Assembly: GCA_020851995.1 (NCBI GenBank)
Contig: JADZBO010000261.1
Coordinates: 18,451 to 82,450, forward strand
From: Burkholderiaceae bacterium
GTDB taxonomy: Bacteria; Pseudomonadota; Gammaproteobacteria; Burkholderiales; Burkholderiaceae_B
Length of the DNA stretch: 64,000 bases
Direction: 5' to 3'
This document shows, one piece after another, positions 1 through 64,000 of the stretch. Position numbers and translations under genes: made by a program. The number at the start of each line of letters is the position of its first letter. Within the stretch, counting starts at the first letter, position 1. Under the pieces are notes generated by a model. The model was not told where the DNA came from, searched no databases, and was given only the letters and a program-made list of their open reading frames with translations.

Positions 1-405
1 GCCAACCCGGGCGTCATCGATTTTCAGGACGCACTGTCGGGACCGATCACCTACGACCTGGCCTCGCTTGTGATGGATGCGCGCACGACCTGGGAAGAGC
101 CGCAACAACTCGACTGGGCGATTCGCTATTGGGAACGCGCACGCGCGGCAGGCCTTCCGGTCGAGACGGATTTCGCAAACTTTCACCGCGATTATGAATG
201 GATGGGGTTGCAACGGAACATCCGGATTCTCGGCGTTTTTGCCCGACTGAATCACCGCGACGGCAAATCAGCCTACCTGGCGCACATGCCTCGGGTGATT
301 GGCTACGTGCGGCAAGTCGCGGGGCGCTATGGCGTATTCAGGCCGCTGCTGCGGGTACTGGATCGTCTGGAAAACATTCAGCACAGCGTCGGATATACCT
401 TCTGA
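1..405 (+). CDS. amgK: Aminoglycoside phosphotransferase-family sugar kinase (AmgK-like N-acetylmuramate/GlcNAc kinase), 3' part; 5' end outside window
   Basis: Reading frame open from base 1 ([29 protein letters not shown]...), kinase-type IDFQDA.GP..YDLASL motif; stop overlaps the start of a MurU-like gene. Confidence 0.8.
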
Positions 406-1118
406 TGCGGGCGATGATCCTTGCCGCGGGCCGCGGCGAGCGCATGCGGCCACTGACCGATACTGTTCCGAAGCCCTTGTTGCCGGTGGCAGGCAAACCG
501 CTGATCGTCTGGCACATTGAACGGCTGGTCGCCGCGGGAATCCGCGACATCGTCATCAATCACGCCTGGCTGGGCGAGCAGATCGAGCACGCGCTCGGCG
601 ACGGATCGCGCTTCGGCGCGCACATCCGCTTCTCTCCCGAAGGCTCGGCGCTCGAAACAGCCGGGGGCATTGCGACTGCCCTGCCGTTGCTCGGCAAGGA
701 GCCGTTTCTGGTTCTGAACGGTGACGTCTGGTGCGATTGGGATCCCGCGCTCGCGCCTGGTTTGGCAGCGAATCTGGCAACGCAAGGCGCGCTCGCCTGG
801 CTTCTGCTGGTGCGCAATCCGGAGCATCATCCCGAAGGGGATTTCGCGATGGACGCCGCGGGCCGCGTCCACGCCCGGGGCGCAGTGTGTCACACCTTTT
901 CGGGCATCGGCATCTACGACCCCGCATTATTCTCCGGTTGCCGGCCTGGTCAACCGGCCCCGCTCGCCCCGGTACTGCGCAATGCGATGCAGGAGCACCG
1001 GGTTTGCGGCATGCTGCACGAGGCACGCTGGGTCGACGTCGGCACCGTCGAGCGACTGGCGCAACTGGAGACCCTGCTGCGTCAGGCATCGGCTGACCCA
1101 CTCCGATTGGCGGGATGA
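405..1118 (+). CDS. murU: N-acetylmuramate-1-phosphate uridylyltransferase (MurU-like nucleotidyltransferase)
   Basis: [34 protein letters not shown] nucleotidyltransferase signature; TGATG overlap with amgK-like gene. Confidence 0.85.
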
Positions 1119-1197
1119 CCTAAAGACAGGCTATTCTTGCGGCGTGGCTGCTGCTCGCGCGTGAGCGGCCACTTGCTTTGAGGAAGGAACACTTTGT

Positions 1198-1926
1198 ATG
1201 GCAATCCGCATTGAGGCCAAACGGCCCGTTTTCAAACCCGCCCCCTATGAAAGCAGCCGACACTCGCGTCGCTTGCCGAGTTGGCTGATCCTGTTGTTTC
1301 TGGGTATCGCTCTTGGCGGCGGGGGTGTCCTTTTCCTGCAGGCCAGCTACGGCCCGAAGCGTCTGTCAGCGCTCGAATCACAGAAGCTGACCGATGAACT
1401 GACCAGCATCACACTGGAGCGCCAGGGGCTCCAGACGCGGCTGGACGAAATCAGCAGAACCCTCAACAGCGAACGCACCGAGGCCGGCCAGACGATCAAG
1501 TCCCTGCAGGGCGAAGTCTCTGGGCTCAAGGCGCAGATCGAACCCCTGCGCGAGCAACTCAAGCTCTTTGCGCAGACCCTGCCGTACGACGGCAAACTCG
1601 GCCCTGTCGGAATCAGTACCGCCAGTTTCTCGCAGGGCAGGGACGGGGGGGCGCTCTCCTACCTCGTCCTGCTGATGCAGGAAAAGGCTGACAAGCCAGA
1701 GTTGCGCGGAAACGTGGAGTTCGCCGTCGAAGGCAAGGCGGCGGACGGTCGGACACAAACCGTTCAAGTGCCAGCCGTGAACATTACCCTGGGACACTAC
1801 CAGCATGTGGCGGGTCAGGCCAAGTTGCCGGAGGGATTCCTCGCGCGCCGTGTCACGGTCCGTTTCATGGATTCCACTGGATCGCGGCCGCTGACCTGGC
1901 GGATTTTCACTGTTCAGGCCAAGTAG
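1198..1926 (+). CDS. Single-TM coiled-coil protein (DUF6776-like)
   Basis: N-terminal TM segment LPSWLILLFLGIALGGGGVLFL followed by coiled coil and beta-rich C-terminus. Confidence 0.65.
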   Translation: MAIRIEAKRPVFKPAPYESSRHSRRLPSWLILLFLGIALGGGGVLFLQASYGPKRLSALESQKLTDELTSITLERQGLQTRLDEISRTLNSERTEAGQTIKSLQGEVSGLKAQIEPLREQLKLFAQTLPYDGKLGPVGISTASFSQGRDGGALSYLVLLMQEKADKPELRGNVEFAVEGKAADGRTQTVQVPAVNITLGHYQHVAGQAKLPEGFLARRVTVRFMDSTGSRPLTWRIFTVQAK

Positions 1927-2009
1927 TCACGCCCAAGCAAAGGCAGCCCTGTGAAGTGGGCCCGCCCGAGCGGGGGCTTGCCATTGCCCCGGAAAACGCG
2001 GCACTGATA

Positions 2010-2789
2010 CTACGCGGCGGTCCATCCGCCGTCGACCATCAGCGCCGACCCGGTCACCATCGCCGAAGCGTCGCTGGCCAGGAAAACCACGGCCCCCATC
2101 AGATCCTGCGGCTGTCCCACGCGACCCAATGCGATTTTCGAATGCACCATCTCCATGAATGCGGCATCCTCAAACATTCCACGGGTCATGGCGGTCTCGA
2201 TGAACGTCGGACAAATCGTGTTGACACGGATTCCCGCATGCCCGACTTCCCAGGCAAGCGCCTTGGTCATTCCTTCCACCGCATGCTTGCTGGCGCAATA
2301 GACCGTGCGTCGAAATCCGCCGACGTGGCCCATCTGGGATGAAATATTGATCAGGCTTCCAGGCAGACCTGCGTCAAGCAACCCCCGAACCACCTCGCGG
2401 GCGACATAATAGGCCGCCTTGACGTTCAGTGAGAGGATCGCATCAAGGTCTTCGTCAGTCGTTTCGGTCATGAGATTCGGACGATTCATCCCGGCATTGT
2501 TCACCAGGATCTGCATTGGCCCGAGCCGGGCGACGCCGGCGGACACGGCAGCAGAATCGGTCACATCGACCACCCAGGGAGTCGCGTGCCCGCCCTGCGC
2601 ACGCACGCGCGCACATGCCTCGCTGACTTCCGCGCTGTTGCGCGCGGCCACGACCACGTGGGCACCCGCTTCAGCCAGAGCCATGACCGCAGCCAGACCA
2701 ATGCCCCGGCTTCCCCCCGTCACCAGCGCGCGGCGACCATCCACCCTGAAACTTGGCGTTTTCACATTGTTTCCCCATGATGCGGCCAT
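2010..2789 (-). CDS. SDR family oxidoreductase
   Basis: ALVTGGSRGIGLA, NNAGMN, YCASKHAVEGMTKALA motifs. Confidence 0.9.
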   Translation of the reverse strand: MAASWGNNVKTPSFRVDGRRALVTGGSRGIGLAAVMALAEAGAHVVVAARNSAEVSEACARVRAQGGHATPWVVDVTDSAAVSAGVARLGPMQILVNNAGMNRPNLMTETTDEDLDAILSLNVKAAYYVAREVVRGLLDAGLPGSLINISSQMGHVGGFRRTVYCASKHAVEGMTKALAWEVGHAGIRVNTICPTFIETAMTRGMFEDAAFMEMVHSKIALGRVGQPQDLMGAVVFLASDASAMVTGSALMVDGGWTAA

Positions 2790-2916
2790 GAGCGGAGCGC
2801 CCGGGCGCGTGACTCAGATGATCATTATGCATCTGCGCGCCAGACATGCGCAAACTGGCCGAGGGCCGCCGCACGGCGTGCGTTTATACTGCCGCCTCAG
2901 GCAAGGAACGCACCCT

Positions 2917-4470
2917 TTGGAACCTTCAAATCCCGCAGGCCATGTCACGCAGGCGCAGGCGCAGGCGCTCACGCGCCGCCTGCTTGCGTTGCTTGCGCTC
3001 GGCCTGGTCATTCACCTTGTATTCGGGTGGCTGCTGACGCTGTCCGTCGACGAGGCGCACTACATGTACTACGCGTTGCGCCTCGACTGGAGCTACTTCG
3101 ACCATCCGCCGCTGGTCGGCTGGGTCCAATGGCCCCTGATTGCGATCAACGCGCCGGTCGGTGCCATTCGTCTGGTGCCGCAGGCCTTGTGGCTGGTCTC
3201 CTGCCTGTTGGCCTGGCGCCTGGCCCGCAATCTCCACGGTGTAGTGTCTGCCTGGCCAGCCCGCCTGGCGCAAAGCGCCGGCGTCTGGGCGGTGGGGCTG
3301 GCCCTGCTCGCCCCGGTGATGCATGTGCTCGCGGTCGGATTGCTGCCCGACACGTTGCTGATGACCCTGACACTGGCCCTGATGTCGGTCACGCTCTCGC
3401 TGGCGCAACCCGCGCGCGACGACGCACGGCAACTGGGCACCTGGATCGCGCTGGGCGTATTGCTCGGTCTGGCCGGGCTCGCCAAATACACGGCCATTCT
3501 GGCCGCCGCAGCGGTCGTCGTTGTGCTGACCATGCGCCGCGGCCCGAAGGTACTGGCGACTGCTGGCCCCTGGATCGCCACGCTGGTTGCCGCCGTCATG
3601 GTAGCTCCGGTTTTCTACTGGAATGCCACGCACGACTGGATGTCCTTCGCATACCAGCTCAACCATGGCGCCGGCGGCACCTGGCAGCTTCGCCGGCTCG
3701 CAGCCTTCTTCGGTGTGCAAGTGCTCGCCTATGGGCCGCTGCTGTTTCTGGGGACCGCGGTGGCCATACGCCAGGTCTTGCGCGGGCGCGATTGGGATGC
3801 CGCAGCGCTGATGTCGTTCTTCGCGATCCCGTTCGCCGTAACCGCCTGGATGTCGGGCGGTGGCGGAAGCCTCCCCCACTGGACTGCACCGGCCTGGCTG
3901 GCCATGACGCCATTCGCGGCCAACGCCGTCGCGGGGATGTGGGACAGCGGTCGCCACGCGCTGATCAAAGCACTTGCCCGCACGCAGGCCGTGATTTGCC
4001 TGCTCGCCTTCGTCGTGCTCTTTTTTGGGGGACTTCCCGGCATTGGGCAGAATCACCCCCTGGGCCGCAAGAACCCGATCGCCGACTTGTGGGGCTGGGA
4101 CGATGCCGGCGCACGTGCCCGTGCCATCGCTGCTGAACGCGGTGTCGCGGCGCTCGCGGTCGGCAACTGGACGCTCGCCAGCCGACTCGCCTGGTATGCC
4201 CGACCACTGCCGGTCCATGTCATCGACGATCGGGTCGATCAGTTCGACCTCTGGTTCGGCCCGGTCAAGCCCTCGAGCGACGCAATTTACCTCGCGTGGT
4301 CGCAAATGCCCCTGGATCTGCCGGTCGGTCCGGCCAGGTTCGCGTCGTGCGATCTGATCGGCGATCTCGACATTGCGCGACTTGGCCGCGTCCTGTCGGA
4401 TTTCAAGTTCTATCATTGCAGGAACTGGGACACCCTGACGGCCTCAGGAAGTACCATGAGGAAACCGTGA
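2917..4470 (+). CDS. Glycosyltransferase family 39 (ArnT-like) membrane protein; start uncertain (TTG 2917 suggested)
   Basis: VDEAHYMYYALRLDWSYFDHPPLVGWVQWPL GT39 signature, many TM segments; the longer ORF from 2419 overlaps the divergent SDR. Confidence 0.82.
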   Translation: MEPSNPAGHVTQAQAQALTRRLLALLALGLVIHLVFGWLLTLSVDEAHYMYYALRLDWSYFDHPPLVGWVQWPLIAINAPVGAIRLVPQALWLVSCLLAWRLARNLHGVVSAWPARLAQSAGVWAVGLALLAPVMHVLAVGLLPDTLLMTLTLALMSVTLSLAQPARDDARQLGTWIALGVLLGLAGLAKYTAILAAAAVVVVLTMRRGPKVLATAGPWIATLVAAVMVAPVFYWNATHDWMSFAYQLNHGAGGTWQLRRLAAFFGVQVLAYGPLLFLGTAVAIRQVLRGRDWDAAALMSFFAIPFAVTAWMSGGGGSLPHWTAPAWLAMTPFAANAVAGMWDSGRHALIKALARTQAVICLLAFVVLFFGGLPGIGQNHPLGRKNPIADLWGWDDAGARARAIAAERGVAALAVGNWTLASRLAWYARPLPVHVIDDRVDQFDLWFGPVKPSSDAIYLAWSQMPLDLPVGPARFASCDLIGDLDIARLGRVLSDFKFYHCRNWDTLTASGSTMRKP

Positions 4471-5495
4471 AGAAATCCCTGAAACTCGTCTGGCCTTATC
4501 TGCGCATCGCCTTGTCGGTTCTGCTGCTGTGGCTGGCCGCGCGAAACATCGCCTGGGATACGCTGGCACGCAGCGAAATCGCAATCGAACCGGGGTGGTT
4601 CCTGCTCGGCCTGCTCTGCCTGCTGACCGCCAACGCCCTGGCGGCATTCCGGTGGGGATGGATCATGCGCAGTGTCGATCTGCACGGATCCTGGCTCGGG
4701 ATATTCGGCCTTTATCTGTCGGGCGGGCTGATCAACCAGGGGCTTCCCAGCACCATTGGCGGCGATAGCTACCGCGCCATCGAGGCAAGCCGGCAGGCAC
4801 TGGCCGGGCCATCAGCGGATCTTCCGAGCCTTTCAGACGAGTTGCATTCACGAATCGACCTGAACAAGGCCACACCGCGGCTGCGGCTATCGTTTGTCGC
4901 AGTGGCGCTGGATCGGATGCTGGGCCTGACCGGCAACATTGTGCTCGGTGCACTTGGACTGATCCTGGCCGGCAGTGTCATTGCGCCCTGGGCTCAGACC
5001 GTCGGATGGATGTTGCTTGCCGCAACAGCCGGCGGAGCCATCGTTTCAATCTGCCTGCTTGGACTACGTCCTGCGCGTCGGGTTCTGCTCGGCATCCTCG
5101 ATCGCCTGGGAATGGAAACCGCAATCAACGCCCTTCGAACCGCCCTGGGATGGCCGCAGATTCTGCCCCAGCTTGCCCTCTCCGCCGGGATCCATGTGGT
5201 GACCATTGCATCACTGTGGCTGTGCCTCAGAGCCTTCGGCCCCTGGGTTCCATTCGAAGCCCTGATGGTCGGCCTGCCAGCCTTGTCCATTCTCATGATT
5301 CTGCCAATCAGCATCTCTGGCTGGGGACTGCGGGAAACCACGCTTTCCGCCATGCTGACCCTCTGGGGTGTTCCCGCAGGGACTACCGTGCTGGCCTCTG
5401 TCAGCTTTGGCATCCTTGGTTTGCTGGTCTGTATGCCGGGAGCCCTGTTCCTGTTTCGCCGCCGCAAAGCGGGACACGCGCTTCCAGGGCAGTAA
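4467..5495 (+). CDS. Flippase-like / lysylphosphatidylglycerol synthase TM-region family protein
   Basis: GTG start overlapping GT39 stop; LYLSGGLINQGLPSTIGGDSYRAI motif and multiple TMs. Confidence 0.8.
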   Translation: MKKSLKLVWPYLRIALSVLLLWLAARNIAWDTLARSEIAIEPGWFLLGLLCLLTANALAAFRWGWIMRSVDLHGSWLGIFGLYLSGGLINQGLPSTIGGDSYRAIEASRQALAGPSADLPSLSDELHSRIDLNKATPRLRLSFVAVALDRMLGLTGNIVLGALGLILAGSVIAPWAQTVGWMLLAATAGGAIVSICLLGLRPARRVLLGILDRLGMETAINALRTALGWPQILPQLALSAGIHVVTIASLWLCLRAFGPWVPFEALMVGLPALSILMILPISISGWGLRETTLSAMLTLWGVPAGTTVLASVSFGILGLLVCMPGALFLFRRRKAGHALPGQ

Positions 5496-5507
5496 AATGC
5501 GCCTACC

Positions 5508-6761
5508 ATGAGCCTGAGCGTTGACACCATGCGCGCCATCGACCACTGGGTCGGTGTGCCGCTTTGCGCCCTGGCCAGCCCATTCGTGGCGCTGGCCGAT
5601 CGTCTGCGGCGGGCTTTCCGCGGCTCGCCCGCACAGGTACGCAGGCTGTTGTTCATCGAGCTCTCCGAGATGGGAAGCGCCATCATCGTCGATCCCGCCA
5701 TGCGCGATGCGCAAGCGCGGGGTGCGGAAATTTTCTTCCTGATTTTCCGCAGTAATCAGGCGAGCCTCACCCTGCTCAACACCGTCCCGCCTGAAAACGT
5801 CTTCACCATCGATGCGTCCAGTGTCCTGACACTGGTGCGCGACACCCTGAAGTTTCTGGTCCAGGCGAGGGCGCGCCAGATCGACACCGTCATCGATCTG
5901 GAACTGTTTTCGCGCTTTACCGCGCTGCTCACCGGCTTGTGCGGCGCGCAGCGGCGCGTGGGTTATCACATATTCCACGGCGAAGGTCTGTGGCGTGGCA
6001 CGATGCTCACCCACAAAGTGCACTACAACCCGCACATGCACATTGCGAAAAACTTCCTCTCGCTCGTGCATGCCGCGTTTGCGACCACGGAAGAATTGCC
6101 GTTCTCTAAAATCCAGATCCCGGATAGCGCAGTGCGCATCGCGCAGGCCACGATCGCCCCTGATGTGCGCTCAAAGGTGCTTGAACGCATCAATACACTG
6201 GCAGCAACTGCGGGCCGACCATTCCGTCATGGTCAGGAGCCCTTGTTTCTGGTCAATCCCAACGCCAGCGATCTGCTGGTGCAGCGTCGCTGGGCGCCCG
6301 AGCGATTTTCCGAACTGATCCGCGCCCTGCGGGATCGTTGGCCCGAGAGCCTGATTCTCGTGACCGGCTCCCCTGCCGAGCATCAATACGTCGAAAACGT
6401 GCGACGGGGCGCGCAGGTCCCCAACGCGCTCAATTTTGCCGGACAGGTCGCCTTCTCTGAACTCCCCACGCTCTATAGCCTCGCCGATGTCATGGTCACC
6501 AACGATTCAGGGCCAGGCCATTTTTCATCGGTCACCCGTCTGCACACGGTCGTGCTGTTTGGGCCCGAAACTCCGGCGCTCTACGGTTCTCTGGGAAAAT
6601 CCATTCCCATCACCGCCAACCTGGCATGCTCGCCATGCGTCAGCGCCGCCAACCATCGCAAGACCCCTTGCACCGACAATGCCTGCATGCGGGCGATCCG
6701 CGTCGACGACGTACTGGAAAAGATGACAATTCAATATGCTGCAGCCCGTGCGCACGCCTGA
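5508..6761 (+). CDS. Glycosyltransferase family 9 (heptosyltransferase-like)
   Basis: NPNASDLLVQRRWAPERFSELIRAL and TNDSGPGHFSSVTRLHTVVLFGPETP motifs. Confidence 0.85.
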   Translation: MSLSVDTMRAIDHWVGVPLCALASPFVALADRLRRAFRGSPAQVRRLLFIELSEMGSAIIVDPAMRDAQARGAEIFFLIFRSNQASLTLLNTVPPENVFTIDASSVLTLVRDTLKFLVQARARQIDTVIDLELFSRFTALLTGLCGAQRRVGYHIFHGEGLWRGTMLTHKVHYNPHMHIAKNFLSLVHAAFATTEELPFSKIQIPDSAVRIAQATIAPDVRSKVLERINTLAATAGRPFRHGQEPLFLVNPNASDLLVQRRWAPERFSELIRALRDRWPESLILVTGSPAEHQYVENVRRGAQVPNALNFAGQVAFSELPTLYSLADVMVTNDSGPGHFSSVTRLHTVVLFGPETPALYGSLGKSIPITANLACSPCVSAANHRKTPCTDNACMRAIRVDDVLEKMTIQYAAARAHA

Positions 6762-7569
6762 CCCGTCGGGCGCAGTCCCCCTCACGCCTGCGTCAGCGGC
6801 CATTCCGGTCTGGGCATGGGCCCTGTGGATGCTGCCGATAGGAGTTTGGCTCGCGCTTTTGCCGATGATCCCAACGATCGATCTGTTTCGTCTACTCAAT
6901 CACATGACGTCACGGGCACCCGATGAAGTCTGGGTGATCTTTAATTTTCTCGGCAATGGCTGGAGCCTGTTCGCCATCGTCTCGCCCGTGCTGGTGTTCG
7001 CACCCCGCGTCATGCTGTCGGGCCTCTGCGCCGGTGCGGTCGCCGGCATTCTGTCGCGCAGCCTGAAAATGATTCTGGAAATGCCACGCCCGGCAGGTGT
7101 GCTGGATCCTGCCTCGTTTCACATCATCGGCAAGCCGCTGACCTCCATGGCAATGCCCTCCGGCCACACGCTGACCGCCTTCGCCATCGCCACCGCATTC
7201 TTCTTCAGCATCGCGCCCGGCCGGCGCGCAAAATTTGCCTGGCTATTCGTTCTGGCAGCGCTGGCGGGGATCGCGCGCATCGGCGTGGGTGCACACTGGC
7301 CGTCGGATGTCATGGTGGGGAGCGCGATCGGGCTTTTTAGCGGTGTGGCTGGCGCATCGATCGCCAGGCGCGCACCGGCGCAATGGCTGTTGCCGACGTC
7401 CTGGCTCCTGTGGGTGCTGGCGGCAGGCGCATTACTGTGCGGCTATATCCTGGCCACATCGGAGATCGACTTTCCGCTCGCCCGCGCGTTTCAACCGGTG
7501 GGCATTGCCGTGGTCGCCATCACGCTGATTCTCTTCGCGCGCCAAGCCCTGCGCGCGCGTCAGCGCTGA
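6736..7569 (+). CDS. Phosphatase PAP2 family protein
   Basis: KMILEMPRPAG, PSGHTLTAFAIATAF, ARIGVGAHWPSDV: the three PAP2 motifs. Confidence 0.88.
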   Translation: MLQPVRTPDPSGAVPLTPASAAIPVWAWALWMLPIGVWLALLPMIPTIDLFRLLNHMTSRAPDEVWVIFNFLGNGWSLFAIVSPVLVFAPRVMLSGLCAGAVAGILSRSLKMILEMPRPAGVLDPASFHIIGKPLTSMAMPSGHTLTAFAIATAFFFSIAPGRRAKFAWLFVLAALAGIARIGVGAHWPSDVMVGSAIGLFSGVAGASIARRAPAQWLLPTSWLLWVLAAGALLCGYILATSEIDFPLARAFQPVGIAVVAITLILFARQALRARQR

Positions 7570-8273
7570 CCCGTCTCGGCCTTGTAACGCGCAAGGTTTT
7601 CAGCATTGGGCGGATAGAGCCCCGGCAGCGGATGTCCCTGCTGCACCTGACTCATGATCCAGTTCTCAAGCGCTTCCTGGCCGGGCGCGGCGGCCAGCAT
7701 CTCATCCAGCAACGCAGCAGGAATCAGCACGGCGCCATCGTCATCGACAACCACCACGTCGCCGGGGAACACCGCCACACCGCCGCAGCCGATCGGCTGC
7801 TGCCAGTCGACAAAAGTCAGACCGGCAACCGACGGGGGCGCAGCGGCACCGGAACACCAGACCGGCAATCCAGTCCCCAGAACGCCAGCCATGTCACGCA
7901 CCACACCATCGGTCACGAGGCCGGCCACTTTTTTCCTGGCGATTCGGGCGCAGAGAATATCACCGAAAATCCCGGCGTCCTTCACGCCCATCGAATCGAC
8001 GACGGCGATGCATCCCTCGGGCATATCCTCGATTGCCGCGCGGGTAGACTTCGGTGACGACCAGGATTCGGGGGTGGCGAGATCCTCGCGCGCAGGCACG
8101 AAGCGCAGGGTAAAGGCGCGCCCGACCAGCCGCGGCTGCCCGGGACGAATCGGTCGTGTGCCGCGCATCCAGACATTGCGCAGCCCCTTCTTGAGCAATA
8201 GGGTGGTGAGCGTCGCCGTCGAGATCGTCGACAGCGTTTCGATGACGTTCTTGTCGAGCTGCATATTGATCAT
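7560..8273 (-). CDS. RraA family protein (aldolase-type / RNase regulator-like fold)
   Basis: RGTRPIRPGQPRLVGRAFTLRF, GIFGDILCARIARKKVAGLVTDGVVRD, FPGDVVVVDDDGAVLIP. Confidence 0.87.
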   Translation of the reverse strand: MINMQLDKNVIETLSTISTATLTTLLLKKGLRNVWMRGTRPIRPGQPRLVGRAFTLRFVPAREDLATPESWSSPKSTRAAIEDMPEGCIAVVDSMGVKDAGIFGDILCARIARKKVAGLVTDGVVRDMAGVLGTGLPVWCSGAAAPPSVAGLTFVDWQQPIGCGGVAVFPGDVVVVDDDGAVLIPAALLDEMLAAAPGQEALENWIMSQVQQGHPLPGLYPPNAENLARYKAETGQR

Positions 8274-8345
8274 GCTTCTTTCTCCTGACCGATGTCTTTC
8301 AGGTCGCCTGATGATTTCGGGGACTGCGCATTGGATATTCGTACG

Positions 8346-9281
8346 TTAAGCAAGCGCGCGCAATTTTCTTTCCTGGCGCGCAATCAGCCGCTCGATGTCG
8401 GCAATATCCAGCGCCGACAGCTTCGGACCCGGCTTGCGCACCGCGTCGCTGGCAATGACGCCTCGCCTGGCCAGGATGTACTTGCGCACTGCAAGACCGG
8501 GCCCCGCCTGCTGCTCGTACTTTGCCAGCGGCAGGTACGCGTCATAGAGATCGAAAGCACGCTCGACTTCGCCTGCGAAATACGCCTTGCAGACCTCGAC
8601 CATCATTTCCGGGTAGGCGAAGCCGGTCATCGCACCGTCGGCACCCCGCACGAGCTCCTCCGGCAGGAACAGGCCGCCGCCGTTGCCCGTCAAAATCGAG
8701 ATGCGACGCAACTCGCCCTTCGCAGTCGCTGCGCGAACCGCTGACAGTTTCGCCAGACCAGGCCAATCCTCGTGTTTGAGCATGACACAACGCGGCGAAT
8801 TCCTGAGTATCCGCAGCACCACAGCGGTCGACATCTGGACCGTGGTGGCGCCCGGGTGATCCTGAAGGCACCAGGGCACATCGGGGCCCAGCGTTTCGTT
8901 CACCATGTCGAAGTATGCGCAGATCTGGTCATCCGTGCGCACCGAAGGCGGCGGCGCGACCATCACTCCAGCCGCACCAAGATCCATCACGCTTTTTGTC
9001 AGTTCCGACATCGAAGCGAAACCCGGTGCCGAGGCACCCACAACAATCGGGATCCGGCCGTTGACCCGGTTGAGCACCTGGCGAACAAACGTCCGGGATT
9101 CTTCCGCCGTCAGTTTGGGGGCCTCGCCCATGATTCCGAGAATCGTCAGCCCGTCGACGCCCTGCTCCAGGCAGAAATCCACCATGCGATCGGTGCTCGC
9201 CAGATCAAGCGCGCCATCGTCCTTGAACGGCGTCACGGTAATCAGGTAGACGCCGCGGGTTGTTTCGTTGAATTTGCTCAC
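8346..9281 (-). CDS. Dihydrodipicolinate synthase family protein (GTG start at 9281 or ATG at 9320)
   Basis: GVYLITVTPFKDDGALDLAST, GIMGEAPKLTAEE, VPIVVGAS-like strand. Confidence 0.88.
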   Translation of the reverse strand: MSKFNETTRGVYLITVTPFKDDGALDLASTDRMVDFCLEQGVDGLTILGIMGEAPKLTAEESRTFVRQVLNRVNGRIPIVVGASAPGFASMSELTKSVMDLGAAGVMVAPPPSVRTDDQICAYFDMVNETLGPDVPWCLQDHPGATTVQMSTAVVLRILRNSPRCVMLKHEDWPGLAKLSAVRAATAKGELRRISILTGNGGGLFLPEELVRGADGAMTGFAYPEMMVEVCKAYFAGEVERAFDLYDAYLPLAKYEQQAGPGLAVRKYILARRGVIASDAVRKPGPKLSALDIADIERLIARQERKLRALA

Positions 9282-9342
9282 TTTGCTCTCCGGAAAATTC
9301 GGTTCGTGCCCCACACCCAATCAGGTAATGGCCGATATGTAA

Positions 9343-9960
9343 TTACTCGAATGTCCATTTGGCCCAGGCAAACAGCACGTTGCCCCACCCGCTGCCACCG
9401 GGCACGTAAGCCGCCTGGACACTGAAATCGGCAATGCTGAGGGTCGCGACCGGCAGAATCCCGGGGAAAGGCGTGTAGTTTGCCGTATCGGCCCGCGCAG
9501 TCAGGAACCCCACGACGCCAATCCCTGCCTTCAGCGCCGTGTCACCCAGCGGCCAGGTTGGAATCCACGCGTATCCTGCCATGTACTGCGGTTGACCGTG
9601 CGAATCCTGGAACACCATGGCGTAAGTGCCTTCGTAGTTTCCACTCGCGTTGTAACGTCCAAGACCCATGCCGAAGCCCAGCGGGTTTTCCTTATAGTTC
9701 GCACGCTGCTCTGACGAGTAGGCAAAAGGCATATGGAAAGACAGGAATGGCACGTAGGCCTCGACCTTGCCTTCGGTCCAGGTGTCCTTGATGTGATCGA
9801 CACCCGTGTAAAACAACTCCCGCCACCACGCCGCGTCCGCAGGGGACTGTGGATCGACCGTCACTGCGGTCGCCCCGCGCTCGATGGCCTGAGCCTGCGC
9901 TGCGATCGGACGAAACAGCGCGATGAGCAAAAAGCACAGGTAACAAAGAGCGTTTTTCAT
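9343..9960 (-). CDS. pagP: Lipid IVA/lipid A palmitoyltransferase (PagP-like)
   Basis: Signal peptide then GFGMGLGRYNASGNYEGTYAMVFQDSHGQPQYMAGYAWIPTW; C-terminal aromatic beta-barrel ending. Confidence 0.8.
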   Translation of the reverse strand: MKNALCYLCFLLIALFRPIAAQAQAIERGATAVTVDPQSPADAAWWRELFYTGVDHIKDTWTEGKVEAYVPFLSFHMPFAYSSEQRANYKENPLGFGMGLGRYNASGNYEGTYAMVFQDSHGQPQYMAGYAWIPTWPLGDTALKAGIGVVGFLTARADTANYTPFPGILPVATLSIADFSVQAAYVPGGSGWGNVLFAWAKWTFE

Positions 9961-10118
9961 TCCTGGGTCAGTTGAACGGACCCCCCCTTTGGCTAAGCGG
10001 GAGTGTTTGTGAAGTGGTGAAAAATCAGCCTGCACATTTTACCCGCTTATTACTTTTGGTTACTCGCAGCCAGCGCCCAGGAGGGCCGTCTGAAATCCGC
10101 CGCTGATTCAGCCAGGTT

Positions 10119-11180
10119 TTAATACGCGCGTAAGCGCGCGACCAAAGCCTCCCCAGTTTGCCGGGTCCCCAGGCTGCCGCCCATGTCGCGCGTCGACTCG
10201 CGCGCGGCAATCGCCTGGGCAACGGCTTCATCCAGCGCATGACCTGCCTGAATGAAGTTCTCCCTGCCCTCGCGTTGACCGTACCAGGTCAGCAACATGC
10301 CCGCAGAGCACACCTGCGAAAACGGATTGGCGATGTTCTGGCCGGCAATGTCGGGCGCCGAACCGTGCGCTGCCTGCGCCATCGCATATTTGGTTCCGGA
10401 ATTGATCGAAGCCGCCATGCCCAGACTGCCAGACAACTCGGCGGTCAGGTCCGACAGGATGTCACCAAACATGTTGGTGGTGACGATCACGTCGTAGCGC
10501 TCCGGGGCGCGAACCACGTGTGCCATCATCGCGTCGACAATCACCTCGTCGACACGCACGTCGGGGTAGTCGCGGGCGACCAACTGGCAGGAATCGATGA
10601 ACATGCCGTCACCCAACCGCAGCACGTTGGCCTTGTGGACTACCGTGACATGCCTTTGCCGCGTCATCGCCAGATCGAAGGCCGCCCGCGCAATCCTCTC
10701 ACAGCACGGGCGCGTAATGCGGCGCAGCGAGACCACGACATCCGGCGTGATCAGCATTTCGCTACCGCCGGATTCAATGTTGCGATCCGCGTAAAACCCC
10801 TCGGTGTTTTCGCGCACAACCACGAGATCAAGCTTGCCGTAGCGCGAACCGCTGCCTTCATAGGTGCGGGCCGGGCGAATATTGGCAAACAGGTCGAGAT
10901 TTTTCCGGAAATACTTCGACGGATTGATCTCGCCACGCGACTCGTCCTTGAAGTCATAGGTCGACATGGGCCCGAGGATCAGGCCATCGGCAGCCTTGAC
11001 CCGATCGAGCAGTTCGGGACGCACGGTCGTGCCGTATTGCCGGAGGCTGTCATGGCCTGCCACATCAGGCTGCAAATCCAGTCCGAGCCGGAACCTGGCG
11101 TCGACTGCTTCGAGCGACGCGGTCGCGACCGCCACAGTTTCGGGGCCGATGCCGTCGCCCGGTAGCACGATAATCTTCAT
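10119..11180 (-). CDS. Isocitrate/isopropylmalate dehydrogenase family protein
   Basis: MKIIVLPGDGIGPETV, VVRENTEGFYADRN, TTNMFGDILSDLTAELSGSLGMAASIN. Confidence 0.9.
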   Translation of the reverse strand: MKIIVLPGDGIGPETVAVATASLEAVDARFRLGLDLQPDVAGHDSLRQYGTTVRPELLDRVKAADGLILGPMSTYDFKDESRGEINPSKYFRKNLDLFANIRPARTYEGSGSRYGKLDLVVVRENTEGFYADRNIESGGSEMLITPDVVVSLRRITRPCCERIARAAFDLAMTRQRHVTVVHKANVLRLGDGMFIDSCQLVARDYPDVRVDEVIVDAMMAHVVRAPERYDVIVTTNMFGDILSDLTAELSGSLGMAASINSGTKYAMAQAAHGSAPDIAGQNIANPFSQVCSAGMLLTWYGQREGRENFIQAGHALDEAVAQAIAARESTRDMGGSLGTRQTGEALVARLRAY

Positions 11181-11339
11181 ATACAGGATTCCTGATCAGT
11201 AGCGTGATGCCCCAGTCTTATGGCGCAACAATAGGCTGGTACGCTGAAACGTAGCCTCTTGTACGAACTTGTACACTCTGCGCAAGTTGACGCGCAAGTC
11301 GCCGAATTGAACTGAACCCAACAGGAAGCACGAACCGCC

Positions 11340-11777
11340 ATGTCGAAGTTACGCAAAGAATACGATCTCGCAAAACTCAACCAGCGTGCCGCAGAATTCT
11401 TGCCGGGCTTGCTCGGCATCGAGGCGACAGCACTTGCCGAAAACCTCGTCACATGCCGCATGCCACTGAAAAAATCGCATTTCGCCCCCAACGGATTCGT
11501 GCATGGTGGCGCCGTTGTGGCGCTGGCTGACACCACCTGCGGCTACGCCACGTTTTCGCACCTGCCGGCCGGGGCCGAATCCTTCACCACGATCGAACTC
11601 AAGAGCAACCACCTTGCCACCGTGCGTGAAGGTGCGATCGTTTGCAAGGCGACACCGCAGCACCTCGGGCGCAGCACGCAAGTCTGGGATGCGACCGTCA
11701 GCGACGAAACGACCGGTCGCACGATTGCGCTGTTCCGGTGTACTCAGATGATCCTGTGGCCAAAGGCCGGCGGCTGA
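11340..11777 (+). CDS. PaaI family thioesterase (hotdog fold)
   Basis: NGFVHGGAVVALADTTCGYATF, TIELKSNHLATVREG. Confidence 0.85.
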   Translation: MSKLRKEYDLAKLNQRAAEFLPGLLGIEATALAENLVTCRMPLKKSHFAPNGFVHGGAVVALADTTCGYATFSHLPAGAESFTTIELKSNHLATVREGAIVCKATPQHLGRSTQVWDATVSDETTGRTIALFRCTQMILWPKAGG

Positions 11778-11786
11778 TACAGCCAC

Positions 11787-11806
11787 GCTCCGGGGCGCCC
11801 CGGAGC
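11787..11806. terminator. Perfect 20-bp palindrome just after the PaaI-type gene; possible terminator stem, no T-tract
   Basis: GCTCCGGGGCGCCCCGGAGC equals its own reverse complement. Confidence 0.4.
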
Positions 11807-11918
11807 AGGTCATTATCCACCGATGCGTCGACTTCCCGGCAAGGGCGTATGATGAATCCGTTACGTGTCACGGACGGAGGTTCCGGGTCGGGTTTGCATA
11901 CCTGACGCCTGTATCGAC

Positions 11919-12407
11919 ATGCACAATGATCTATCGGGCCCCGCTGGGGACATCCTGCTGCGCATAGGCCTTGCATTGCTGTCCGGCCTGATCCTCGGGC
12001 TCAATCGCTGGTTGCACCACAAACCCGCCGGAATCCGTACCCACAGCCTGGTTGCCGTCGCCGCAGCCGCCGCGATGCTCTTGATCGACAACCACATGGG
12101 AACCGATGCGCAGGCACACAGCCGCGTGCTGCAGGGCCTGCTCACCGGCATTGGCTTTCTGGGCGCGGGCGTCATCATTCGCGAGGCCAACTCGCGACAC
12201 GTGCACGGTTTGACCACCGCAGCGAGCCTCTGGGCCAGCGCGCTGGTCGGCGCGGCGTTCGGTGCCGGACACCTGATGCTCGGCACGGTAACGCTCGGCG
12301 CGATCATGCTGGTGTTAATACTGGGCGGCAGGCTGGAAAACCTGATCGGGCGCTGGTTCAACCGCTCTCCCACTCCGGACAAGAGCGACAAGAATCAGGA
12401 AACCTGA
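11919..12407 (+). CDS. MgtC/SapB family protein
   Basis: RIGLALLSGLILGLNRWLHHKPAGIRTHSLV, GFLGAGVIIREANSRHVHGLTTAASLWASA. Confidence 0.9.
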   Translation: MHNDLSGPAGDILLRIGLALLSGLILGLNRWLHHKPAGIRTHSLVAVAAAAAMLLIDNHMGTDAQAHSRVLQGLLTGIGFLGAGVIIREANSRHVHGLTTAASLWASALVGAAFGAGHLMLGTVTLGAIMLVLILGGRLENLIGRWFNRSPTPDKSDKNQET

Positions 12408-12455
12408 ACACTTCACGACTCCTGTCCCGGGTTGCAGCAACGGCACAGCACCAGC

Positions 12456-12476
12456 GTGCAGCGTTCAACGCTGCAC
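12456..12476. other. 21-bp perfect palindrome between convergent genes
   Basis: GTGCAGCGTT-C-AACGCTGCAC. Confidence 0.9.
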
Positions 12477-12516
12477 TAGTCCGCCGAAGTGGCTGGCATC
12501 GTTGTCGGCACCCCGG

Positions 12517-13572
12517 CTACAAAAACAGCGACGCGAGCGCATCACGATCCGGGTTGCGCACCACGCCCTTTTCGGTCACCAGCGCCGTGACCAACGCGGC
12601 CGGTGTGACGTCAAAGGATGGGTTTCTGACTGAAACGCCGTTTGGGGCCCAGCGGCATTCACGAAAGCCCAACACCTCCGCCGCAGCACGCTCCTCGATG
12701 GGGATTTGTTCGCCGGTGGCGATCGTGAGATCGATCGTTGAAAGTGGGCACGCCACATAAAAAGGGATGTGGTGCCTTTGCGCAAGCACCGCAACCATGT
12801 ACGTCCCGATCTTGTTGGCCACATCTCCGTTGGCCGCCACGCGGTCAGCACCGACTATGATGGCGTCGATCTGACCCTGTTGCATCAAGTGCCCCGACAT
12901 GTTGTCGGTAATCAGCGTCACCGGGATACCTTCCTGCACCATTTCCCAGGCAGTCAGCCGGGCACCCTGGAGAAAAGGCCGCGTTTCGTCCGCAATGACG
13001 GAAATGCGTTTTCCCGCCGCGACCGCCGACCGGATGACGCCCAGGGCCGTGCCGTGCCCGGCGGTGGCGAGCGCCCCCGCGTTGCAGTGCGTGAGCACGC
13101 GTGCGCCATCGGCCAGGAGTTCAGCTCCAAATTGGCCCATGCTTCGATTAATGCGTATATCCTCGTCGTAAATGGCTTGCGCCTCCGCCAGCAGCCGCAA
13201 TGCGAGGGCCGGGTTCGACTCCTGTTGGCCCGATTGCCAGACGATCCGCATGCGTCGCAATGCCCAGAAAAGGTTGACAGCGGTCGGTCGACTGGCCGCG
13301 AGCAGCTCAATGCCGTGTTCAAGCGTTTGATCGAACACCGCCTTAGGCAGGTGTTGGCAACGCAATGCCTCCAGGGCTACCCCGAATGCGGCGGCTACGC
13401 CGATCGCGGGCGCGCCGCGCACGACCATGCTGCGAATGCCCTCGGCCACACCTTGCGCAGAGTTGTACGAGATGTAGACGACACGCTCGGGAAGCGCTCG
13501 CTGATCGATCATCTCGAGCGTGTCGGCGCGCCAGCGCAGCGTCTCCACGGAAACTCCTTCCGAACTGAACAT
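12517..13572 (-). CDS. mtnA: S-methyl-5-thioribose-1-phosphate isomerase
   Basis: SMVVRGAPAIGVAAAFG, LTHCNAGALATAGHGTALGVIR, VIADETRPFLQGARLTAWEM, VGADRVAANGDVANKIGTY. Confidence 0.93.
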   Translation of the reverse strand: MFSSEGVSVETLRWRADTLEMIDQRALPERVVYISYNSAQGVAEGIRSMVVRGAPAIGVAAAFGVALEALRCQHLPKAVFDQTLEHGIELLAASRPTAVNLFWALRRMRIVWQSGQQESNPALALRLLAEAQAIYDEDIRINRSMGQFGAELLADGARVLTHCNAGALATAGHGTALGVIRSAVAAGKRISVIADETRPFLQGARLTAWEMVQEGIPVTLITDNMSGHLMQQGQIDAIIVGADRVAANGDVANKIGTYMVAVLAQRHHIPFYVACPLSTIDLTIATGEQIPIEERAAAEVLGFRECRWAPNGVSVRNPSFDVTPAALVTALVTEKGVVRNPDRDALASLFL

Positions 13573-13581
13573 CTCAGATCC

Positions 13582-14376
13582 TTATTCGGACTGACGGGTC
13601 GCCTGCGCTTCGGACCGTACGGTCGTCTGCGCTTCAGACCGTACGGTCGCCTGCGCTTTGGACCGTACGGTCGCCTGCGCTTCGGACCGCAGGGTCGCCT
13701 GCCGACCGTAATCCTTGAACTGACGAAAAACCGCCGACATTTGCCCGGCACTGAGCAAGGCCGGCTCGCCGGCGCGCGTGGCAATCAAATACTGTTCGCA
13801 CAGGGCTTCGACTTCGACTGCAATCGCCATCGCGTCGTCGAGATCCGCGCCCAGCGTGATCAGCCCGTGATTAGCCAGTAGGCAAGCCTTGCGGCCCTCA
13901 AGTGCTGCCAGGGCAAGGTCCGAGAGCTCTTGTGTCCCGAACAGCGCGTAGGGTGCGCAACGAATTGAATCGCCACCTGCGACGGCAATCATGTAGTGAA
14001 ATGGCGGCAAGTCCCTGCGCAAACACGCGAGCGCCGTCGCGAACGTTGAATGAACATGAATGACGGCGCCAACTTCCGCGCGCTGATGCAGAATATCGCG
14101 ATGAAACCGCCATTCGCTTGACGGCTTTCCGGCGCCTGCGACCTTGCCCGAAAAATCCATCCGCACGATGCTCTCCGGCGACATGTCGTCAACCGGGATC
14201 CCCGAGGGGGTAATCAGAAACCCGTCAGGTTCGCTGTGTCGCGCGGAGCAATTGCCCGAAGTACCCCGATTCAACCCGCACGCGACGAGTTGCCGCGCAA
14301 TGCGCAGCAAACCCTCGCGCAATGATTGCTCTGACGGACCGGACATGGATGCCTTGACGGTATGCCGGGCAGTCAC
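13582..14376 (-). CDS. Class II aldolase/adducin family protein (Ald2- or MtnB-like)
   Basis: NRGTSGNCSAR, TPSGIPVDDMSPESIV, VIHVHSTFATALACLR, LLANHGLITLG; C-terminus is a tandem repeat. Confidence 0.88.
   Translation of the reverse strand: MTARHTVKASMSGPSEQSLREGLLRIARQLVACGLNRGTSGNCSARHSEPDGFLITPSGIPVDDMSPESIVRMDFSGKVAGAGKPSSEWRFHRDILHQRAEVGAVIHVHSTFATALACLRRDLPPFHYMIAVAGGDSIRCAPYALFGTQELSDLALAALEGRKACLLANHGLITLGADLDDAMAIAVEVEALCEQYLIATRAGEPALLSAGQMSAVFRQFKDYGRQATLRSEAQATVRSKAQATVRSEAQTTVRSEAQATRQSE
13587..13702. repeat. 24-bp tandem repeat, ~4.8 copies, in-frame 3' end of the class II aldolase gene
   Basis: Units CGGACCGTACGGTCGCCTGCGCTT with 1-4 mismatches; encodes (QATVRSEA)n on minus strand. 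Confidence 0.93.
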
Positions 14377-15266
14377 CGGGACAGAACCCTGCCCGCCACC
14401 GCATCGAGCTTCCTGACGAGGGCTGGGTCGCGTGACGGCGCGGGTGTAATCAACGCGTGCTCAAGCACGCCCCGACACTTGCAGTCAACCGCGTGGGCAT
14501 CACCGCTGAGCATTGGCACCACATGGCGAATCAGCGCGCGGGCCTTGCCGGCGTTTAACGCCATGACTCCGACTACCTGATCGACCGTGACATCATCATG
14601 ATTCGGATGCCAGCAGTCGTAATCGGTCACCATGGCAACAGTGGCGTAGCAGAGTTCAGCCTCGCGCGCGAGCTTTGCTTCGGGCATGTTCGTCATGCCG
14701 ATGACGTCGCAGTTCCAGCTGCGATAGAGTTCAGACTCGGCAAGGCTCGAAAACTGGGGCCCCTCCATCACAAGATAGGTGCCGCCGCGCACCGCCTGAA
14801 TGGCGGCCTCGTGCGACGCGGCCTCCAGATGGTCGCCCAAGCGCGAGCAGACCGGATGCGCCATGGAAACATGGGCAACGCATCCAGTGCCAAAAAAGGA
14901 CTTTTCGCGGGCAAAGGTACGGTCGATGAACTGATCGACAATGACAAAAACGCCCGGAGCCAGATGCTCACGCAGCGACCCAACCGCGCTGACGGAAATG
15001 ACGTCGGTCACGCCGGAACGCTTCAAGGCATCGATGTTGGCCCGGAAATTGATTTCCGACGGCGGGATGTTGTGGCCGCGCCCGTGGCGCGGCAGAAAGA
15101 CCACGGCCTGGCCCTCCAGGTCTCCAAACAGCAGATCGTCAGAGGGATTGCCAAACGGGGATTCCACACCCAGCCACCGCTTGTTCTTAAGCCCCTCGAT
15201 ATCGTAGACACCGCTACCGCCGATGATCCCGATCACCGAATTCGAATGCTCCTGACGAGGCTGCAT
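14373..15266 (-). CDS. mtnP: S-methyl-5'-thioadenosine phosphorylase
   Basis: GIIGGSGVYDIEGL, FLPRHGRGHNIPPSEINFRANI, VMEGPQFSSLAESELYRSWNCDVIGMTNMPEAKLAREAE; ATGA overlap with downstream aldolase. Confidence 0.93.
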   Translation of the reverse strand: MQPRQEHSNSVIGIIGGSGVYDIEGLKNKRWLGVESPFGNPSDDLLFGDLEGQAVVFLPRHGRGHNIPPSEINFRANIDALKRSGVTDVISVSAVGSLREHLAPGVFVIVDQFIDRTFAREKSFFGTGCVAHVSMAHPVCSRLGDHLEAASHEAAIQAVRGGTYLVMEGPQFSSLAESELYRSWNCDVIGMTNMPEAKLAREAELCYATVAMVTDYDCWHPNHDDVTVDQVVGVMALNAGKARALIRHVVPMLSGDAHAVDCKCRGVLEHALITPAPSRDPALVRKLDAVAGRVLSR

Positions 15267-15690
15267 GGACGCTCCGCAAGCGCGGCTCCTGATGGCCGCG
15301 CATCAACGACTGCAAAATGCATCGTCGTATACGGCAATCATTATGCCCTATCGCATCAGCGTCGGTTGCCAGACCGCGTGACCGAACCGCGATTGAGACT
15401 CCGGCAAATTCCGCCCATCCGGTGTGGTCAGTGGCTGATCATCCAGGGTCGCGATCCCGCAAATATCTTGTTGCCGTTGGGCAGCACCCGGGTCTTGGAT
15501 TGCTTGGCGGATCCCGAGCAGCAACCGGAACCGAATGGGTGCCGCAGCCGTAACGATCGGCGCCCGCTTCCAGGCTGACTGATCCAGGGGCATAATCGGT
15601 ACCCCAAGGGCATAATCGATACCCGGACTCAGTCAGTCGTGGTGCCGTCCTGGCAGCACTTCTTGCAGGCACGCCGCTGGCATCCTAAAA

Positions 15691-17820
15691 ATGGCATTCC
15701 ACACGACTCGTCACATCCTGATCGCCTTACTGCTCGGTGCGTCCCTGGCCACGCAGGTTCAGGCGCGCGTCACCCGCATCGTGATCGACGAAACAATCCC
15801 GTTCAAGCCACCCTGGATGAGTTCGCGCGCGCCGATCCCCTACGAAAAGATCGCGGGCCGCGCGTTTGGAGAACTCGATCCGACACTGCCCGTCAACGCA
15901 ATCATCCAGGACATCGACCTCGCCCGCGACAAGGACGGTAAGGTTCGCTATGTCGCGTCGTTTGTACTCTACAAACCGGTGAACCCCAGACAGACCAGCG
16001 GATTAATGTGGCATGACGTGCCCAACCGCGGAGGCGTTTTGCCGATGGCGGTCCAGGAGACCGAAGCGGGCGACGTCATGTTGGCCAGCGCCTGGCAGGG
16101 CGACAATGCCGGTGGCACCACGGTGCGACGCCAGGCTTCCGTGGAAGGAGGTCAGTTCCTGCAAGTTCCCGTTGCGCGCAATCCGGATGGCTCACCGGTC
16201 ACAGGCAAGGTCCTGGGTCGTATTGTCAACCGTGCAGGCAAAAATTCGCAGGCGCTTGTCGTTCAGAGCAGTCCCATTCCGTACAAGCCTGTCTCGCTGG
16301 ACACCCGGCAATCGACGCTGGTTTCGCGTGGCGGCGAAACGATGGACGGCAAGGCAATCGACGAAGTGACAATCGCACCCGGCGACTGGGCCTGGGCAAA
16401 GTGCAATGAATCGCTGCCATTCCCGGGATCGCCGGATCCGACGCAGATTTGCCTGAAGGACGGATTTGATCGCAAGCGTCTCTACCAGGTGGTGTTCACA
16501 GCGGCCAACCCTTATGTGCTGGGGATCGGCTTCGCCGCGTGGCGCGACGTCGGTCAGTTCTTCAAGACTGCGCGCGCCGACGACCACGGAACTCCGAACC
16601 CGATCGCCCAGCGGGTGGCGCACAGTATCGGCCGCGGCGTTTCGCAATCGGGCAATTTCCTGCGCGCCTGGCTGCACCTGGGATTCAACCAGGCCGAGGG
16701 TGGCGGCAAGGTGCACGACGGCATCTGGCCCATTATCTCCAACCGCCGCCTCGCCTTAAACGTGCGCTGGGCCCAGCCCGACGGTGTGCAGGAGCTCTAC
16801 CAGGCCGGCAGCGAAGGGCCGCAATGGTGGCTGCCGCACGCGGATCCCGCGAGGCGTCTTCCAGCCGGTGGCGCACTCGATCGCTGCATCGCCAGCAAGA
16901 CCTGTCCGAAGATCATCGAGCACTTCGGTTCGACTGAGGTCTGGGCCATGAAGATGACGCCAGGCTGGGTCGGCACCGACGGCAAGGCAGATTTGCCACT
17001 CCCGGATTTCGTGCGTCGCTACTACATCGCGAGCAGCCCGCACGGGGGCGGTGCCGGCGGTTTCAACTCCAGTCTTCCCGGCGTCGAATTGCCCGCCAAA
17101 GGACCCTTCTGCGGTGGCAATAATTTCGGGGTCGGCATCCTGCCGGCGAATCCTGTGCCGCATTACGAAACCTACAACGCAATCCGGCTGCACTTTCGGA
17201 ACTGGGTCACCAAGGGGATCGACCCACCACCCAGTCGTTATCCGACGCTTGCGCCGAAGGCTGGCGAGAAGTCTGGCACGCTCGCGCCTGCGAACAAGGC
17301 GGCAATCGGCTTTCCGACGCTGCCCGGACTGCGCGCCACAGTGCCCGAAAGGGACTTCATCATTTCGGTGCTCGATTATGACTGGGGTCCCAGGTTCAAC
17401 GCGATGGACCTCTCCGGCATCCAGTCGAATGTTCCGCCGCCCGTGCGCGGCAGCCTCCCCATGTTCGCGCCCAAGGTGGATGCCGACGGAAACGAACTCG
17501 GCGGGGTCCCTGTGGTCTTGCTCGACGCGCCTTTGGGCACATACCTGGGATGGAACATCACAGCCGATGGCGAAAGACCATTTCACAAGGGGCAGATCTG
17601 CAATTACGTCGGCGGCATGATCCCGTTTGCGACGACTGCGCGCGAGCGCAGCGCAAACGGCGACCCACGCCTTTCGCTCGAAGAGCGCTACGGAACTCAC
17701 GATGGCTACGTCAAGGCGGTGCAGCGTGCCGCAGACCGTGCCATGCGTGAACGATTCCTGCTACCCGATGACGCAAAGGCGCTGGTCAAGGCCGCCCAGG
17801 ACAGCAAAGTATTGAAATAG
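15691..17820 (+). CDS. Secreted alpha/beta hydrolase domain-containing protein (Abhydrolase_10-like)
   Basis: Signal peptide (LIALLLGASLATQVQA); GRGVSQSGNFLRAWLHLGFNQ nucleophile region. Confidence 0.75.
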   Translation: MAFHTTRHILIALLLGASLATQVQARVTRIVIDETIPFKPPWMSSRAPIPYEKIAGRAFGELDPTLPVNAIIQDIDLARDKDGKVRYVASFVLYKPVNPRQTSGLMWHDVPNRGGVLPMAVQETEAGDVMLASAWQGDNAGGTTVRRQASVEGGQFLQVPVARNPDGSPVTGKVLGRIVNRAGKNSQALVVQSSPIPYKPVSLDTRQSTLVSRGGETMDGKAIDEVTIAPGDWAWAKCNESLPFPGSPDPTQICLKDGFDRKRLYQVVFTAANPYVLGIGFAAWRDVGQFFKTARADDHGTPNPIAQRVAHSIGRGVSQSGNFLRAWLHLGFNQAEGGGKVHDGIWPIISNRRLALNVRWAQPDGVQELYQAGSEGPQWWLPHADPARRLPAGGALDRCIASKTCPKIIEHFGSTEVWAMKMTPGWVGTDGKADLPLPDFVRRYYIASSPHGGGAGGFNSSLPGVELPAKGPFCGGNNFGVGILPANPVPHYETYNAIRLHFRNWVTKGIDPPPSRYPTLAPKAGEKSGTLAPANKAAIGFPTLPGLRATVPERDFIISVLDYDWGPRFNAMDLSGIQSNVPPPVRGSLPMFAPKVDADGNELGGVPVVLLDAPLGTYLGWNITADGERPFHKGQICNYVGGMIPFATTARERSANGDPRLSLEERYGTHDGYVKAVQRAADRAMRERFLLPDDAKALVKAAQDSKVLK

Positions 17821-17917
17821 CGGCGGTCCTCAGAAGCGGGTGCGCGGGGGATTGCCGACCTCACTGCCGCGGCGCAAGCGGCGGCGGTCACCGCACCCCG
17901 CGGATTGGGTGGCGAGG

Positions 17918-19570
17918 CTAAATGACCGTGAAATGGTGTGTGCCGTCGCGACGGAGTTGCTCGACCAGACCAAACTCCCAGTCGAGATAACCCTGCATCG
18001 CCTCACGCGCGTTGTTCGTTCCCTCATAGGGTCGCTTGTAGCGATCCAGCGGCGGTGAAGCCAGGCGGGTCGGGCCTTGCTCAAGCGGATGGCCCGCGGC
18101 CTTCCAGGCGTTGGTTCCGCCCGCCAGCACCTCCACTTCACGCCCAATCGCGGCTGACACGTCGGGTGCGGCGTAAGCAGACAGGAGTCCATCGGGACAG
18201 GTGATCACCACGCGCGGCGCACTCGGCATCTGCTCCAGGGCGCGCGCCAGTTGCGATCGCAAGGCGAACCAGGCGCCGGGAATGTGGCCCTGAACGTACT
18301 GCGCGTGCCGCGCGAGGTCGATCACAAGCAAGTCTGCGGGATCGCGCATGGCAACAGCAAAATCCGCCACACTCAGGCTGCGATGCGCGGGCGTCGGTGG
18401 CAAAGGAGCCCATCCGGAGCCAGCTTGCGTCAAGTCGTCGCGGGTGACCCCATCGAGCACGTAGACGTCCCAGGCCATCTGGGCAAGCCAGGATGCGGTC
18501 ATGTTCGCGCGTACGCCATCGGTATCCACGAGCAGAATGCGGGCGCCCCGCACCGGCGCGACCATCTCGGTTTCCTGAACCAGTTGCCCGCCCGGTGTCG
18601 AACGAAATCCGGGCAGATGCCCCGCGGCGAATTCTTCCGGCGTGCGTGCGTCAAAAAAGTAGGTCGTGCGCCCCTCCTGGGCCTGCCACGCCTGCGCATC
18701 GGCAAGCGTCGCCCGCCGCACGCCCGCGCGGTTGGCCACGTCCTGTGCGCGCCGGGCGGCCACCGTCACCGACGATGGGGCGGGAGCGCCGGCCTGCCGT
18801 TGCTGGCCTTTGTCCAGTGTCTGGCCTGCAAGTGTCCAGCCGATAGTGCCGTTGCGCAACGCACTGACCGGATTCGGCAGCCCCGCATTGATCAGCGATT
18901 GTGTGCCGATGATGCTGCGAGTGCGGCCGGCGCAATTGACGATCACGCGGGTCTCGGGACGCGGCGCCAGATCGGGCACCCGAAGCACAAGCTCGGCCCC
19001 CGGACAACTGACCGCCGTGGGGATGCTCATGGTCTGGTATTCGTCAAACCGCCGCGCATCGACAATGACCACATCGGCCTTCGCCTCGATCAGGGACTGA
19101 ACTTCCTCTGCGGAAAGCGAGGGCGTGTGGCGCTTTGACTCCACCAGTTCACCAAAGGACTTGCTCGGAACATTGACGTCGCGGAATACCTCGCCGCCTG
19201 CGGCGATCCAGCCCTGCAGCCCGTCCCGGAACACGGAAACGTCCGAATAGCCGAGCGCCCGCAGGCGCGCCGCGGCCAGCATCGCCGTCCGGTCGTTCGC
19301 GCCGTCGTCAAACGTCACAATCGGGACGTCGCGCCGTGGCAGTTTGGCATAGGCGTCGAGTTCGAGGCGCGCAAGCGGAAAATTCGCAGCAAACAGCGGA
19401 TGGGCTTGCGCATGCGGATCTTCCTCACGCACATCCAGCAGCGCAATCTCGTGACGAGCAAGCAGGCTGGCGCGGACAAACGCATAATCGCGCAGCGGAA
19501 TTTCGACTGGTTTTGTATCGGACGCTTTCATGCTTTCGACTGGTTTTGTATCGGACGCTTTCATGCTCAT
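17918..19570 (-). CDS. Protein with four tandem rhodanese-like domains
   Basis: Four rhodanese-like units (DVREED...; DARRFDEYQ...VNCAGRTRS; DARTPEEFAAGHLPG; IDLARHAQYVQGHIPGAW...ITCPDGLLS); ATG at 19570 overlaps upstream stop (ATGA). Confidence 0.85.
   Translation of the reverse strand: MSMKASDTKPVESMKASDTKPVEIPLRDYAFVRASLLARHEIALLDVREEDPHAQAHPLFAANFPLARLELDAYAKLPRRDVPIVTFDDGANDRTAMLAAARLRALGYSDVSVFRDGLQGWIAAGGEVFRDVNVPSKSFGELVESKRHTPSLSAEEVQSLIEAKADVVIVDARRFDEYQTMSIPTAVSCPGAELVLRVPDLAPRPETRVIVNCAGRTRSIIGTQSLINAGLPNPVSALRNGTIGWTLAGQTLDKGQQRQAGAPAPSSVTVAARRAQDVANRAGVRRATLADAQAWQAQEGRTTYFFDARTPEEFAAGHLPGFRSTPGGQLVQETEMVAPVRGARILLVDTDGVRANMTASWLAQMAWDVYVLDGVTRDDLTQAGSGWAPLPPTPAHRSLSVADFAVAMRDPADLLVIDLARHAQYVQGHIPGAWFALRSQLARALEQMPSAPRVVITCPDGLLSAYAAPDVSAAIGREVEVLAGGTNAWKAAGHPLEQGPTRLASPPLDRYKRPYEGTNNAREAMQGYLDWEFGLVEQLRRDGTHHFTVI
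19501..19566. repeat. Perfect 33-bp tandem duplication spanning the start region of the rhodanese gene
   Basis: TTTCGACTGGTTTTGTATCGGACGCTTTCATGC occurs twice back to back; encodes MKASDTKPVES MKASDTKPVE. Confidence 0.96.
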
Positions 19571-20139
19571 GACCACAGATTGGGAACGACGTCGCTGCAA
19601 TAGCCCGACACGAACGATTTCTCGGCGCCAGTGACCGGATCGAACACATGGCGATGAATCCGGCCGATATTGCCACCATACACATGGATACTGATCGAAG
19701 TCTGGTCGGCGTAAAAATTCGCAACTTCATGAATGTCGTGTGTCGTCGGCGAGACAGATCCGACCTGACCGGGCAGCAGCGTCACACAGCGACCCGGAGT
19801 CATTGCTCCGTGCGCATCGCGCAGATAGTGGGTCTCGACCTCCTTGCCCCGAAGCATACCGATCAGGCCCCAGGTCATGTGGTCGTGGACAGGTGTTTTT
19901 TGCCCAGGGCCCCAGACGAAGCTGACCATCGAAAACCGCTCAAGCGGATCGGCATATAACAGGTACTGCTGGTAGTACTGCGGGTGGGGCACAGCGAACT
20001 GCTCAGGCAACCAGTCATCCTGCGCCACGAGCGCTGCCAGCAATACGCTGCCGTCGCGCAGGATGTCAGGCTCGGCGGGGCGCGTTTCAAGCAGGCGACT
20101 CATGCCCTGCGCGAATGCGAGCAATTTCTCGTTTTTCAT
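19567..20139 (-). CDS. Cysteine dioxygenase-family (cupin) thiol dioxygenase
   Basis: FVWGPGQKTPVHDHMTWGLIGMLRGKE and H.VSPTTHDIHEVAN cupin histidines. Confidence 0.85.
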   Translation of the reverse strand: MKNEKLLAFAQGMSRLLETRPAEPDILRDGSVLLAALVAQDDWLPEQFAVPHPQYYQQYLLYADPLERFSMVSFVWGPGQKTPVHDHMTWGLIGMLRGKEVETHYLRDAHGAMTPGRCVTLLPGQVGSVSPTTHDIHEVANFYADQTSISIHVYGGNIGRIHRHVFDPVTGAEKSFVSGYCSDVVPNLWS

Positions 20140-20448
20140 GTGATCAGTCCGGCAATGGAGTGCGGATCAGTTTAAACGAGTGAACACTTGGCGCATCGCA
20201 AGAGCTATTTCACGAAACGCAAGTAAAAATCAGTAACCAAACGCAAACTCAAGGTCTTCAATCCACCTCTTTGCGCGCATCATGACCTAAAAATTATTTA
20301 CGTTTTGATTGATTCCAGGAATTCCAGGCAAGGCGCACCGCACCGCTCCGCTGCAGCCAACCCGATGAACCGGCAGGAACAACTCAAACGAACTGTTGTC
20401 CTGTTAAAAACTATCCGGGCTTAGGGCGTTCCTCTATACTGCGATCTT

Positions 20449-20465
20449 TTATCACTTAGTGATAA
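20449..20465. promoter_or_regulatory. 17-bp palindrome upstream of RND efflux operon (candidate repressor operator)
   Basis: TTATCACT-T-AGTGATAA, perfect dyad with 1-nt centre. Confidence 0.55.
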
Positions 20466-20551
20466 TTAATCGGCTTATCGTTGAACGAGATCAATCAGCA
20501 AAACGGTTTGCGTGTTGACCGGGCGTTTCCTCCATCCAAGGTTCGGCAACA

Positions 20552-20572
20552 TTTAGTAACTCATTCACTAAA
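20552..20572. promoter_or_regulatory. Second dyad directly upstream of the RND permease start
   Basis: TTTAGT-N9-ACTAAA, 28 bp upstream of the 20600 start codon. Confidence 0.45.
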
Positions 20573-20599
20573 AGCACGTTTTAAAGCGGACGCCAAAGG

Positions 20600-23500
20600 A
20601 TGTGGATCGTTAGAGTAGCCCTGGAACGCCCTTACACATTCCTTGTGATGGCGATCCTCATCTTGCTGGCGACTCCTCTGGCCGTGCAACGTACGCCTGT
20701 TGACGCACTGCCCGACATCAACATCCCCGTGATCAGCGTCATCTGGACCTACAACGGCCTGTCAGCCGAGCAGATGGGCAACCGGATCACGCAGAACCAT
20801 GAACGCACACTGACCACCACGGTCAATGACATCGAACACATCGAGTCGCAATCTCTGGGTGGCATCTCGATCATCAAGATCTACTTCCAGCCTAACGTCA
20901 ACATCCAGACCGCGCTGGCTCAGGTTGTGGCGGTGTCACAGTCCGCTCTGCGCTCATTGCCCCAGGGCACGGTTCCGCCGCTCATCATCAAGTACACGGC
21001 ATCCAGCGTGCCAGTGGTGCAGATCGGTATGTCGAGCAAGACCATCGCGGAAAAGGAGTTGTTTGACGCGGCTCTCAACGTCGTCCGTCCGCAGATGATC
21101 ACGATTCCGGGCGTGGCGATGCCGTTCCCCTACGGTGGCAAACCCCGGGTGATCTCCGTCGATATTGATCCTCAAGCCCTGCTTGCGAAGGGAATGACGT
21201 CTTCGGATGTCATCAATGCGATCAACACGCAGAACCTGATTCTGCCCTCCGGGACGGCCAAGATCGGCGACTTCGAATACACGGTCGCCGTCAACGCATC
21301 GCCCGGCAGCATCGAAGGGCTCAACGACATCCCGGTCAGAACGGTCAACGGTGCCACCACCTATCTGCGCGAAGTGGCGCACGTGCGGGACGGATTTTCA
21401 CCTCAGACCAACATCGTGCGGTTGAACGGGGAACGTGGACTGATTCTCTCCGCGCTCAAGAATGGCAGCGCGTCGACGCTGGACGTCGTGGCTGACATCA
21501 AGAAAAAACTGCCGACTTTGCTGCCCTTGCTGCCCGAGGGGGTTGATGTGCAATTGCTGGCGGACCAGTCGATCTTCGTGAAGGCCGCGATCTCGGGGGT
21601 GGTCTACGAAGCCCTGATTGCCGCCACACTCACCGCGGTCATGCTGCTGCTCTTTCTGGGCAATTGGCGCACGACCGCCATCATCGCGATCTCGATCCCT
21701 TTATCGATCTTTACCTCGCTGATCTTTCTGAAACTGTTGGGCGAGACCATCAACGTCATGACGCTGGGCGGCCTGGCGCTGGCGGTCGGCATTCTGGTGG
21801 ATGATGCCACGGTGACCATCGAGAATATCGAGCGCCATCTGCACATGGGGACGGGTCTGCATGAGGCCATCCTGGAAGGCGCGGGTGAAATTGCGGTTCC
21901 GGCATTTGTTTCGACGCTGGCCATCTGTATCGTGTTCGTGCCGATGTTTTTCCTCGGCGGTGTGGCGAAGTTCCTGTTCGTGCCCCTGGCCGAAGCGGTG
22001 ATTTTTGCCATGCTGGCGTCCTACGTCCTTTCGCGTACGCTCGTACCGACCCTCGCGCTGATGATGCTGGGGCATGACGTCAAACCTGGTCGATTCGCAC
22101 GTGCGGTCCAATCCGTGCACCACCGTTTCAACGCCAGGTTCGAAAAGTTCCGCGCCGCCTATACGCTGCTGTTGAGCCATCTGCTGACACACCGCAAGGC
22201 CTTCATCGCAAGTTTCCTGGGGTTTTGCATCTTGTCCTGCGGCCTGTTCGCATTCCTGGGGCGCGACCTCTTTCCGGTCGTCGACACGGGTCAGATCAAG
22301 CTGCACGTGCGCACCCCCACCGGCACCCGCATCGAAAAGACCGCCGAGATCGTCGCCGAGGTGAATGACGTGATCCGTCAGGTCATTCCCGAATCCGAGC
22401 TTTCATCGATTCTCGACAACCTCGGCCTGCCGAACAGCGGTATCAACCTTTCCTACAGCAGTTCAGGCACGATCGGTTCGCTCGATGGCGATATCCTCAT
22501 CACGCTCAAACCCGGCCATCGTCCCTCTGAGGAGTACATGGAAAAATTGCTGCCGGAGTTGCGCAGGAATTTCCCGGGCGTGGAGTTCTTTTTCCAGCCC
22601 GCCGACATCGTGACCCAGATCCTGAACTTTGGCATCCCGGCGGCAATCGATGTTCAGATCCTCGGCCCCAACTACGCGGCCAACCAGATTCTCGCCGGCA
22701 AACTGGTCAGCAAAATCGCCGCGATCCCCGGCGCGGCGGATGTTCGCGTGCACCAGCGTCTTGACGCCCCCTCGATCAAGCTGACCATGGATCGCACGCG
22801 CATCCAGGGCATGGGACTCAATCCTCAGGATGTCGCGCAGAACCTGTTGCTGCCACTGTCGGGCAGCGCGCAGACCTCCCCCAATTTCTGGCTCAACCCG
22901 TTCAACAACATCAGCTATAGCGTCCAGGCGCGCGCCCCGGAGGTCAGGATCGAATCGCTTGATGATTTGATGCGACTGCCAGTGGGCACGGCGAGCGCCG
23001 CGGCAGCGGCGGCAGCGGCGACCGGTGGCGGCAACGCCGCATCGGGTCGGCCCACCCAGGTTCTCGGCAACCTCGTCAGCGCACAACCCGCAACCGAGTT
23101 CGCAATTCTGACGCGCTACAACATTTTGCCGTCGATCAACATTTACGCCAACGTTCGAGGCCGAGACCTGGCTTCGGTTGCGGAGGAAATCCAGCGCATC
23201 ATCGATGAGGCGCGCCCCGACCTGCCGCGCGGCAGCAAGATCAGCATGCGCGGGCAGGTCGACACGATGCTCAACTCCTACATCGGCCTGGGCATCGGAC
23301 TGATAGGCGCAATCATTCTGGTGTATCTGCTGATTGTCGTGAACTTCCAGTCGTGGCTGGATCCTTTCATTATCATTTCGGGTCTGGTTGCGGCGCTGGC
23401 GGGCATTGCCTGGATGCTGGTCATTACCGGAACCAACCTGAGCGTACCTGCGCTGACGGGCGCCATCATGTGCATGGGCGTGGCCACCGCCAACAGTATC

Positions 23501-23803
23501 CTGGTGGTCTCGTTTGCCCGACAACGAATGGCAGACGGCATGCCACCGCTCTCGGCGGCGCTTGAGGCGGGAGCCACACGACTGCGGCCCGTCCTGATGA
23601 CGGCGCTGGCGATGATCCTGGGCATGATTCCCATGGCGCTCGCTCTGGGCGAAGGTTCGGAGCAAAATGCGCCGCTCGGCCGGGCCGTGATCGGTGGCCT
23701 GCTCTTCGCGACAGTTTCAACGGTGCTGTTCGTGCCCGTGGTATTTGCGTCGTTCCACCGCTGGCTGGCAGTACGCGCCGAACACAGGAAGGCCTTGACA
23801 TGA
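20600..23803 (+). CDS. Efflux RND transporter permease (AcrB/HAE-like)
   Basis: 1067 aa; RTPVDALPDINIPVISV, GILVDDATVTIENIERHL, typical 12-TM RND layout. Confidence 0.93.
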   Translation: MWIVRVALERPYTFLVMAILILLATPLAVQRTPVDALPDINIPVISVIWTYNGLSAEQMGNRITQNHERTLTTTVNDIEHIESQSLGGISIIKIYFQPNVNIQTALAQVVAVSQSALRSLPQGTVPPLIIKYTASSVPVVQIGMSSKTIAEKELFDAALNVVRPQMITIPGVAMPFPYGGKPRVISVDIDPQALLAKGMTSSDVINAINTQNLILPSGTAKIGDFEYTVAVNASPGSIEGLNDIPVRTVNGATTYLREVAHVRDGFSPQTNIVRLNGERGLILSALKNGSASTLDVVADIKKKLPTLLPLLPEGVDVQLLADQSIFVKAAISGVVYEALIAATLTAVMLLLFLGNWRTTAIIAISIPLSIFTSLIFLKLLGETINVMTLGGLALAVGILVDDATVTIENIERHLHMGTGLHEAILEGAGEIAVPAFVSTLAICIVFVPMFFLGGVAKFLFVPLAEAVIFAMLASYVLSRTLVPTLALMMLGHDVKPGRFARAVQSVHHRFNARFEKFRAAYTLLLSHLLTHRKAFIASFLGFCILSCGLFAFLGRDLFPVVDTGQIKLHVRTPTGTRIEKTAEIVAEVNDVIRQVIPESELSSILDNLGLPNSGINLSYSSSGTIGSLDGDILITLKPGHRPSEEYMEKLLPELRRNFPGVEFFFQPADIVTQILNFGIPAAIDVQILGPNYAANQILAGKLVSKIAAIPGAADVRVHQRLDAPSIKLTMDRTRIQGMGLNPQDVAQNLLLPLSGSAQTSPNFWLNPFNNISYSVQARAPEVRIESLDDLMRLPVGTASAAAAAAAATGGGNAASGRPTQVLGNLVSAQPATEFAILTRYNILPSINIYANVRGRDLASVAEEIQRIIDEARPDLPRGSKISMRGQVDTMLNSYIGLGIGLIGAIILVYLLIVVNFQSWLDPFIIISGLVAALAGIAWMLVITGTNLSVPALTGAIMCMGVATANSILVVSFARQRMADGMPPLSAALEAGATRLRPVLMTALAMILGMIPMALALGEGSEQNAPLGRAVIGGLLFATVSTVLFVPVVFASFHRWLAVRAEHRKALT

Positions 23804-24993
23804 CAGAATCGCAGCACGCGCATTCGGGACTACCCGAATTTCATCTCCACGGTCCGGATAACGACCTGAGCCGCGCCGGCGTTGTGCGCAAGGCGCGCTA
23901 TGTCGCAATCCTGATCGTCCTGGTCCTGCTGGCCGGTCTGGCCAACGCTGTCTACGGCCGGTGGTCGCGCGCCGACACACTGACCGCCCGCGCTCAGGCC
24001 GCATCCATCCTGCATGTCCTCGTTGTTCATCCAACGCCGGCGAGCAAGCTCGGCCCGCAGTTCACCAAGCTGCGCTTGCCCGGCACCCTGCTCGGTATTT
24101 CGGAAGCCCAGATCTACGCGCGCAGCAACGGTTATGTGAAGCAATGGCTCAAGGACATCGGCGAACCGGTCAAAAAAGGCGAGGCCCTTGCGCTGCTTGA
24201 CCTGCCCGAGGTCGCCAAGCAGGTGGACGAGGCCGAAGCCAACTTCCAGCTGGCCAAAAAGGCCTTTGATCGCTGGACCCGCCTGCGCGCCGAGGATGCC
24301 GTCTCACAACAGGAACTGGATGAAAAGACCGCAGCCTACCGGCAGACCGAGGCGACGATGAAGCGCTTGCGCGAGCAATTGGGTTTCGGTCAGGTGGTCG
24401 CGCCTTTCGACGGCATCGTCACCCGCCGCAACGTCAACGTCGGGGATCTGGTCAACGCCGGCAATACCGGTACTGCACAGGCCATGTTCTCGATGGCGCG
24501 CGTCGACAAGCTGCATGTGTACGCCTTTGTGCCGCAGGACCGCGCCGGCGACATCCGGGTCGGTGAATCGGTGGAGTTGTTCCGCGCGAGTGCGCCCGAC
24601 AAGCCGATTATCGGCAAAATCGCTCGCACAGCCGGCGCCATCGACAATACGACGCGGACGCTGCAGGTGGATATCGAGGTCGACAACGCCAATCGCGCGC
24701 TCATGCCGGGCACCTATGTCGACATCGTGTTCAAGATCGATCCGGCCCACCTTCTCGTGCTGCCGACCAACACGCTGCTGTTCGGCCCGCAGGGACCGCA
24801 AGTGGCGACGGTCAAAGATGGCACCGTGACCCGCAAGCCAGTCAAGCTCGGCATTGACTACGGGCCGATGGTTCAGATTCGGTCTGGGGTCGAGGAAGCG
24901 GATCAGATCATCAGCAGCCCGCCGGACTCGATCGCCAATGGCCAGAAGGTCGTCGTCGAAACCCCGGCGCCAAAGGCGAAGAAAGGCCCATGA
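23800..24993 (+). CDS. RND efflux periplasmic adaptor subunit (MFP)
   Basis: ATGA overlap with permease; ARSNGYVKQWLKDIGEPVKKGEALALLD, APFDGIVTRRNVNVGDLVNAG. Confidence 0.92.
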   Translation: MTESQHAHSGLPEFHLHGPDNDLSRAGVVRKARYVAILIVLVLLAGLANAVYGRWSRADTLTARAQAASILHVLVVHPTPASKLGPQFTKLRLPGTLLGISEAQIYARSNGYVKQWLKDIGEPVKKGEALALLDLPEVAKQVDEAEANFQLAKKAFDRWTRLRAEDAVSQQELDEKTAAYRQTEATMKRLREQLGFGQVVAPFDGIVTRRNVNVGDLVNAGNTGTAQAMFSMARVDKLHVYAFVPQDRAGDIRVGESVELFRASAPDKPIIGKIARTAGAIDNTTRTLQVDIEVDNANRALMPGTYVDIVFKIDPAHLLVLPTNTLLFGPQGPQVATVKDGTVTRKPVKLGIDYGPMVQIRSGVEEADQIISSPPDSIANGQKVVVETPAPKAKKGP

Positions 24994-26498
24994 GAAGCAA
25001 GCTTGCCCTTGGCCTGATTGCACTGGCCTGCGCCGGGTGCTCGCCCATCGGGCCGGATTATGAACGGCCGGTGTTTGACCTGCCTGCAAACTGGAAGTCG
25101 CTGCCGGCCGCGAATCCGTCACTCTGGAAAATCGCCGAGCCTGCGGATGACAAGCCCAAGGGCGAATGGTGGAAGGCGTTCGGCGATCCAACGCTCGATT
25201 CCCTTGAAGCGCGATGCCTGGAAAACAACTTCACGCTGCAGGCGTCGCTGGCCCGGCTGGATCAGGCGATTGCTCAAAGTGACTCGCAGTCGGCCGCTCT
25301 GTACCCGAACGTGCAACTCGGGGTGACGGCGCAACGCTTCGCGACTTCTCCCAACCGACCGCAAACCAATTACGACTCCGTCAACGCCGCCACAGTCCAG
25401 AACGACTTCAAGCCCGTCATGGTCATGACCTACGAGGTCGACTGGCTGGGGAAGGTGCGCCGCGCGGTCGAAGCCTCGCGCGATACCGCCGGGCAGGCGG
25501 CGGCCGACAGTGACAACGTGCGGTTACTCTTGACGGCTCAGGTCGCGACGGCCTATTTCCTGCTGCGCCAGTACGACGAGGAAATCCTCGTGCTCGAGGG
25601 TGTCGTGAAGCTTCAGGACAAACTCCTGAGCATTTTCAAGTCCCGCTATGCGGAAGGCGCCGCCGGACGCACTGAACTGTCGCAACAGGCCGCGCTGTCC
25701 GAAGCGACCGGCGCACAACTTGAACTGATCAAGGCGCAACGCAACGCGCAGGAAAACCTGCTGGCAACACTCACCGGTACACCGGCACCGGATTTCAGGA
25801 TTCCCCCCGGACGTCTGCCCGCAAGTTTGCCGGCCTTCCCCGTCAGCATTCCCTCGACGCTGCTGGAGCGCCGACCCGACGTCGCCGCGTCCGAACGCGC
25901 GATGGCCGCGGCCAACGCGCAGATCGGCGTTGCCAAAGCCGCGTTCTTCCCGTCCCTGCTGGTCGCACCCATGTTCGGCGGCTACGAATCTGCCGTGATG
26001 TCGACCCTGTTCGCGGCGCCGTCGATTATCTGGTCCATCGGGCTGACCGCCGCGCAAACCATTTTTGACGGGGGTCGGATCTCCGCCAACCTGCGGTTTG
26101 CCAAAGCAGGCTATGCGGGCACCCTGGCGAATTACCGTCAGTCCGTGCTGGTCGCGATGCAGGAAACTCAGGATGCGATGAACACCCTCACCCAACTTGA
26201 TGCCGCGCGGCGCAGGCAGGACGAGGCCGTGAAGAACTACGACAAAGCCTACGGCATCAGTCTGATCCGCTACCGCGAAGGTCTGGATAATGCGCAGGCG
26301 CTGGCGCTGATCCAGCAGAACCAGTTACAAGCCTTGCGGATCAAGTGGCAGATCCATGGCGGCCAGTTCCTGGCCAGCGTCAGCTTGGTCAAGGCGCTCG
26401 GAGGTGGTTGGCAAGGCCTGCCCCTGCCGAACCCGACGACCGCGCCGACCGCGGAACAGATTGACGCGTTGCAGACGTCCGGCCGGAGCGGTTCTTAG
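24990..26498 (+). CDS. RND efflux outer-membrane lipoprotein (NodT family)
   Basis: Lipobox LACAGC, SPIGPDYERPVFDLPANW, ERRPDVAASERAMAAANAQIGVAKAAFFPSL. Confidence 0.92.
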   Translation: MRSKLALGLIALACAGCSPIGPDYERPVFDLPANWKSLPAANPSLWKIAEPADDKPKGEWWKAFGDPTLDSLEARCLENNFTLQASLARLDQAIAQSDSQSAALYPNVQLGVTAQRFATSPNRPQTNYDSVNAATVQNDFKPVMVMTYEVDWLGKVRRAVEASRDTAGQAAADSDNVRLLLTAQVATAYFLLRQYDEEILVLEGVVKLQDKLLSIFKSRYAEGAAGRTELSQQAALSEATGAQLELIKAQRNAQENLLATLTGTPAPDFRIPPGRLPASLPAFPVSIPSTLLERRPDVAASERAMAAANAQIGVAKAAFFPSLLVAPMFGGYESAVMSTLFAAPSIIWSIGLTAAQTIFDGGRISANLRFAKAGYAGTLANYRQSVLVAMQETQDAMNTLTQLDAARRRQDEAVKNYDKAYGISLIRYREGLDNAQALALIQQNQLQALRIKWQIHGGQFLASVSLVKALGGGWQGLPLPNPTTAPTAEQIDALQTSGRSGS

Positions 26499-26615
26499 AG
26501 TCCGGCATGGCGATGGACCGGGTGACGCGCCGGCCAGCGACCCGGCCGAGCGGTACCGGCTTTGGGCGCGGCGCGCGGGGCTCTGTTCGCAAATACAAGC
26601 GGCTGAGTTTTGCGC

Positions 26616-26621
26616 TAAAAT
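26616..26621 (+). promoter_or_regulatory. Candidate -10 element upstream of tRNA-Lys
   Basis: TAAAAT about 15 bp before the tRNA 5' end; no strong -35 recognised. Confidence 0.3.
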
Positions 26622-26636
26622 GGAAGGCTTGGTGCA

Positions 26637-26712
26637 GGGCTGTTAGCTCAGTTGGTAGAGCAGCGGACTCTTAATCCGTAGGTCGAGTGTTCGAGCCACT
26701 CACAGCCCACCA
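26637..26712 (+). tRNA. tRNA-Lys (anticodon CTT), CCA encoded
   Basis: GGGCTGT/ACAGCCC acceptor, GCTC/GAGC D-stem, GCGGA-CTCTTAA-TCCGT anticodon arm, GAGTG-TTCGAGC-CACTC T-arm, ACCA end. Confidence 0.96.
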
Positions 26713-26859
26713 GTTTCCCATGCGGGTTTGCAGGCCATTGGCCTTCAAAACTCTTCATCACCGCCGCACCCAAGCTGCACATCGCAAATCAGTGACGATC
26801 AGGCGTGCCTGGTGCCGGGTCAGCGTATCGCCGACCACTCGATCGCTGTTTCGGGAAGA

Positions 26860-29718
26860 TCAGGTAGTCTTCGGGTTGGAGGCACGATAGTGCTCAACCC
26901 AAGTACGGAACTCTGCGGCCGGCAACGGTTTGGTGAACAGATAGCCCTGTGCCTGGCGGCAGCCCATACGCTTGAGTTGTTCCATGATATCGGCACTCTC
27001 GACGCCTTCGGCGATCGTCATCAGTTTCAGCGCGTGCGCGATTTCAATGATGGCCTGTACGATGGCCCGGTCCTCAGCGTCCGTGGGAAGATTTCCAATG
27101 AACGACTTGTCGATTTTAAGTTTATTGATTTTCAGGTTCTTCAGGTAGGAAAGGCTGGAGTACCCGGTACCAAAATCATCGATAGAAATCTGAATACCCC
27201 GCTCTTCCCACCGTTCGAGGATATCGGTCACCGCGGACGCACCTTGCAGCAAGATGGACTCGGTGAGTTCGAGTTCGAGAGATTGCGGATTCAGATTGTG
27301 ATGGAATAACGCCTCGTAGACCTCCTGTTCGACGCGCCCCTGACGGAACTGAACCGCAGAGAGATTCACCGCATAAACGATCCCGGCAAGACCGTCCGCC
27401 TCCCACGCTTTCGCCTGCCGGCACACCTCGTTCAAAACCCAGCGCCCGATCTCGGCAATCAGACCGCTTTCCTCGGCCACGCCGATAAACCTGTCGGGCA
27501 TGGTCAGATCAGCACCCGGACGAGCCCAGCGCAGCAATGCCTCAGCGCCGACAATTTTGCCCGAAATCAGGTCGATCTGTGGTTGATAATGAATGACAAA
27601 TTCGCTTCGTTCGATTGCCAGCTTGAGCCCATCCCGGGTGTTCGTGAAGGTGGCGGCAACCGCGTTCATGTGGGGCTCAAAGAATCGGTAGTGATTCGGC
27701 CCGCCCAGCTTGGCTGCCGACAACGCGGCATCCGCATTGCGCAACAGGGTGTCACTACTGTCGCCATCCTGTGGGTAGACAACTATGCCGATCGAAAATG
27801 ATTCCGCTAACTGCAGGCCCTCGACTTCATAGGGAGCCGCCAGATACGCGAGGACGCTATCGCAATAAGCGGCAATGTCGCTCAGCGATGCGACGTCGTC
27901 CACCACCACCATGAACTCATCGCCCAACAGACGCGAAAGGGTGTGGCCTGGACGCATGAAACTATTCAACCGGTCTCCCACCGCCTTGATGAGCGCATCG
28001 CCCACGGCGTGGCCGTGAGTTTCATTGGTGTACCTCAACTTATTCAGATCAATGTGAAGGAGGCAAACACTGGCTCTGCGCGCGTGCGCGGCGGCAATGA
28101 CCTGGTCCAGATGCTCGACTGCAGACGTCTTGTTCGGCAACCCAGTCAAGGGATCACGATAGGCCAGAAACCGGATCCGCTCGATCGCTTTCTTTTGCGC
28201 GGTAATGTCGGTCAACACCACATGGAGTCGCTTTTTACGATTTTCTTCGATCGCCGTCAGTGACACATGAACCGTAAACGCCTCACCATTCAGACGCAGA
28301 TGCTCCCATTCAAAATCGTTTGAACCATTGGCAAGCGCGCTGCGCTCGAACTCGTTGCTTCTCTGCGAACTAAGGGAACCATCGGGTTGCCGTTCCGGAG
28401 AAAGGTCCTTTGCTGACTCTCCGATCAGCTGATCGAAGGATTTCATTCCGAACAATTTGAGCGTTGCCCAATTCGCGGCAATGATGCGACCGTCCTCAAC
28501 AAGGTAGGTTGGCTGACGACTGTGCTCGAAAAGTCCGCGAAATCGTTCCTCACTCTGACGCAACTCCACCTCGGCACGATCACGCTGGTCGAGCATCGCG
28601 TTGAGCTGCGTTGATATATTCCGGAGTTCCGTCGGGCCACGCGGCGTTGCCCGCACATCGACAGCGCCACGGCTGACACTTTTCATGACATCGGAAATCG
28701 CTTCGACCGGCAGTGCGAGACGCCGTGCAAACCAGGCGGTGCTCAATCCGACGATAGTCACCAACGCAAGCACCCACAGAATGCGTTTCACGACAATGGC
28801 AATCAGCGGACCGCGCACGGCGGCCTCTTCAATCGAGGCAAAGGCGATCCAGTCCGTGCTCTCGATCGGTGAAAACGTGTAGTAACTACTCTCGCCACGG
28901 CTGTTCAATCCAAGGACATGCCCTTCACGATCCTTGAGCATGGCGCGGAACGACTGCGAGTCAACCTTGGAGCCGACCGTCGTCGCCCGATCGTGGGAGA
29001 CCGCAATCACGGTGCCATCACTATTGACAATGCCAACTGAGATCGCGGCGGAGAGATCGTCTCTGGACACGTGTGGCTGATAGTTCGACAAATCGACTGA
29101 CGTCGCAACCGCCCCATTGAACTGACCGGCCTCATCAAACAGCGGATACGCAAGCGTCGAGACCCAACGGCCCGTCACGAAGCCCTTGGCTGGCTTTCCG
29201 GCGATAAATCTCGGGTTGCGGGAAAGTTCGGCAAAAAAGTATTTCTGGTCCGGTCCCTTTGCGGTTTCCGGCGTAATCGGTGCGACGCTACAAACCAGGC
29301 GGCCATCGACATCCAGCGTGAACACGTTCGCATAGGCCGGCTGGAGCTTTTTGACCTCTGCCAATACCGGATCGCAACGCTTCGGATCAAGCCGACGGAC
29401 CTCGGGGCGCTTCGACAATTCGGCGAGGATGTGCTTTGCCCCCGACAGAAACTGATCGGTTTGCACGACTGTCGTCGCCAGCACGGTGCCGGTCATACGG
29501 TAGGCGTCTTCGGTAGCAGACCGATACCGCTGAACCGTGTCGTACGCCAACGCAACAATCAGCGCCAACAGCGGCAGGGAAACCAGCCCGAAGAGCGACC
29601 ACCGGATGGGGTGTCCTTTGCCCCGACCCGCCTCGAACTGGGTGTTGTGAGTCGGATGCACTCGGGACTCCGTCAAATTTTTATATATTTTTATAATTTC
29701 TTCATGGTAACGCAACAC
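26860..29718 (-). CDS. Membrane-bound Cache/HAMP-PAS-GGDEF-EAL signalling protein, predicted c-di-GMP phosphodiesterase
   Basis: Degenerate RLLGDEF in GGDEF domain; EALLRW, NLSAVQF, ELTES, DDFGTGYSSL, KIDKSFI, AEGVES, QGYLFTKP intact EAL motifs. Confidence 0.92.
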   Translation of the reverse strand: MLRYHEEIIKIYKNLTESRVHPTHNTQFEAGRGKGHPIRWSLFGLVSLPLLALIVALAYDTVQRYRSATEDAYRMTGTVLATTVVQTDQFLSGAKHILAELSKRPEVRRLDPKRCDPVLAEVKKLQPAYANVFTLDVDGRLVCSVAPITPETAKGPDQKYFFAELSRNPRFIAGKPAKGFVTGRWVSTLAYPLFDEAGQFNGAVATSVDLSNYQPHVSRDDLSAAISVGIVNSDGTVIAVSHDRATTVGSKVDSQSFRAMLKDREGHVLGLNSRGESSYYTFSPIESTDWIAFASIEEAAVRGPLIAIVVKRILWVLALVTIVGLSTAWFARRLALPVEAISDVMKSVSRGAVDVRATPRGPTELRNISTQLNAMLDQRDRAEVELRQSEERFRGLFEHSRQPTYLVEDGRIIAANWATLKLFGMKSFDQLIGESAKDLSPERQPDGSLSSQRSNEFERSALANGSNDFEWEHLRLNGEAFTVHVSLTAIEENRKKRLHVVLTDITAQKKAIERIRFLAYRDPLTGLPNKTSAVEHLDQVIAAAHARRASVCLLHIDLNKLRYTNETHGHAVGDALIKAVGDRLNSFMRPGHTLSRLLGDEFMVVVDDVASLSDIAAYCDSVLAYLAAPYEVEGLQLAESFSIGIVVYPQDGDSSDTLLRNADAALSAAKLGGPNHYRFFEPHMNAVAATFTNTRDGLKLAIERSEFVIHYQPQIDLISGKIVGAEALLRWARPGADLTMPDRFIGVAEESGLIAEIGRWVLNEVCRQAKAWEADGLAGIVYAVNLSAVQFRQGRVEQEVYEALFHHNLNPQSLELELTESILLQGASAVTDILERWEERGIQISIDDFGTGYSSLSYLKNLKINKLKIDKSFIGNLPTDAEDRAIVQAIIEIAHALKLMTIAEGVESADIMEQLKRMGCRQAQGYLFTKPLPAAEFRTWVEHYRASNPKTT

Positions 29719-29820
29719 GGGCCATAGGCGTCATCCATGCGTCTCAATTTCCGTTGGTCGTCGGCAACCTGTCGGACCGTCCACTCGTGAATGGATGCAA
29801 TCGCACTTTAGTGGTGCTCC

Positions 29821-29940
29821 CTGCTGTGGTTCTACCGGCTGTGGTTCTACCGGCTTTGGTACTACCTGCTTTGGTACTACCTGCTTTGGTACTACCTGCT
29901 TTGGTACTACCTGCCTTGGTACTACCGGCTGTTCTACTCC
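29821..29940. repeat. 15-bp tandem repeat, 8 units
   Basis: CTGCTTTGGTACTAC and variants repeated from 29821 to 29940. Confidence 0.95.
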
Positions 29941-30111
29941 CGGCTCACCCCGGAGCGTTAGTAGTTTGCCTCCCGCTGACTGACGCACAGTCACTCGAGG
30001 CTACAATCCTTGTGTCGTGCGCAACCCTGATAGCGTCAGATTCAGAATCGGTTTTCCGCACTGTACAAAATTCATGATGCGGTTTTCCGCATTGCACCAC
30101 ATCGCCAATTC

Positions 30112-30768
30112 ATGCCGGCCTTCAACAACGACTCATCAACCGAAGCGTCAATCGCACCAAAACGGTGGTTCTTGCCCCGACTGGCGCAACGCATCAGCCT
30201 CGTGCTCGCACTCTTCATGACATCGGCCATCGCGCAAACGCCTGCAGGCAAAGGCCAGATCGACGTCGTTCTGATCGGGGACTCGATTACCTGGGCGGGC
30301 AAGTGGGAATCCCGCTTCCCCGGTCTGCGACTCGTCAATCGCGCAGTGCCCGGCTACAAGACGACGGACGTGCTGTCTCAGCTGGACTCGACGATCGCGT
30401 TGCAGCCGAAAAAAGCCGTTCTGATGATCGGCATCAACGACCTGTTGAGCCTTGCACCAGTCGACCAGGTGTATGACGGTATCGCCGCCATTGTCCAACG
30501 CCTGCAGGCGGGCGGCATCCCGATCATCATGCTGGCAACGCTTGAATGCAGCCGACAATCCTGCGGGCAGGCGGTTGACTGGGTGCGGGAGCTCAACAGA
30601 AAACTGAAGGTTCTCGCACAGAAGGAAAAGATCCCCTTCATCGACCTGAATCCCAAATTCACCGACCCGGATAGTGGGTTGCTGCCCAAATACACCTGGG
30701 ACGGCCTGCACCTTTCAGAACCCGCCTATGTCATCTGGGCTGACGCGATCAGGCCTTATCTCAAATAG
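30112..30768 (+). CDS. SGNH/GDSL hydrolase family protein
   Basis: VVLIGDSITWAGKW block I, MIGINDLL block III, DGLHLSEPAY block V. Confidence 0.88.
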   Translation: MPAFNNDSSTEASIAPKRWFLPRLAQRISLVLALFMTSAIAQTPAGKGQIDVVLIGDSITWAGKWESRFPGLRLVNRAVPGYKTTDVLSQLDSTIALQPKKAVLMIGINDLLSLAPVDQVYDGIAAIVQRLQAGGIPIIMLATLECSRQSCGQAVDWVRELNRKLKVLAQKEKIPFIDLNPKFTDPDSGLLPKYTWDGLHLSEPAYVIWADAIRPYLK

Positions 30769-30887
30769 CGCAACCCGTGCAGGTCGCTCACGGGTTGGTC
30801 GAGTGGCTCGGATTGCATGGGTGGCTCCGGTCGAACAAGCCAACCGGCATTCCGAGCGATGAAGCAAACATGCGCGCTTCTGGTTAC

Positions 30888-31607
30888 TCAAGCTGCGACC
30901 GTGAGCCCCTTCACCGAATGCCGGGCGATCAGTTGGGCCACCAGGCCTGAGGACTTCGCCTCGTCGACAAACTGCTGCAGAAACGCATGCGCCTGCGCGC
31001 GCCCCTTGCGCACGCCGATCGACTGCTGAACTGCCGTGAAGCGCCCATCGAGCACTCGGGAACCCGGCAAGCGCTCAAGGTACGGAAACAAACCGGGCCG
31101 CAGGCTGGCCATCGCCTCAAGGCCGCCAGTGACAAAGGCATCAAAGGTGGCTTCGAAGCCCTCGGCATGGACCAGCGTGGCGTGATGAATATTGCGCTGC
31201 AACCAGAGATCGTAGGCGCTGCGTGCGGCCACCGCGATCCGATTGCCCGCGCGATCAACGTCCTCCACGCGCAGCAACGGCGATCCCGGTGGCACAAGGT
31301 AGGTGGCTTCGATTTCCACATAGGCCGTTGTGAAGTCAATGTGGAGGGCACGTGCGGGCTCCGCACCAATCAGCCCGATATCCCACGCGTCGCTGACGGC
31401 AGCATCAGCCAGCTCGCCGGGGGTTTCGAAAGGAACCAGTTCGAGCGGTACGCCGAGGCGATCCGCAATGGCGCGCGCGAGGTCGGGCGCCACACCTTGC
31501 GGCTCGCCATGCGCCCCCTTGCCGGTGACCAGCAAAAAATTGAGCAAGTTGATGCCTGCGCGAAGCTTGCCGGTTGGCGCCAGTTGCCGCACGATTTCAT
31601 TCTGCAT
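30888..31607 (-). CDS. Family 3 extracellular solute-binding protein-like domain protein, no evident signal peptide
   Basis: GVAPDLARAIADRLGVPLELVPFETPGELADAAVSDAWDIGLIGAEPARALHIDFTTAYVEIEATYLV. Confidence 0.8.
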   Translation of the reverse strand: MQNEIVRQLAPTGKLRAGINLLNFLLVTGKGAHGEPQGVAPDLARAIADRLGVPLELVPFETPGELADAAVSDAWDIGLIGAEPARALHIDFTTAYVEIEATYLVPPGSPLLRVEDVDRAGNRIAVAARSAYDLWLQRNIHHATLVHAEGFEATFDAFVTGGLEAMASLRPGLFPYLERLPGSRVLDGRFTAVQQSIGVRKGRAQAHAFLQQFVDEAKSSGLVAQLIARHSVKGLTVAA

Positions 31608-31620
31608 GATGCCCCATCCC

Positions 31621-31740
31621 CGTCTTTTCCTGAGCCGTCTTTTTCTGAGCCGTCTTTTTCTGAGCCGTCTTTTCCTGAGCCGTCTTTTCCTGAGCCTTCT
31701 TGTACAGAGCCGTCTTGTACATAGCCATCTTGTCCAGAGT
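31621..31740. repeat. 15-bp tandem repeat, 8 units, in divergent intergenic region
   Basis: CGTCTTTTTCTGAGC and variants, 31621-31740, last three units diverged. Confidence 0.95.
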
Positions 31741-31865
31741 CGTCTTGCGACCGCCTTCCGACGCGGCCAGCGCCATCTTAAGCGAATTGCCGGGTCCGCG
31801 TTGACAAACGCCAGGCCGCTGCCTACAGTGCCTGACAACCAATTCAAAGCAATGGGTTCAACCAA

Positions 31866-32975
31866 GTGGCCTCACAAGTGACAACCAAGGCAAGCACACC
31901 CTCGCCTTTTCTGGCGCTGCACGAAATCGTCGCCAAGGCACGTCAAAGGCTCAGCCACGATAACTGGGATTACATCGTCGGTGGCACCGAAACCGAAACC
32001 ACGGTCAACCGCAATCGAGCCGCGATCGACTCGCTGGCATTCGAGCCGCGTGTGCTGCGCGATGTCAGCAACATCCGCCTGGGCACCACGTTTCTGGGGC
32101 AGTCCCTGCGTCTGCCCCTGCTGCTCGCCCCCGTTGGAAGCCTAGAACTCTTCGCACCGGAATCGGCAGTTGCTGCCGCGCGCGCCGCAGCGCAATTCGG
32201 CATCGCGCACATGCTCAGTTCGGTCAGCGAGGTCGGGTTCGAGGCGGTCGCGCGGGAAGTACCCGAAGCGCTGCGTTTGTTTCAACTCTACGTCCATGGC
32301 GATCCTGCCTGGGTCGACGACATGGCGCAGCGGACGGTCGCCGCAGGCTTCAGCGCCTTTTGCCTGACGGTCGACAGCGCCTACTACAGCCGGCGCGAGC
32401 GCGACATCGCTAAACGCAATATCCGCCGCAGCGTCGTGCCTGGCCGGGAAAACCAGCCCAAACTGACCTGGCGCGACGTCGACCGACTGAAATCCAAGCT
32501 GCCGATACCGCTGATCCTCAAAGGCATCGCGACGCCACAAGACGCGGTGATCGCACTCGACCACGGTGTCGACATGATCTACGTGTCGAATCACGGGGGC
32601 AGACAGCTTGATCATGGACGCGGAACCCTCGATGTGCTGCCGGGGATCGCGCGGGCGGTCAATGGGCGCGCCAAACTGATCATCGACGGCGGTTTCAACC
32701 GCGGCACGGACATCGTCAAGGCGATCGCAGCCGGTGCCGACATGGTTGGGCTGGGGCGCATGCAGTGCTATGGTCTTGCCGCCGACGGCTCGGCCGGTGT
32801 CGTGCGGATGCTGGAACTGCTTGAAGCAGAAATGCACGCCTGTCTCGGTATGCTGGGCGTGAGTGCGCTGGACGAACTCAATCCGGAGTATCTCCATGCG
32901 ATTGCACCCGTCGGTCCAAGCCACGTCCTCAGCGCCTTCCCGTTGTTGGCGCTCGACGAAAAATCGTTCTACTAA
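31866..32975 (+). CDS. FMN-dependent alpha-hydroxy-acid oxidizing protein
   Basis: VSNHGGRQLDHGRGTLDVLPGIARAV, IIDGGFNRGTDIVKAIAAGADMVGLGRM. Confidence 0.92.
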   Translation: MASQVTTKASTPSPFLALHEIVAKARQRLSHDNWDYIVGGTETETTVNRNRAAIDSLAFEPRVLRDVSNIRLGTTFLGQSLRLPLLLAPVGSLELFAPESAVAAARAAAQFGIAHMLSSVSEVGFEAVAREVPEALRLFQLYVHGDPAWVDDMAQRTVAAGFSAFCLTVDSAYYSRRERDIAKRNIRRSVVPGRENQPKLTWRDVDRLKSKLPIPLILKGIATPQDAVIALDHGVDMIYVSNHGGRQLDHGRGTLDVLPGIARAVNGRAKLIIDGGFNRGTDIVKAIAAGADMVGLGRMQCYGLAADGSAGVVRMLELLEAEMHACLGMLGVSALDELNPEYLHAIAPVGPSHVLSAFPLLALDEKSFY

Positions 32976-33103
32976 ACGTGGTCTGCGTCAGGCGCCACGG
33001 AATAAAGTGAATGCCTCCCGTTTCAGGCTGCGGCGTGACGATACTACGCCTTCTCAAGCCTGAACTATCGCCCATTTGACGCGACTGCGGTACATTTGAC
33101 CGT

Positions 33104-33577
33104 ATGAAAAAGGCGCTTCTACTTCCCTTCCTCGCGTTTGCCCTGGTCGGATGCAACCAGTCGAAAGTTATCGATTTCTCGACACGAGCCTATGCGTGCC
33201 CCCGGGGTGCCAACCCCGGAACCTCGTGCAAGGGCCCGCTCGTCTTCGTGGGCAACCTCTACATCAGAGTCGACGAAACCGACTCGAGTGTTCAGATCCA
33301 CGCCGAACCAAAGGGTGACTCCGGTCTGTTAACCGCGGCTACCGTGCAATTTCCCAGTTGCAATATCCAGAATCGCCTGAACTGGTCATGCGACGAAGGA
33401 AACCTGATGACCGCCTACTACCGTTACATTATGCGCAACGGCGTCTTTCACGCGGACTGGGCCACGCCAGGCGATGCAGGAAAACTGCCAGTCGTTGCAA
33501 TCTCCGGCCCCATGCGCTGGCTCTATCGATTCGGTTTTAAAACGGCTGACTCCAAACTCCTTGCGCAGTCGCGGTGA
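33104..33577 (+). CDS. Putative lipoprotein of unknown function
   Basis: Signal peptide with lipobox (FALVGC); cysteine-containing 157-aa product. Confidence 0.65.
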   Translation: MKKALLLPFLAFALVGCNQSKVIDFSTRAYACPRGANPGTSCKGPLVFVGNLYIRVDETDSSVQIHAEPKGDSGLLTAATVQFPSCNIQNRLNWSCDEGNLMTAYYRYIMRNGVFHADWATPGDAGKLPVVAISGPMRWLYRFGFKTADSKLLAQSR

Positions 33578-33795
33578 ATCCAGACACCTGATTACGCCAC
33601 CGAGCGTCCCGTGCCGGATGCGGCATTTTTTTCACCGTCAGCCCCGTTGGCACGGATGCGCAACGCACTTGAGGCAAGTCGTCCCTTATTTCAGGCAGTG
33701 CGGGCCGGAACAGGCCGGATGATTCGCTCGAAACCGGTATCGAACACTGGAGGGTTTCCACAGAAAGTCGCGGCGACCTCCATTAAAATCGAACA

Positions 33796-34494
33796 ATGGT
33801 CAAAGAAAACAATCCACACAAACTCACCGAACTGTTCGAAAACAACCGGCAGTGGGTGGAATCGGTCACGGAGTCCGATCCGGACTATTTCCGTCGCCTG
33901 GTCGCACAGCAGTCGCCGCAATACCTGTGGATCGGCTGCTCCGACTCCCGGGTCCCGGCCAATCAGATCACCGGGCTTGCCCCGGGCGAGGTATTTGTTC
34001 ATCGCAACATCGCCAACGTGATCGTCCACACCGATCTCAACGCCCTGTCGGTCATCCAGTTCGCGATTGAGCAGATCAAGGTCAAGCACATCATTGTGGT
34101 GGGGCACTACGGATGCTCCGGCGTCAATGCCGCGCTCAACCAGTTGCGCGTTGGCCTGGCCGACAACTGGATCCGGCACGTGCGCGACGTCAGCGACAAA
34201 CACGGCACCTACCTTGGAAGCCTGAAACACCCCAAAGAGCGCCTGGACCGGCTCTGCGAGCTGAATGTCATCGAACAAGTCGTCAACGTCTGCCACACCA
34301 CCAGCGTGCAGGATGCCTGGGCGCGCCAGCAACCGCTTACGGTGCACGGCTGGGTTTACGGGCTGGAAGACGGCATTGCGCGCGACATGGGGATCAGCGT
34401 CGCAAACCCGGACGAGCTTGACCAGCGCTACAACGCCGTCGTGACTAAAAATTTCCACATGTCCGCAGCGCCGGAAACCGAAAGTTCCCTTTAA
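33796..34494 (+). CDS. can: Beta-class carbonic anhydrase
   Basis: LWIGCSDSRVPANQI and VVGHYGCSGVNAAL zinc/active-site motifs. Confidence 0.94.
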   Translation: MVKENNPHKLTELFENNRQWVESVTESDPDYFRRLVAQQSPQYLWIGCSDSRVPANQITGLAPGEVFVHRNIANVIVHTDLNALSVIQFAIEQIKVKHIIVVGHYGCSGVNAALNQLRVGLADNWIRHVRDVSDKHGTYLGSLKHPKERLDRLCELNVIEQVVNVCHTTSVQDAWARQQPLTVHGWVYGLEDGIARDMGISVANPDELDQRYNAVVTKNFHMSAAPETESSL

Positions 34495-34518
34495 CCGAAT
34501 CCACTTAAAATCCAGCGC

Positions 34519-35175
34519 ATGAACAAACCCGTCAAAATCGATTTCGTGTCCGACGTCGCATGCCCCTGGTGCGCGGTCGGACTTGGTGCGCTTGAGCAGG
34601 CGCTGGCAAACCTGGGCGACGAGGTGCAGGTCGAATTGCACTTCCACCCGTTTGAGCTCAATCCCGACATGCCCCCCGGCGGGCAGGATGTCATCGAGCA
34701 TCTGACCCAGAAATACGGAATGCCCGAGGAGCAGGTCCGCAAGAATCAGACTGCCATACGGGAGCGGGCGGCTGCCGTTGGAGTGACTTTTCACCCCGAA
34801 GGCCGAAAGCGCGTCTACAACACGTTCAACGCACACCGACTGATTCACTGGGCGGGCGTCGAGGCAGGCGCCGAGGCACAACGTCGCATCAAGAAGGAAC
34901 TCCTCGCGACTTACTTCACGCTGGCGATCAGCATGGATGATCCGGAAAACCTGATCGACGCAGTGCGGCGCGCAGGCCTTGACACCAAACGCGCGCGCGA
35001 AATTCTGACCAGCACTGAATTCGAAACCGAAACCCGGGCCAGCGAGCAGAAGTATCTGGGGCTGGGGATCAGTTCGGTCCCATCGCTGATTCTCAACGAC
35101 AAGTACCTGCTCCAGGGCGCGCAACCGGTCGAGTCGTTTGAACAGGCGTTACGCCAACTGGCCAGCGCCTCTTAA
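34519..35175 (+). CDS. DsbA family oxidoreductase (FrnE-like)
   Basis: DFVSDVACPWCAVGLGALEQAL; GISSVPSLILNDKYLLQGAQP. Confidence 0.92.
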   Translation: MNKPVKIDFVSDVACPWCAVGLGALEQALANLGDEVQVELHFHPFELNPDMPPGGQDVIEHLTQKYGMPEEQVRKNQTAIRERAAAVGVTFHPEGRKRVYNTFNAHRLIHWAGVEAGAEAQRRIKKELLATYFTLAISMDDPENLIDAVRRAGLDTKRAREILTSTEFETETRASEQKYLGLGISSVPSLILNDKYLLQGAQPVESFEQALRQLASAS

Positions 35176-35241
35176 GGGGTGTCCGGGAGTCAGGGGTTCG
35201 GAATCCGTGCATCCGCCCGGAATAAATCCACTTCGCTCGCG

Positions 35242-36042
35242 TCATTTCCCAGTCCAGACCGGCTTGCGCTTCTCCTGGAAGGCGGTAATGCCCTCGCGGG
35301 CGTCCTGGGTACTCGCCATGGACGGCACCATGACCTGCGCGTATTCCAGCGCGGACTCAACCGACATATCGCGCATCGCGTGAAAGGCCTGCTTGCCGAT
35401 GCGGATCGCGGTCGGTGACTTATCCAGGATTCTGCCCAGAAGCCACTCAAGCTTCTCGTCGAGATCGGCGCGGGGCACTGCGTAGTTCACCAGTCCGATT
35501 TCCAGCGCCTCCCGGGCGGTGTAGGGCTCCCCGGTGATGCACATTTCCATTAGTTTGCGCTCAGGAATGATCCGCAGCATGCTCGGCAGAATCATCATTG
35601 GAATCAGGCCGATCTTGGTTTCCGGCGTGCCGAACAAAGCGTCATCACTGGCGACAGCCATATCGCACGAGCAGAGGATGCCGATTCCGCCAGCCATCAC
35701 GTGACCATTGACACGCGCGATGATCGGCACACGGCACGACCGCATGCGTTTGAACAGATCGACAAGGTAGTGACGGGGCTGAGAATAGTCGACGTCGAAC
35801 GCACCGCCCTGCACGCCCTTCTGCAAATCAGCACCCGCGCAGAACGCCCGCACGCCTGCGCCCGTGATGACGACCGCGCGGCAATCGGGATTGTTGCCGG
35901 CAGCTTCAATCCCACGGTCAATCAGCACGACGACGTTTTCGTTGAGCGCGTTCCTTCTGTCGTCGCGGTTGATCGTGATCCATTGCACTGCGCCGCGCAT
36001 CTCGACCAGGACGGGTTGTTGCGTACTTTCTATCGTATTCAT
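35242..36042 (-). CDS. Enoyl-CoA hydratase/isomerase family protein
   Basis: VVITGAGVRAFCAGADLQK, IIARVNGHVMAGGIGILCSCDMAVAS, PETKIGLIPMMI. Confidence 0.9.
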   Translation of the reverse strand: MNTIESTQQPVLVEMRGAVQWITINRDDRRNALNENVVVLIDRGIEAAGNNPDCRAVVITGAGVRAFCAGADLQKGVQGGAFDVDYSQPRHYLVDLFKRMRSCRVPIIARVNGHVMAGGIGILCSCDMAVASDDALFGTPETKIGLIPMMILPSMLRIIPERKLMEMCITGEPYTAREALEIGLVNYAVPRADLDEKLEWLLGRILDKSPTAIRIGKQAFHAMRDMSVESALEYAQVMVPSMASTQDAREGITAFQEKRKPVWTGK

Positions 36043-36059
36043 TGCAGGGCTCCGCCGAT

Positions 36060-37067
36060 TCAGTCGATTTTGGCACCGGAAAACTTCACGATTTCATCCC
36101 ACTTCGTGATCTCGGCAGCCATGTAGGCGGTGAACTGCGCAGGCGTGCCCCCCATTGGGGTGTAGCCCATGTTGACGAGGCGATCGCGGTACTTCGGATC
36201 GGCAAGCGCAACGTTGATCGCTTTGTTGATTTTTGTGGTGATTTCCACCGGTGTACCTTTCGGCGCGAGCAACGCCATCCAGGTCGCCGACATGAGTTGC
36301 GGGTATCCCAGTTCCTTTGTCGTGGGGACATCCGGCAGGACTGGCGTGCGTTGCTCCGCCATGACCGCCAGCGCACGAAGCCGCCCTTCCTTGACCAGCG
36401 AGGCGATCGCCATCGTGCCGGGGAACACCGCCTGCAACTGGCCCCCGACCAGATCCTTGGTGACGGCGGCCGGACTGGTGTATGGCACATGCGTCATCTG
36501 TACGCCGAGCACTTTCTTGTAGAGTTCCGCAGCCAGGTGCCACGAGCTGCCGCTGCCGGTCGATCCGAAATTGATCTCGCCAGGGTGCTTGCGGGCATAT
36601 TCCGTCAGCTCGGTGAGATTGCGGATTGGCAGTTTGGCATCAACAGTGATGACATTCGGGATCGATCCGATCAATACGATCGGTTCGAAATCCGTCATGG
36701 GATTGAAGGGCTTGGAGCCGTACATCGTGACGGCCGAGACCAGCGTTCCCGTCCAGGACATCAGCAGGGTGTATCCATCCGGCTGAGCCTTGGCCACGTA
36801 GGCCGCACCGATATTACCGTTCGCGCCCTGGCGATTTTCGACGATGAAACTTCCCCCATACGCGTTGGTGAGGATTTCGGCCGCGATGCGCGCGAGCGGA
36901 TCGGAGCTTCCGCCAGGCGCTGCGGGATTGATGATGCTGACCGTCCGCCCGGCGGGCCAGGTCTGTGCCGAAACAGCACCGACGGCGAAGGCGCCTACAA
37001 AGCCGGACAGCAAGGCAAGCCGGCCTGAGCGCAGTAGGCTAAGGCGTCCGTTGTTCAAGATGTTCAT
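36060..37067 (-). CDS. Bug/TctC-type tripartite tricarboxylate transporter substrate-binding protein
   Basis: WPAGRTVSIINPAAPGGSSDPLARIAAEIL, GEINFGSTGSGSSWHLAAELYKK. Confidence 0.9.
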   Translation of the reverse strand: MNILNNGRLSLLRSGRLALLSGFVGAFAVGAVSAQTWPAGRTVSIINPAAPGGSSDPLARIAAEILTNAYGGSFIVENRQGANGNIGAAYVAKAQPDGYTLLMSWTGTLVSAVTMYGSKPFNPMTDFEPIVLIGSIPNVITVDAKLPIRNLTELTEYARKHPGEINFGSTGSGSSWHLAAELYKKVLGVQMTHVPYTSPAAVTKDLVGGQLQAVFPGTMAIASLVKEGRLRALAVMAEQRTPVLPDVPTTKELGYPQLMSATWMALLAPKGTPVEITTKINKAINVALADPKYRDRLVNMGYTPMGGTPAQFTAYMAAEITKWDEIVKFSGAKID

Positions 37068-37083
37068 TGATGTCTCCGCAGAA

Positions 37084-37283
37084 TTCAGTCTTAGGCTGTT
37101 CGTTGAAAAGGGATGGTCGCCACTTCAGTCTTACGATGCTCGTTGAAATTGGGTATTCGTCACTTCAGTCTTACGCTCTTGGTTGAAACGGGGTATTCGT
37201 CACTTCAGTCTTACGCTCTTGGTTGAAACGGGGTGTTCGTCATTTCAGTCTTACGCTATTTGTTGAAAGGACGTGTTCGTCAT
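37084..37283. repeat. 40-bp tandem repeat, 5 units
   Basis: TTCAGTC begins at 37084, 37124, 37164, 37204, 37244; consensus TTCAGTCTTACGCTCTTGGTTGAAACGGGGTATTCGTCAC. Confidence 0.96.
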
Positions 37284-37311
37284 TCGTGCACCGTTTTTTG
37301 CGGTACGACGA

Positions 37312-38478
37312 TCAATAGGATTTGGGCAGATTCAGTACTCGCTCGGCAATGTAGGACAGGATCATCTCGCGGCTGACCGGCGCGATCCGGGCAATCATGA
37401 CCTCGCGCAAATAGCGTTCGACGTGATATTCCTTGGCGTAGCCGAATCCGCCATGCGTCAGGATCGCCTGCTCGCACGCGCGGAATCCCGCCTCGGCGCA
37501 AAGGTATTTCGCAGCGTTTGCCTCGGAACCGCACTCTTGTCCCGAGTCGTAAAGCCAGGCCGCCTTGCGGGTCATGAGGTCCGCGGCCTCAAGCTCCATC
37601 CAGTTGCGGGCCAGTGGATGCTGTATCGCCTGATTCTGCCCGATGGGCCGGTTAAAAACGATCCGGTCGTTTGAATAGTCGGTTGCCTTCCTGAGCGCAA
37701 CGCGGCCGATACCAACCGCCTCGGACGCGAGCAGTATGCGCTCGGGATTCATGCCGTGCAGAATGTATTTGAACCCCTTACCTTCTTCGCCAATGAGGTT
37801 CTCAACCGGAATTTCCAGTCCATCGATGAACAATTCATTGGAATCCACCGCGTGACGCCCCATCTTCTCGATCAGCCGCACCTGCACTTTGCCGCGGTCA
37901 AGATCGGTGTAGAACAGCGACAGGCCATGGCTATGGCTCTTGCATTCTTCGATCGGAGTCGTGCGGGCCAGCAGCAGGATTTTGTCGGCCTTCTGCGCCG
38001 TCGAAATCCAGACCTTCTGGCCATGAACCACGTAGCGGTCGCCCTGACGCACGGCGCGGGTCTTGAGCTGAGTCGTGTTCAGACCGGTATTGGGCTCGGT
38101 CACACCGAAGCACGAACGCACCGAACCGTTGACGACCGGTGGCAGAAACCGGCGCTTCTGCTCCTCTGTGCCAAAGACGGCAATGGGCATCAAGCCAAAG
38201 ATGTTGATATGAAAGCTGGCGCAACCCGACATGCAGGCACCGGTTTCTGCCACAGTCTGCATCATCGCGGACGCCTCCGACACACCGAGTCCCGATCCGC
38301 CATACGCATCGGGTATCGCGATACCCAGCCAGCCGGCTTTGGCCATCGCAGCGTAAAAGTCGTCCGGGAAATGGCCGTCGGCATCACGTGCCAGCCAGTA
38401 ATCCTCACCAAAAGGCGCACAAGATTGCCTTACCGCTTCCCGGATCGCTCTTTCCTGTTCCGTGATTTCGAAATTCAT
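37312..38478 (-). CDS. Acyl-CoA dehydrogenase
   Basis: MNFEITEQERAIREAVRQ, CFGVTEPNTGLNTTQLKTRA, LTHGGFGYAKEYHVERYLREVMIARI. Confidence 0.92.
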   Translation of the reverse strand: MNFEITEQERAIREAVRQSCAPFGEDYWLARDADGHFPDDFYAAMAKAGWLGIAIPDAYGGSGLGVSEASAMMQTVAETGACMSGCASFHINIFGLMPIAVFGTEEQKRRFLPPVVNGSVRSCFGVTEPNTGLNTTQLKTRAVRQGDRYVVHGQKVWISTAQKADKILLLARTTPIEECKSHSHGLSLFYTDLDRGKVQVRLIEKMGRHAVDSNELFIDGLEIPVENLIGEEGKGFKYILHGMNPERILLASEAVGIGRVALRKATDYSNDRIVFNRPIGQNQAIQHPLARNWMELEAADLMTRKAAWLYDSGQECGSEANAAKYLCAEAGFRACEQAILTHGGFGYAKEYHVERYLREVMIARIAPVSREMILSYIAERVLNLPKSY

Positions 38479-39743
38479 TGGGTTACCTCTTGTGCCGGGC
38501 CGGGTTCCGCGATGGCGATAATGTGGTCGCTTGACAGTTTCCGGATCTCGGCATCGGGCACGCCGGCCTCGCGCAACACTTCGCGCGTGTGTTCGCCGTG
38601 ACGCGGTGCATGGCGGCGCGCGGCCGGTTGGGTCCGGGACCATGTGCCGGGAAAGCGCATGCGAGTAAGCCGGCCTTCGGACGGATGATCCTCGGGCTCG
38701 AAGAATCCGGTCGCTTTCAGATGTTCGTCATCGAATATGCTGTCGAGGTCGTGCACGACGGTCGCAGGGATGTCAGCCTGTGTCAGGCTGGTCAGCCACT
38801 CTTGCGTAGTGCGCGTGGCGAGGATCGCTTCGAGTCCGGCATAAATCTCGTCAATATGAAGCGCGCGGGCGGCAAAGCTTGAAATTCTGGGGTTAAGGTC
38901 AAACTCTTCCTCTCGCCCTATCAACCGGTAAAAGCTGCGCCATTGCTTATCGGTGTAAATCAATGCGCTGACATAGCCATCACGGGTTTTGTAGGGCCGG
39001 CGGCTCGGCGAAAGCTGGCGCGCGTAACCACCACCATCAAGCGGCGGGTCGTACGACAAACCGCCCAGATGATCCGACAGCACGAAGTTCACCATGGTCT
39101 CGAACATCGGAATGTCGATCCGCTGGCCTTCGCCGCTTGCGGTGCGCTCGTAGACAGCGGCGAGAATCTGTCCCACGGCACTGATTCCGGTGATCCGGTC
39201 GCACAACGCGTTGGGCACGTAACGGGGCGGTCCGCCTCCGCTGCGCGAAAACAGTGACGCCAGGGTCGATGCGCCCTGCATCAGATCGTCATAGGCCGGC
39301 CGTGCCGCGTAAGGACCCTCTTGTGCGTAGCCAAACACGCCGGCATAAATGATGCGGGGATTGATCTCCCGGACCTTTTCATACGAAAGACCGAGTCGTT
39401 CCATCGCCTGTGGCCGCACGTTATAGACCAGGATATCCGCGTCGCTGAGCAAGCGGAAAATCAGCGCAAGCCCCTGGTCTGTTTTCAGATCGATCACGAC
39501 GCTGCGTTTACTGCGATTGGCATTCAGGTAGATCGGACCCATGTCGTAGTGGCGCGCGGGTCCGATCTCGCGCACCATGTCGCCGTCCGGCGATTCAACT
39601 TTGATGACGTCAGCGCCCAGATCACCCAGCATCTGGGTGCAGCAGGGGCCCATGAGCACCGAGGTGAGGTCGATCACTCTCAGTCCGTTCAATGGCCCCG
39701 GCTTCGCGGTCGAAAGTTCTGCAGTACCCGTGCCAGGTGTCAT
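38475..39743 (-). CDS. CaiB/BaiF family CoA-transferase
   Basis: LRVIDLTSVLMGPCCTQMLGDLGADVIKVESPDGD; ATGA overlap with downstream acyl-CoA dehydrogenase. Confidence 0.92.
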   Translation of the reverse strand: MTPGTGTAELSTAKPGPLNGLRVIDLTSVLMGPCCTQMLGDLGADVIKVESPDGDMVREIGPARHYDMGPIYLNANRSKRSVVIDLKTDQGLALIFRLLSDADILVYNVRPQAMERLGLSYEKVREINPRIIYAGVFGYAQEGPYAARPAYDDLMQGASTLASLFSRSGGGPPRYVPNALCDRITGISAVGQILAAVYERTASGEGQRIDIPMFETMVNFVLSDHLGGLSYDPPLDGGGYARQLSPSRRPYKTRDGYVSALIYTDKQWRSFYRLIGREEEFDLNPRISSFAARALHIDEIYAGLEAILATRTTQEWLTSLTQADIPATVVHDLDSIFDDEHLKATGFFEPEDHPSEGRLTRMRFPGTWSRTQPAARRHAPRHGEHTREVLREAGVPDAEIRKLSSDHIIAIAEPGPAQEVTQ

Positions 39744-39894
39744 GACGCCTGAGTCTCCTGATGAATAAAAGTTTTCCGCGGTTGCAATCGACGATCACGC
39801 AGACTCCGTCAGCCTGATCCGGAGTGCGGCAAGCGTATGTCGACCCAGTTGGGTTACACAGAGCCAAACCCTGACCTGGGCTGACACCGCGCAC

Positions 39895-41076
39895 TCAGGG
39901 CAGCAGCACTTCCTGTGCCATGCGCTCGCGCAAGCGGCCGATAAACCCGAGGCACTCTTCAAGTTGGCTGATTTCAATGAACTCGTTCGGCTTGTGGGCC
40001 ACCTCGATATCACCGGGGCCCACCACCACACAGGGAATCCCCGCCTGCTGCAGCCACCCGGCGTCAGTGGCAAACGACACCCGTCCAACCAGGTTGTTAC
40101 GCGCCAGCGCCCGGCCCAGATAGGTGATGGGCGCATCGTCCTCGGTATCGAGTGGCGCCGCATTCGCGATCGTCTCGAACGAAATATCCGCCTGCGCGCT
40201 GATCTTGCGCATTTCAGCGCGCAGCTCATCGGCATACGCCTCGATCTGCTCGATCAGTTCATCGGACTGATTCTGCGGCAGCGTGCGGCAGTCAAAGACG
40301 AACTCGCAATCGCGCGGCACAATGTTGGCCGCCGTTCCGCCGTGGATGATTCCTGTCTGTAGCGTGGTGTGGGCAATCTTGTAGGCGGGATCGAAAGGCC
40401 CCTCGGTGCGGATCCGGCCAGCAACCTGGCGGATCCGTTCAATCATGCGGCCCGCATATTCAATCGCATTGACCGCCTCGGGGGCCATCGACGAGTGCGC
40501 CTCCAGGCCATGGACGCGACAGCGGGTCACCCGCATTCCCTTGTGTCCCGTCATCACCTGCATCCGGGTGGGCTCACCCACAAAGCACCCTGCCGGTTTG
40601 ATCCCGGCCTGCTGCAGATCCTCAATCAGTGTCCGGACACCAATACAACCGATCTCCTCGTCATAGGTGAAGCCCAGATGCAGCGGCTGGCGCAGTGGCC
40701 CTGCAAGAAAATCCGGCAGCGAAGCCAGGCTGGCAGCGATAAAGCCTTTCATGTCGACCGCGCCGCGTCCGTAGATGCGGCCGTCGGCGATATGCGCCAC
40801 GAAGGGATCGGTATCCCACGCCTGGCCGTCGACGGGAACGACATCGGTGTGCCCGCACAGCACGATGCCGCGCGCCTGCGGGTCGCCGATCGTGGCAAAC
40901 AGGTTCGCCTTGCGCCGGTCTGCGTCGTAGGACAGCCGCGCTGCGATGCCCAGTGACTGCAGATGATCGCGCATGTACTCGATCATGCCGAGGTTGGACT
41001 CGCGGCTGGTGGTGTCAAACGCGATCAGCGTCTTGAGCAACTCGATGGTGTTGTGCTGTGTATTGATCTGTGACAT
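39895..41076 (-). CDS. argE: Acetylornithine deacetylase / M20 peptidase family
   Basis: LIAFDTTSRESNLGMIEYMRDHL, VLCGHTDVVPVDGQAWDTDPF, YGRGAVDMKGFIA. Confidence 0.88.
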   Translation of the reverse strand: MSQINTQHNTIELLKTLIAFDTTSRESNLGMIEYMRDHLQSLGIAARLSYDADRRKANLFATIGDPQARGIVLCGHTDVVPVDGQAWDTDPFVAHIADGRIYGRGAVDMKGFIAASLASLPDFLAGPLRQPLHLGFTYDEEIGCIGVRTLIEDLQQAGIKPAGCFVGEPTRMQVMTGHKGMRVTRCRVHGLEAHSSMAPEAVNAIEYAGRMIERIRQVAGRIRTEGPFDPAYKIAHTTLQTGIIHGGTAANIVPRDCEFVFDCRTLPQNQSDELIEQIEAYADELRAEMRKISAQADISFETIANAAPLDTEDDAPITYLGRALARNNLVGRVSFATDAGWLQQAGIPCVVVGPGDIEVAHKPNEFIEISQLEECLGFIGRLRERMAQEVLLP

Positions 41077-41168
41077 GGAGACCCTGAGAACCGATGACCG
41101 GCGTGCTTGCGATCGGGAAACTTTAACGCATATCCTACGCCTCTGAACAAATCAACCGGAGGGCGGGA

Positions 41169-41354
41169 ATGGACTTGCGACTCAAAGGGCGCGTGGCCTT
41201 GGTCACAGGCGGATCGCAGGGCATCGGCAAGGCCGTTGCAGCTACCCTGGCGCGGGAAGGCGCCAGCGTGGTGGCTTTCCTGGCCTCGGAAGCCGCAAGC
41301 TACGTGACGGGCAGCAGCATCAACCTCGACGGCGGTGCTTCGGCCGTTATGTAG
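41169..41354 (+). pseudogene. Internally deleted SDR remnant (N-terminal cofactor motif fused to C-terminal tail), intact 61-aa ORF
   Basis: MDLRLKGRVALVTGGSQGIGKAVAATLAREGASVV joined directly to AFLASEAASYVTGSSINLDGGASAVM; lacks NNAG and YxxxK regions. Confidence 0.85.
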
Positions 41355-41466
41355 TCAAATGACTTCTCCCGCCTCTTGAGCATCGAGACAGCGCCCGGCC
41401 TACTGTCGCCGGGTGCGTTTTCTGGTTAAAGTCGGATACCCCCATTTCACGCCGGAGAATGCTTGC

Positions 41467-42186
41467 ATGTCATCGCTCACACACACTGTCAAAGCCATGG
41501 TCTTCGACGTTTTCGGCTCGGTCGTCGACTGGCGGGGCAGCATCATCCGCGACCTGACACGCTGGGGTGAGCAACAGGGCGTACAGGCTGACTGGGCCCT
41601 GCTGGCCGATAAATGGCGTGGCCTTTACCAACCGCAGATGGAACGCGTGCGCACGGGTGCGAGGCCATGGACGATTCTCGATGTACTGCACCGCGAATCG
41701 CTCGACCAGTTGCTACCCGAATTCGGCCTGGCGCACCTGACCGAAAGTCAGCGTGATCATGTCAACCGTGTATGGCACAGGCTGGACGCCTGGCCCGATT
41801 CGATTGCCGGCCTCGGCCGCCTTAAATGCCGCTACATCATCGGCCCGCTTTCCAATGGCAACGTCGCGCTGCTCACCAACATGGCGAAGTATGCCGGTCT
41901 GCCCTGGGATGCCATCCTGTCGACTGAACTCTACCGCGCCTACAAGCCGCAACCGGCCGCCTACCTGGGCGTGGCGAATATTCTCGGCTTGCAGCCCGCA
42001 GAGGTGATGCTGTGCGCAGCGCACAACAACGATCTGGGTGCCGCGCGCGCGGCCGGCCTGAAGACGGCGTTCTGGCCGCGTCAGACCGAACATGGCCCGG
42101 GTCAGACTGGCGATCTGAGGGCGTCCGAGTCATGGGATATCGTTGCGCTGGACATTCGGGACCTGGCGACTCAGATGGGTTGCTGA
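41467..42186 (+). CDS. Haloacid dehalogenase type II (HAD superfamily)
   Basis: KAMVFDVFGSVVDWRGSI, GPLSNGNVALLTNMAKYAGLPWDAILSTELYRAYKPQPAAYL, CAAHNNDLGAARAAGLKTAF. Confidence 0.9.
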   Translation: MSSLTHTVKAMVFDVFGSVVDWRGSIIRDLTRWGEQQGVQADWALLADKWRGLYQPQMERVRTGARPWTILDVLHRESLDQLLPEFGLAHLTESQRDHVNRVWHRLDAWPDSIAGLGRLKCRYIIGPLSNGNVALLTNMAKYAGLPWDAILSTELYRAYKPQPAAYLGVANILGLQPAEVMLCAAHNNDLGAARAAGLKTAFWPRQTEHGPGQTGDLRASESWDIVALDIRDLATQMGC

Positions 42187-42282
42187 TCCGGTGTACGACA
42201 CACCCTGCCCTTCCTGACGAGGTGGAAGTCGCCATTCGGATGACCGTGCGGCTCGCTGTCTGACGCACGGTGGGGCGAGTGA

Positions 42283-43701
42283 TCAGGTACGCACGATATG
42301 CACGCTGCAGGGCGCTTCTTCGACAATCTTGGTCATTGAGGTCCGCCATGGCGTGACTTTGGCGGGAATCTTGTGCGATGCGCCGATCAGAATCAGCGCA
42401 GCATCGTTGTCCTGTGCGAACTCGACGATGCGCGACGCCGGATCCATGGCCTCGAGCACATGGCACGACAAGCGCTCAGGGGGCAATTCAAGCGGCCGCG
42501 CCCATTGCATCAGCTGGACCAGGTGTCCACGCACAATACCGCTGGCCGATTCGGCCTCCTTGCGCCCATCCATCGCAGGGGTGCTGCCGATGGTGCTCAC
42601 ACACGCAAGCCGGCTTTCCGGCGACCCCTGGAGTAATTGACGCACGGCAGCAAGCATCCGCTCGCGCAATTCGGCGTCCAACTGGCGGGTATCGATCGCC
42701 GCGACGATCAGCGGTGCATCGTCGCTCCCCGCGCTGGGTTTGGCTGCCGGTGATGGTTCGTAGCCCGCCCCGCGCCACCAGCGTTTGACGTTGGCCCAGA
42801 AGCCCAGCGACTCCAGGCGATTGGCACGCTCGGTCAGGCGGACCTGATCCGGTTCGCGCAAACACTGGCGCAAACGGGCCGCGGTCTGATAGCGATCGGC
42901 GGCTAACGCTTCCATGCAGCGCAGGATGATTTCCTGCAGCCAGGGTGGTGTGTCCGGGCGCAACTTGCGCGGGGGTTCCGGCTGTGCCCAGAGGCGGCGG
43001 CGCAGTCCGCGCAAGGACTGCGGACTGCCGTGGGGCAACTCGCCGGTCAGCAATTCGTAGAGAATCGCGCCGATCGAGTAGATATCGCTGCGGTAGTCCT
43101 CGCGGACCCCTTTGACCTGCTCGGGCGAGATATAGGGCGCAGAGCCCACGCCCTCGCGCATTTCTTCCGCCAGCAAATCGGGGAACTGTGCATGATGAGC
43201 CAGACCGAAATCGATGAGTGTCAGCTTGCCTTCGTCATCGATCAGGATGTTGTCGGGCTTGAGATCGAGGTGAATCGCATCCTGCGCGTGCAATGACTGC
43301 ACGGCCTTCGCAAGCTCCGCCCCGATCTGTACCACCTCCTCGATCGAAAACTTCTTGCCAGCCTTGATGGCGTCTTCCAGAGGCCGGCCGCTGACGCGCT
43401 CCATCGCGATGTACGGCCGCGTGGCCATGTTGCCCGCGCCGAGGAACCTGGGCACATAGGGACTCTTGAGCGAGCGCAGGATAATCAGTTCGGTCTCGAA
43501 CCCGATCAGACTTTCGACAGGCTGATTGCGACCGACCCGCGGAATCTTGATCAGGATGGGAACATCGATGCCTTCCTTGGTTGCCGACATCAGCACCGCC
43601 ATGCCACCTCGGTGCACCTCCTCGCCAAGCAGGAATCCGTCGACGACGTTGCCTGCCTGGAATACTTCGTCGACCGCCAGGATTTCGGGCCCGGAACTCA
43701 T
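42283..43701 (-). CDS. Serine/threonine protein kinase fused to C-terminal universal stress protein domain
   Basis: AIHLDLKPDNILID, LIDFGLAHH, GSAPYISPEQVKG kinase motifs; C-terminal ALILIGASHKIPAKVTPWRTSMTKIVEEAPCSVHIVRT USP tail. Confidence 0.92.
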   Translation of the reverse strand: MSSGPEILAVDEVFQAGNVVDGFLLGEEVHRGGMAVLMSATKEGIDVPILIKIPRVGRNQPVESLIGFETELIILRSLKSPYVPRFLGAGNMATRPYIAMERVSGRPLEDAIKAGKKFSIEEVVQIGAELAKAVQSLHAQDAIHLDLKPDNILIDDEGKLTLIDFGLAHHAQFPDLLAEEMREGVGSAPYISPEQVKGVREDYRSDIYSIGAILYELLTGELPHGSPQSLRGLRRRLWAQPEPPRKLRPDTPPWLQEIILRCMEALAADRYQTAARLRQCLREPDQVRLTERANRLESLGFWANVKRWWRGAGYEPSPAAKPSAGSDDAPLIVAAIDTRQLDAELRERMLAAVRQLLQGSPESRLACVSTIGSTPAMDGRKEAESASGIVRGHLVQLMQWARPLELPPERLSCHVLEAMDPASRIVEFAQDNDAALILIGASHKIPAKVTPWRTSMTKIVEEAPCSVHIVRT

Positions 43702-43717
43702 GGTGGATTTATGCAGA

Positions 43718-44470
43718 TCAATGCCCTGTAATCAGTCGGTTGGCGAGGGATTCCGGCAAACCGGCATCACGAACCTTTTCAGCCGCCGTGAAATAATCGT
43801 AGGGCACCCGGTGAAATGTGATGAGTTCGGAATTCGGTTCAAAGAGCGCCATGCAGGCGTCCGGATTGCCGTCGCGCGGCTGCCCCATCGAACCGACCAC
43901 ACTCACCCAGCGGCGCAGGCGCGACACTGGCACGTCACGGCCGGGATGCGGCTCAAAGCGCCTGAGCTTGCCGATCTCGGTCTGATAGAACAATTGGGGT
44001 TCGTGCACGTGGCCGACAAAGGTGTAGGTTTTGCCGGATGCCTCGGCACACTTCCAGGCGCCCATATCGTCGCTGACATAATTCCAGCGATCCGGGTTGT
44101 GCGCCGATGCGTGTACGAAGCAGATGTCTTCCTCGTTGATCACCAGCGGCAGCCCGCGCAGGAATTCCATTTGCGCGCTGCTGACCTGCTCGCGGGTCCA
44201 GTTCACAGCAGCCAGCGCGTCAGGGTTCATCTTTTCGCTATGGTCGACGAACAATGCCTGATCATGATTGCCGAGGACCGCCTGGGCCTGACCGGCGCGC
44301 ACCATCCCGGCGACCCGGTCGATCAGCGCACAGGGATCAGCGTTGTAACCGACGATGTCGCCGAGGAACACATACCGGGTGGCTCCGAGATACCGGGCAT
44401 GCGCCATGCACGCCTCGAAGGCCTCAAGGTTGCTGTGCAAATCGGCGAGAAGGGCGATGCGTTCAGTCAT
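43718..44470 (-). CDS. Metallophosphoesterase family protein
   Basis: IALLADLHSNLEAFEAC, FLGDIVGYNADPCALID, VLGNHDQAL, TFVGHVHEPQ. Confidence 0.92.
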   Translation of the reverse strand: MTERIALLADLHSNLEAFEACMAHARYLGATRYVFLGDIVGYNADPCALIDRVAGMVRAGQAQAVLGNHDQALFVDHSEKMNPDALAAVNWTREQVSSAQMEFLRGLPLVINEEDICFVHASAHNPDRWNYVSDDMGAWKCAEASGKTYTFVGHVHEPQLFYQTEIGKLRRFEPHPGRDVPVSRLRRWVSVVGSMGQPRDGNPDACMALFEPNSELITFHRVPYDYFTAAEKVRDAGLPESLANRLITGH

Positions 44471-44619
44471 GTCCCAATCATAGGACAGCTTGCGAGTGGT
44501 TCACAAACTCCAACGCACATATGCGCACCGAAGTCGACTAAACCTAGGGTTAATGCGGATGCACGAGGTCGGTCTTGAACAACACGCCGGAGAACCCGGT
44601 ATTGAGCGAACAACGGACC

Positions 44620-45477
44620 TCAGGTGGTCAGTTCAAGGATGAATTTCCGGGCAATCTCCGCACAGGCATCGGGGTGTGTCGCAGCGATGTGATACGAATC
44701 CGCCGCGAGTTCAACCAGGCGCGAACCGGGGATCCGGCTTTGCCAGCGTGCAACATCGGCCACCGGTTGCCTTTGATTGGTCGCGTCCGGATTGTCATCC
44801 GGCAGGACGGCAACGATCACCTGGGTCGGGCAAGCGATCTGTTCAAGGCGCGCCGGCTCGGCCAGGCCGGGCAACATCCGGAAGCACGCTTTGACCGCAC
44901 TGGGCGGCGCCTTGCCCATGTAGTGTGTCCACCATTCCATCGCCTCGGGGCTCAGCGCTTTGCCCATACGCCCGGGCTGCGTGTGGCGCGCCCAGGCCTC
45001 CACCCCTTGCTCGTCGACGATCCGGATCCAGGTGTCGATCCATTTCCCGACCGCCCCGCCCGGCGAAATCAGCACACCGGCAAGCGTCATGGACGCCATC
45101 CAGCCCGCTCGCTCCTGCGCGAGCAGGAGCGCGATTTGCGCGCCGAGCTTGGCGCCCACCACATGCACACGCTCAAGGCCGAGTTCACGCACCAGGGCGT
45201 CGATATCGCGGGCCATTTCATCGAGCCGGAGTTCCTCGTGCTGACCCACAAACGTGGATTCGCCATACCCCCGCAGATCCGGACGGATCACGCGAAACTG
45301 CCGCGCCAGATGCGGCACCCAGCCGTTGAACGCTTCGGCGGATTCGGCGATGCCGTGGAGCAGCATGACCACGGGTGCATCTTTCCACCCGTCGGTGTAA
45401 TCATCGATCAGGCAGGCAATTTCGACGGTCGGAGAAACGCGAACGCGCTGGGCGTGGTGCGTTGGGTGCAGAGACAT
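44620..45477 (-). CDS. Alpha/beta hydrolase
   Basis: VVMLLHGIAESAEAFNGWVPHLARQFRVIRPDLRGYGES, VVGAKLGAQIALLLAQE (Lys at usual nucleophile position). Confidence 0.85.
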   Translation of the reverse strand: MSLHPTHHAQRVRVSPTVEIACLIDDYTDGWKDAPVVMLLHGIAESAEAFNGWVPHLARQFRVIRPDLRGYGESTFVGQHEELRLDEMARDIDALVRELGLERVHVVGAKLGAQIALLLAQERAGWMASMTLAGVLISPGGAVGKWIDTWIRIVDEQGVEAWARHTQPGRMGKALSPEAMEWWTHYMGKAPPSAVKACFRMLPGLAEPARLEQIACPTQVIVAVLPDDNPDATNQRQPVADVARWQSRIPGSRLVELAADSYHIAATHPDACAEIARKFILELTT

Positions 45478-45591
45478 GGCGACCTTCCAGACAGGTTGCT
45501 GCGCGGCAACTTGGAACCGATGCGCACCGAACGGGCGCGCGAGCGCGTGTTGCTGCGCACTGTAGACGCGCGCCGACGACAATGCAAGGGC

Positions 45592-46140
45592 TCAGCGGGC
45601 GACGTTACGCCAGATTTCTGGCTCGACGCTCGCCTCACCACGCGCGGTCGAGACAAACGCGGTGCCATCCTGAATGGTGACATGGACATCCATGTTTCGC
45701 TCGGCCAGTTCGCCCAGAATCCGACTCTGTCCGACAGGCAGTGCCACCACGGTCAGATTGCGCGCACGCGCAAGGCGAGGCCCGACCCCGTCCCACCAGA
45801 TCTTGCTGGCATGCCCGCCGTAGCAATACACCGTAACGTGCGCTGCCCGACCGCAGGCACGCAGGATCCGCCGTTCGTCTGGCTGACCAACTTCGATCCA
45901 GTGCTCGATCGCACCGGTCAGGTCCTTTTTCCAGAGATCGGGTTCGTCGACATCCGAGAGCCCCTTGGTGAAAGCCAGATCTTCGCTCGCATTCAACGCG
46001 AAGGCGAGCAGCCGCACCATCAGGCGCTCGTCAGTCTCCGACGGATGGCGTGCCAGCGTGAGGGACTGGCTACCGTAGTAGTTTCGGTCCATGTCCGCCA
46101 CGTTAAGGTCGACTTTGAAGATTGTTGCGCGCAACGCCAT
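45592..46140 (-). CDS. YaeQ family protein
   Basis: MALRATIFKVDLNVADMDRNYYGSQSLTLARHPSETDERLMVRLLAFALNA. Confidence 0.92.
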   Translation of the reverse strand: MALRATIFKVDLNVADMDRNYYGSQSLTLARHPSETDERLMVRLLAFALNASEDLAFTKGLSDVDEPDLWKKDLTGAIEHWIEVGQPDERRILRACGRAAHVTVYCYGGHASKIWWDGVGPRLARARNLTVVALPVGQSRILGELAERNMDVHVTIQDGTAFVSTARGEASVEPEIWRNVAR

Positions 46141-46287
46141 AGGTAAACCAGTGCCATGATGAGTCAGTTTCATGTTATACCGCGTTCATGGAGTACGGTC
46201 GGCAGCGACTGCCGCGACAGTACGCCATGAGACAGACGCCGCGAATGCATCACGGCGGCGATAACCATAAAAAATCAGGGAGCAGCC

Positions 46288-47259
46288 ATGCACCGATTCT
46301 TGTTCGGGGTTCTTTCCGTTACTGTGAGCCTGTTCGCCGCAGTGGCGCCTGCGTCCGCGCAAACCTATCCGGACCGTCCGATCCGCTGGATCATTCCCTG
46401 GCCGCCCGGCGGCGGCGCAGACGTCATCGCCCGATTGTTGGGCAATCAGGTTGCCGAGGGGCTGGGCAAGCCGGTCATCATCGAAAACCGCGCTGGCGCC
46501 GCCGGCAACATTGGCGCCCAGCAGGCTGCGCGCTCGGCGCCCGACGGCTATACGATCGTGTTCGCGTATTCGGGTACCCACTCGATCAACCGGCATCTTT
46601 ACAAGGAAATGACCTTCGAGGAGAGTGATTTTGCACCAGTGATCCTCCTCGCGGATGTGCCCCAGATGCTGGTGGTCAATGCAAACCTGCCGATCAAGTC
46701 CGTGGCCGATCTGATCGCAATGGCCCGGGCTAACCCAGGCAAGCTGACCTTTGGTTCCAGCGGCAACGGCGCAATCAACCATCTGGCCGGGCAACTCTTC
46801 GCTTCGATGGCGGACGTCAAGCTGACGCATATTCCATACAAGGGCGGCGCGCCGGCCGCCAACGCGGCCATGGCAGGTGAAATCGACATGATCTTTGGCG
46901 AACCCGCCACGCTGCTGCCGCTCGTCGAATCGGGTAAATTGCGTGCGATCGCCACCACCGGCGCCAGGCGCGCGCTGGGTATGCCGGCCCTGCCCACCAT
47001 CGCCGAGAGCGGTGTGCCCGGATACAACGTCACCTCCTGGAACGGAGTACTCGCCCCGGCAGGCACCCCGGCCGCGGCGATCGCCCGACTGAACGCTGAG
47101 TTCAACAAGGTACTCGCCGAACCCGAGATGCGGGCACGACTACTGAAGACCGGCTATGAGCCGGTTGGCGGGCCTCCAGAACGGTTTTCACAGAAAATCG
47201 AAAGCGAAACCCGCAAGTGGGGACCGGTGATCAAGCAAGCCGGGTTGCAGATGAACTAA
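46288..47259 (+). CDS. Bug/TctC-type tripartite tricarboxylate transporter substrate-binding protein
   Basis: YPDRPIRWIIPWPPGGGADVIARLLG, VIIENRAGAAGNIGAQQAARSAPDGYTI. Confidence 0.93.
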   Translation: MHRFLFGVLSVTVSLFAAVAPASAQTYPDRPIRWIIPWPPGGGADVIARLLGNQVAEGLGKPVIIENRAGAAGNIGAQQAARSAPDGYTIVFAYSGTHSINRHLYKEMTFEESDFAPVILLADVPQMLVVNANLPIKSVADLIAMARANPGKLTFGSSGNGAINHLAGQLFASMADVKLTHIPYKGGAPAANAAMAGEIDMIFGEPATLLPLVESGKLRAIATTGARRALGMPALPTIAESGVPGYNVTSWNGVLAPAGTPAAAIARLNAEFNKVLAEPEMRARLLKTGYEPVGGPPERFSQKIESETRKWGPVIKQAGLQMN

Positions 47260-47303
47260 CAGGAAACCGCCGCATCCGTATTGCGCGGGCGGCGGGAGCA
47301 TTG

Positions 47304-47795
47304 ATGATTTTCATGAGTCAGAGCGGGCTGACTGACCCGTCAAGGGCGGGCGAGTGGGCCCAGTGGTATGTGGAGCACCTGCGCATCATGCGCACGGTTG
47401 ACGGGATTGACTCTGCCGAGCGTTTTGTGACGGACGCGCACGAATGGCCACCATCGCTCGCGATGTACACGCTCCGCTCGGCGGCGGTTTTCGATGATCC
47501 CCACTATCAGAAGATTCGCGGAATGGGTTCATGGCTGCCCCTGATCGACCGCCGCTATTACCGTCGCAACCTGTTCAGCGGTGCTTCGCACGCACCGCAG
47601 GTTCCGCCCGGTTACGTGTTGCTCGTCACCGATCGCGCCACCCCGGACAGCGACATGCCCGGTATCGGCTGGACCTGGCTCGCGAGTGTCGGACTTGACC
47701 AGTCCACACCGTGGCGCGGCATCGCCGTTGAAAAGCAGGAGGTGGCGCAAGCCTTGCCTGCCCGCGTCGATTTCGCCGTCTACCGCAGGTGCTGA
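47304..47795 (+). CDS. Hypothetical protein, possible dimeric alpha/beta-barrel (EthD-like) fold
   Basis: Intact ORF between Bug receptor and PRISE-like reductase; EWAQWYVEHLRIMRTVDGIDSAERF resembles ferredoxin-like dimeric barrels. Confidence 0.6.
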   Translation: MIFMSQSGLTDPSRAGEWAQWYVEHLRIMRTVDGIDSAERFVTDAHEWPPSLAMYTLRSAAVFDDPHYQKIRGMGSWLPLIDRRYYRRNLFSGASHAPQVPPGYVLLVTDRATPDSDMPGIGWTWLASVGLDQSTPWRGIAVEKQEVAQALPARVDFAVYRRC

Positions 47796-47814
47796 CCGGC
47801 AGCCCTCCCAGACC

Positions 47815-48873
47815 ATGAGCAGACACACAAAGACCCTGATCGCGGGCGCGACTGGCCAGATCGGCAGCAGCGTCGGCACCCACCTGGTCCAGGCCGGGGG
47901 CGACTGGAATCCGGTCGGTCTGGCGCGCCGGCCACCGAGGCCGGCGGCGTTTCCGATGATCGCTGTCGACCTGACCGATGCCGCAGACTGCAAGACGCAG
48001 TTGGGCGGGCTTGAGGATGTCACGCACATCGTTTACGCGGCGCGCTTCACACACTTCGGCGGGGCACCCGAGTCGGTCGAAACCAATGTCGCGATGCTCG
48101 CCAACCTGATGGACGCGGTTGAGCCGGTTGCGTGCAGGCTCAGGCATGTGCACCTCGTGCACGGAACCAAATACTACGGACATACCGTGCGGGAACGCCC
48201 GGTGCCCTACCGCGAGGAAGACGCCTGCGGCAATCCTGCCACCTTCTACCTGCCACAACAACGACTGATCGAGCAGCGCCAGCGGGGCCGCGACTGGAGC
48301 TGGAGCGTTTCGCGCCCACATGCGTTCTGCAATAACCGCGACGACGAGCCTCGCAACATGATCCTGGTGGTCGCCATCTACGCAACGCTGCTGCGCGAGC
48401 TCGGCCTGCCACTGATCTTTCCGGGCACGGCGCGCAGCTACGACGCGCAGACGCAGTTTTCGTGGCTGCCAACCCTGTCGCGGGCGATTGCCTGGATGAT
48501 GCGCGCGCCCCAATGCGCCAACCAGGCCTACAACGTCGTGAACGGCGACCCGATGCGCTGGCGTGAACTCTGGCCGGAGGTTGCTGCGTATTTCGGCATG
48601 ACACCGGGAGAGCCGGACGGATCCGGTTTCACAGGCTTCGTGGCCGACAAGGCACCGCTCTGGAATACCATTGTCGAACGCCACAACCTGCGTCAAACTG
48701 ATCTGCACGCCATTGCGCAATGGCCCTATGGCGACTATGTGCTGTCGGTACAGTGGGATGTGGTCTCGGATATGTCGAAGGCTGCTCGCGACGGCTTTAC
48801 CGAACGCGTCGACTCGCGGCGAATGTGGATCGATGGCTTCGATTACTTTCGCAGACAACGCATCATTCCCTGA
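47815..48873 (+). CDS. Atypical SDR (PRISE / progesterone 5-beta-reductase-like)
   Basis: KTLIAGATGQIGSSVGTHLVQ; HVHLVHGTKYYGHTVRE; WSWSVSRPHAFC. Confidence 0.78.
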   Translation: MSRHTKTLIAGATGQIGSSVGTHLVQAGGDWNPVGLARRPPRPAAFPMIAVDLTDAADCKTQLGGLEDVTHIVYAARFTHFGGAPESVETNVAMLANLMDAVEPVACRLRHVHLVHGTKYYGHTVRERPVPYREEDACGNPATFYLPQQRLIEQRQRGRDWSWSVSRPHAFCNNRDDEPRNMILVVAIYATLLRELGLPLIFPGTARSYDAQTQFSWLPTLSRAIAWMMRAPQCANQAYNVVNGDPMRWRELWPEVAAYFGMTPGEPDGSGFTGFVADKAPLWNTIVERHNLRQTDLHAIAQWPYGDYVLSVQWDVVSDMSKAARDGFTERVDSRRMWIDGFDYFRRQRIIP

Positions 48874-48894
48874 AGCAAAGGACTGGAGAACATC

Positions 48895-50382
48895 GTGTCA
48901 GGCGAAACGATCGCGGACGTATTGGTCATCGGAGGTGGCGGCGCTGGCCTTGCCGCTGCGCTTGAGGCCGCCCAGCTCGGCCGCAACGTGATTCTGCTCG
49001 AGAAAAACCCGGCAACCGGCGGATCGACCTCGTGGTCGGTGGGCTCGATCACCGCAACCAATACGCCGCACCAAAGGCGCGCGGGCATCACGGACAGCGC
49101 CGATGCGCATTTTGAAGACCTCGGCAAACACGCCGGCGCGCTTGCTCCGCGCGACAACTTGCGACTGCGCCGGATCCTGGCCGACAACACCAGCGACATG
49201 ATGGACTGGCTGACCGCAATGGGTGTGGTTTTTGTCGGACCAGAGGAAGAGCCCCCGCACCGGGTCGCGCGCATGCACAACGTCGTTCCCAACTCGCGTT
49301 CGTTTGCGTATCACCTCACGCGGCACTGCCGCAAAGCCGGGGTCGATATTCGTCTCAATACAGTGACCGAACGCATCCTTCTCGAGGACAACTGTGCGGT
49401 GGGCGTCGCCGCGCGCCTGGCCGACGGATCAGAGCACCTGTTCAGAGCCACCCAAGGCATTGTGCTGGCGAGCGGCGACTACAGCGCAGCGCCCGACCTC
49501 AAGGAGAAGCTCGCGTCGCCCGAGGTGGCACCAGTCGACGCCGTCAATCCGACGGCCACCGGAGACGGCCATCGCATGGCACTCGCAATCGGCGCGACGG
49601 TGGTCAATGGCGACATCGTGCGTGGCCCGATCATGCGGTTCATCGCGCCGACCCGCCCCAATATCCTTCAGAAACTGCCGCCCACTCGCTGGATCGCACA
49701 GTGCATTGCCTGGTCGGCACGCCACCTGCCGCAGTGGATTCTGCGACCTTTCCTGATGAGCTTCCTGACAACCGCAGTCAGCCCCTCGGTCGACCTCTAC
49801 CGCGAAGGCGGCATCCTGATCAACAAACGCGGCGAGCGCTTCACCGATGAACTCGGTCGACCGAATCAGGACACCGCGCGCCAGCCTGATCGCGTGGCGT
49901 GGATCGTCTTCGACAGCGCCGTCGCCGCTAAATTTTCCGCGTGGCCCTACTACATCTCGACAGCGCCGGGCGTGGCTTACGCCTATCTGGACGATTACCG
50001 CCGCAACCGACCCGACATTTTCCACAAGGCCGATACCATCGCGCAACTGGCAGAGCACATGGGGGTTCCCGCGCAGACGCTTGAACGAACGCTCGCGCAG
50101 TACAACGCCGGCGAGCGCGGGAAACGACCCGCTCTCGGACAGGGACCTTTTTACGCGCTTGGCCCGGTGCGCAGCTACGTCGTTTTCACCGACGGCGGCC
50201 TGCGCGTGAACCCGCGTCTTGAGGTCCTGCGCGCCGATGGGACGCCAATCGACGGACTCTATGCCGCCGGCTCGGCCGGACAGGGTGGCCTGCTGCTGGA
50301 AGGACACGGACACCATCTTGGATGGGCCTTCATTTCCGGGCGGATCGCGGGGCGTAACGCAGCCCGCCACTGTCGCGCCTGA
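48895..50382 (+). CDS. FAD-dependent oxidoreductase (fumarate reductase / ketosteroid dehydrogenase-like flavoprotein)
   Basis: ADVLVIGGGGAGLAAALEAAQLGRNVILLEKNPATGGSTSWSVGSI; C-terminal YAAGSAGQGGLLLEGHGHHLGWAFISGRIAGRNAA. Confidence 0.88.
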   Translation: MSGETIADVLVIGGGGAGLAAALEAAQLGRNVILLEKNPATGGSTSWSVGSITATNTPHQRRAGITDSADAHFEDLGKHAGALAPRDNLRLRRILADNTSDMMDWLTAMGVVFVGPEEEPPHRVARMHNVVPNSRSFAYHLTRHCRKAGVDIRLNTVTERILLEDNCAVGVAARLADGSEHLFRATQGIVLASGDYSAAPDLKEKLASPEVAPVDAVNPTATGDGHRMALAIGATVVNGDIVRGPIMRFIAPTRPNILQKLPPTRWIAQCIAWSARHLPQWILRPFLMSFLTTAVSPSVDLYREGGILINKRGERFTDELGRPNQDTARQPDRVAWIVFDSAVAAKFSAWPYYISTAPGVAYAYLDDYRRNRPDIFHKADTIAQLAEHMGVPAQTLERTLAQYNAGERGKRPALGQGPFYALGPVRSYVVFTDGGLRVNPRLEVLRADGTPIDGLYAAGSAGQGGLLLEGHGHHLGWAFISGRIAGRNAARHCRA

Positions 50383-50422
50383 CCATCCGAACCCCACAGA
50401 ACAAAACACTCAAAGGATCGAC

Positions 50423-51652
50423 ATGCTGCCGTACGAATCACTTCCGACCCTGCAGTCTGGCACAGGCTTTGACATGTTCGACGGAATCCGGGTGCTTGAC
50501 CTGAGCACCTCGATCGCCGGACCGTATGCCACTCAACTGCTGGCCGATTTTGGCGCAACCGTGCTGAAGATCGAAAAAAGCGGCACCGGTGACGATGCGC
50601 GCCAGTGGGGCCCGCCTTTCCTGAACGGCGCCGCACTCTGGTTCCTGAGCGTGAACCGCAACAAGCACAGCATGGCGCTGGACGTCAGCAAGCCCGAAGG
50701 CCTCGCCATACTGACCGAACTGCTTGAAACCACCGATGTGCTGGTGGTCAATATGACGCCGCGCGTGCAGCAGAAGCTGGGCATCGATCACGCCACGCTG
50801 GCCGCCCGCTTTCCACGCCTGATTCACGCCTCGCTGACCGGCTTCGGTCTGACAACGAGCCGCCGCGAATACCCGTGCTACGACCTGATTGCCGAAGGCT
50901 ATTCGGGAATCATGGATCTGACCGGCGAACTCGAAAATGACCCCCAAAAGGTCGGAACGCCGGCCGCCGACATGCTGGGAGGTCAGGATCTGGCAATGGC
51001 AGTCATGGCGGCACTCTACAAGCGCCAGCGCACTGGCAAGGGCGCGAGCATCGATATTTCCATGATCGCCACCATGACGCGCTTCACCGCGCCAAGGGTC
51101 TCCTCTTACCTGGGTTCGGCCGAATTGCCGCGCCGCTCCGGTGGTCGCGATTCGGTCATCGCCATTTATCAGGTATTCGACACCGCCGACGAGCAACTGA
51201 CGCTTGGGTTGGGCAACGACCCAATCTGGCAACGGTTCTGGGAAGCCGTGGGTGATCCGGAATTCGCGCGCAAGCCAGAATATGCCAGCAATGCATCGCG
51301 CCGCGAAAACCGCGTCGAAATCGTGCAGAGGATTGCGACCATTCTGGCCAAGCGACCCCGCGACGAATGGCTCGCGCTTTTTGCGCGCAACCGTATTCCC
51401 GCCGGGCCGCTGAATCGGGTGGACGAGGTGGTCCGCGACCCAGACCTCCTGGACACAAAGTTTTTTTATCAGAGCGATTCAAGCTACGGGAACATCCCGC
51501 AGATCGGTCTGGGCATCGCGATCGACGGCAAACAGGATATCCATCGCAAAGCTCCCCCTGCGCTCGGCGAGGATACCGGGACAGTGCTGCGCGAATGGCT
51601 CGGCAAGTCAGAGTTTGAAATCGGAGCATTGAAAAAATCAGGCATTATTTAG
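50423..51652 (+). CDS. CaiB/BaiF family CoA-transferase
   Basis: IRVLDLSTSIAGPYATQLLADFGATVLKIEKSGTGDDARQWGPPF. Confidence 0.92.
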   Translation: MLPYESLPTLQSGTGFDMFDGIRVLDLSTSIAGPYATQLLADFGATVLKIEKSGTGDDARQWGPPFLNGAALWFLSVNRNKHSMALDVSKPEGLAILTELLETTDVLVVNMTPRVQQKLGIDHATLAARFPRLIHASLTGFGLTTSRREYPCYDLIAEGYSGIMDLTGELENDPQKVGTPAADMLGGQDLAMAVMAALYKRQRTGKGASIDISMIATMTRFTAPRVSSYLGSAELPRRSGGRDSVIAIYQVFDTADEQLTLGLGNDPIWQRFWEAVGDPEFARKPEYASNASRRENRVEIVQRIATILAKRPRDEWLALFARNRIPAGPLNRVDEVVRDPDLLDTKFFYQSDSSYGNIPQIGLGIAIDGKQDIHRKAPPALGEDTGTVLREWLGKSEFEIGALKKSGII

Positions 51653-51656
51653 TGTA

Positions 51657-53390
51657 ATGTTCGACGCTTTTCCGCTCGATCCACTGCTCCGCAATGAATA
51701 CTTCAGGACCACGGCAATGATGCTGACCTTGCACGATCCCCAGCGAGCCAGACACTACTACGACACCGGTGTATGGCAGAACGACACGCTCTATACGCTG
51801 CTGCGCCGTCATGCGCTTGAACAGCCCGATGCCATCGCGCTGCGCGACCCGCACACGACGCTCACCTGGCGTGGCCTGTTTGACGAGGTTGAGCGCGTCG
51901 CGGCCTCGTTGCATGCGAGCGGTTTACAGCGTGGCGACCGGGTTGCCATCTGGTTGCCGAGTCGTGTCGAATGCGTGGCGATCTTCCTGGCCTGCTCCCG
52001 CAACGGCTATGTCTGCTGCCCTTCGCTTCACCAGAGCTATACCGCGCCAGAGATCATCGCGCTGCTCAAACGCGTCCGCTGCAAGGCATTCTTCACGATG
52101 CCGGGCCACGGTGCCGAGACTGCGGCAAACCCGGTGTTTCCGTTGCTTGCCGAGGCTCCCGATCTGAAACGGACTTATGTGCTGGGCGGCGCCCTCGGTG
52201 CCGGCGCACCCTCGATTGACGGTGCCACGCCCTACCCCGACGCGACCGTGCAGCCCTGCGATCTGGAGCCGGACCTCAACCCGGACAAGGTCACCTACCT
52301 GGCCTTTACCTCGGGCACCACCGGCCTGCCCAAAGGGGTCATGCACAGTGACAACACGCTGCTCGTCAATGGCCGGACGATGGTGGCGGACTGGCACCAT
52401 GACCGCGACACCATTCTGCTCTCGCTCAGCCCCATGAGCCACCACATTGGCACGGTGGCGATGGAACAATTCCTCGTCGCCGGCATGCAACTGGTCATCC
52501 ACAACCCGGCAGCGGGCAAGGCCGCGCTCGATTGGGCGCTGGAGACCGGTGCCACCTACGTGATGGGTGTGCCGACCCACGCCATGGATATTCTTGATGA
52601 GTTGCGCCGCCGCGGCGATGAACGTCTGGGCAAGGTGCGCACGTTTTACATGGCCGGTGCGCCGATTCCCCTGGAATTGGCTGAGCAGTTTCTGCGCATT
52701 GGCATCACGCCCCAGAATGTCTATGGGATGACCGAAAACGGCTCGCACCAGTACACCCTGCCGACCGATCCCACGAACACCATCGTCGGCACCTGCGGCC
52801 GCTCGGGCGCGGGGTACGAAGTGCGGATCTTCGACGCCGAGAATCCCGATCTCGAGTTGCCCGTGGGTCAGGTGGGCGAAATTGGCGGGCGCGGCGGTCA
52901 GCTCACGCTAGGCTACTATGACGACCAGATCGCGACCGAAAGCTCGTTCAATAAATCCGGGTGGTTCATGAGCGGAGACCTTGGCGTGCTCGATACGCAG
53001 AACTGTCTGCAGATCGTCGGGCGCAAAAAGGATCTGATTATCAGGGGCGGCCACAATATTCATCCGGCCCGCATTGAGGATCTCGCGCATCGTCACCCGG
53101 GAATCGCCAAGGCGGCGGCGTTTCCGGTCGCCGACGAGCGCTTGGGCGAAAAGGTCTGCCTCGCCATCATCGTGCGACCCGGTTTCGCGCTCGCGGCAAC
53201 CGAGGTGCTGCAGCACCTGCACGACACCGGACTCTCCCGCTACGACATGCCCGAATACTTCATTGCAATGGATGCTTTCCCCCTCACGGCAAGCGGGAAG
53301 ATTCTCAAGCGCGATCTCAAGGAGATGGCGACACGGGGCGAGATCTCCCCTGAACCCGTACGCTGGAACGCGCGGGTTGCGGGCGCGTGA
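51657..53390 (+). CDS. AMP-binding acyl-CoA synthetase/ligase
   Basis: YLAFTSGTTGLPKGVMHSDNTLL, YGMTENGSHQYT, GWFMSGDLGVLD, GRKKDLIIRGGHNIHP, LTASGKILKRDLK. Confidence 0.93.
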   Translation: MFDAFPLDPLLRNEYFRTTAMMLTLHDPQRARHYYDTGVWQNDTLYTLLRRHALEQPDAIALRDPHTTLTWRGLFDEVERVAASLHASGLQRGDRVAIWLPSRVECVAIFLACSRNGYVCCPSLHQSYTAPEIIALLKRVRCKAFFTMPGHGAETAANPVFPLLAEAPDLKRTYVLGGALGAGAPSIDGATPYPDATVQPCDLEPDLNPDKVTYLAFTSGTTGLPKGVMHSDNTLLVNGRTMVADWHHDRDTILLSLSPMSHHIGTVAMEQFLVAGMQLVIHNPAAGKAALDWALETGATYVMGVPTHAMDILDELRRRGDERLGKVRTFYMAGAPIPLELAEQFLRIGITPQNVYGMTENGSHQYTLPTDPTNTIVGTCGRSGAGYEVRIFDAENPDLELPVGQVGEIGGRGGQLTLGYYDDQIATESSFNKSGWFMSGDLGVLDTQNCLQIVGRKKDLIIRGGHNIHPARIEDLAHRHPGIAKAAAFPVADERLGEKVCLAIIVRPGFALAATEVLQHLHDTGLSRYDMPEYFIAMDAFPLTASGKILKRDLKEMATRGEISPEPVRWNARVAGA

Positions 53391-53431
53391 CTTCTCACAA
53401 AAATTTTGATGAATTGACACAAGGAACTTCA

Positions 53432-54307
53432 ATGAGCGACATCAGGACCATCGGCATCGTCGGTTGCGGCACCATGGGAACGGGCATCGCGATCGTCTGC
53501 GCGCGGGCGGGCTTCATCACACGCGTCTTCGACGTGCGTCCCGAGCCCCTCGAAGGAGCACGAAAGCAGATCGCAGCCTTTTTGCGCAAATCGGTCGAAC
53601 GCGGCAAACTGGCCGCCGGCCAGGATGAGGCGATCCTCGCCCGCCTGCATACCTCCACTCGCATCGAGGATTTCGCGGATTGCGACCTGGTGATCGAGGC
53701 CGTTTTCGAAGACCTCAAGGTCAAACACGCGATCTTTTCGCAGTTGAATGCGATTTGCCCGGAACACACGATTTTTGCTTCCAACACTTCGACGATTTCG
53801 ATCACCGAGATCGCCGGCGGCAGCGGTCGTGACGACCGTTTTGTGGGCATGCACTTCTGCCTTCCGGCGCAACTGATGAAGCTCGTCGAAATGTCGCCGG
53901 GAATCAACACCTCCGAAGAAACGTTCGAGCGCGCCTGGAAAGCCACCATCGCGCTGGGCCAACACCCGGTGCGCACGCGCGACACCCCGGGCTTCATCCT
54001 CAACTACTTCCTGGTTCCCTGGCACAACGATGTCATTAACCTGGTCGATCAGGGCGTCGCGACGCCAGCTGACATCGATCTGGCAGTGAAGACGGCACTT
54101 GGCTATCCGCTTGGCCCGCTCGAACTACTTGACATGGTCGGCATGGATACGCAAAAGCTGCTTTGCGAGGCGCTGCACGGCGTGACCAATGAACCGCGCG
54201 CGGCCTGCCCGCCGCTGGTGAGGCGCATGATCGGCTCGGGACGTCTGGGACGCAAGACCGGACGCGGATTTCACACCTATGACAGCAAAAAGATTTTCGG
54301 GGCCTGA
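53432..54307 (+). CDS. 3-hydroxyacyl-CoA dehydrogenase (NAD-binding and first C-terminal domain)
   Basis: IGIVGCGTMGTGIAIVCARAGF, CDLVIEAVFEDLKVKHAIF, FASNTSTISITEIA, DTPGFILNYFLVPWHNDVINLVDQGVATPADID. Confidence 0.92.
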   Translation: MSDIRTIGIVGCGTMGTGIAIVCARAGFITRVFDVRPEPLEGARKQIAAFLRKSVERGKLAAGQDEAILARLHTSTRIEDFADCDLVIEAVFEDLKVKHAIFSQLNAICPEHTIFASNTSTISITEIAGGSGRDDRFVGMHFCLPAQLMKLVEMSPGINTSEETFERAWKATIALGQHPVRTRDTPGFILNYFLVPWHNDVINLVDQGVATPADIDLAVKTALGYPLGPLELLDMVGMDTQKLLCEALHGVTNEPRAACPPLVRRMIGSGRLGRKTGRGFHTYDSKKIFGA

Positions 54308-54310
54308 ATC

Positions 54311-54979
54311 ATGACCTACAAGATTATCCAGCACGGGGAAAGCCGATCGTTTCCCGACCACCATCCGTTCGTCGCACACGCCAACCCTGACGGCCAGGGC
54401 AGCGTGTTCATCGGGTCGCAGGCCGCCGGCGCGTTTCAGGCGCATCGCGAGATCGTCTCGCAGTCCGGTTTCGTGGCAATCGAACTGGGGAACGAGTGCC
54501 TTGGCGTTCACCTGAGCGACGACGCGGGCCCGGACAACGTCGTCGGCTTCGCGCGGTTTCGCATCGGTGATGCGGCACCGACTGACCTGGTGGAATTGGT
54601 TCGGATGCCCTACACCAGCACGCAGGCGCTGGACAGCGCACGGCTTGCGTTTGAGGCGGCCGGACTCAAGGTCGCGGTCTGCAATGACTTTCCGGGCCGG
54701 ATTCTGAACCGCCTGCTGCGTCCGTATTACAACGCGGCACTGCGGCGTCTGGACGAAGGGCTCGCTTCGGCAGCGGATATGGACACCACGCTGCGACTCG
54801 GCCTGGGCTATCCCGAAGGTCCGATCGCCTTGCTGACCCGTACGGGCCTGCATCACCATTTTGAAGTGACACGCGACCTGTACGAGCAACTCGGCCAGGA
54901 GGCCTATGCTCCAGCCCGACGCGCACGCAATGCGTGGTTGCGGCGTCAGCGCGAGGAGGACGGTGATGCAACCGCTTGA
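54311..54979 (+). CDS. Reduced-Rossmann plus second C-terminal domain of a PaaH-like 3-hydroxyacyl-CoA dehydrogenase, as a separate gene
   Basis: NDFPGRILNRLLRPYYNAALRRLDEGLASAADMDTTLRLGLGYPEGPIALL C-terminal 3HCDH signature; N-terminus lacks GxGxxG. Confidence 0.85.
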   Translation: MTYKIIQHGESRSFPDHHPFVAHANPDGQGSVFIGSQAAGAFQAHREIVSQSGFVAIELGNECLGVHLSDDAGPDNVVGFARFRIGDAAPTDLVELVRMPYTSTQALDSARLAFEAAGLKVAVCNDFPGRILNRLLRPYYNAALRRLDEGLASAADMDTTLRLGLGYPEGPIALLTRTGLHHHFEVTRDLYEQLGQEAYAPARRARNAWLRRQREEDGDATA

Positions 54980-56072
54980 AGGCGTCAAGGTCCTGGACTT
55001 CAGCACCCTGCTGCCAGGACCGATGTGCACGCTGCTGCTGGCTGACGCCGGCGCGGATGTCATCAAGATCGAACGGGCGCAGGGCGATGAGATGCGTTCG
55101 TATGTCCCGAAGTTCGGCACCGACAGCGTTAATTTCGCGCTGCTCAATCGCGGCAAGAAGTCCATCGTGGCGGACCTTAAATCGCCGGAAATTCGCGCCC
55201 GCATCGAGGCACTGTTGCGTGAGGCCGATGTGCTCGTCGAGCAGTTCCGCCCCGGCGTGATGGATCGCCTGGGTCTGGGTTACGCGGACGTCTCGAAGAT
55301 CAATCCACGCATCATTTATTGCTCGATCACCGGCTACGGGCAGGATGGGCCTTACGCGCAGGTCGCTGCGCACGATCTGAACTATCAGGCGCAGGCGGGA
55401 ATGCTCAGCCTCGCAGCCGACGATACCGGCAAACCCATCGTGCCAGCCGTCCTGACGGCCGATCTCGCAGGCGGCGCGTACCCGGCCGTCATGAATATCC
55501 TGCTGGCGCTGCGCCAGCGTGATCTCAGCGGAGCCGGCTGTCACCTTGACGTGTCGATGGCCGACAACCTGTTCACGCTGATGTACTGGGGACTGGGCAA
55601 CGGCTGGACATCCGGCGAATGGCCAACGCCGGCGGGCGATCTGGTCACGGGTGGCAGCCCCCGCTACCAGATTTACGAAACCGCGGACGGCCAATACCTT
55701 GCGGCGGCTCCGCTTGAAGATAAATTCTGGGGAAATTTCCTGGCGCTCATCGGCGCACAGGAATTGCGGGAAGACCCCGATGCGCGCGCCGTGCAAGCCA
55801 AAATAGCGGCGATCATCAAGACCAGGTCCGCCCAGGCATGGCTGGCGATCTTCGAAGGCCATGACACCTGCGTTTCGCGGGTACTCTCACTCGATGAAGC
55901 GACCGAGGACCCGCACTTCCGGGCGCGCGGGGTTTTCGCGCGACGCCTCGCCGCCGCCACGGGGGAGTCGATTGCAGCGCTGCCAACGATTGTCAATCGC
56001 GCCTTCCTTGCACCCAGGGCGGATAGCGCTTCACCCGAACTTGGACAACACACACAGGAAATCTTAAAGTAG
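54966..56072 (+). CDS. CaiB/BaiF family CoA-transferase
   Basis: [46 protein letters not shown]; overlaps preceding gene by 14 bp. Confidence 0.92.
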   Translation: [368 protein letters not shown]

Positions 56073-56195
56073 ACCCTATTGATCGATATCGACATTCAGC
56101 CAGACAGCCATTATCACTAGTCCATCCGCGATCCGGGGAGCCCGATTCGGGCGCGCGTGACCGCGTTTGCAGGTTTTCAAACAGGAGACATCACC

Positions 56196-57404
56196 ATGAA
56201 GTTCAAACACACTCTGCTCGCCGCCGCCATGACGCTGCTGGCACCCCTTGCCCAAGCCCAGACGCCGCAACCCTTTCGTATTGGCGCGCTGGTGGATATG
56301 TCGGGCGTGTATTCCGCGCATGGCGGTCCCGGCATGGTGACGGCAGTGCAAATGGCCGTCGAGGATTTCGGCGGCAAGGTGCTCGGACGTCCGATTGAAG
56401 TGCTTTCGGCCAACTACCAGAACAAGGTGGACATCGCGGCGGCGCGCGCACGCGAATGGTATGACCGCGACGATGTGCAGATGATTATCGAGTCGACCGA
56501 CTCGGCCGCAGCGCTTGCGTTGCAGCGACTGGGCGTCGAGAAGAAGCGCATCACCCTGTTCGCCGGATCGGCGAGTTCGGCGCTGACCAATGCCGAATGC
56601 TCTCCATACGGCGTGCATTACGTCTATGACACGTACGCCCTGTCGCACGGCACTGGACTTGCGGTCACCAAGGCGGGCGGCGACAGCTGGTTCTTCATCA
56701 CTGCGGATTACGCGTTCGGTCACGCGCTTGAAAAGGACACCGCCGAAGTCGTCACGCAAAATGGTGGCAAAGTGCTAGGTCAGGTCCGCGCCCCGTTGAA
56801 CACTCCCGACTTCTCATCGTTCCTGCTGCAGGCCCAGGCGTCCAAGGCCAAGGTCGTTGGCCTGGCCAACGCCGGCACTGACACGCAAAACTCGGTTCGC
56901 CAGGCCAATGAGTTCGGCATCACGCAGGGCGGCCAGAAGCTGGCGACGTTGCTGGTGTTCCTCCACGACATCAAGGGTCTGGGCCTGCAGGCCGCGCAAG
57001 GACTGCAGTTCACCGACGGCTTCTACTGGGATTACAACGACGAAACGCGTGCATTCGCCAAGCGGTTCTACGAGCGCCACAAGGGCATGCCGTCGATGGT
57101 GCAAGCCGGCGCCTACTCGGCAACGATGCATTACCTCAAGGCCATCACCGCGGCCGCATCGACCGAGCCCGACGCGATCATGGCCAAAATGCGCGCCACG
57201 CCGGTCAACGACTTCTTCGCCAAGAATGGCGTGATTCGTGCCGACGGACGCATGGTGCACGACATGTACCTGGCCGAAGCCAAGAAGCCCTCGGAATCGA
57301 AAAGCGACTGGGATCTGCTGAAGATCAACGCCGTGATCCCGGGTGACAAAGCCTATCGCCCACTGTCTGAGAGCCAGTGCCCGCTGGTCAAGAAGCCGTC
57401 CTGA
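56196..57404 (+). CDS. ABC transporter substrate-binding protein (branched-chain amino acid / Leu-Ile-Val type)
   Basis: Signal peptide; FRIGALVDMSGVYSAHGGPGMVTAVQMAVEDFGGKVLGRPIEVLSANYQNK. Confidence 0.92.
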   Translation: MKFKHTLLAAAMTLLAPLAQAQTPQPFRIGALVDMSGVYSAHGGPGMVTAVQMAVEDFGGKVLGRPIEVLSANYQNKVDIAAARAREWYDRDDVQMIIESTDSAAALALQRLGVEKKRITLFAGSASSALTNAECSPYGVHYVYDTYALSHGTGLAVTKAGGDSWFFITADYAFGHALEKDTAEVVTQNGGKVLGQVRAPLNTPDFSSFLLQAQASKAKVVGLANAGTDTQNSVRQANEFGITQGGQKLATLLVFLHDIKGLGLQAAQGLQFTDGFYWDYNDETRAFAKRFYERHKGMPSMVQAGAYSATMHYLKAITAAASTEPDAIMAKMRATPVNDFFAKNGVIRADGRMVHDMYLAEAKKPSESKSDWDLLKINAVIPGDKAYRPLSESQCPLVKKPS

Positions 57405-57521
57405 TGCGTGCGCGGCAGGCTCCCCTGCGGGGGTTGGCCTGCCGCCGGCGCACAGACGACTGACGACAAGCCACAGACCACAGACAGATTTGCATCACAA
57501 CGAAAACGAGAACGAGACAAA

Positions 57522-58490
57522 ATGAACATATTCGCGCGCACCTTTCTGGCCGCCGCCGCCCTGCTCGCCATGGGTCAGTCCGTTGCCGCCGACCCCTGGC
57601 CAACCAAACCCATTCGAATTGTCAGTACTTTTGCCCCCGGCGGCACATCGGACGTGCTGTCACGCGCGATCGCGCCAGAGCTCTCCAAGGCCCTCGGAGT
57701 GCCGGTGGTCGTGGTCAACAAGCCCGGCGCCAACAGCATCATCGGCACCCAGGAGGTCGCCAAGGCTGCCCCCGATGGCTACACGCTGGGCATGTTCATC
57801 AGCGCCCATGCCATCAACCCGCACATCGCAAAATCGCTTCCCTATGACACAAGCAAGGATTTCATCCCGCTTGCGCTGATCGCGCTGATGCCGGGACTCC
57901 TGACCGTGAATCCGTCGGTTCCGGCCAATAGTGTGCAGGAGTTGATCAAACTCGCCAAGGACAAGCCCGGATCACTGTCGTATGGGACACCGGGTGGGCT
58001 GACGTCCGGCCAGTTGTCGATGCAATATCTGGTCAAGCTTGCCAACATCGACGTGACCGAGATTTCCTACAAAGGAGGCGGCCCAGCGCTCGCCGATCTG
58101 CTGGCCGGCCATATCCAGATGCTGATCAACAGCCCCACTTCCACCATTCCCCATGTCAACAGCGGCAAACTGCGCGCACTGGCGACCACAGGCGCGCGTC
58201 GCCCGGCCGTATTGTCTAGTGTGCCGACGATCGCCGAGTCGGGATTCCCGGGCTTTGAACTCTACGAATGGTATGGGCTGTTTCTTCCGGCCAACACCCC
58301 TGCGGAAATTGTCGACCGCCTGCATGCCGAAATCATGAAAATCATGTCTTCGCCGGAAATGGTCAAACGCATCCACAACATCGGCGCCGAGTCGAGCAGG
58401 ATGACCCCGCCGGAATTCCAGAAATGGTTTCAGAAGGACGAGCAGACCTGGGGACAGCTCATCAAGCAAATCGGAATCCAGCCGGAATAA
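57522..58490 (+). CDS. Bug/TctC-type tripartite tricarboxylate transporter substrate-binding protein
   Basis: WPTKPIRIVSTFAPGGTSDVLSRAIAPELSKALG, VVNKPGANSIIGTQEVAKAAPDGYTLG. Confidence 0.92.
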   Translation: MNIFARTFLAAAALLAMGQSVAADPWPTKPIRIVSTFAPGGTSDVLSRAIAPELSKALGVPVVVVNKPGANSIIGTQEVAKAAPDGYTLGMFISAHAINPHIAKSLPYDTSKDFIPLALIALMPGLLTVNPSVPANSVQELIKLAKDKPGSLSYGTPGGLTSGQLSMQYLVKLANIDVTEISYKGGGPALADLLAGHIQMLINSPTSTIPHVNSGKLRALATTGARRPAVLSSVPTIAESGFPGFELYEWYGLFLPANTPAEIVDRLHAEIMKIMSSPEMVKRIHNIGAESSRMTPPEFQKWFQKDEQTWGQLIKQIGIQPE

Positions 58491-58612
58491 GCTTGCCTGA
58501 TCTCGCCCGACTGGCCCCTGGCGTGCCACGGTTTACCCGTTGCACGCCATCCCGATACAAGGCCGGTTCGGGTTGAGCGCTGCATGCGACCTGTTGCCCC
58601 TGAACAAGCCGC

Positions 58613-59377
58613 CTATTGCCGGAACCGGGTTCCGGCATCCACCGAGATCACGTCGCCGCTCATGTAACTTGCCAGGTCTGAGGCGAAGAACACGGCCAGG
58701 TTGGCGACCTCCTCGGGGGTTCCCATCCGGCCATACGGCAGGTTGGCCATCACTTTGGCATAAGCCTGCCGGTCGGTCTCATTGCGCGGGTGCAGAAGAC
58801 TTTCCGTGCGCGGAGTGTGGATCAGCCCGGGGTTTATTCCGAGGACACGCACGCCATGATCGACAGATTCCGCGCCGAACGCCTTGGTGAAGGCGATCAG
58901 GGCAGCGTTTGCCACGGTGGTTCCGATCGAGTTGGAGTTCAGACGCTCTCCGGCAATACCGATGATATTGATGATCACACCGGACTTGCGCGCCATCATG
59001 TGGGGATAAAGGGCGCGGCTCAGCATGATGGCCGACATGACCTTACCCTCGAAACCATCGCGAAAAGCGGCGGTGTCGAAGCTAAGCAGGCCGCCGCGGC
59101 CGATGGCACCGGCAGAGTTGATCAGGATGTCGGTTTCGGGGAATGCGGCCCCGAGATCCTCGGCTCCGCCGGGTTCTGACAGGTTGACCGACTCAATCAG
59201 GATTTCGACCGGATAGCGTTCGCGGATTCGATCCCTGGCCTGCTGAAGCGACGCAAGATCGCGCGCGACCAGTCTGAGTGCGCACCCCTGCGCAGCCAGC
59301 CCTTCAGCGATGGCCAGACCGATCCCCTTGGATCCGCCAGTGACCATGGCGACCTTGCCTTTCAGGTTGTAATCCAT
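58613..59377 (-). CDS. SDR family oxidoreductase
   Basis: KVAMVTGGSKGIGLAIAEGLAAQG, INSAGAIGRGG, C-terminal FASDLASYMSGDVISVDAGTRF. Confidence 0.92.
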   Translation of the reverse strand: MDYNLKGKVAMVTGGSKGIGLAIAEGLAAQGCALRLVARDLASLQQARDRIRERYPVEILIESVNLSEPGGAEDLGAAFPETDILINSAGAIGRGGLLSFDTAAFRDGFEGKVMSAIMLSRALYPHMMARKSGVIINIIGIAGERLNSNSIGTTVANAALIAFTKAFGAESVDHGVRVLGINPGLIHTPRTESLLHPRNETDRQAYAKVMANLPYGRMGTPEEVANLAVFFASDLASYMSGDVISVDAGTRFRQ

Positions 59378-59432
59378 TGCATTCCCCCGTGATGTTTTGT
59401 TGTGCCGCGCGGCGACCGATATACTACCGCAC

Positions 59433-61043
59433 ATGATTCGCGTCACAGAACTTCGCCTGCCTGTCGATCACGACGCCCACGCCCTTGAAGCCGCCCTGCT
59501 CGCGCGGCTCGGCCTTCGCAAGGCAGATCTGGTGCAATTCACAGTCTTTCGGCGCAGCCATGACGCGCGCAAGAACAGCGCACTGACATTTACCTATACG
59601 GTCGACGCCGAACTGCACAATGAAGCGCCTGTGCTGGCGCGCTTTTCGCAAGACCCCAAAATTCGCCCAACGCCGCAGATGGATTACCGCCCTGTCGCGG
59701 TCGCCCCAGCGGGATTCGCGCGACGTCCGATTGTCGTGGGCTTCGGCCCCTGCGGAATGTTCGCCGCACTGATCCTCGCGCAGGCGGGCTTTCGCCCAAT
59801 CGTGCTCGAAAGGGGAAAAGCGGTACGCGAACGCACCCAGGACACCTGGGGACTTTGGCGCAAACATACGCTGAACCCGGAATCCAACGTTCAGTTCGGC
59901 GAGGGCGGCGCAGGCACTTTCTCGGACGGAAAGCTGTACAGCCAGATTAAAGACCCGCGGTTTCTCGGGCGCAAGGTCCTGACGGAGTTTGTTCGGGCCG
60001 GCGCACCGGAAGAAATCATGTATGTGGCAAAACCGCATATCGGCACCTTCCGCCTGGTCGGCATGGTCGAGAAAATTCGCCAGGAGATCATCGACCTGGG
60101 CGGTGAGGTGCGCTTTTCACAAAAAGTCACCGGGCTGGATATCCGCGAAGGCGCCATCCGCGGCGTCCTGGTCGAAAGTGGTGAGCACATTGACGGCGAT
60201 CACGTGGTGATGGCGCTGGGTCACAGTGCGCGCGATACCTTTCAGGTGCTGCACGACGCCGGCGTCGCGATGCAAGCGAAGCCCTTTTCGGTGGGTTTTC
60301 GCATCGAGCACCCCCAATCAGTCATCGACCGGGCCCGGCTGGGCCCGCATGCGGGAAATAAACTCATTGGCGCGGCCGATTACAAATTGGTGCACCATGC
60401 GAGCAACGGCCGGTCGGTTTACAGCTTCTGCATGTGCCCTGGCGGCACCGTGGTCGCAGCGGCGTCTGAACCGAACCGCGTCGTCACCAACGGAATGAGC
60501 CAGTATTCGCGGGCCGAACGTAATGCCAACGCCGGGATCGTGGTCGGCGTGACGCCCGAGGACTACCCCGGTGGACCGCTGGCGGGCATCGAATTCCAGC
60601 GCGAGCTTGAATCACGTGCCTTTGAACTTGGGGGCGGTAATTACGACGCGCCCGTCCAGCTCGTCGGCGATTTTCTGGCCGCGAAATCGTCCACTGCGCT
60701 TGGCGAAGTCGCCCCGTCCTACAAACCCGGCGTACGATTGACGGACCTTGCGCAGGCGCTTCCGGCCTACGCCATCGAAGCGATTCGTGAGGCGATTCCA
60801 GCGTTCGAGCGCCAGATCAAGGGCTTTTCGATGCATGACGCCGTGCTGACCGGAGTCGAAACCCGCACATCGTCGCCCCTGCGTATCCCGCGCGGGGACG
60901 ACTACCAGAGCGTCAACGTCCGCGGGCTGTTTCCGGCGGGCGAAGGCGCTGGATATGCGGGGGGAATTCTTTCGGCCGGCGTTGACGGCATCAAGGTCGC
61001 CGAAGCGGTAGCGCTGGATATCCTGAAGCCTTCCCGTCACTGA
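59433..61043 (+). CDS. FAD-dependent dehydrogenase (COG2509-like)
   Basis: RRPIVVGFGPCGMFAALILAQAGFRPIVLERGKAVRERTQDTWGLWRK, SNVQFGEGGAGTFSDGKLYSQIKD, GLFPAGEGAGYAGGILSAGVDGIKVAEAVA. Confidence 0.92.
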   Translation: MIRVTELRLPVDHDAHALEAALLARLGLRKADLVQFTVFRRSHDARKNSALTFTYTVDAELHNEAPVLARFSQDPKIRPTPQMDYRPVAVAPAGFARRPIVVGFGPCGMFAALILAQAGFRPIVLERGKAVRERTQDTWGLWRKHTLNPESNVQFGEGGAGTFSDGKLYSQIKDPRFLGRKVLTEFVRAGAPEEIMYVAKPHIGTFRLVGMVEKIRQEIIDLGGEVRFSQKVTGLDIREGAIRGVLVESGEHIDGDHVVMALGHSARDTFQVLHDAGVAMQAKPFSVGFRIEHPQSVIDRARLGPHAGNKLIGAADYKLVHHASNGRSVYSFCMCPGGTVVAAASEPNRVVTNGMSQYSRAERNANAGIVVGVTPEDYPGGPLAGIEFQRELESRAFELGGGNYDAPVQLVGDFLAAKSSTALGEVAPSYKPGVRLTDLAQALPAYAIEAIREAIPAFERQIKGFSMHDAVLTGVETRTSSPLRIPRGDDYQSVNVRGLFPAGEGAGYAGGILSAGVDGIKVAEAVALDILKPSRH

Positions 61044-61086
61044 ATTTAAGCTTCCCGGCCGTCAATCAGATTGCGGATGCACTATT

Positions 61087-63162
61087 TCAGAGGCTGCGTT
61101 CGCCGGGTGCCGAGCCCGCGGGCGGAGTCAGGTCGTCGCGCATCTGCTGACGCGGGATCAACCCCTTTGTGGTTCCGAAGAACATGTCCCCCGGTGACTG
61201 CACGTTGGGATCCATCGGTCTGTCCGAAAGTTGAGGTGCCGACCGCGGCGCTGGAACCGGGCTTGCGGCGGATTTTTCCGCAGCGGCCCGATCTGCCGCA
61301 GCCTGCGCTTCAGCCTTTTGGATCGCGACCCTTTCAGCGGCAGATTTTTCAGCGGCTGCTTTATCCGCAGCGGTCCTTTCGGCGGCAGCCTTCTCAAGAG
61401 CCGAAGCCCTTTCTGCTGCGGTCTTCTCGGCAGCAGCCCGCTGCGCAGCAGCGCTCTCTGCGGCGGCTTTCTCGGCGGCAACTCTTTCAGCGGCAGCCTT
61501 TTCAGCGGCAGTTCTCTCTGCTGCTCTCTCAGCAGCAGCCCGTTCAGCCGCAGCTCTTTCCGCGGCAGCCTTCTCAGCGGCAGCCCTCTCAGCCGCGGCC
61601 TTCTCAGCAGCAGCTCTCTCTGCTGCTCTCTCAGCAGCAGCCCGTTCAGCCGCAGCTCTTTCCGCAGCAGCCCGTTCAGCCGCAGCCCGTTCAGCCGCAG
61701 CTCTTTCCGCAGCAGCTCTCTCAGCAGCGGCCCTTTCCGCTGCAGCTTTTTCAGCGGCAGCTTTTTCAGCGGCAGCTCTCTCCGCGGCTCTCTCAGCAGC
61801 CGCCTTTTCAGCAGCAGCCTTCTCAGCAGCAGCCTTCTCAGCAGCAGCCTTCTCAGCAGCAGCCTTTTCCGCTGCGGCCTTCTCAGCGGCAGCTCTCTCT
61901 GCTGCTCTCTCTGCTGCTCTCTCAGCAGCAACCCGATCAGCCGCAGCTCTTTCCGCTGCAGCCCTCTCCGCGGCGGCCCTTTCCGCTGCAGCTTTTTCAG
62001 CGGCAGCTCTCTCCGCGGCTCTCTCAGCAGCCGCCCGTTCAGCCGCAGCTCTTTCCGCTGCAGCTCTTTCCGCTGCAACCTTCTCAGCGGCAACCTTCTC
62101 AGCGGCAACCTTCTCAGCGGCAACCTTCTCAGCAGCAGCGCGTTCAGCAGCAGCCCTCTCCGCTGCAGCTCTTTCCGCTGCAACCATCTCAGCGGCAACC
62201 TTCTCAGCAGCAGCCTTTTCAGCAGCAGCGCGTTCAGCAGCAGCCCTCTCCGCTGCAGCTTTTTCGGCAGCAACCCGTTCAGCCGCGGATCTTTCCGCAG
62301 CAGCCCGTTCCGCGGCAGCTCTCTCAGCAGCCGCTTTCTCGGAAGCCGCCTTTTCAGCCGCGATCTTCTCAGCAGCTGCTTTTTCGGCAGCAGCACGCGC
62401 AGGTGCTTCGGACTGAAGCACAGCGGCGCGTTGCGACAACTCGGCCGCCTTGTCGGGTTTGCCGATCAGGCGATAGGTTTGCGATGCGGTGCGGGCAACC
62501 TCGGGGTCGCGTGGTGCAAGGGAAAGTGCGGACTGCAAAGCTGAGTCGGCAAAACGGCCATCGCGCGCCTGTGCGGCGATGACAGCCGCAGCAAGCTGCG
62601 CTTGCGGATTTCTTGGATTGGAAACCGCGAGATCCCGGGCAACATCCATTGCACGCGCAGTATCGCCAGCCATCGCGTAAAGGCGGCCAAGCAACCCAAG
62701 AGCTCCGACATCTTTGGGGCGTTGCGCGAGCAACGGTGTCAGCTTCTCATACGAGGCCGCGAGCTGCCCCCTTTCCTGAAGCGCAGCAGCATCCCAGACG
62801 CCCTGCGAAAACGCCAGGTCGTCGTACTGCTCGCGCTGCGCGGGTGTGAGCTGACGGTCTCGCAGCGCCCTCAGTACCGCGCCACTTTCGACGCCCTGCC
62901 CGGTCTGTTGCAATGCCGCCGCATAGCGCAGTTGCAGATCAGGGTCGCTTGCCCCCTTGCCCATCATCAGTGTGCGCAACTCGCGCAAGGCCCTGGCCGA
63001 CTCCTCGACCCCGGTCACCTGCGCAAACGGCGCAGAACAAATCGCCCAGAGCACAACCAGCGTACATCCCGCAAGCGTACCCTTGCCGGCGCGCCGCGGC
63101 ACGCCCCCCCGCCGGAATGGAGGCGTCGTTCGCCGCAGCAATGCCATTTTTTTCGTCGTCAT
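61087..63162 (-). CDS. TPR-type protein with very long Ala/Glu/Lys/Arg-rich pentapeptide repeat (TolA-like helix)
   Basis: N-terminal hydrophobic segment, TPR-like region ([37 protein letters not shown]), then (AAAE[KR])n, short C-terminal tail. Confidence 0.85.
61255..62400. repeat. ~1.15 kb degenerate 15-bp tandem array encoding (AAAE[K/R])n
   Basis: Repeated GCAGCCTTCTCAGCA-like units on + strand, with several 12-bp units encoding AAER. Confidence 0.95.
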
Positions 63163-63260
63163 GTCAGTTCAACCCGGGATCCCGCAATACGCTAAGTTAG
63201 CAGGATGTTGGCCCGGATTGAAATTGGACCTTGCCAGGACATGAGGGGTCGCGCAAATTG

Positions 63261-63911
63261 TCAGCCCGAAAAGTAGCGCTGCGCAAACACAAAAAGCTCC
63301 AGCCTGTTGGCGACTTCAAGTTTCGTGTAGATTGAGGTCAGGTGATTGCGCAGGGTGTGTTCGCTGATTTCAAGCGACTTGGCCGTGTTGCGCAGCGTCT
63401 GACCCTGACCCGAGAGGATCGCGCGAATCACGATGCGTTCCTTGTTGGTCAGCCGATTGATGCGCGCCTCTTCAGGAGTGAGTTCGCGTGCCGGATTGTT
63501 GATGCCGCTGAGGATACGTGACGTCATCTGCCGGTTAAGCCAGAATTCGCCCTCGTGTACCTTGACCATCGCCTTGAACAATTGTTCAGGGTCGGCAACG
63601 GGACCGAGCACGCCTCGCGCGCCCTCGCGAATCCACAGGTCGACCTGAGCCGGTGCATCGGTCGGGCTCATGACGATCACTTTGGCGTCACCCATTTCGA
63701 CCAGTTTGGCGACCGCACCCTCGGACCGCGCATGGGTCATTTCTATGAGAATCACATCGTAATGGTGATCCGGACTGCGAATCAGTTCACAGGCGGTATC
63801 CACATCCGGTGCCAGCCCGGTCACCAGCACCTGACCCGGTCGGTCAATCAGACGCCGCATCGCCGCCTGCATGATGCTGCTGGGATGAATAATCAATACG
63901 CGAAGTACCAT
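63261..63911 (-). CDS. LuxR/NarL-type response regulator with atypical receiver domain
   Basis: C-terminal LTNKERIVIRAILSGQGQTLRNTAKSLEISEHTLRNHLTSIYTKLEVANRLEL HTH; receiver lacks canonical acidic pocket and Asp. Confidence 0.88.
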   Translation of the reverse strand: MVLRVLIIHPSSIMQAAMRRLIDRPGQVLVTGLAPDVDTACELIRSPDHHYDVILIEMTHARSEGAVAKLVEMGDAKVIVMSPTDAPAQVDLWIREGARGVLGPVADPEQLFKAMVKVHEGEFWLNRQMTSRILSGINNPARELTPEEARINRLTNKERIVIRAILSGQGQTLRNTAKSLEISEHTLRNHLTSIYTKLEVANRLELFVFAQRYFSG

Positions 63912-64000
63912 TGCGACTGTCCCCGATAAATAGAAAAACCTCACCACCCGACGCAGGCAACCTGTGCGATCTCCCTACTGATACGGGCAACCGGATAATC

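Follow-up and report, generated by a model that had tools for sequence, protein, structure and literature searches.

A TPR protein with a 374-residue AAAE[K/R] array: probable deletion remnant of an outer-membrane protein of a giant-adhesin type I secretion locus

In the cellulose-export protein BcsC the distal N-terminal TPR docks on BcsB, its inner-membrane-anchored partner, and BcsB and BcsC together (about 70 + 150 Å) are enough to span the periplasm (PMC11379886). The tolA gene of E. coli contains the same 15-bp repeat unit as the array described here; this repeat differs between strains and undergoes RecA-dependent contraction at up to 6.9x10^-5 (PMC3477136). The DUF560 proteins, to which SlipAM belongs, have been surveyed, and the survey's main text makes no mention of FecR (PMC8406197). 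The 64,000-nucleotide stretch of DNA analysed here (the window) has an open reading frame (ORF) that was compared with these systems. The features of the locus are given below, where G016 is the genome of the same genus in which the relative of the ORF was found.

61087 to 63162, minus strand: 691-aa ORF (signal peptide, BcsC-type TPR, AAAE[K/R] rod and tail), uninterrupted; N-terminal part and tail conserved in G016
63022 to 63162, minus strand: N-terminal signal-peptide-like region, residues 1-47, read from the sequence; pattern conserved in G016
62407 to 63009, minus strand: TPR domain, residues 52-252, by identity to the last TPRs of BcsC and by AF2 helices
61273 to 62394, minus strand: AAAE[K/R] array, residues 257-630, a predicted helical rod, by TRF, pentad count, AF2 and shuffles
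61090 to 61272, minus strand: 60-aa tail, conserved with G016; the homology ends 4-5 codons short of the stop codon
63163 to 63206, minus strand: relic of the end of a COG3904-like gene with one nonsense codon; 38 of 44 nt identical to contig C29 of G016
63261 to 63947, minus strand: LuxR/NarL-type response regulator, with orthologues at the type I secretion/adhesin locus
59427 to 61043, plus strand: FAD-dependent oxidoreductase gene, convergent, ending 43 bp from the stop of the ORF

The signal-peptide-like N-terminus, the TPR domain of about 200 aa, the rod and the tail follow each other in this order in a single reading frame. The array, which the initial annotation had placed at 61255-62400, was recovered at nearly the same position. 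Its 374 residues are unbroken and include no Pro or Gly; they are made up of 63 clean pentads (28 AAAER, 19 AAAEK, the remainder V/S/T/I variants), along with six AAER tetrads and a small number of compound units. Altogether 202 Ala, 71 Glu and 73 Lys+Arg were counted, giving a net charge of -1. The longest strictly contiguous run is 239 aa, while the maximum in 2000 residue shuffles was 14 aa. TRF detected a 15-bp period (64.5 copies) and one of 102 bp, the latter corresponding to 34 aa, that is six pentads and one tetrad. Apart from the Lys/Arg alternation and the first Ala of the unit, codon positions 1 and 2 are nearly fixed in the array and position 3 varies. Since the third positions vary while the residues are held, the array appears to be old, with no fresh expansion. 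The 63 pentads are encoded by 39 distinct 15-mers and the longest exact repeat within the array measures 51 bp, thus short-read assembly is unlikely to have collapsed it. The initial suggestion that the array is prone to slippage is sound in principle, since the unit of E. coli tolA is known to vary and contract, and variability of its length within the species is plausible.

The codons of the array are atypical for the genome: GCT accounts for 55% of the Ala codons and AGA/AGG for 31 of the 43 Arg codons, and GC3 is 0.42 in comparison with about 0.7 in the neighbouring genes. The array of G016 has a similar GCT and AGR leaning. Further arrays of 15-bp period were seen in the window at 29812-29945 (about 9 copies) and 31620-31746 (8.5 copies), apparently noncoding and near gene starts, and a 40-bp unit is repeated five times in tandem at 37084-37282, between TTT-receptor-like and acyl-CoA dehydrogenase-like genes. 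The ORFs in other frames over the array (61071-62582 and 61231-62544 on the plus strand, 61158-62396 on the minus strand) were discarded as by-products of the 15-bp period. Rfam gave no structured RNA in the region, and PADLOC gave no defence system.

The hydrophobic N-terminal segment and the TPRs noticed in the initial annotation are both present; the segment, however, has the appearance of a cleavable-type signal peptide (..APFA|QV) and not of a membrane anchor. Its pattern, GKGxLAGCxxxxxWAIxxAxxAQV, is conserved in G016, and the putative signal peptide would be cleaved and the protein exported. AF2 gave TPR helices over residues 52-232 with pLDDT about 90, which run into helices at 236-344, 359-430 and 444-628, and the tail was predicted to be disordered. 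The array is thus predicted to form a long helical rod, and the view of one long, charged, Ala-rich helix following the TPRs in an exported protein is supported as a prediction. The charge power in the array is near zero at periods of 3.3-3.9 residues, therefore a coiled-coil seam is not expected. At i+4 spacing, 63 pairs run from K/R to E and none from E to K/R. A straight helix of 374 residues would measure 56 nm, and the periplasm is much narrower than this. Such a rod would be long enough to cross the periplasm, as had been proposed, but if straight it would overshoot, thus it must be tilted or bent, or else used loosely.

Residues 52-252 are 47-51% identical to the BcsC proteins of the window's own genome (G000) and of G016. 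The match in G000 is the bcs-operon protein on contig C159 (E=1.2e-48, 47% identity), adjoined by BcsA- and BcsB-like genes assigned by reading; the homologue in G016 contains the BCSC_C domain and also aligns with the BcsC family models. Across the family the identity to proteins of BcsC length (1288-1469 aa) is 34-51%, or 34-43% apart from these two. The region matched comprises the last TPRs of BcsC, ahead of the BcsC linker/barrel. Judged from the sequence, the TPR domain is homologous to these last TPRs of the cellulose-export protein. A PDB search with the TPR sequence and model returned generic TPR proteins only, and the tail had no family match in Pfam or NCBIfam.

The search for relatives of the protein spanned 101 relatives together with 32 genomes from the genus and 269 from the family. 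It yielded one relative, in G016, with 78% identity in the TPR domain and 70% in the tail on contig C355 (86% over 44 aa). The tail had no match beyond G016 in the 269 family genomes, and the 32 genomes of the genus contained none besides G016 apart from BcsC-like matches. A wider contig scan returned one copy, on a contig that equals C29 in length (9,183 bp) and is presumably the record of C29 itself; of the plasmid matches one was an annotated BcsC and the other had no listed gene.

In G016 the protein is divided between two contigs. On C29 a TolC-like OMF, a 1334-aa double ABC transporter, HlyD and a gene which we take to be COG3904-like (its product matched no Pfam family) are followed by the TPR-rod gene, which starts 1 nt past the stop of the COG3904-like gene and contains the TPR and 282 array residues before the contig ends. 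C355 carries about 145 array residues that pass into the same tail and on into TPRs and a barrel; next come a FecR gene and the gene of a giant LapA-domain adhesin. The two contigs do not overlap and the array was not assembled through; since in G016 each is the only match to its own end of the protein, we infer that they represent one gene in this genome, which has about 6% contamination. The orthologue of the LuxR regulator (87%) lies beyond a divergent HD-GYP gene on a third contig, C40, which shares a 141-bp overlap with C29. The barrel was modelled with 14 strands (AF2, mean pLDDT 87) and had no Pfam match at E<=0.01. Its top PDB match was E. coli BcsC with a TM of only 0.38, with PelB and porins below. 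Elsewhere in the order, its homologues occur as free-standing TPR-barrel genes with FecR genes after them, and two of these homologues pass the SlipAM Pfam cut-off. Such a pair, a free-standing TPR + SlipAM-type barrel gene with a FecR-domain gene directly after it, recurs across the order (loci L131-L140, genomes G068-G098).

The higher-order period is 102 bp in G000 and 108 bp in G016 and the order of the repeats differs, as would be expected if the helix character and the rough length matter more than the sequence. In comparison with G016, dN/dS was about 0.09-0.26 for the TPR, about 0.06 for the tail and about 0.04-0.07 for the regulator, with dS near saturation. The TPR and the tail thus appear to have diverged from G016 under constraint, and these values would mostly record the history before the deletion proposed below.

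The 44 bp ahead of the ATG of the ORF match the end of the COG3904-like gene of G016 at 38 of 44 positions, whereas the best of 200 shuffles reached 27 of 44 anywhere on the contig. The translation of this stretch has a nonsense codon, in comparison with SCYLNVLRDPWLN* at the end of the G016 gene, and the C-terminus of the COG3904-like protein is conserved in five other species. On this evidence the 44-bp stretch is a deletion scar of a COG3904-like gene. At the 3' end the homology stops right after the tail; 4-5 unrelated codons, the stop codon, 43 bp and the FAD oxidoreductase gene follow. In most relatives read, the downstream neighbour of this oxidoreductase is a GIY-YIG nuclease gene.

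In the window the regulator is followed directly by the TPR-rod gene. Its orthologue stands directly ahead of the OMF and ABC genes in G007, G011, G021 and G023, just upstream of the ABC gene in G028 and near the locus in G016. In these five species (G007, G011, G021, G023 and G028) the COG3904-like gene is followed by the adhesin gene. Five assemblies of the same genus (L119, L120, L121, L122 and L123) end inside the giant adhesin gene, just past the COG3904-like gene. In G000, which is 97.4% complete, the barrel, FecR and COG3904-like genes had no match, and the double ABC transporter had none at E<=1e-60 (6 of 131 candidates scored).

Taken together, the BcsC-derived TPRs, the operon context in G016, the continuation of the tail into a barrel in G016, the 44-bp scar and the genes missing from G000 suggest that the ORF is a deletion remnant, namely the N-terminal half, placed in the periplasm, of a larger outer-membrane protein that was encoded in a giant-adhesin type I secretion locus. 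We give this reading a probability of roughly 0.6. It is limited by the fact that only one relative is known, and on the 3' side a fusion in G016 is as possible as a truncation in G000. The intact form, as in G016, would be exported by its Sec signal peptide, with the BcsC-type TPRs at the N-terminal, membrane-distal end, the AAAE[K/R] helix acting as a stiff spacer, and the second TPR block and the 14-strand SlipAM/BcsC-like barrel anchoring the C-terminus in the outer membrane. Such a protein would likely reach from the outer membrane through the periplasm towards the secretion machinery or its cargo. The repeat number would set the reach of the rod, which would carry the BcsC-type TPR block away from the outer membrane to meet the secretion complex, the periplasmic part of the adhesin or the cell wall, and the intact protein would presumably serve the adhesin. 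In the genome of the window, deletions would have removed the upstream secretion genes and, on the downstream side, the barrel, FecR and the adhesin, so that the regulator and the TPR-rod-tail remained. The lost translational coupling, the decayed upstream sequence, the missing membrane anchor and the missing partners argue against a function of the orphan ORF, which may be non-functional.

On the other hand, the 691 codons are intact and the dN/dS of the TPR and tail is low, thus the ORF may be kept by selection. It could then be a functional stand-alone, soluble periplasmic protein, under the control of the adjacent LuxR-type regulator, in which a long stiff helix bears a TPR adaptor; we consider this unlikely, though it is the likeliest of the alternatives. 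The conservation of the signal-peptide region, the TPR and the tail would agree with it, as would the position of the regulator, which adjoins on the same strand and is well conserved (87% to G016). However, what lies ahead of the start codon is a decayed gene end containing a nonsense codon, so that the coupling seen in G016, where the stop lies 1 nt before the start, is lost. The C-terminus consists of a few non-homologous codons, and no second genome with a barrel-less version was found among the 32 genus and 269 family genomes. A sigma-70-like promoter was not matched in the region, a point of little weight.

A bolder and rather doubtful proposal is that the protein belongs to an undescribed class of outer-membrane proteins (BcsC-type TPR, a rod of 370-430 AAAE[K/R] residues, TPR and a SlipAM-type barrel) working with double-ABC type I secretion and FecR to place or retain a giant adhesin. 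The tunable repeat number would make it a periplasmic ruler or tether, and the form in the window would be a functional soluble derivative.

It is improbable that the contig of this metagenome-assembled genome was misjoined and that the organism carries the full locus. The assembly is a draft of 290 contigs, this contig ends about 50 bp past the regulator and the repeat genes of the locus also break the assemblies of relatives, all of which would agree with a misjoin. But no N is present at the junction, the scar has point differences including the stop codon, which an old deletion would be expected to show, the barrel, FecR and COG3904-like genes were not found anywhere in G000, and an exact repeat of only 51 bp is the longest in the array.

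The resemblance to TolA proposed in the initial annotation holds for the sequence of the array: the AAAEK pentads are common to the ORF, TolA domain II of the family and E. coli tolA (PMC3477136). Kinship with TolA did not stand when the ends and the context were considered. The SHLS motif and N-terminal transmembrane helix of domain I are absent and so is the TonB/TolA fold of domain III at the C-terminus; TPRs derived from BcsC are present instead. Pfam and NCBIfam gave no TolA match for the ORF. The neighbours are the LuxR regulator and the FAD oxidoreductase instead of a tol-pal operon, and the sole relative lies in a type I secretion/adhesin locus and has a C-terminal outer-membrane barrel; a partnership with Tol-Pal is not supported either. 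The other arrays of the family, found by a degenerate AAAEK/R pattern and read in twelve genomes, all belong to genuine TolAs by sequence reading: these have a TM segment, a Pro-rich region and a ..GYAAKVRACV..YRMYD domain at the C-terminus, and their pentads number up to 31. These true TolAs end in ..GYAAKVRACVRP..YRMYD, and the tail in the window differs. The ORF is therefore very improbable as a TolA or TolA-like force transducer between the inner and outer membrane. The TolA domain II arrays of the family (L078-L089) could themselves be length-variable like that of E. coli. A histone H1/HC2-like DNA-binding protein is hardly credible, since the Pfam HC2 (PF07382) match of 74 bits against a cut-off of 40 is confined to the low-complexity array and is an artefact of it, the curated NCBIfam Burkholderiales H1 model stays below its cut-off (62 vs 80), and a net charge of -1, a signal peptide and a TPR domain contradict it.

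TolA-like helical repeat rods thus arise in an unrelated envelope protein as well, therefore an AAAEK array cannot serve as a TolA marker and is easily misnamed, as with the histone-like assignment by Pfam. The copy in the window itself, most likely a remnant, has a modest message. In the intact relative a TPR-barrel/FecR module joins a type I adhesin locus, and this relative offers a natural test of whether the length of a periplasmic rod matters outside Tol-Pal. All the domains are known singly; their combination in G016 was not found named in the libraries or literature searched, and a literature search for SlipAM, FecR, TPR and adhesin together returned nothing.

Among the known systems, the LapA-type giant adhesin type I secretion loci provide the setting of the G016 relative, which lies inside one (OMF, ABC, HlyD and LapA-domain adhesin), whereas of such a locus just the regulator and the TPR-rod remain in the window. 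The five other species with the same locus pass from the COG3904-like gene straight into the adhesin, without TPR-rod-barrel or FecR. With SlipAM/Slam (DUF560, PF04575; type XI secretion) the G016 protein shares the TPR before the barrel, and its barrel aligns with the TPR + barrel proteins of the order, two of which are above the SlipAM cut-off. It differs in that its barrel has no Pfam match of its own, the partner gene is FecR-type and a BcsC-TPR and rod are added at the N-terminus; the 14-strand DUF560 barrel is absent from the window and had no match in G000. The ORF resembles TolA domain II in the AAAEK pentads, the 15-bp DNA repeats and the predicted long periplasmic helix, but it lacks domains I and III and the tol-pal context, and its rod of 374 aa compares with 100-300 aa in a typical TolA domain II (PMC10666116). 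In case of BcsC (PRK11447/PF05420), the ORF has a 374-aa rod after the TPRs where BcsC has its linker, lacks the BCSC_C barrel and is not in the bcs operon, since the bcs genes of G000 are on C159. Nevertheless, its TPR domain appears to be a divergent copy of the last TPRs of BcsC (47% to its own BcsC), and the G016 relative has the same arrangement of N-terminal periplasmic TPRs and a C-terminal barrel, for which E. coli BcsC, at the low TM given above, is the best PDB match.
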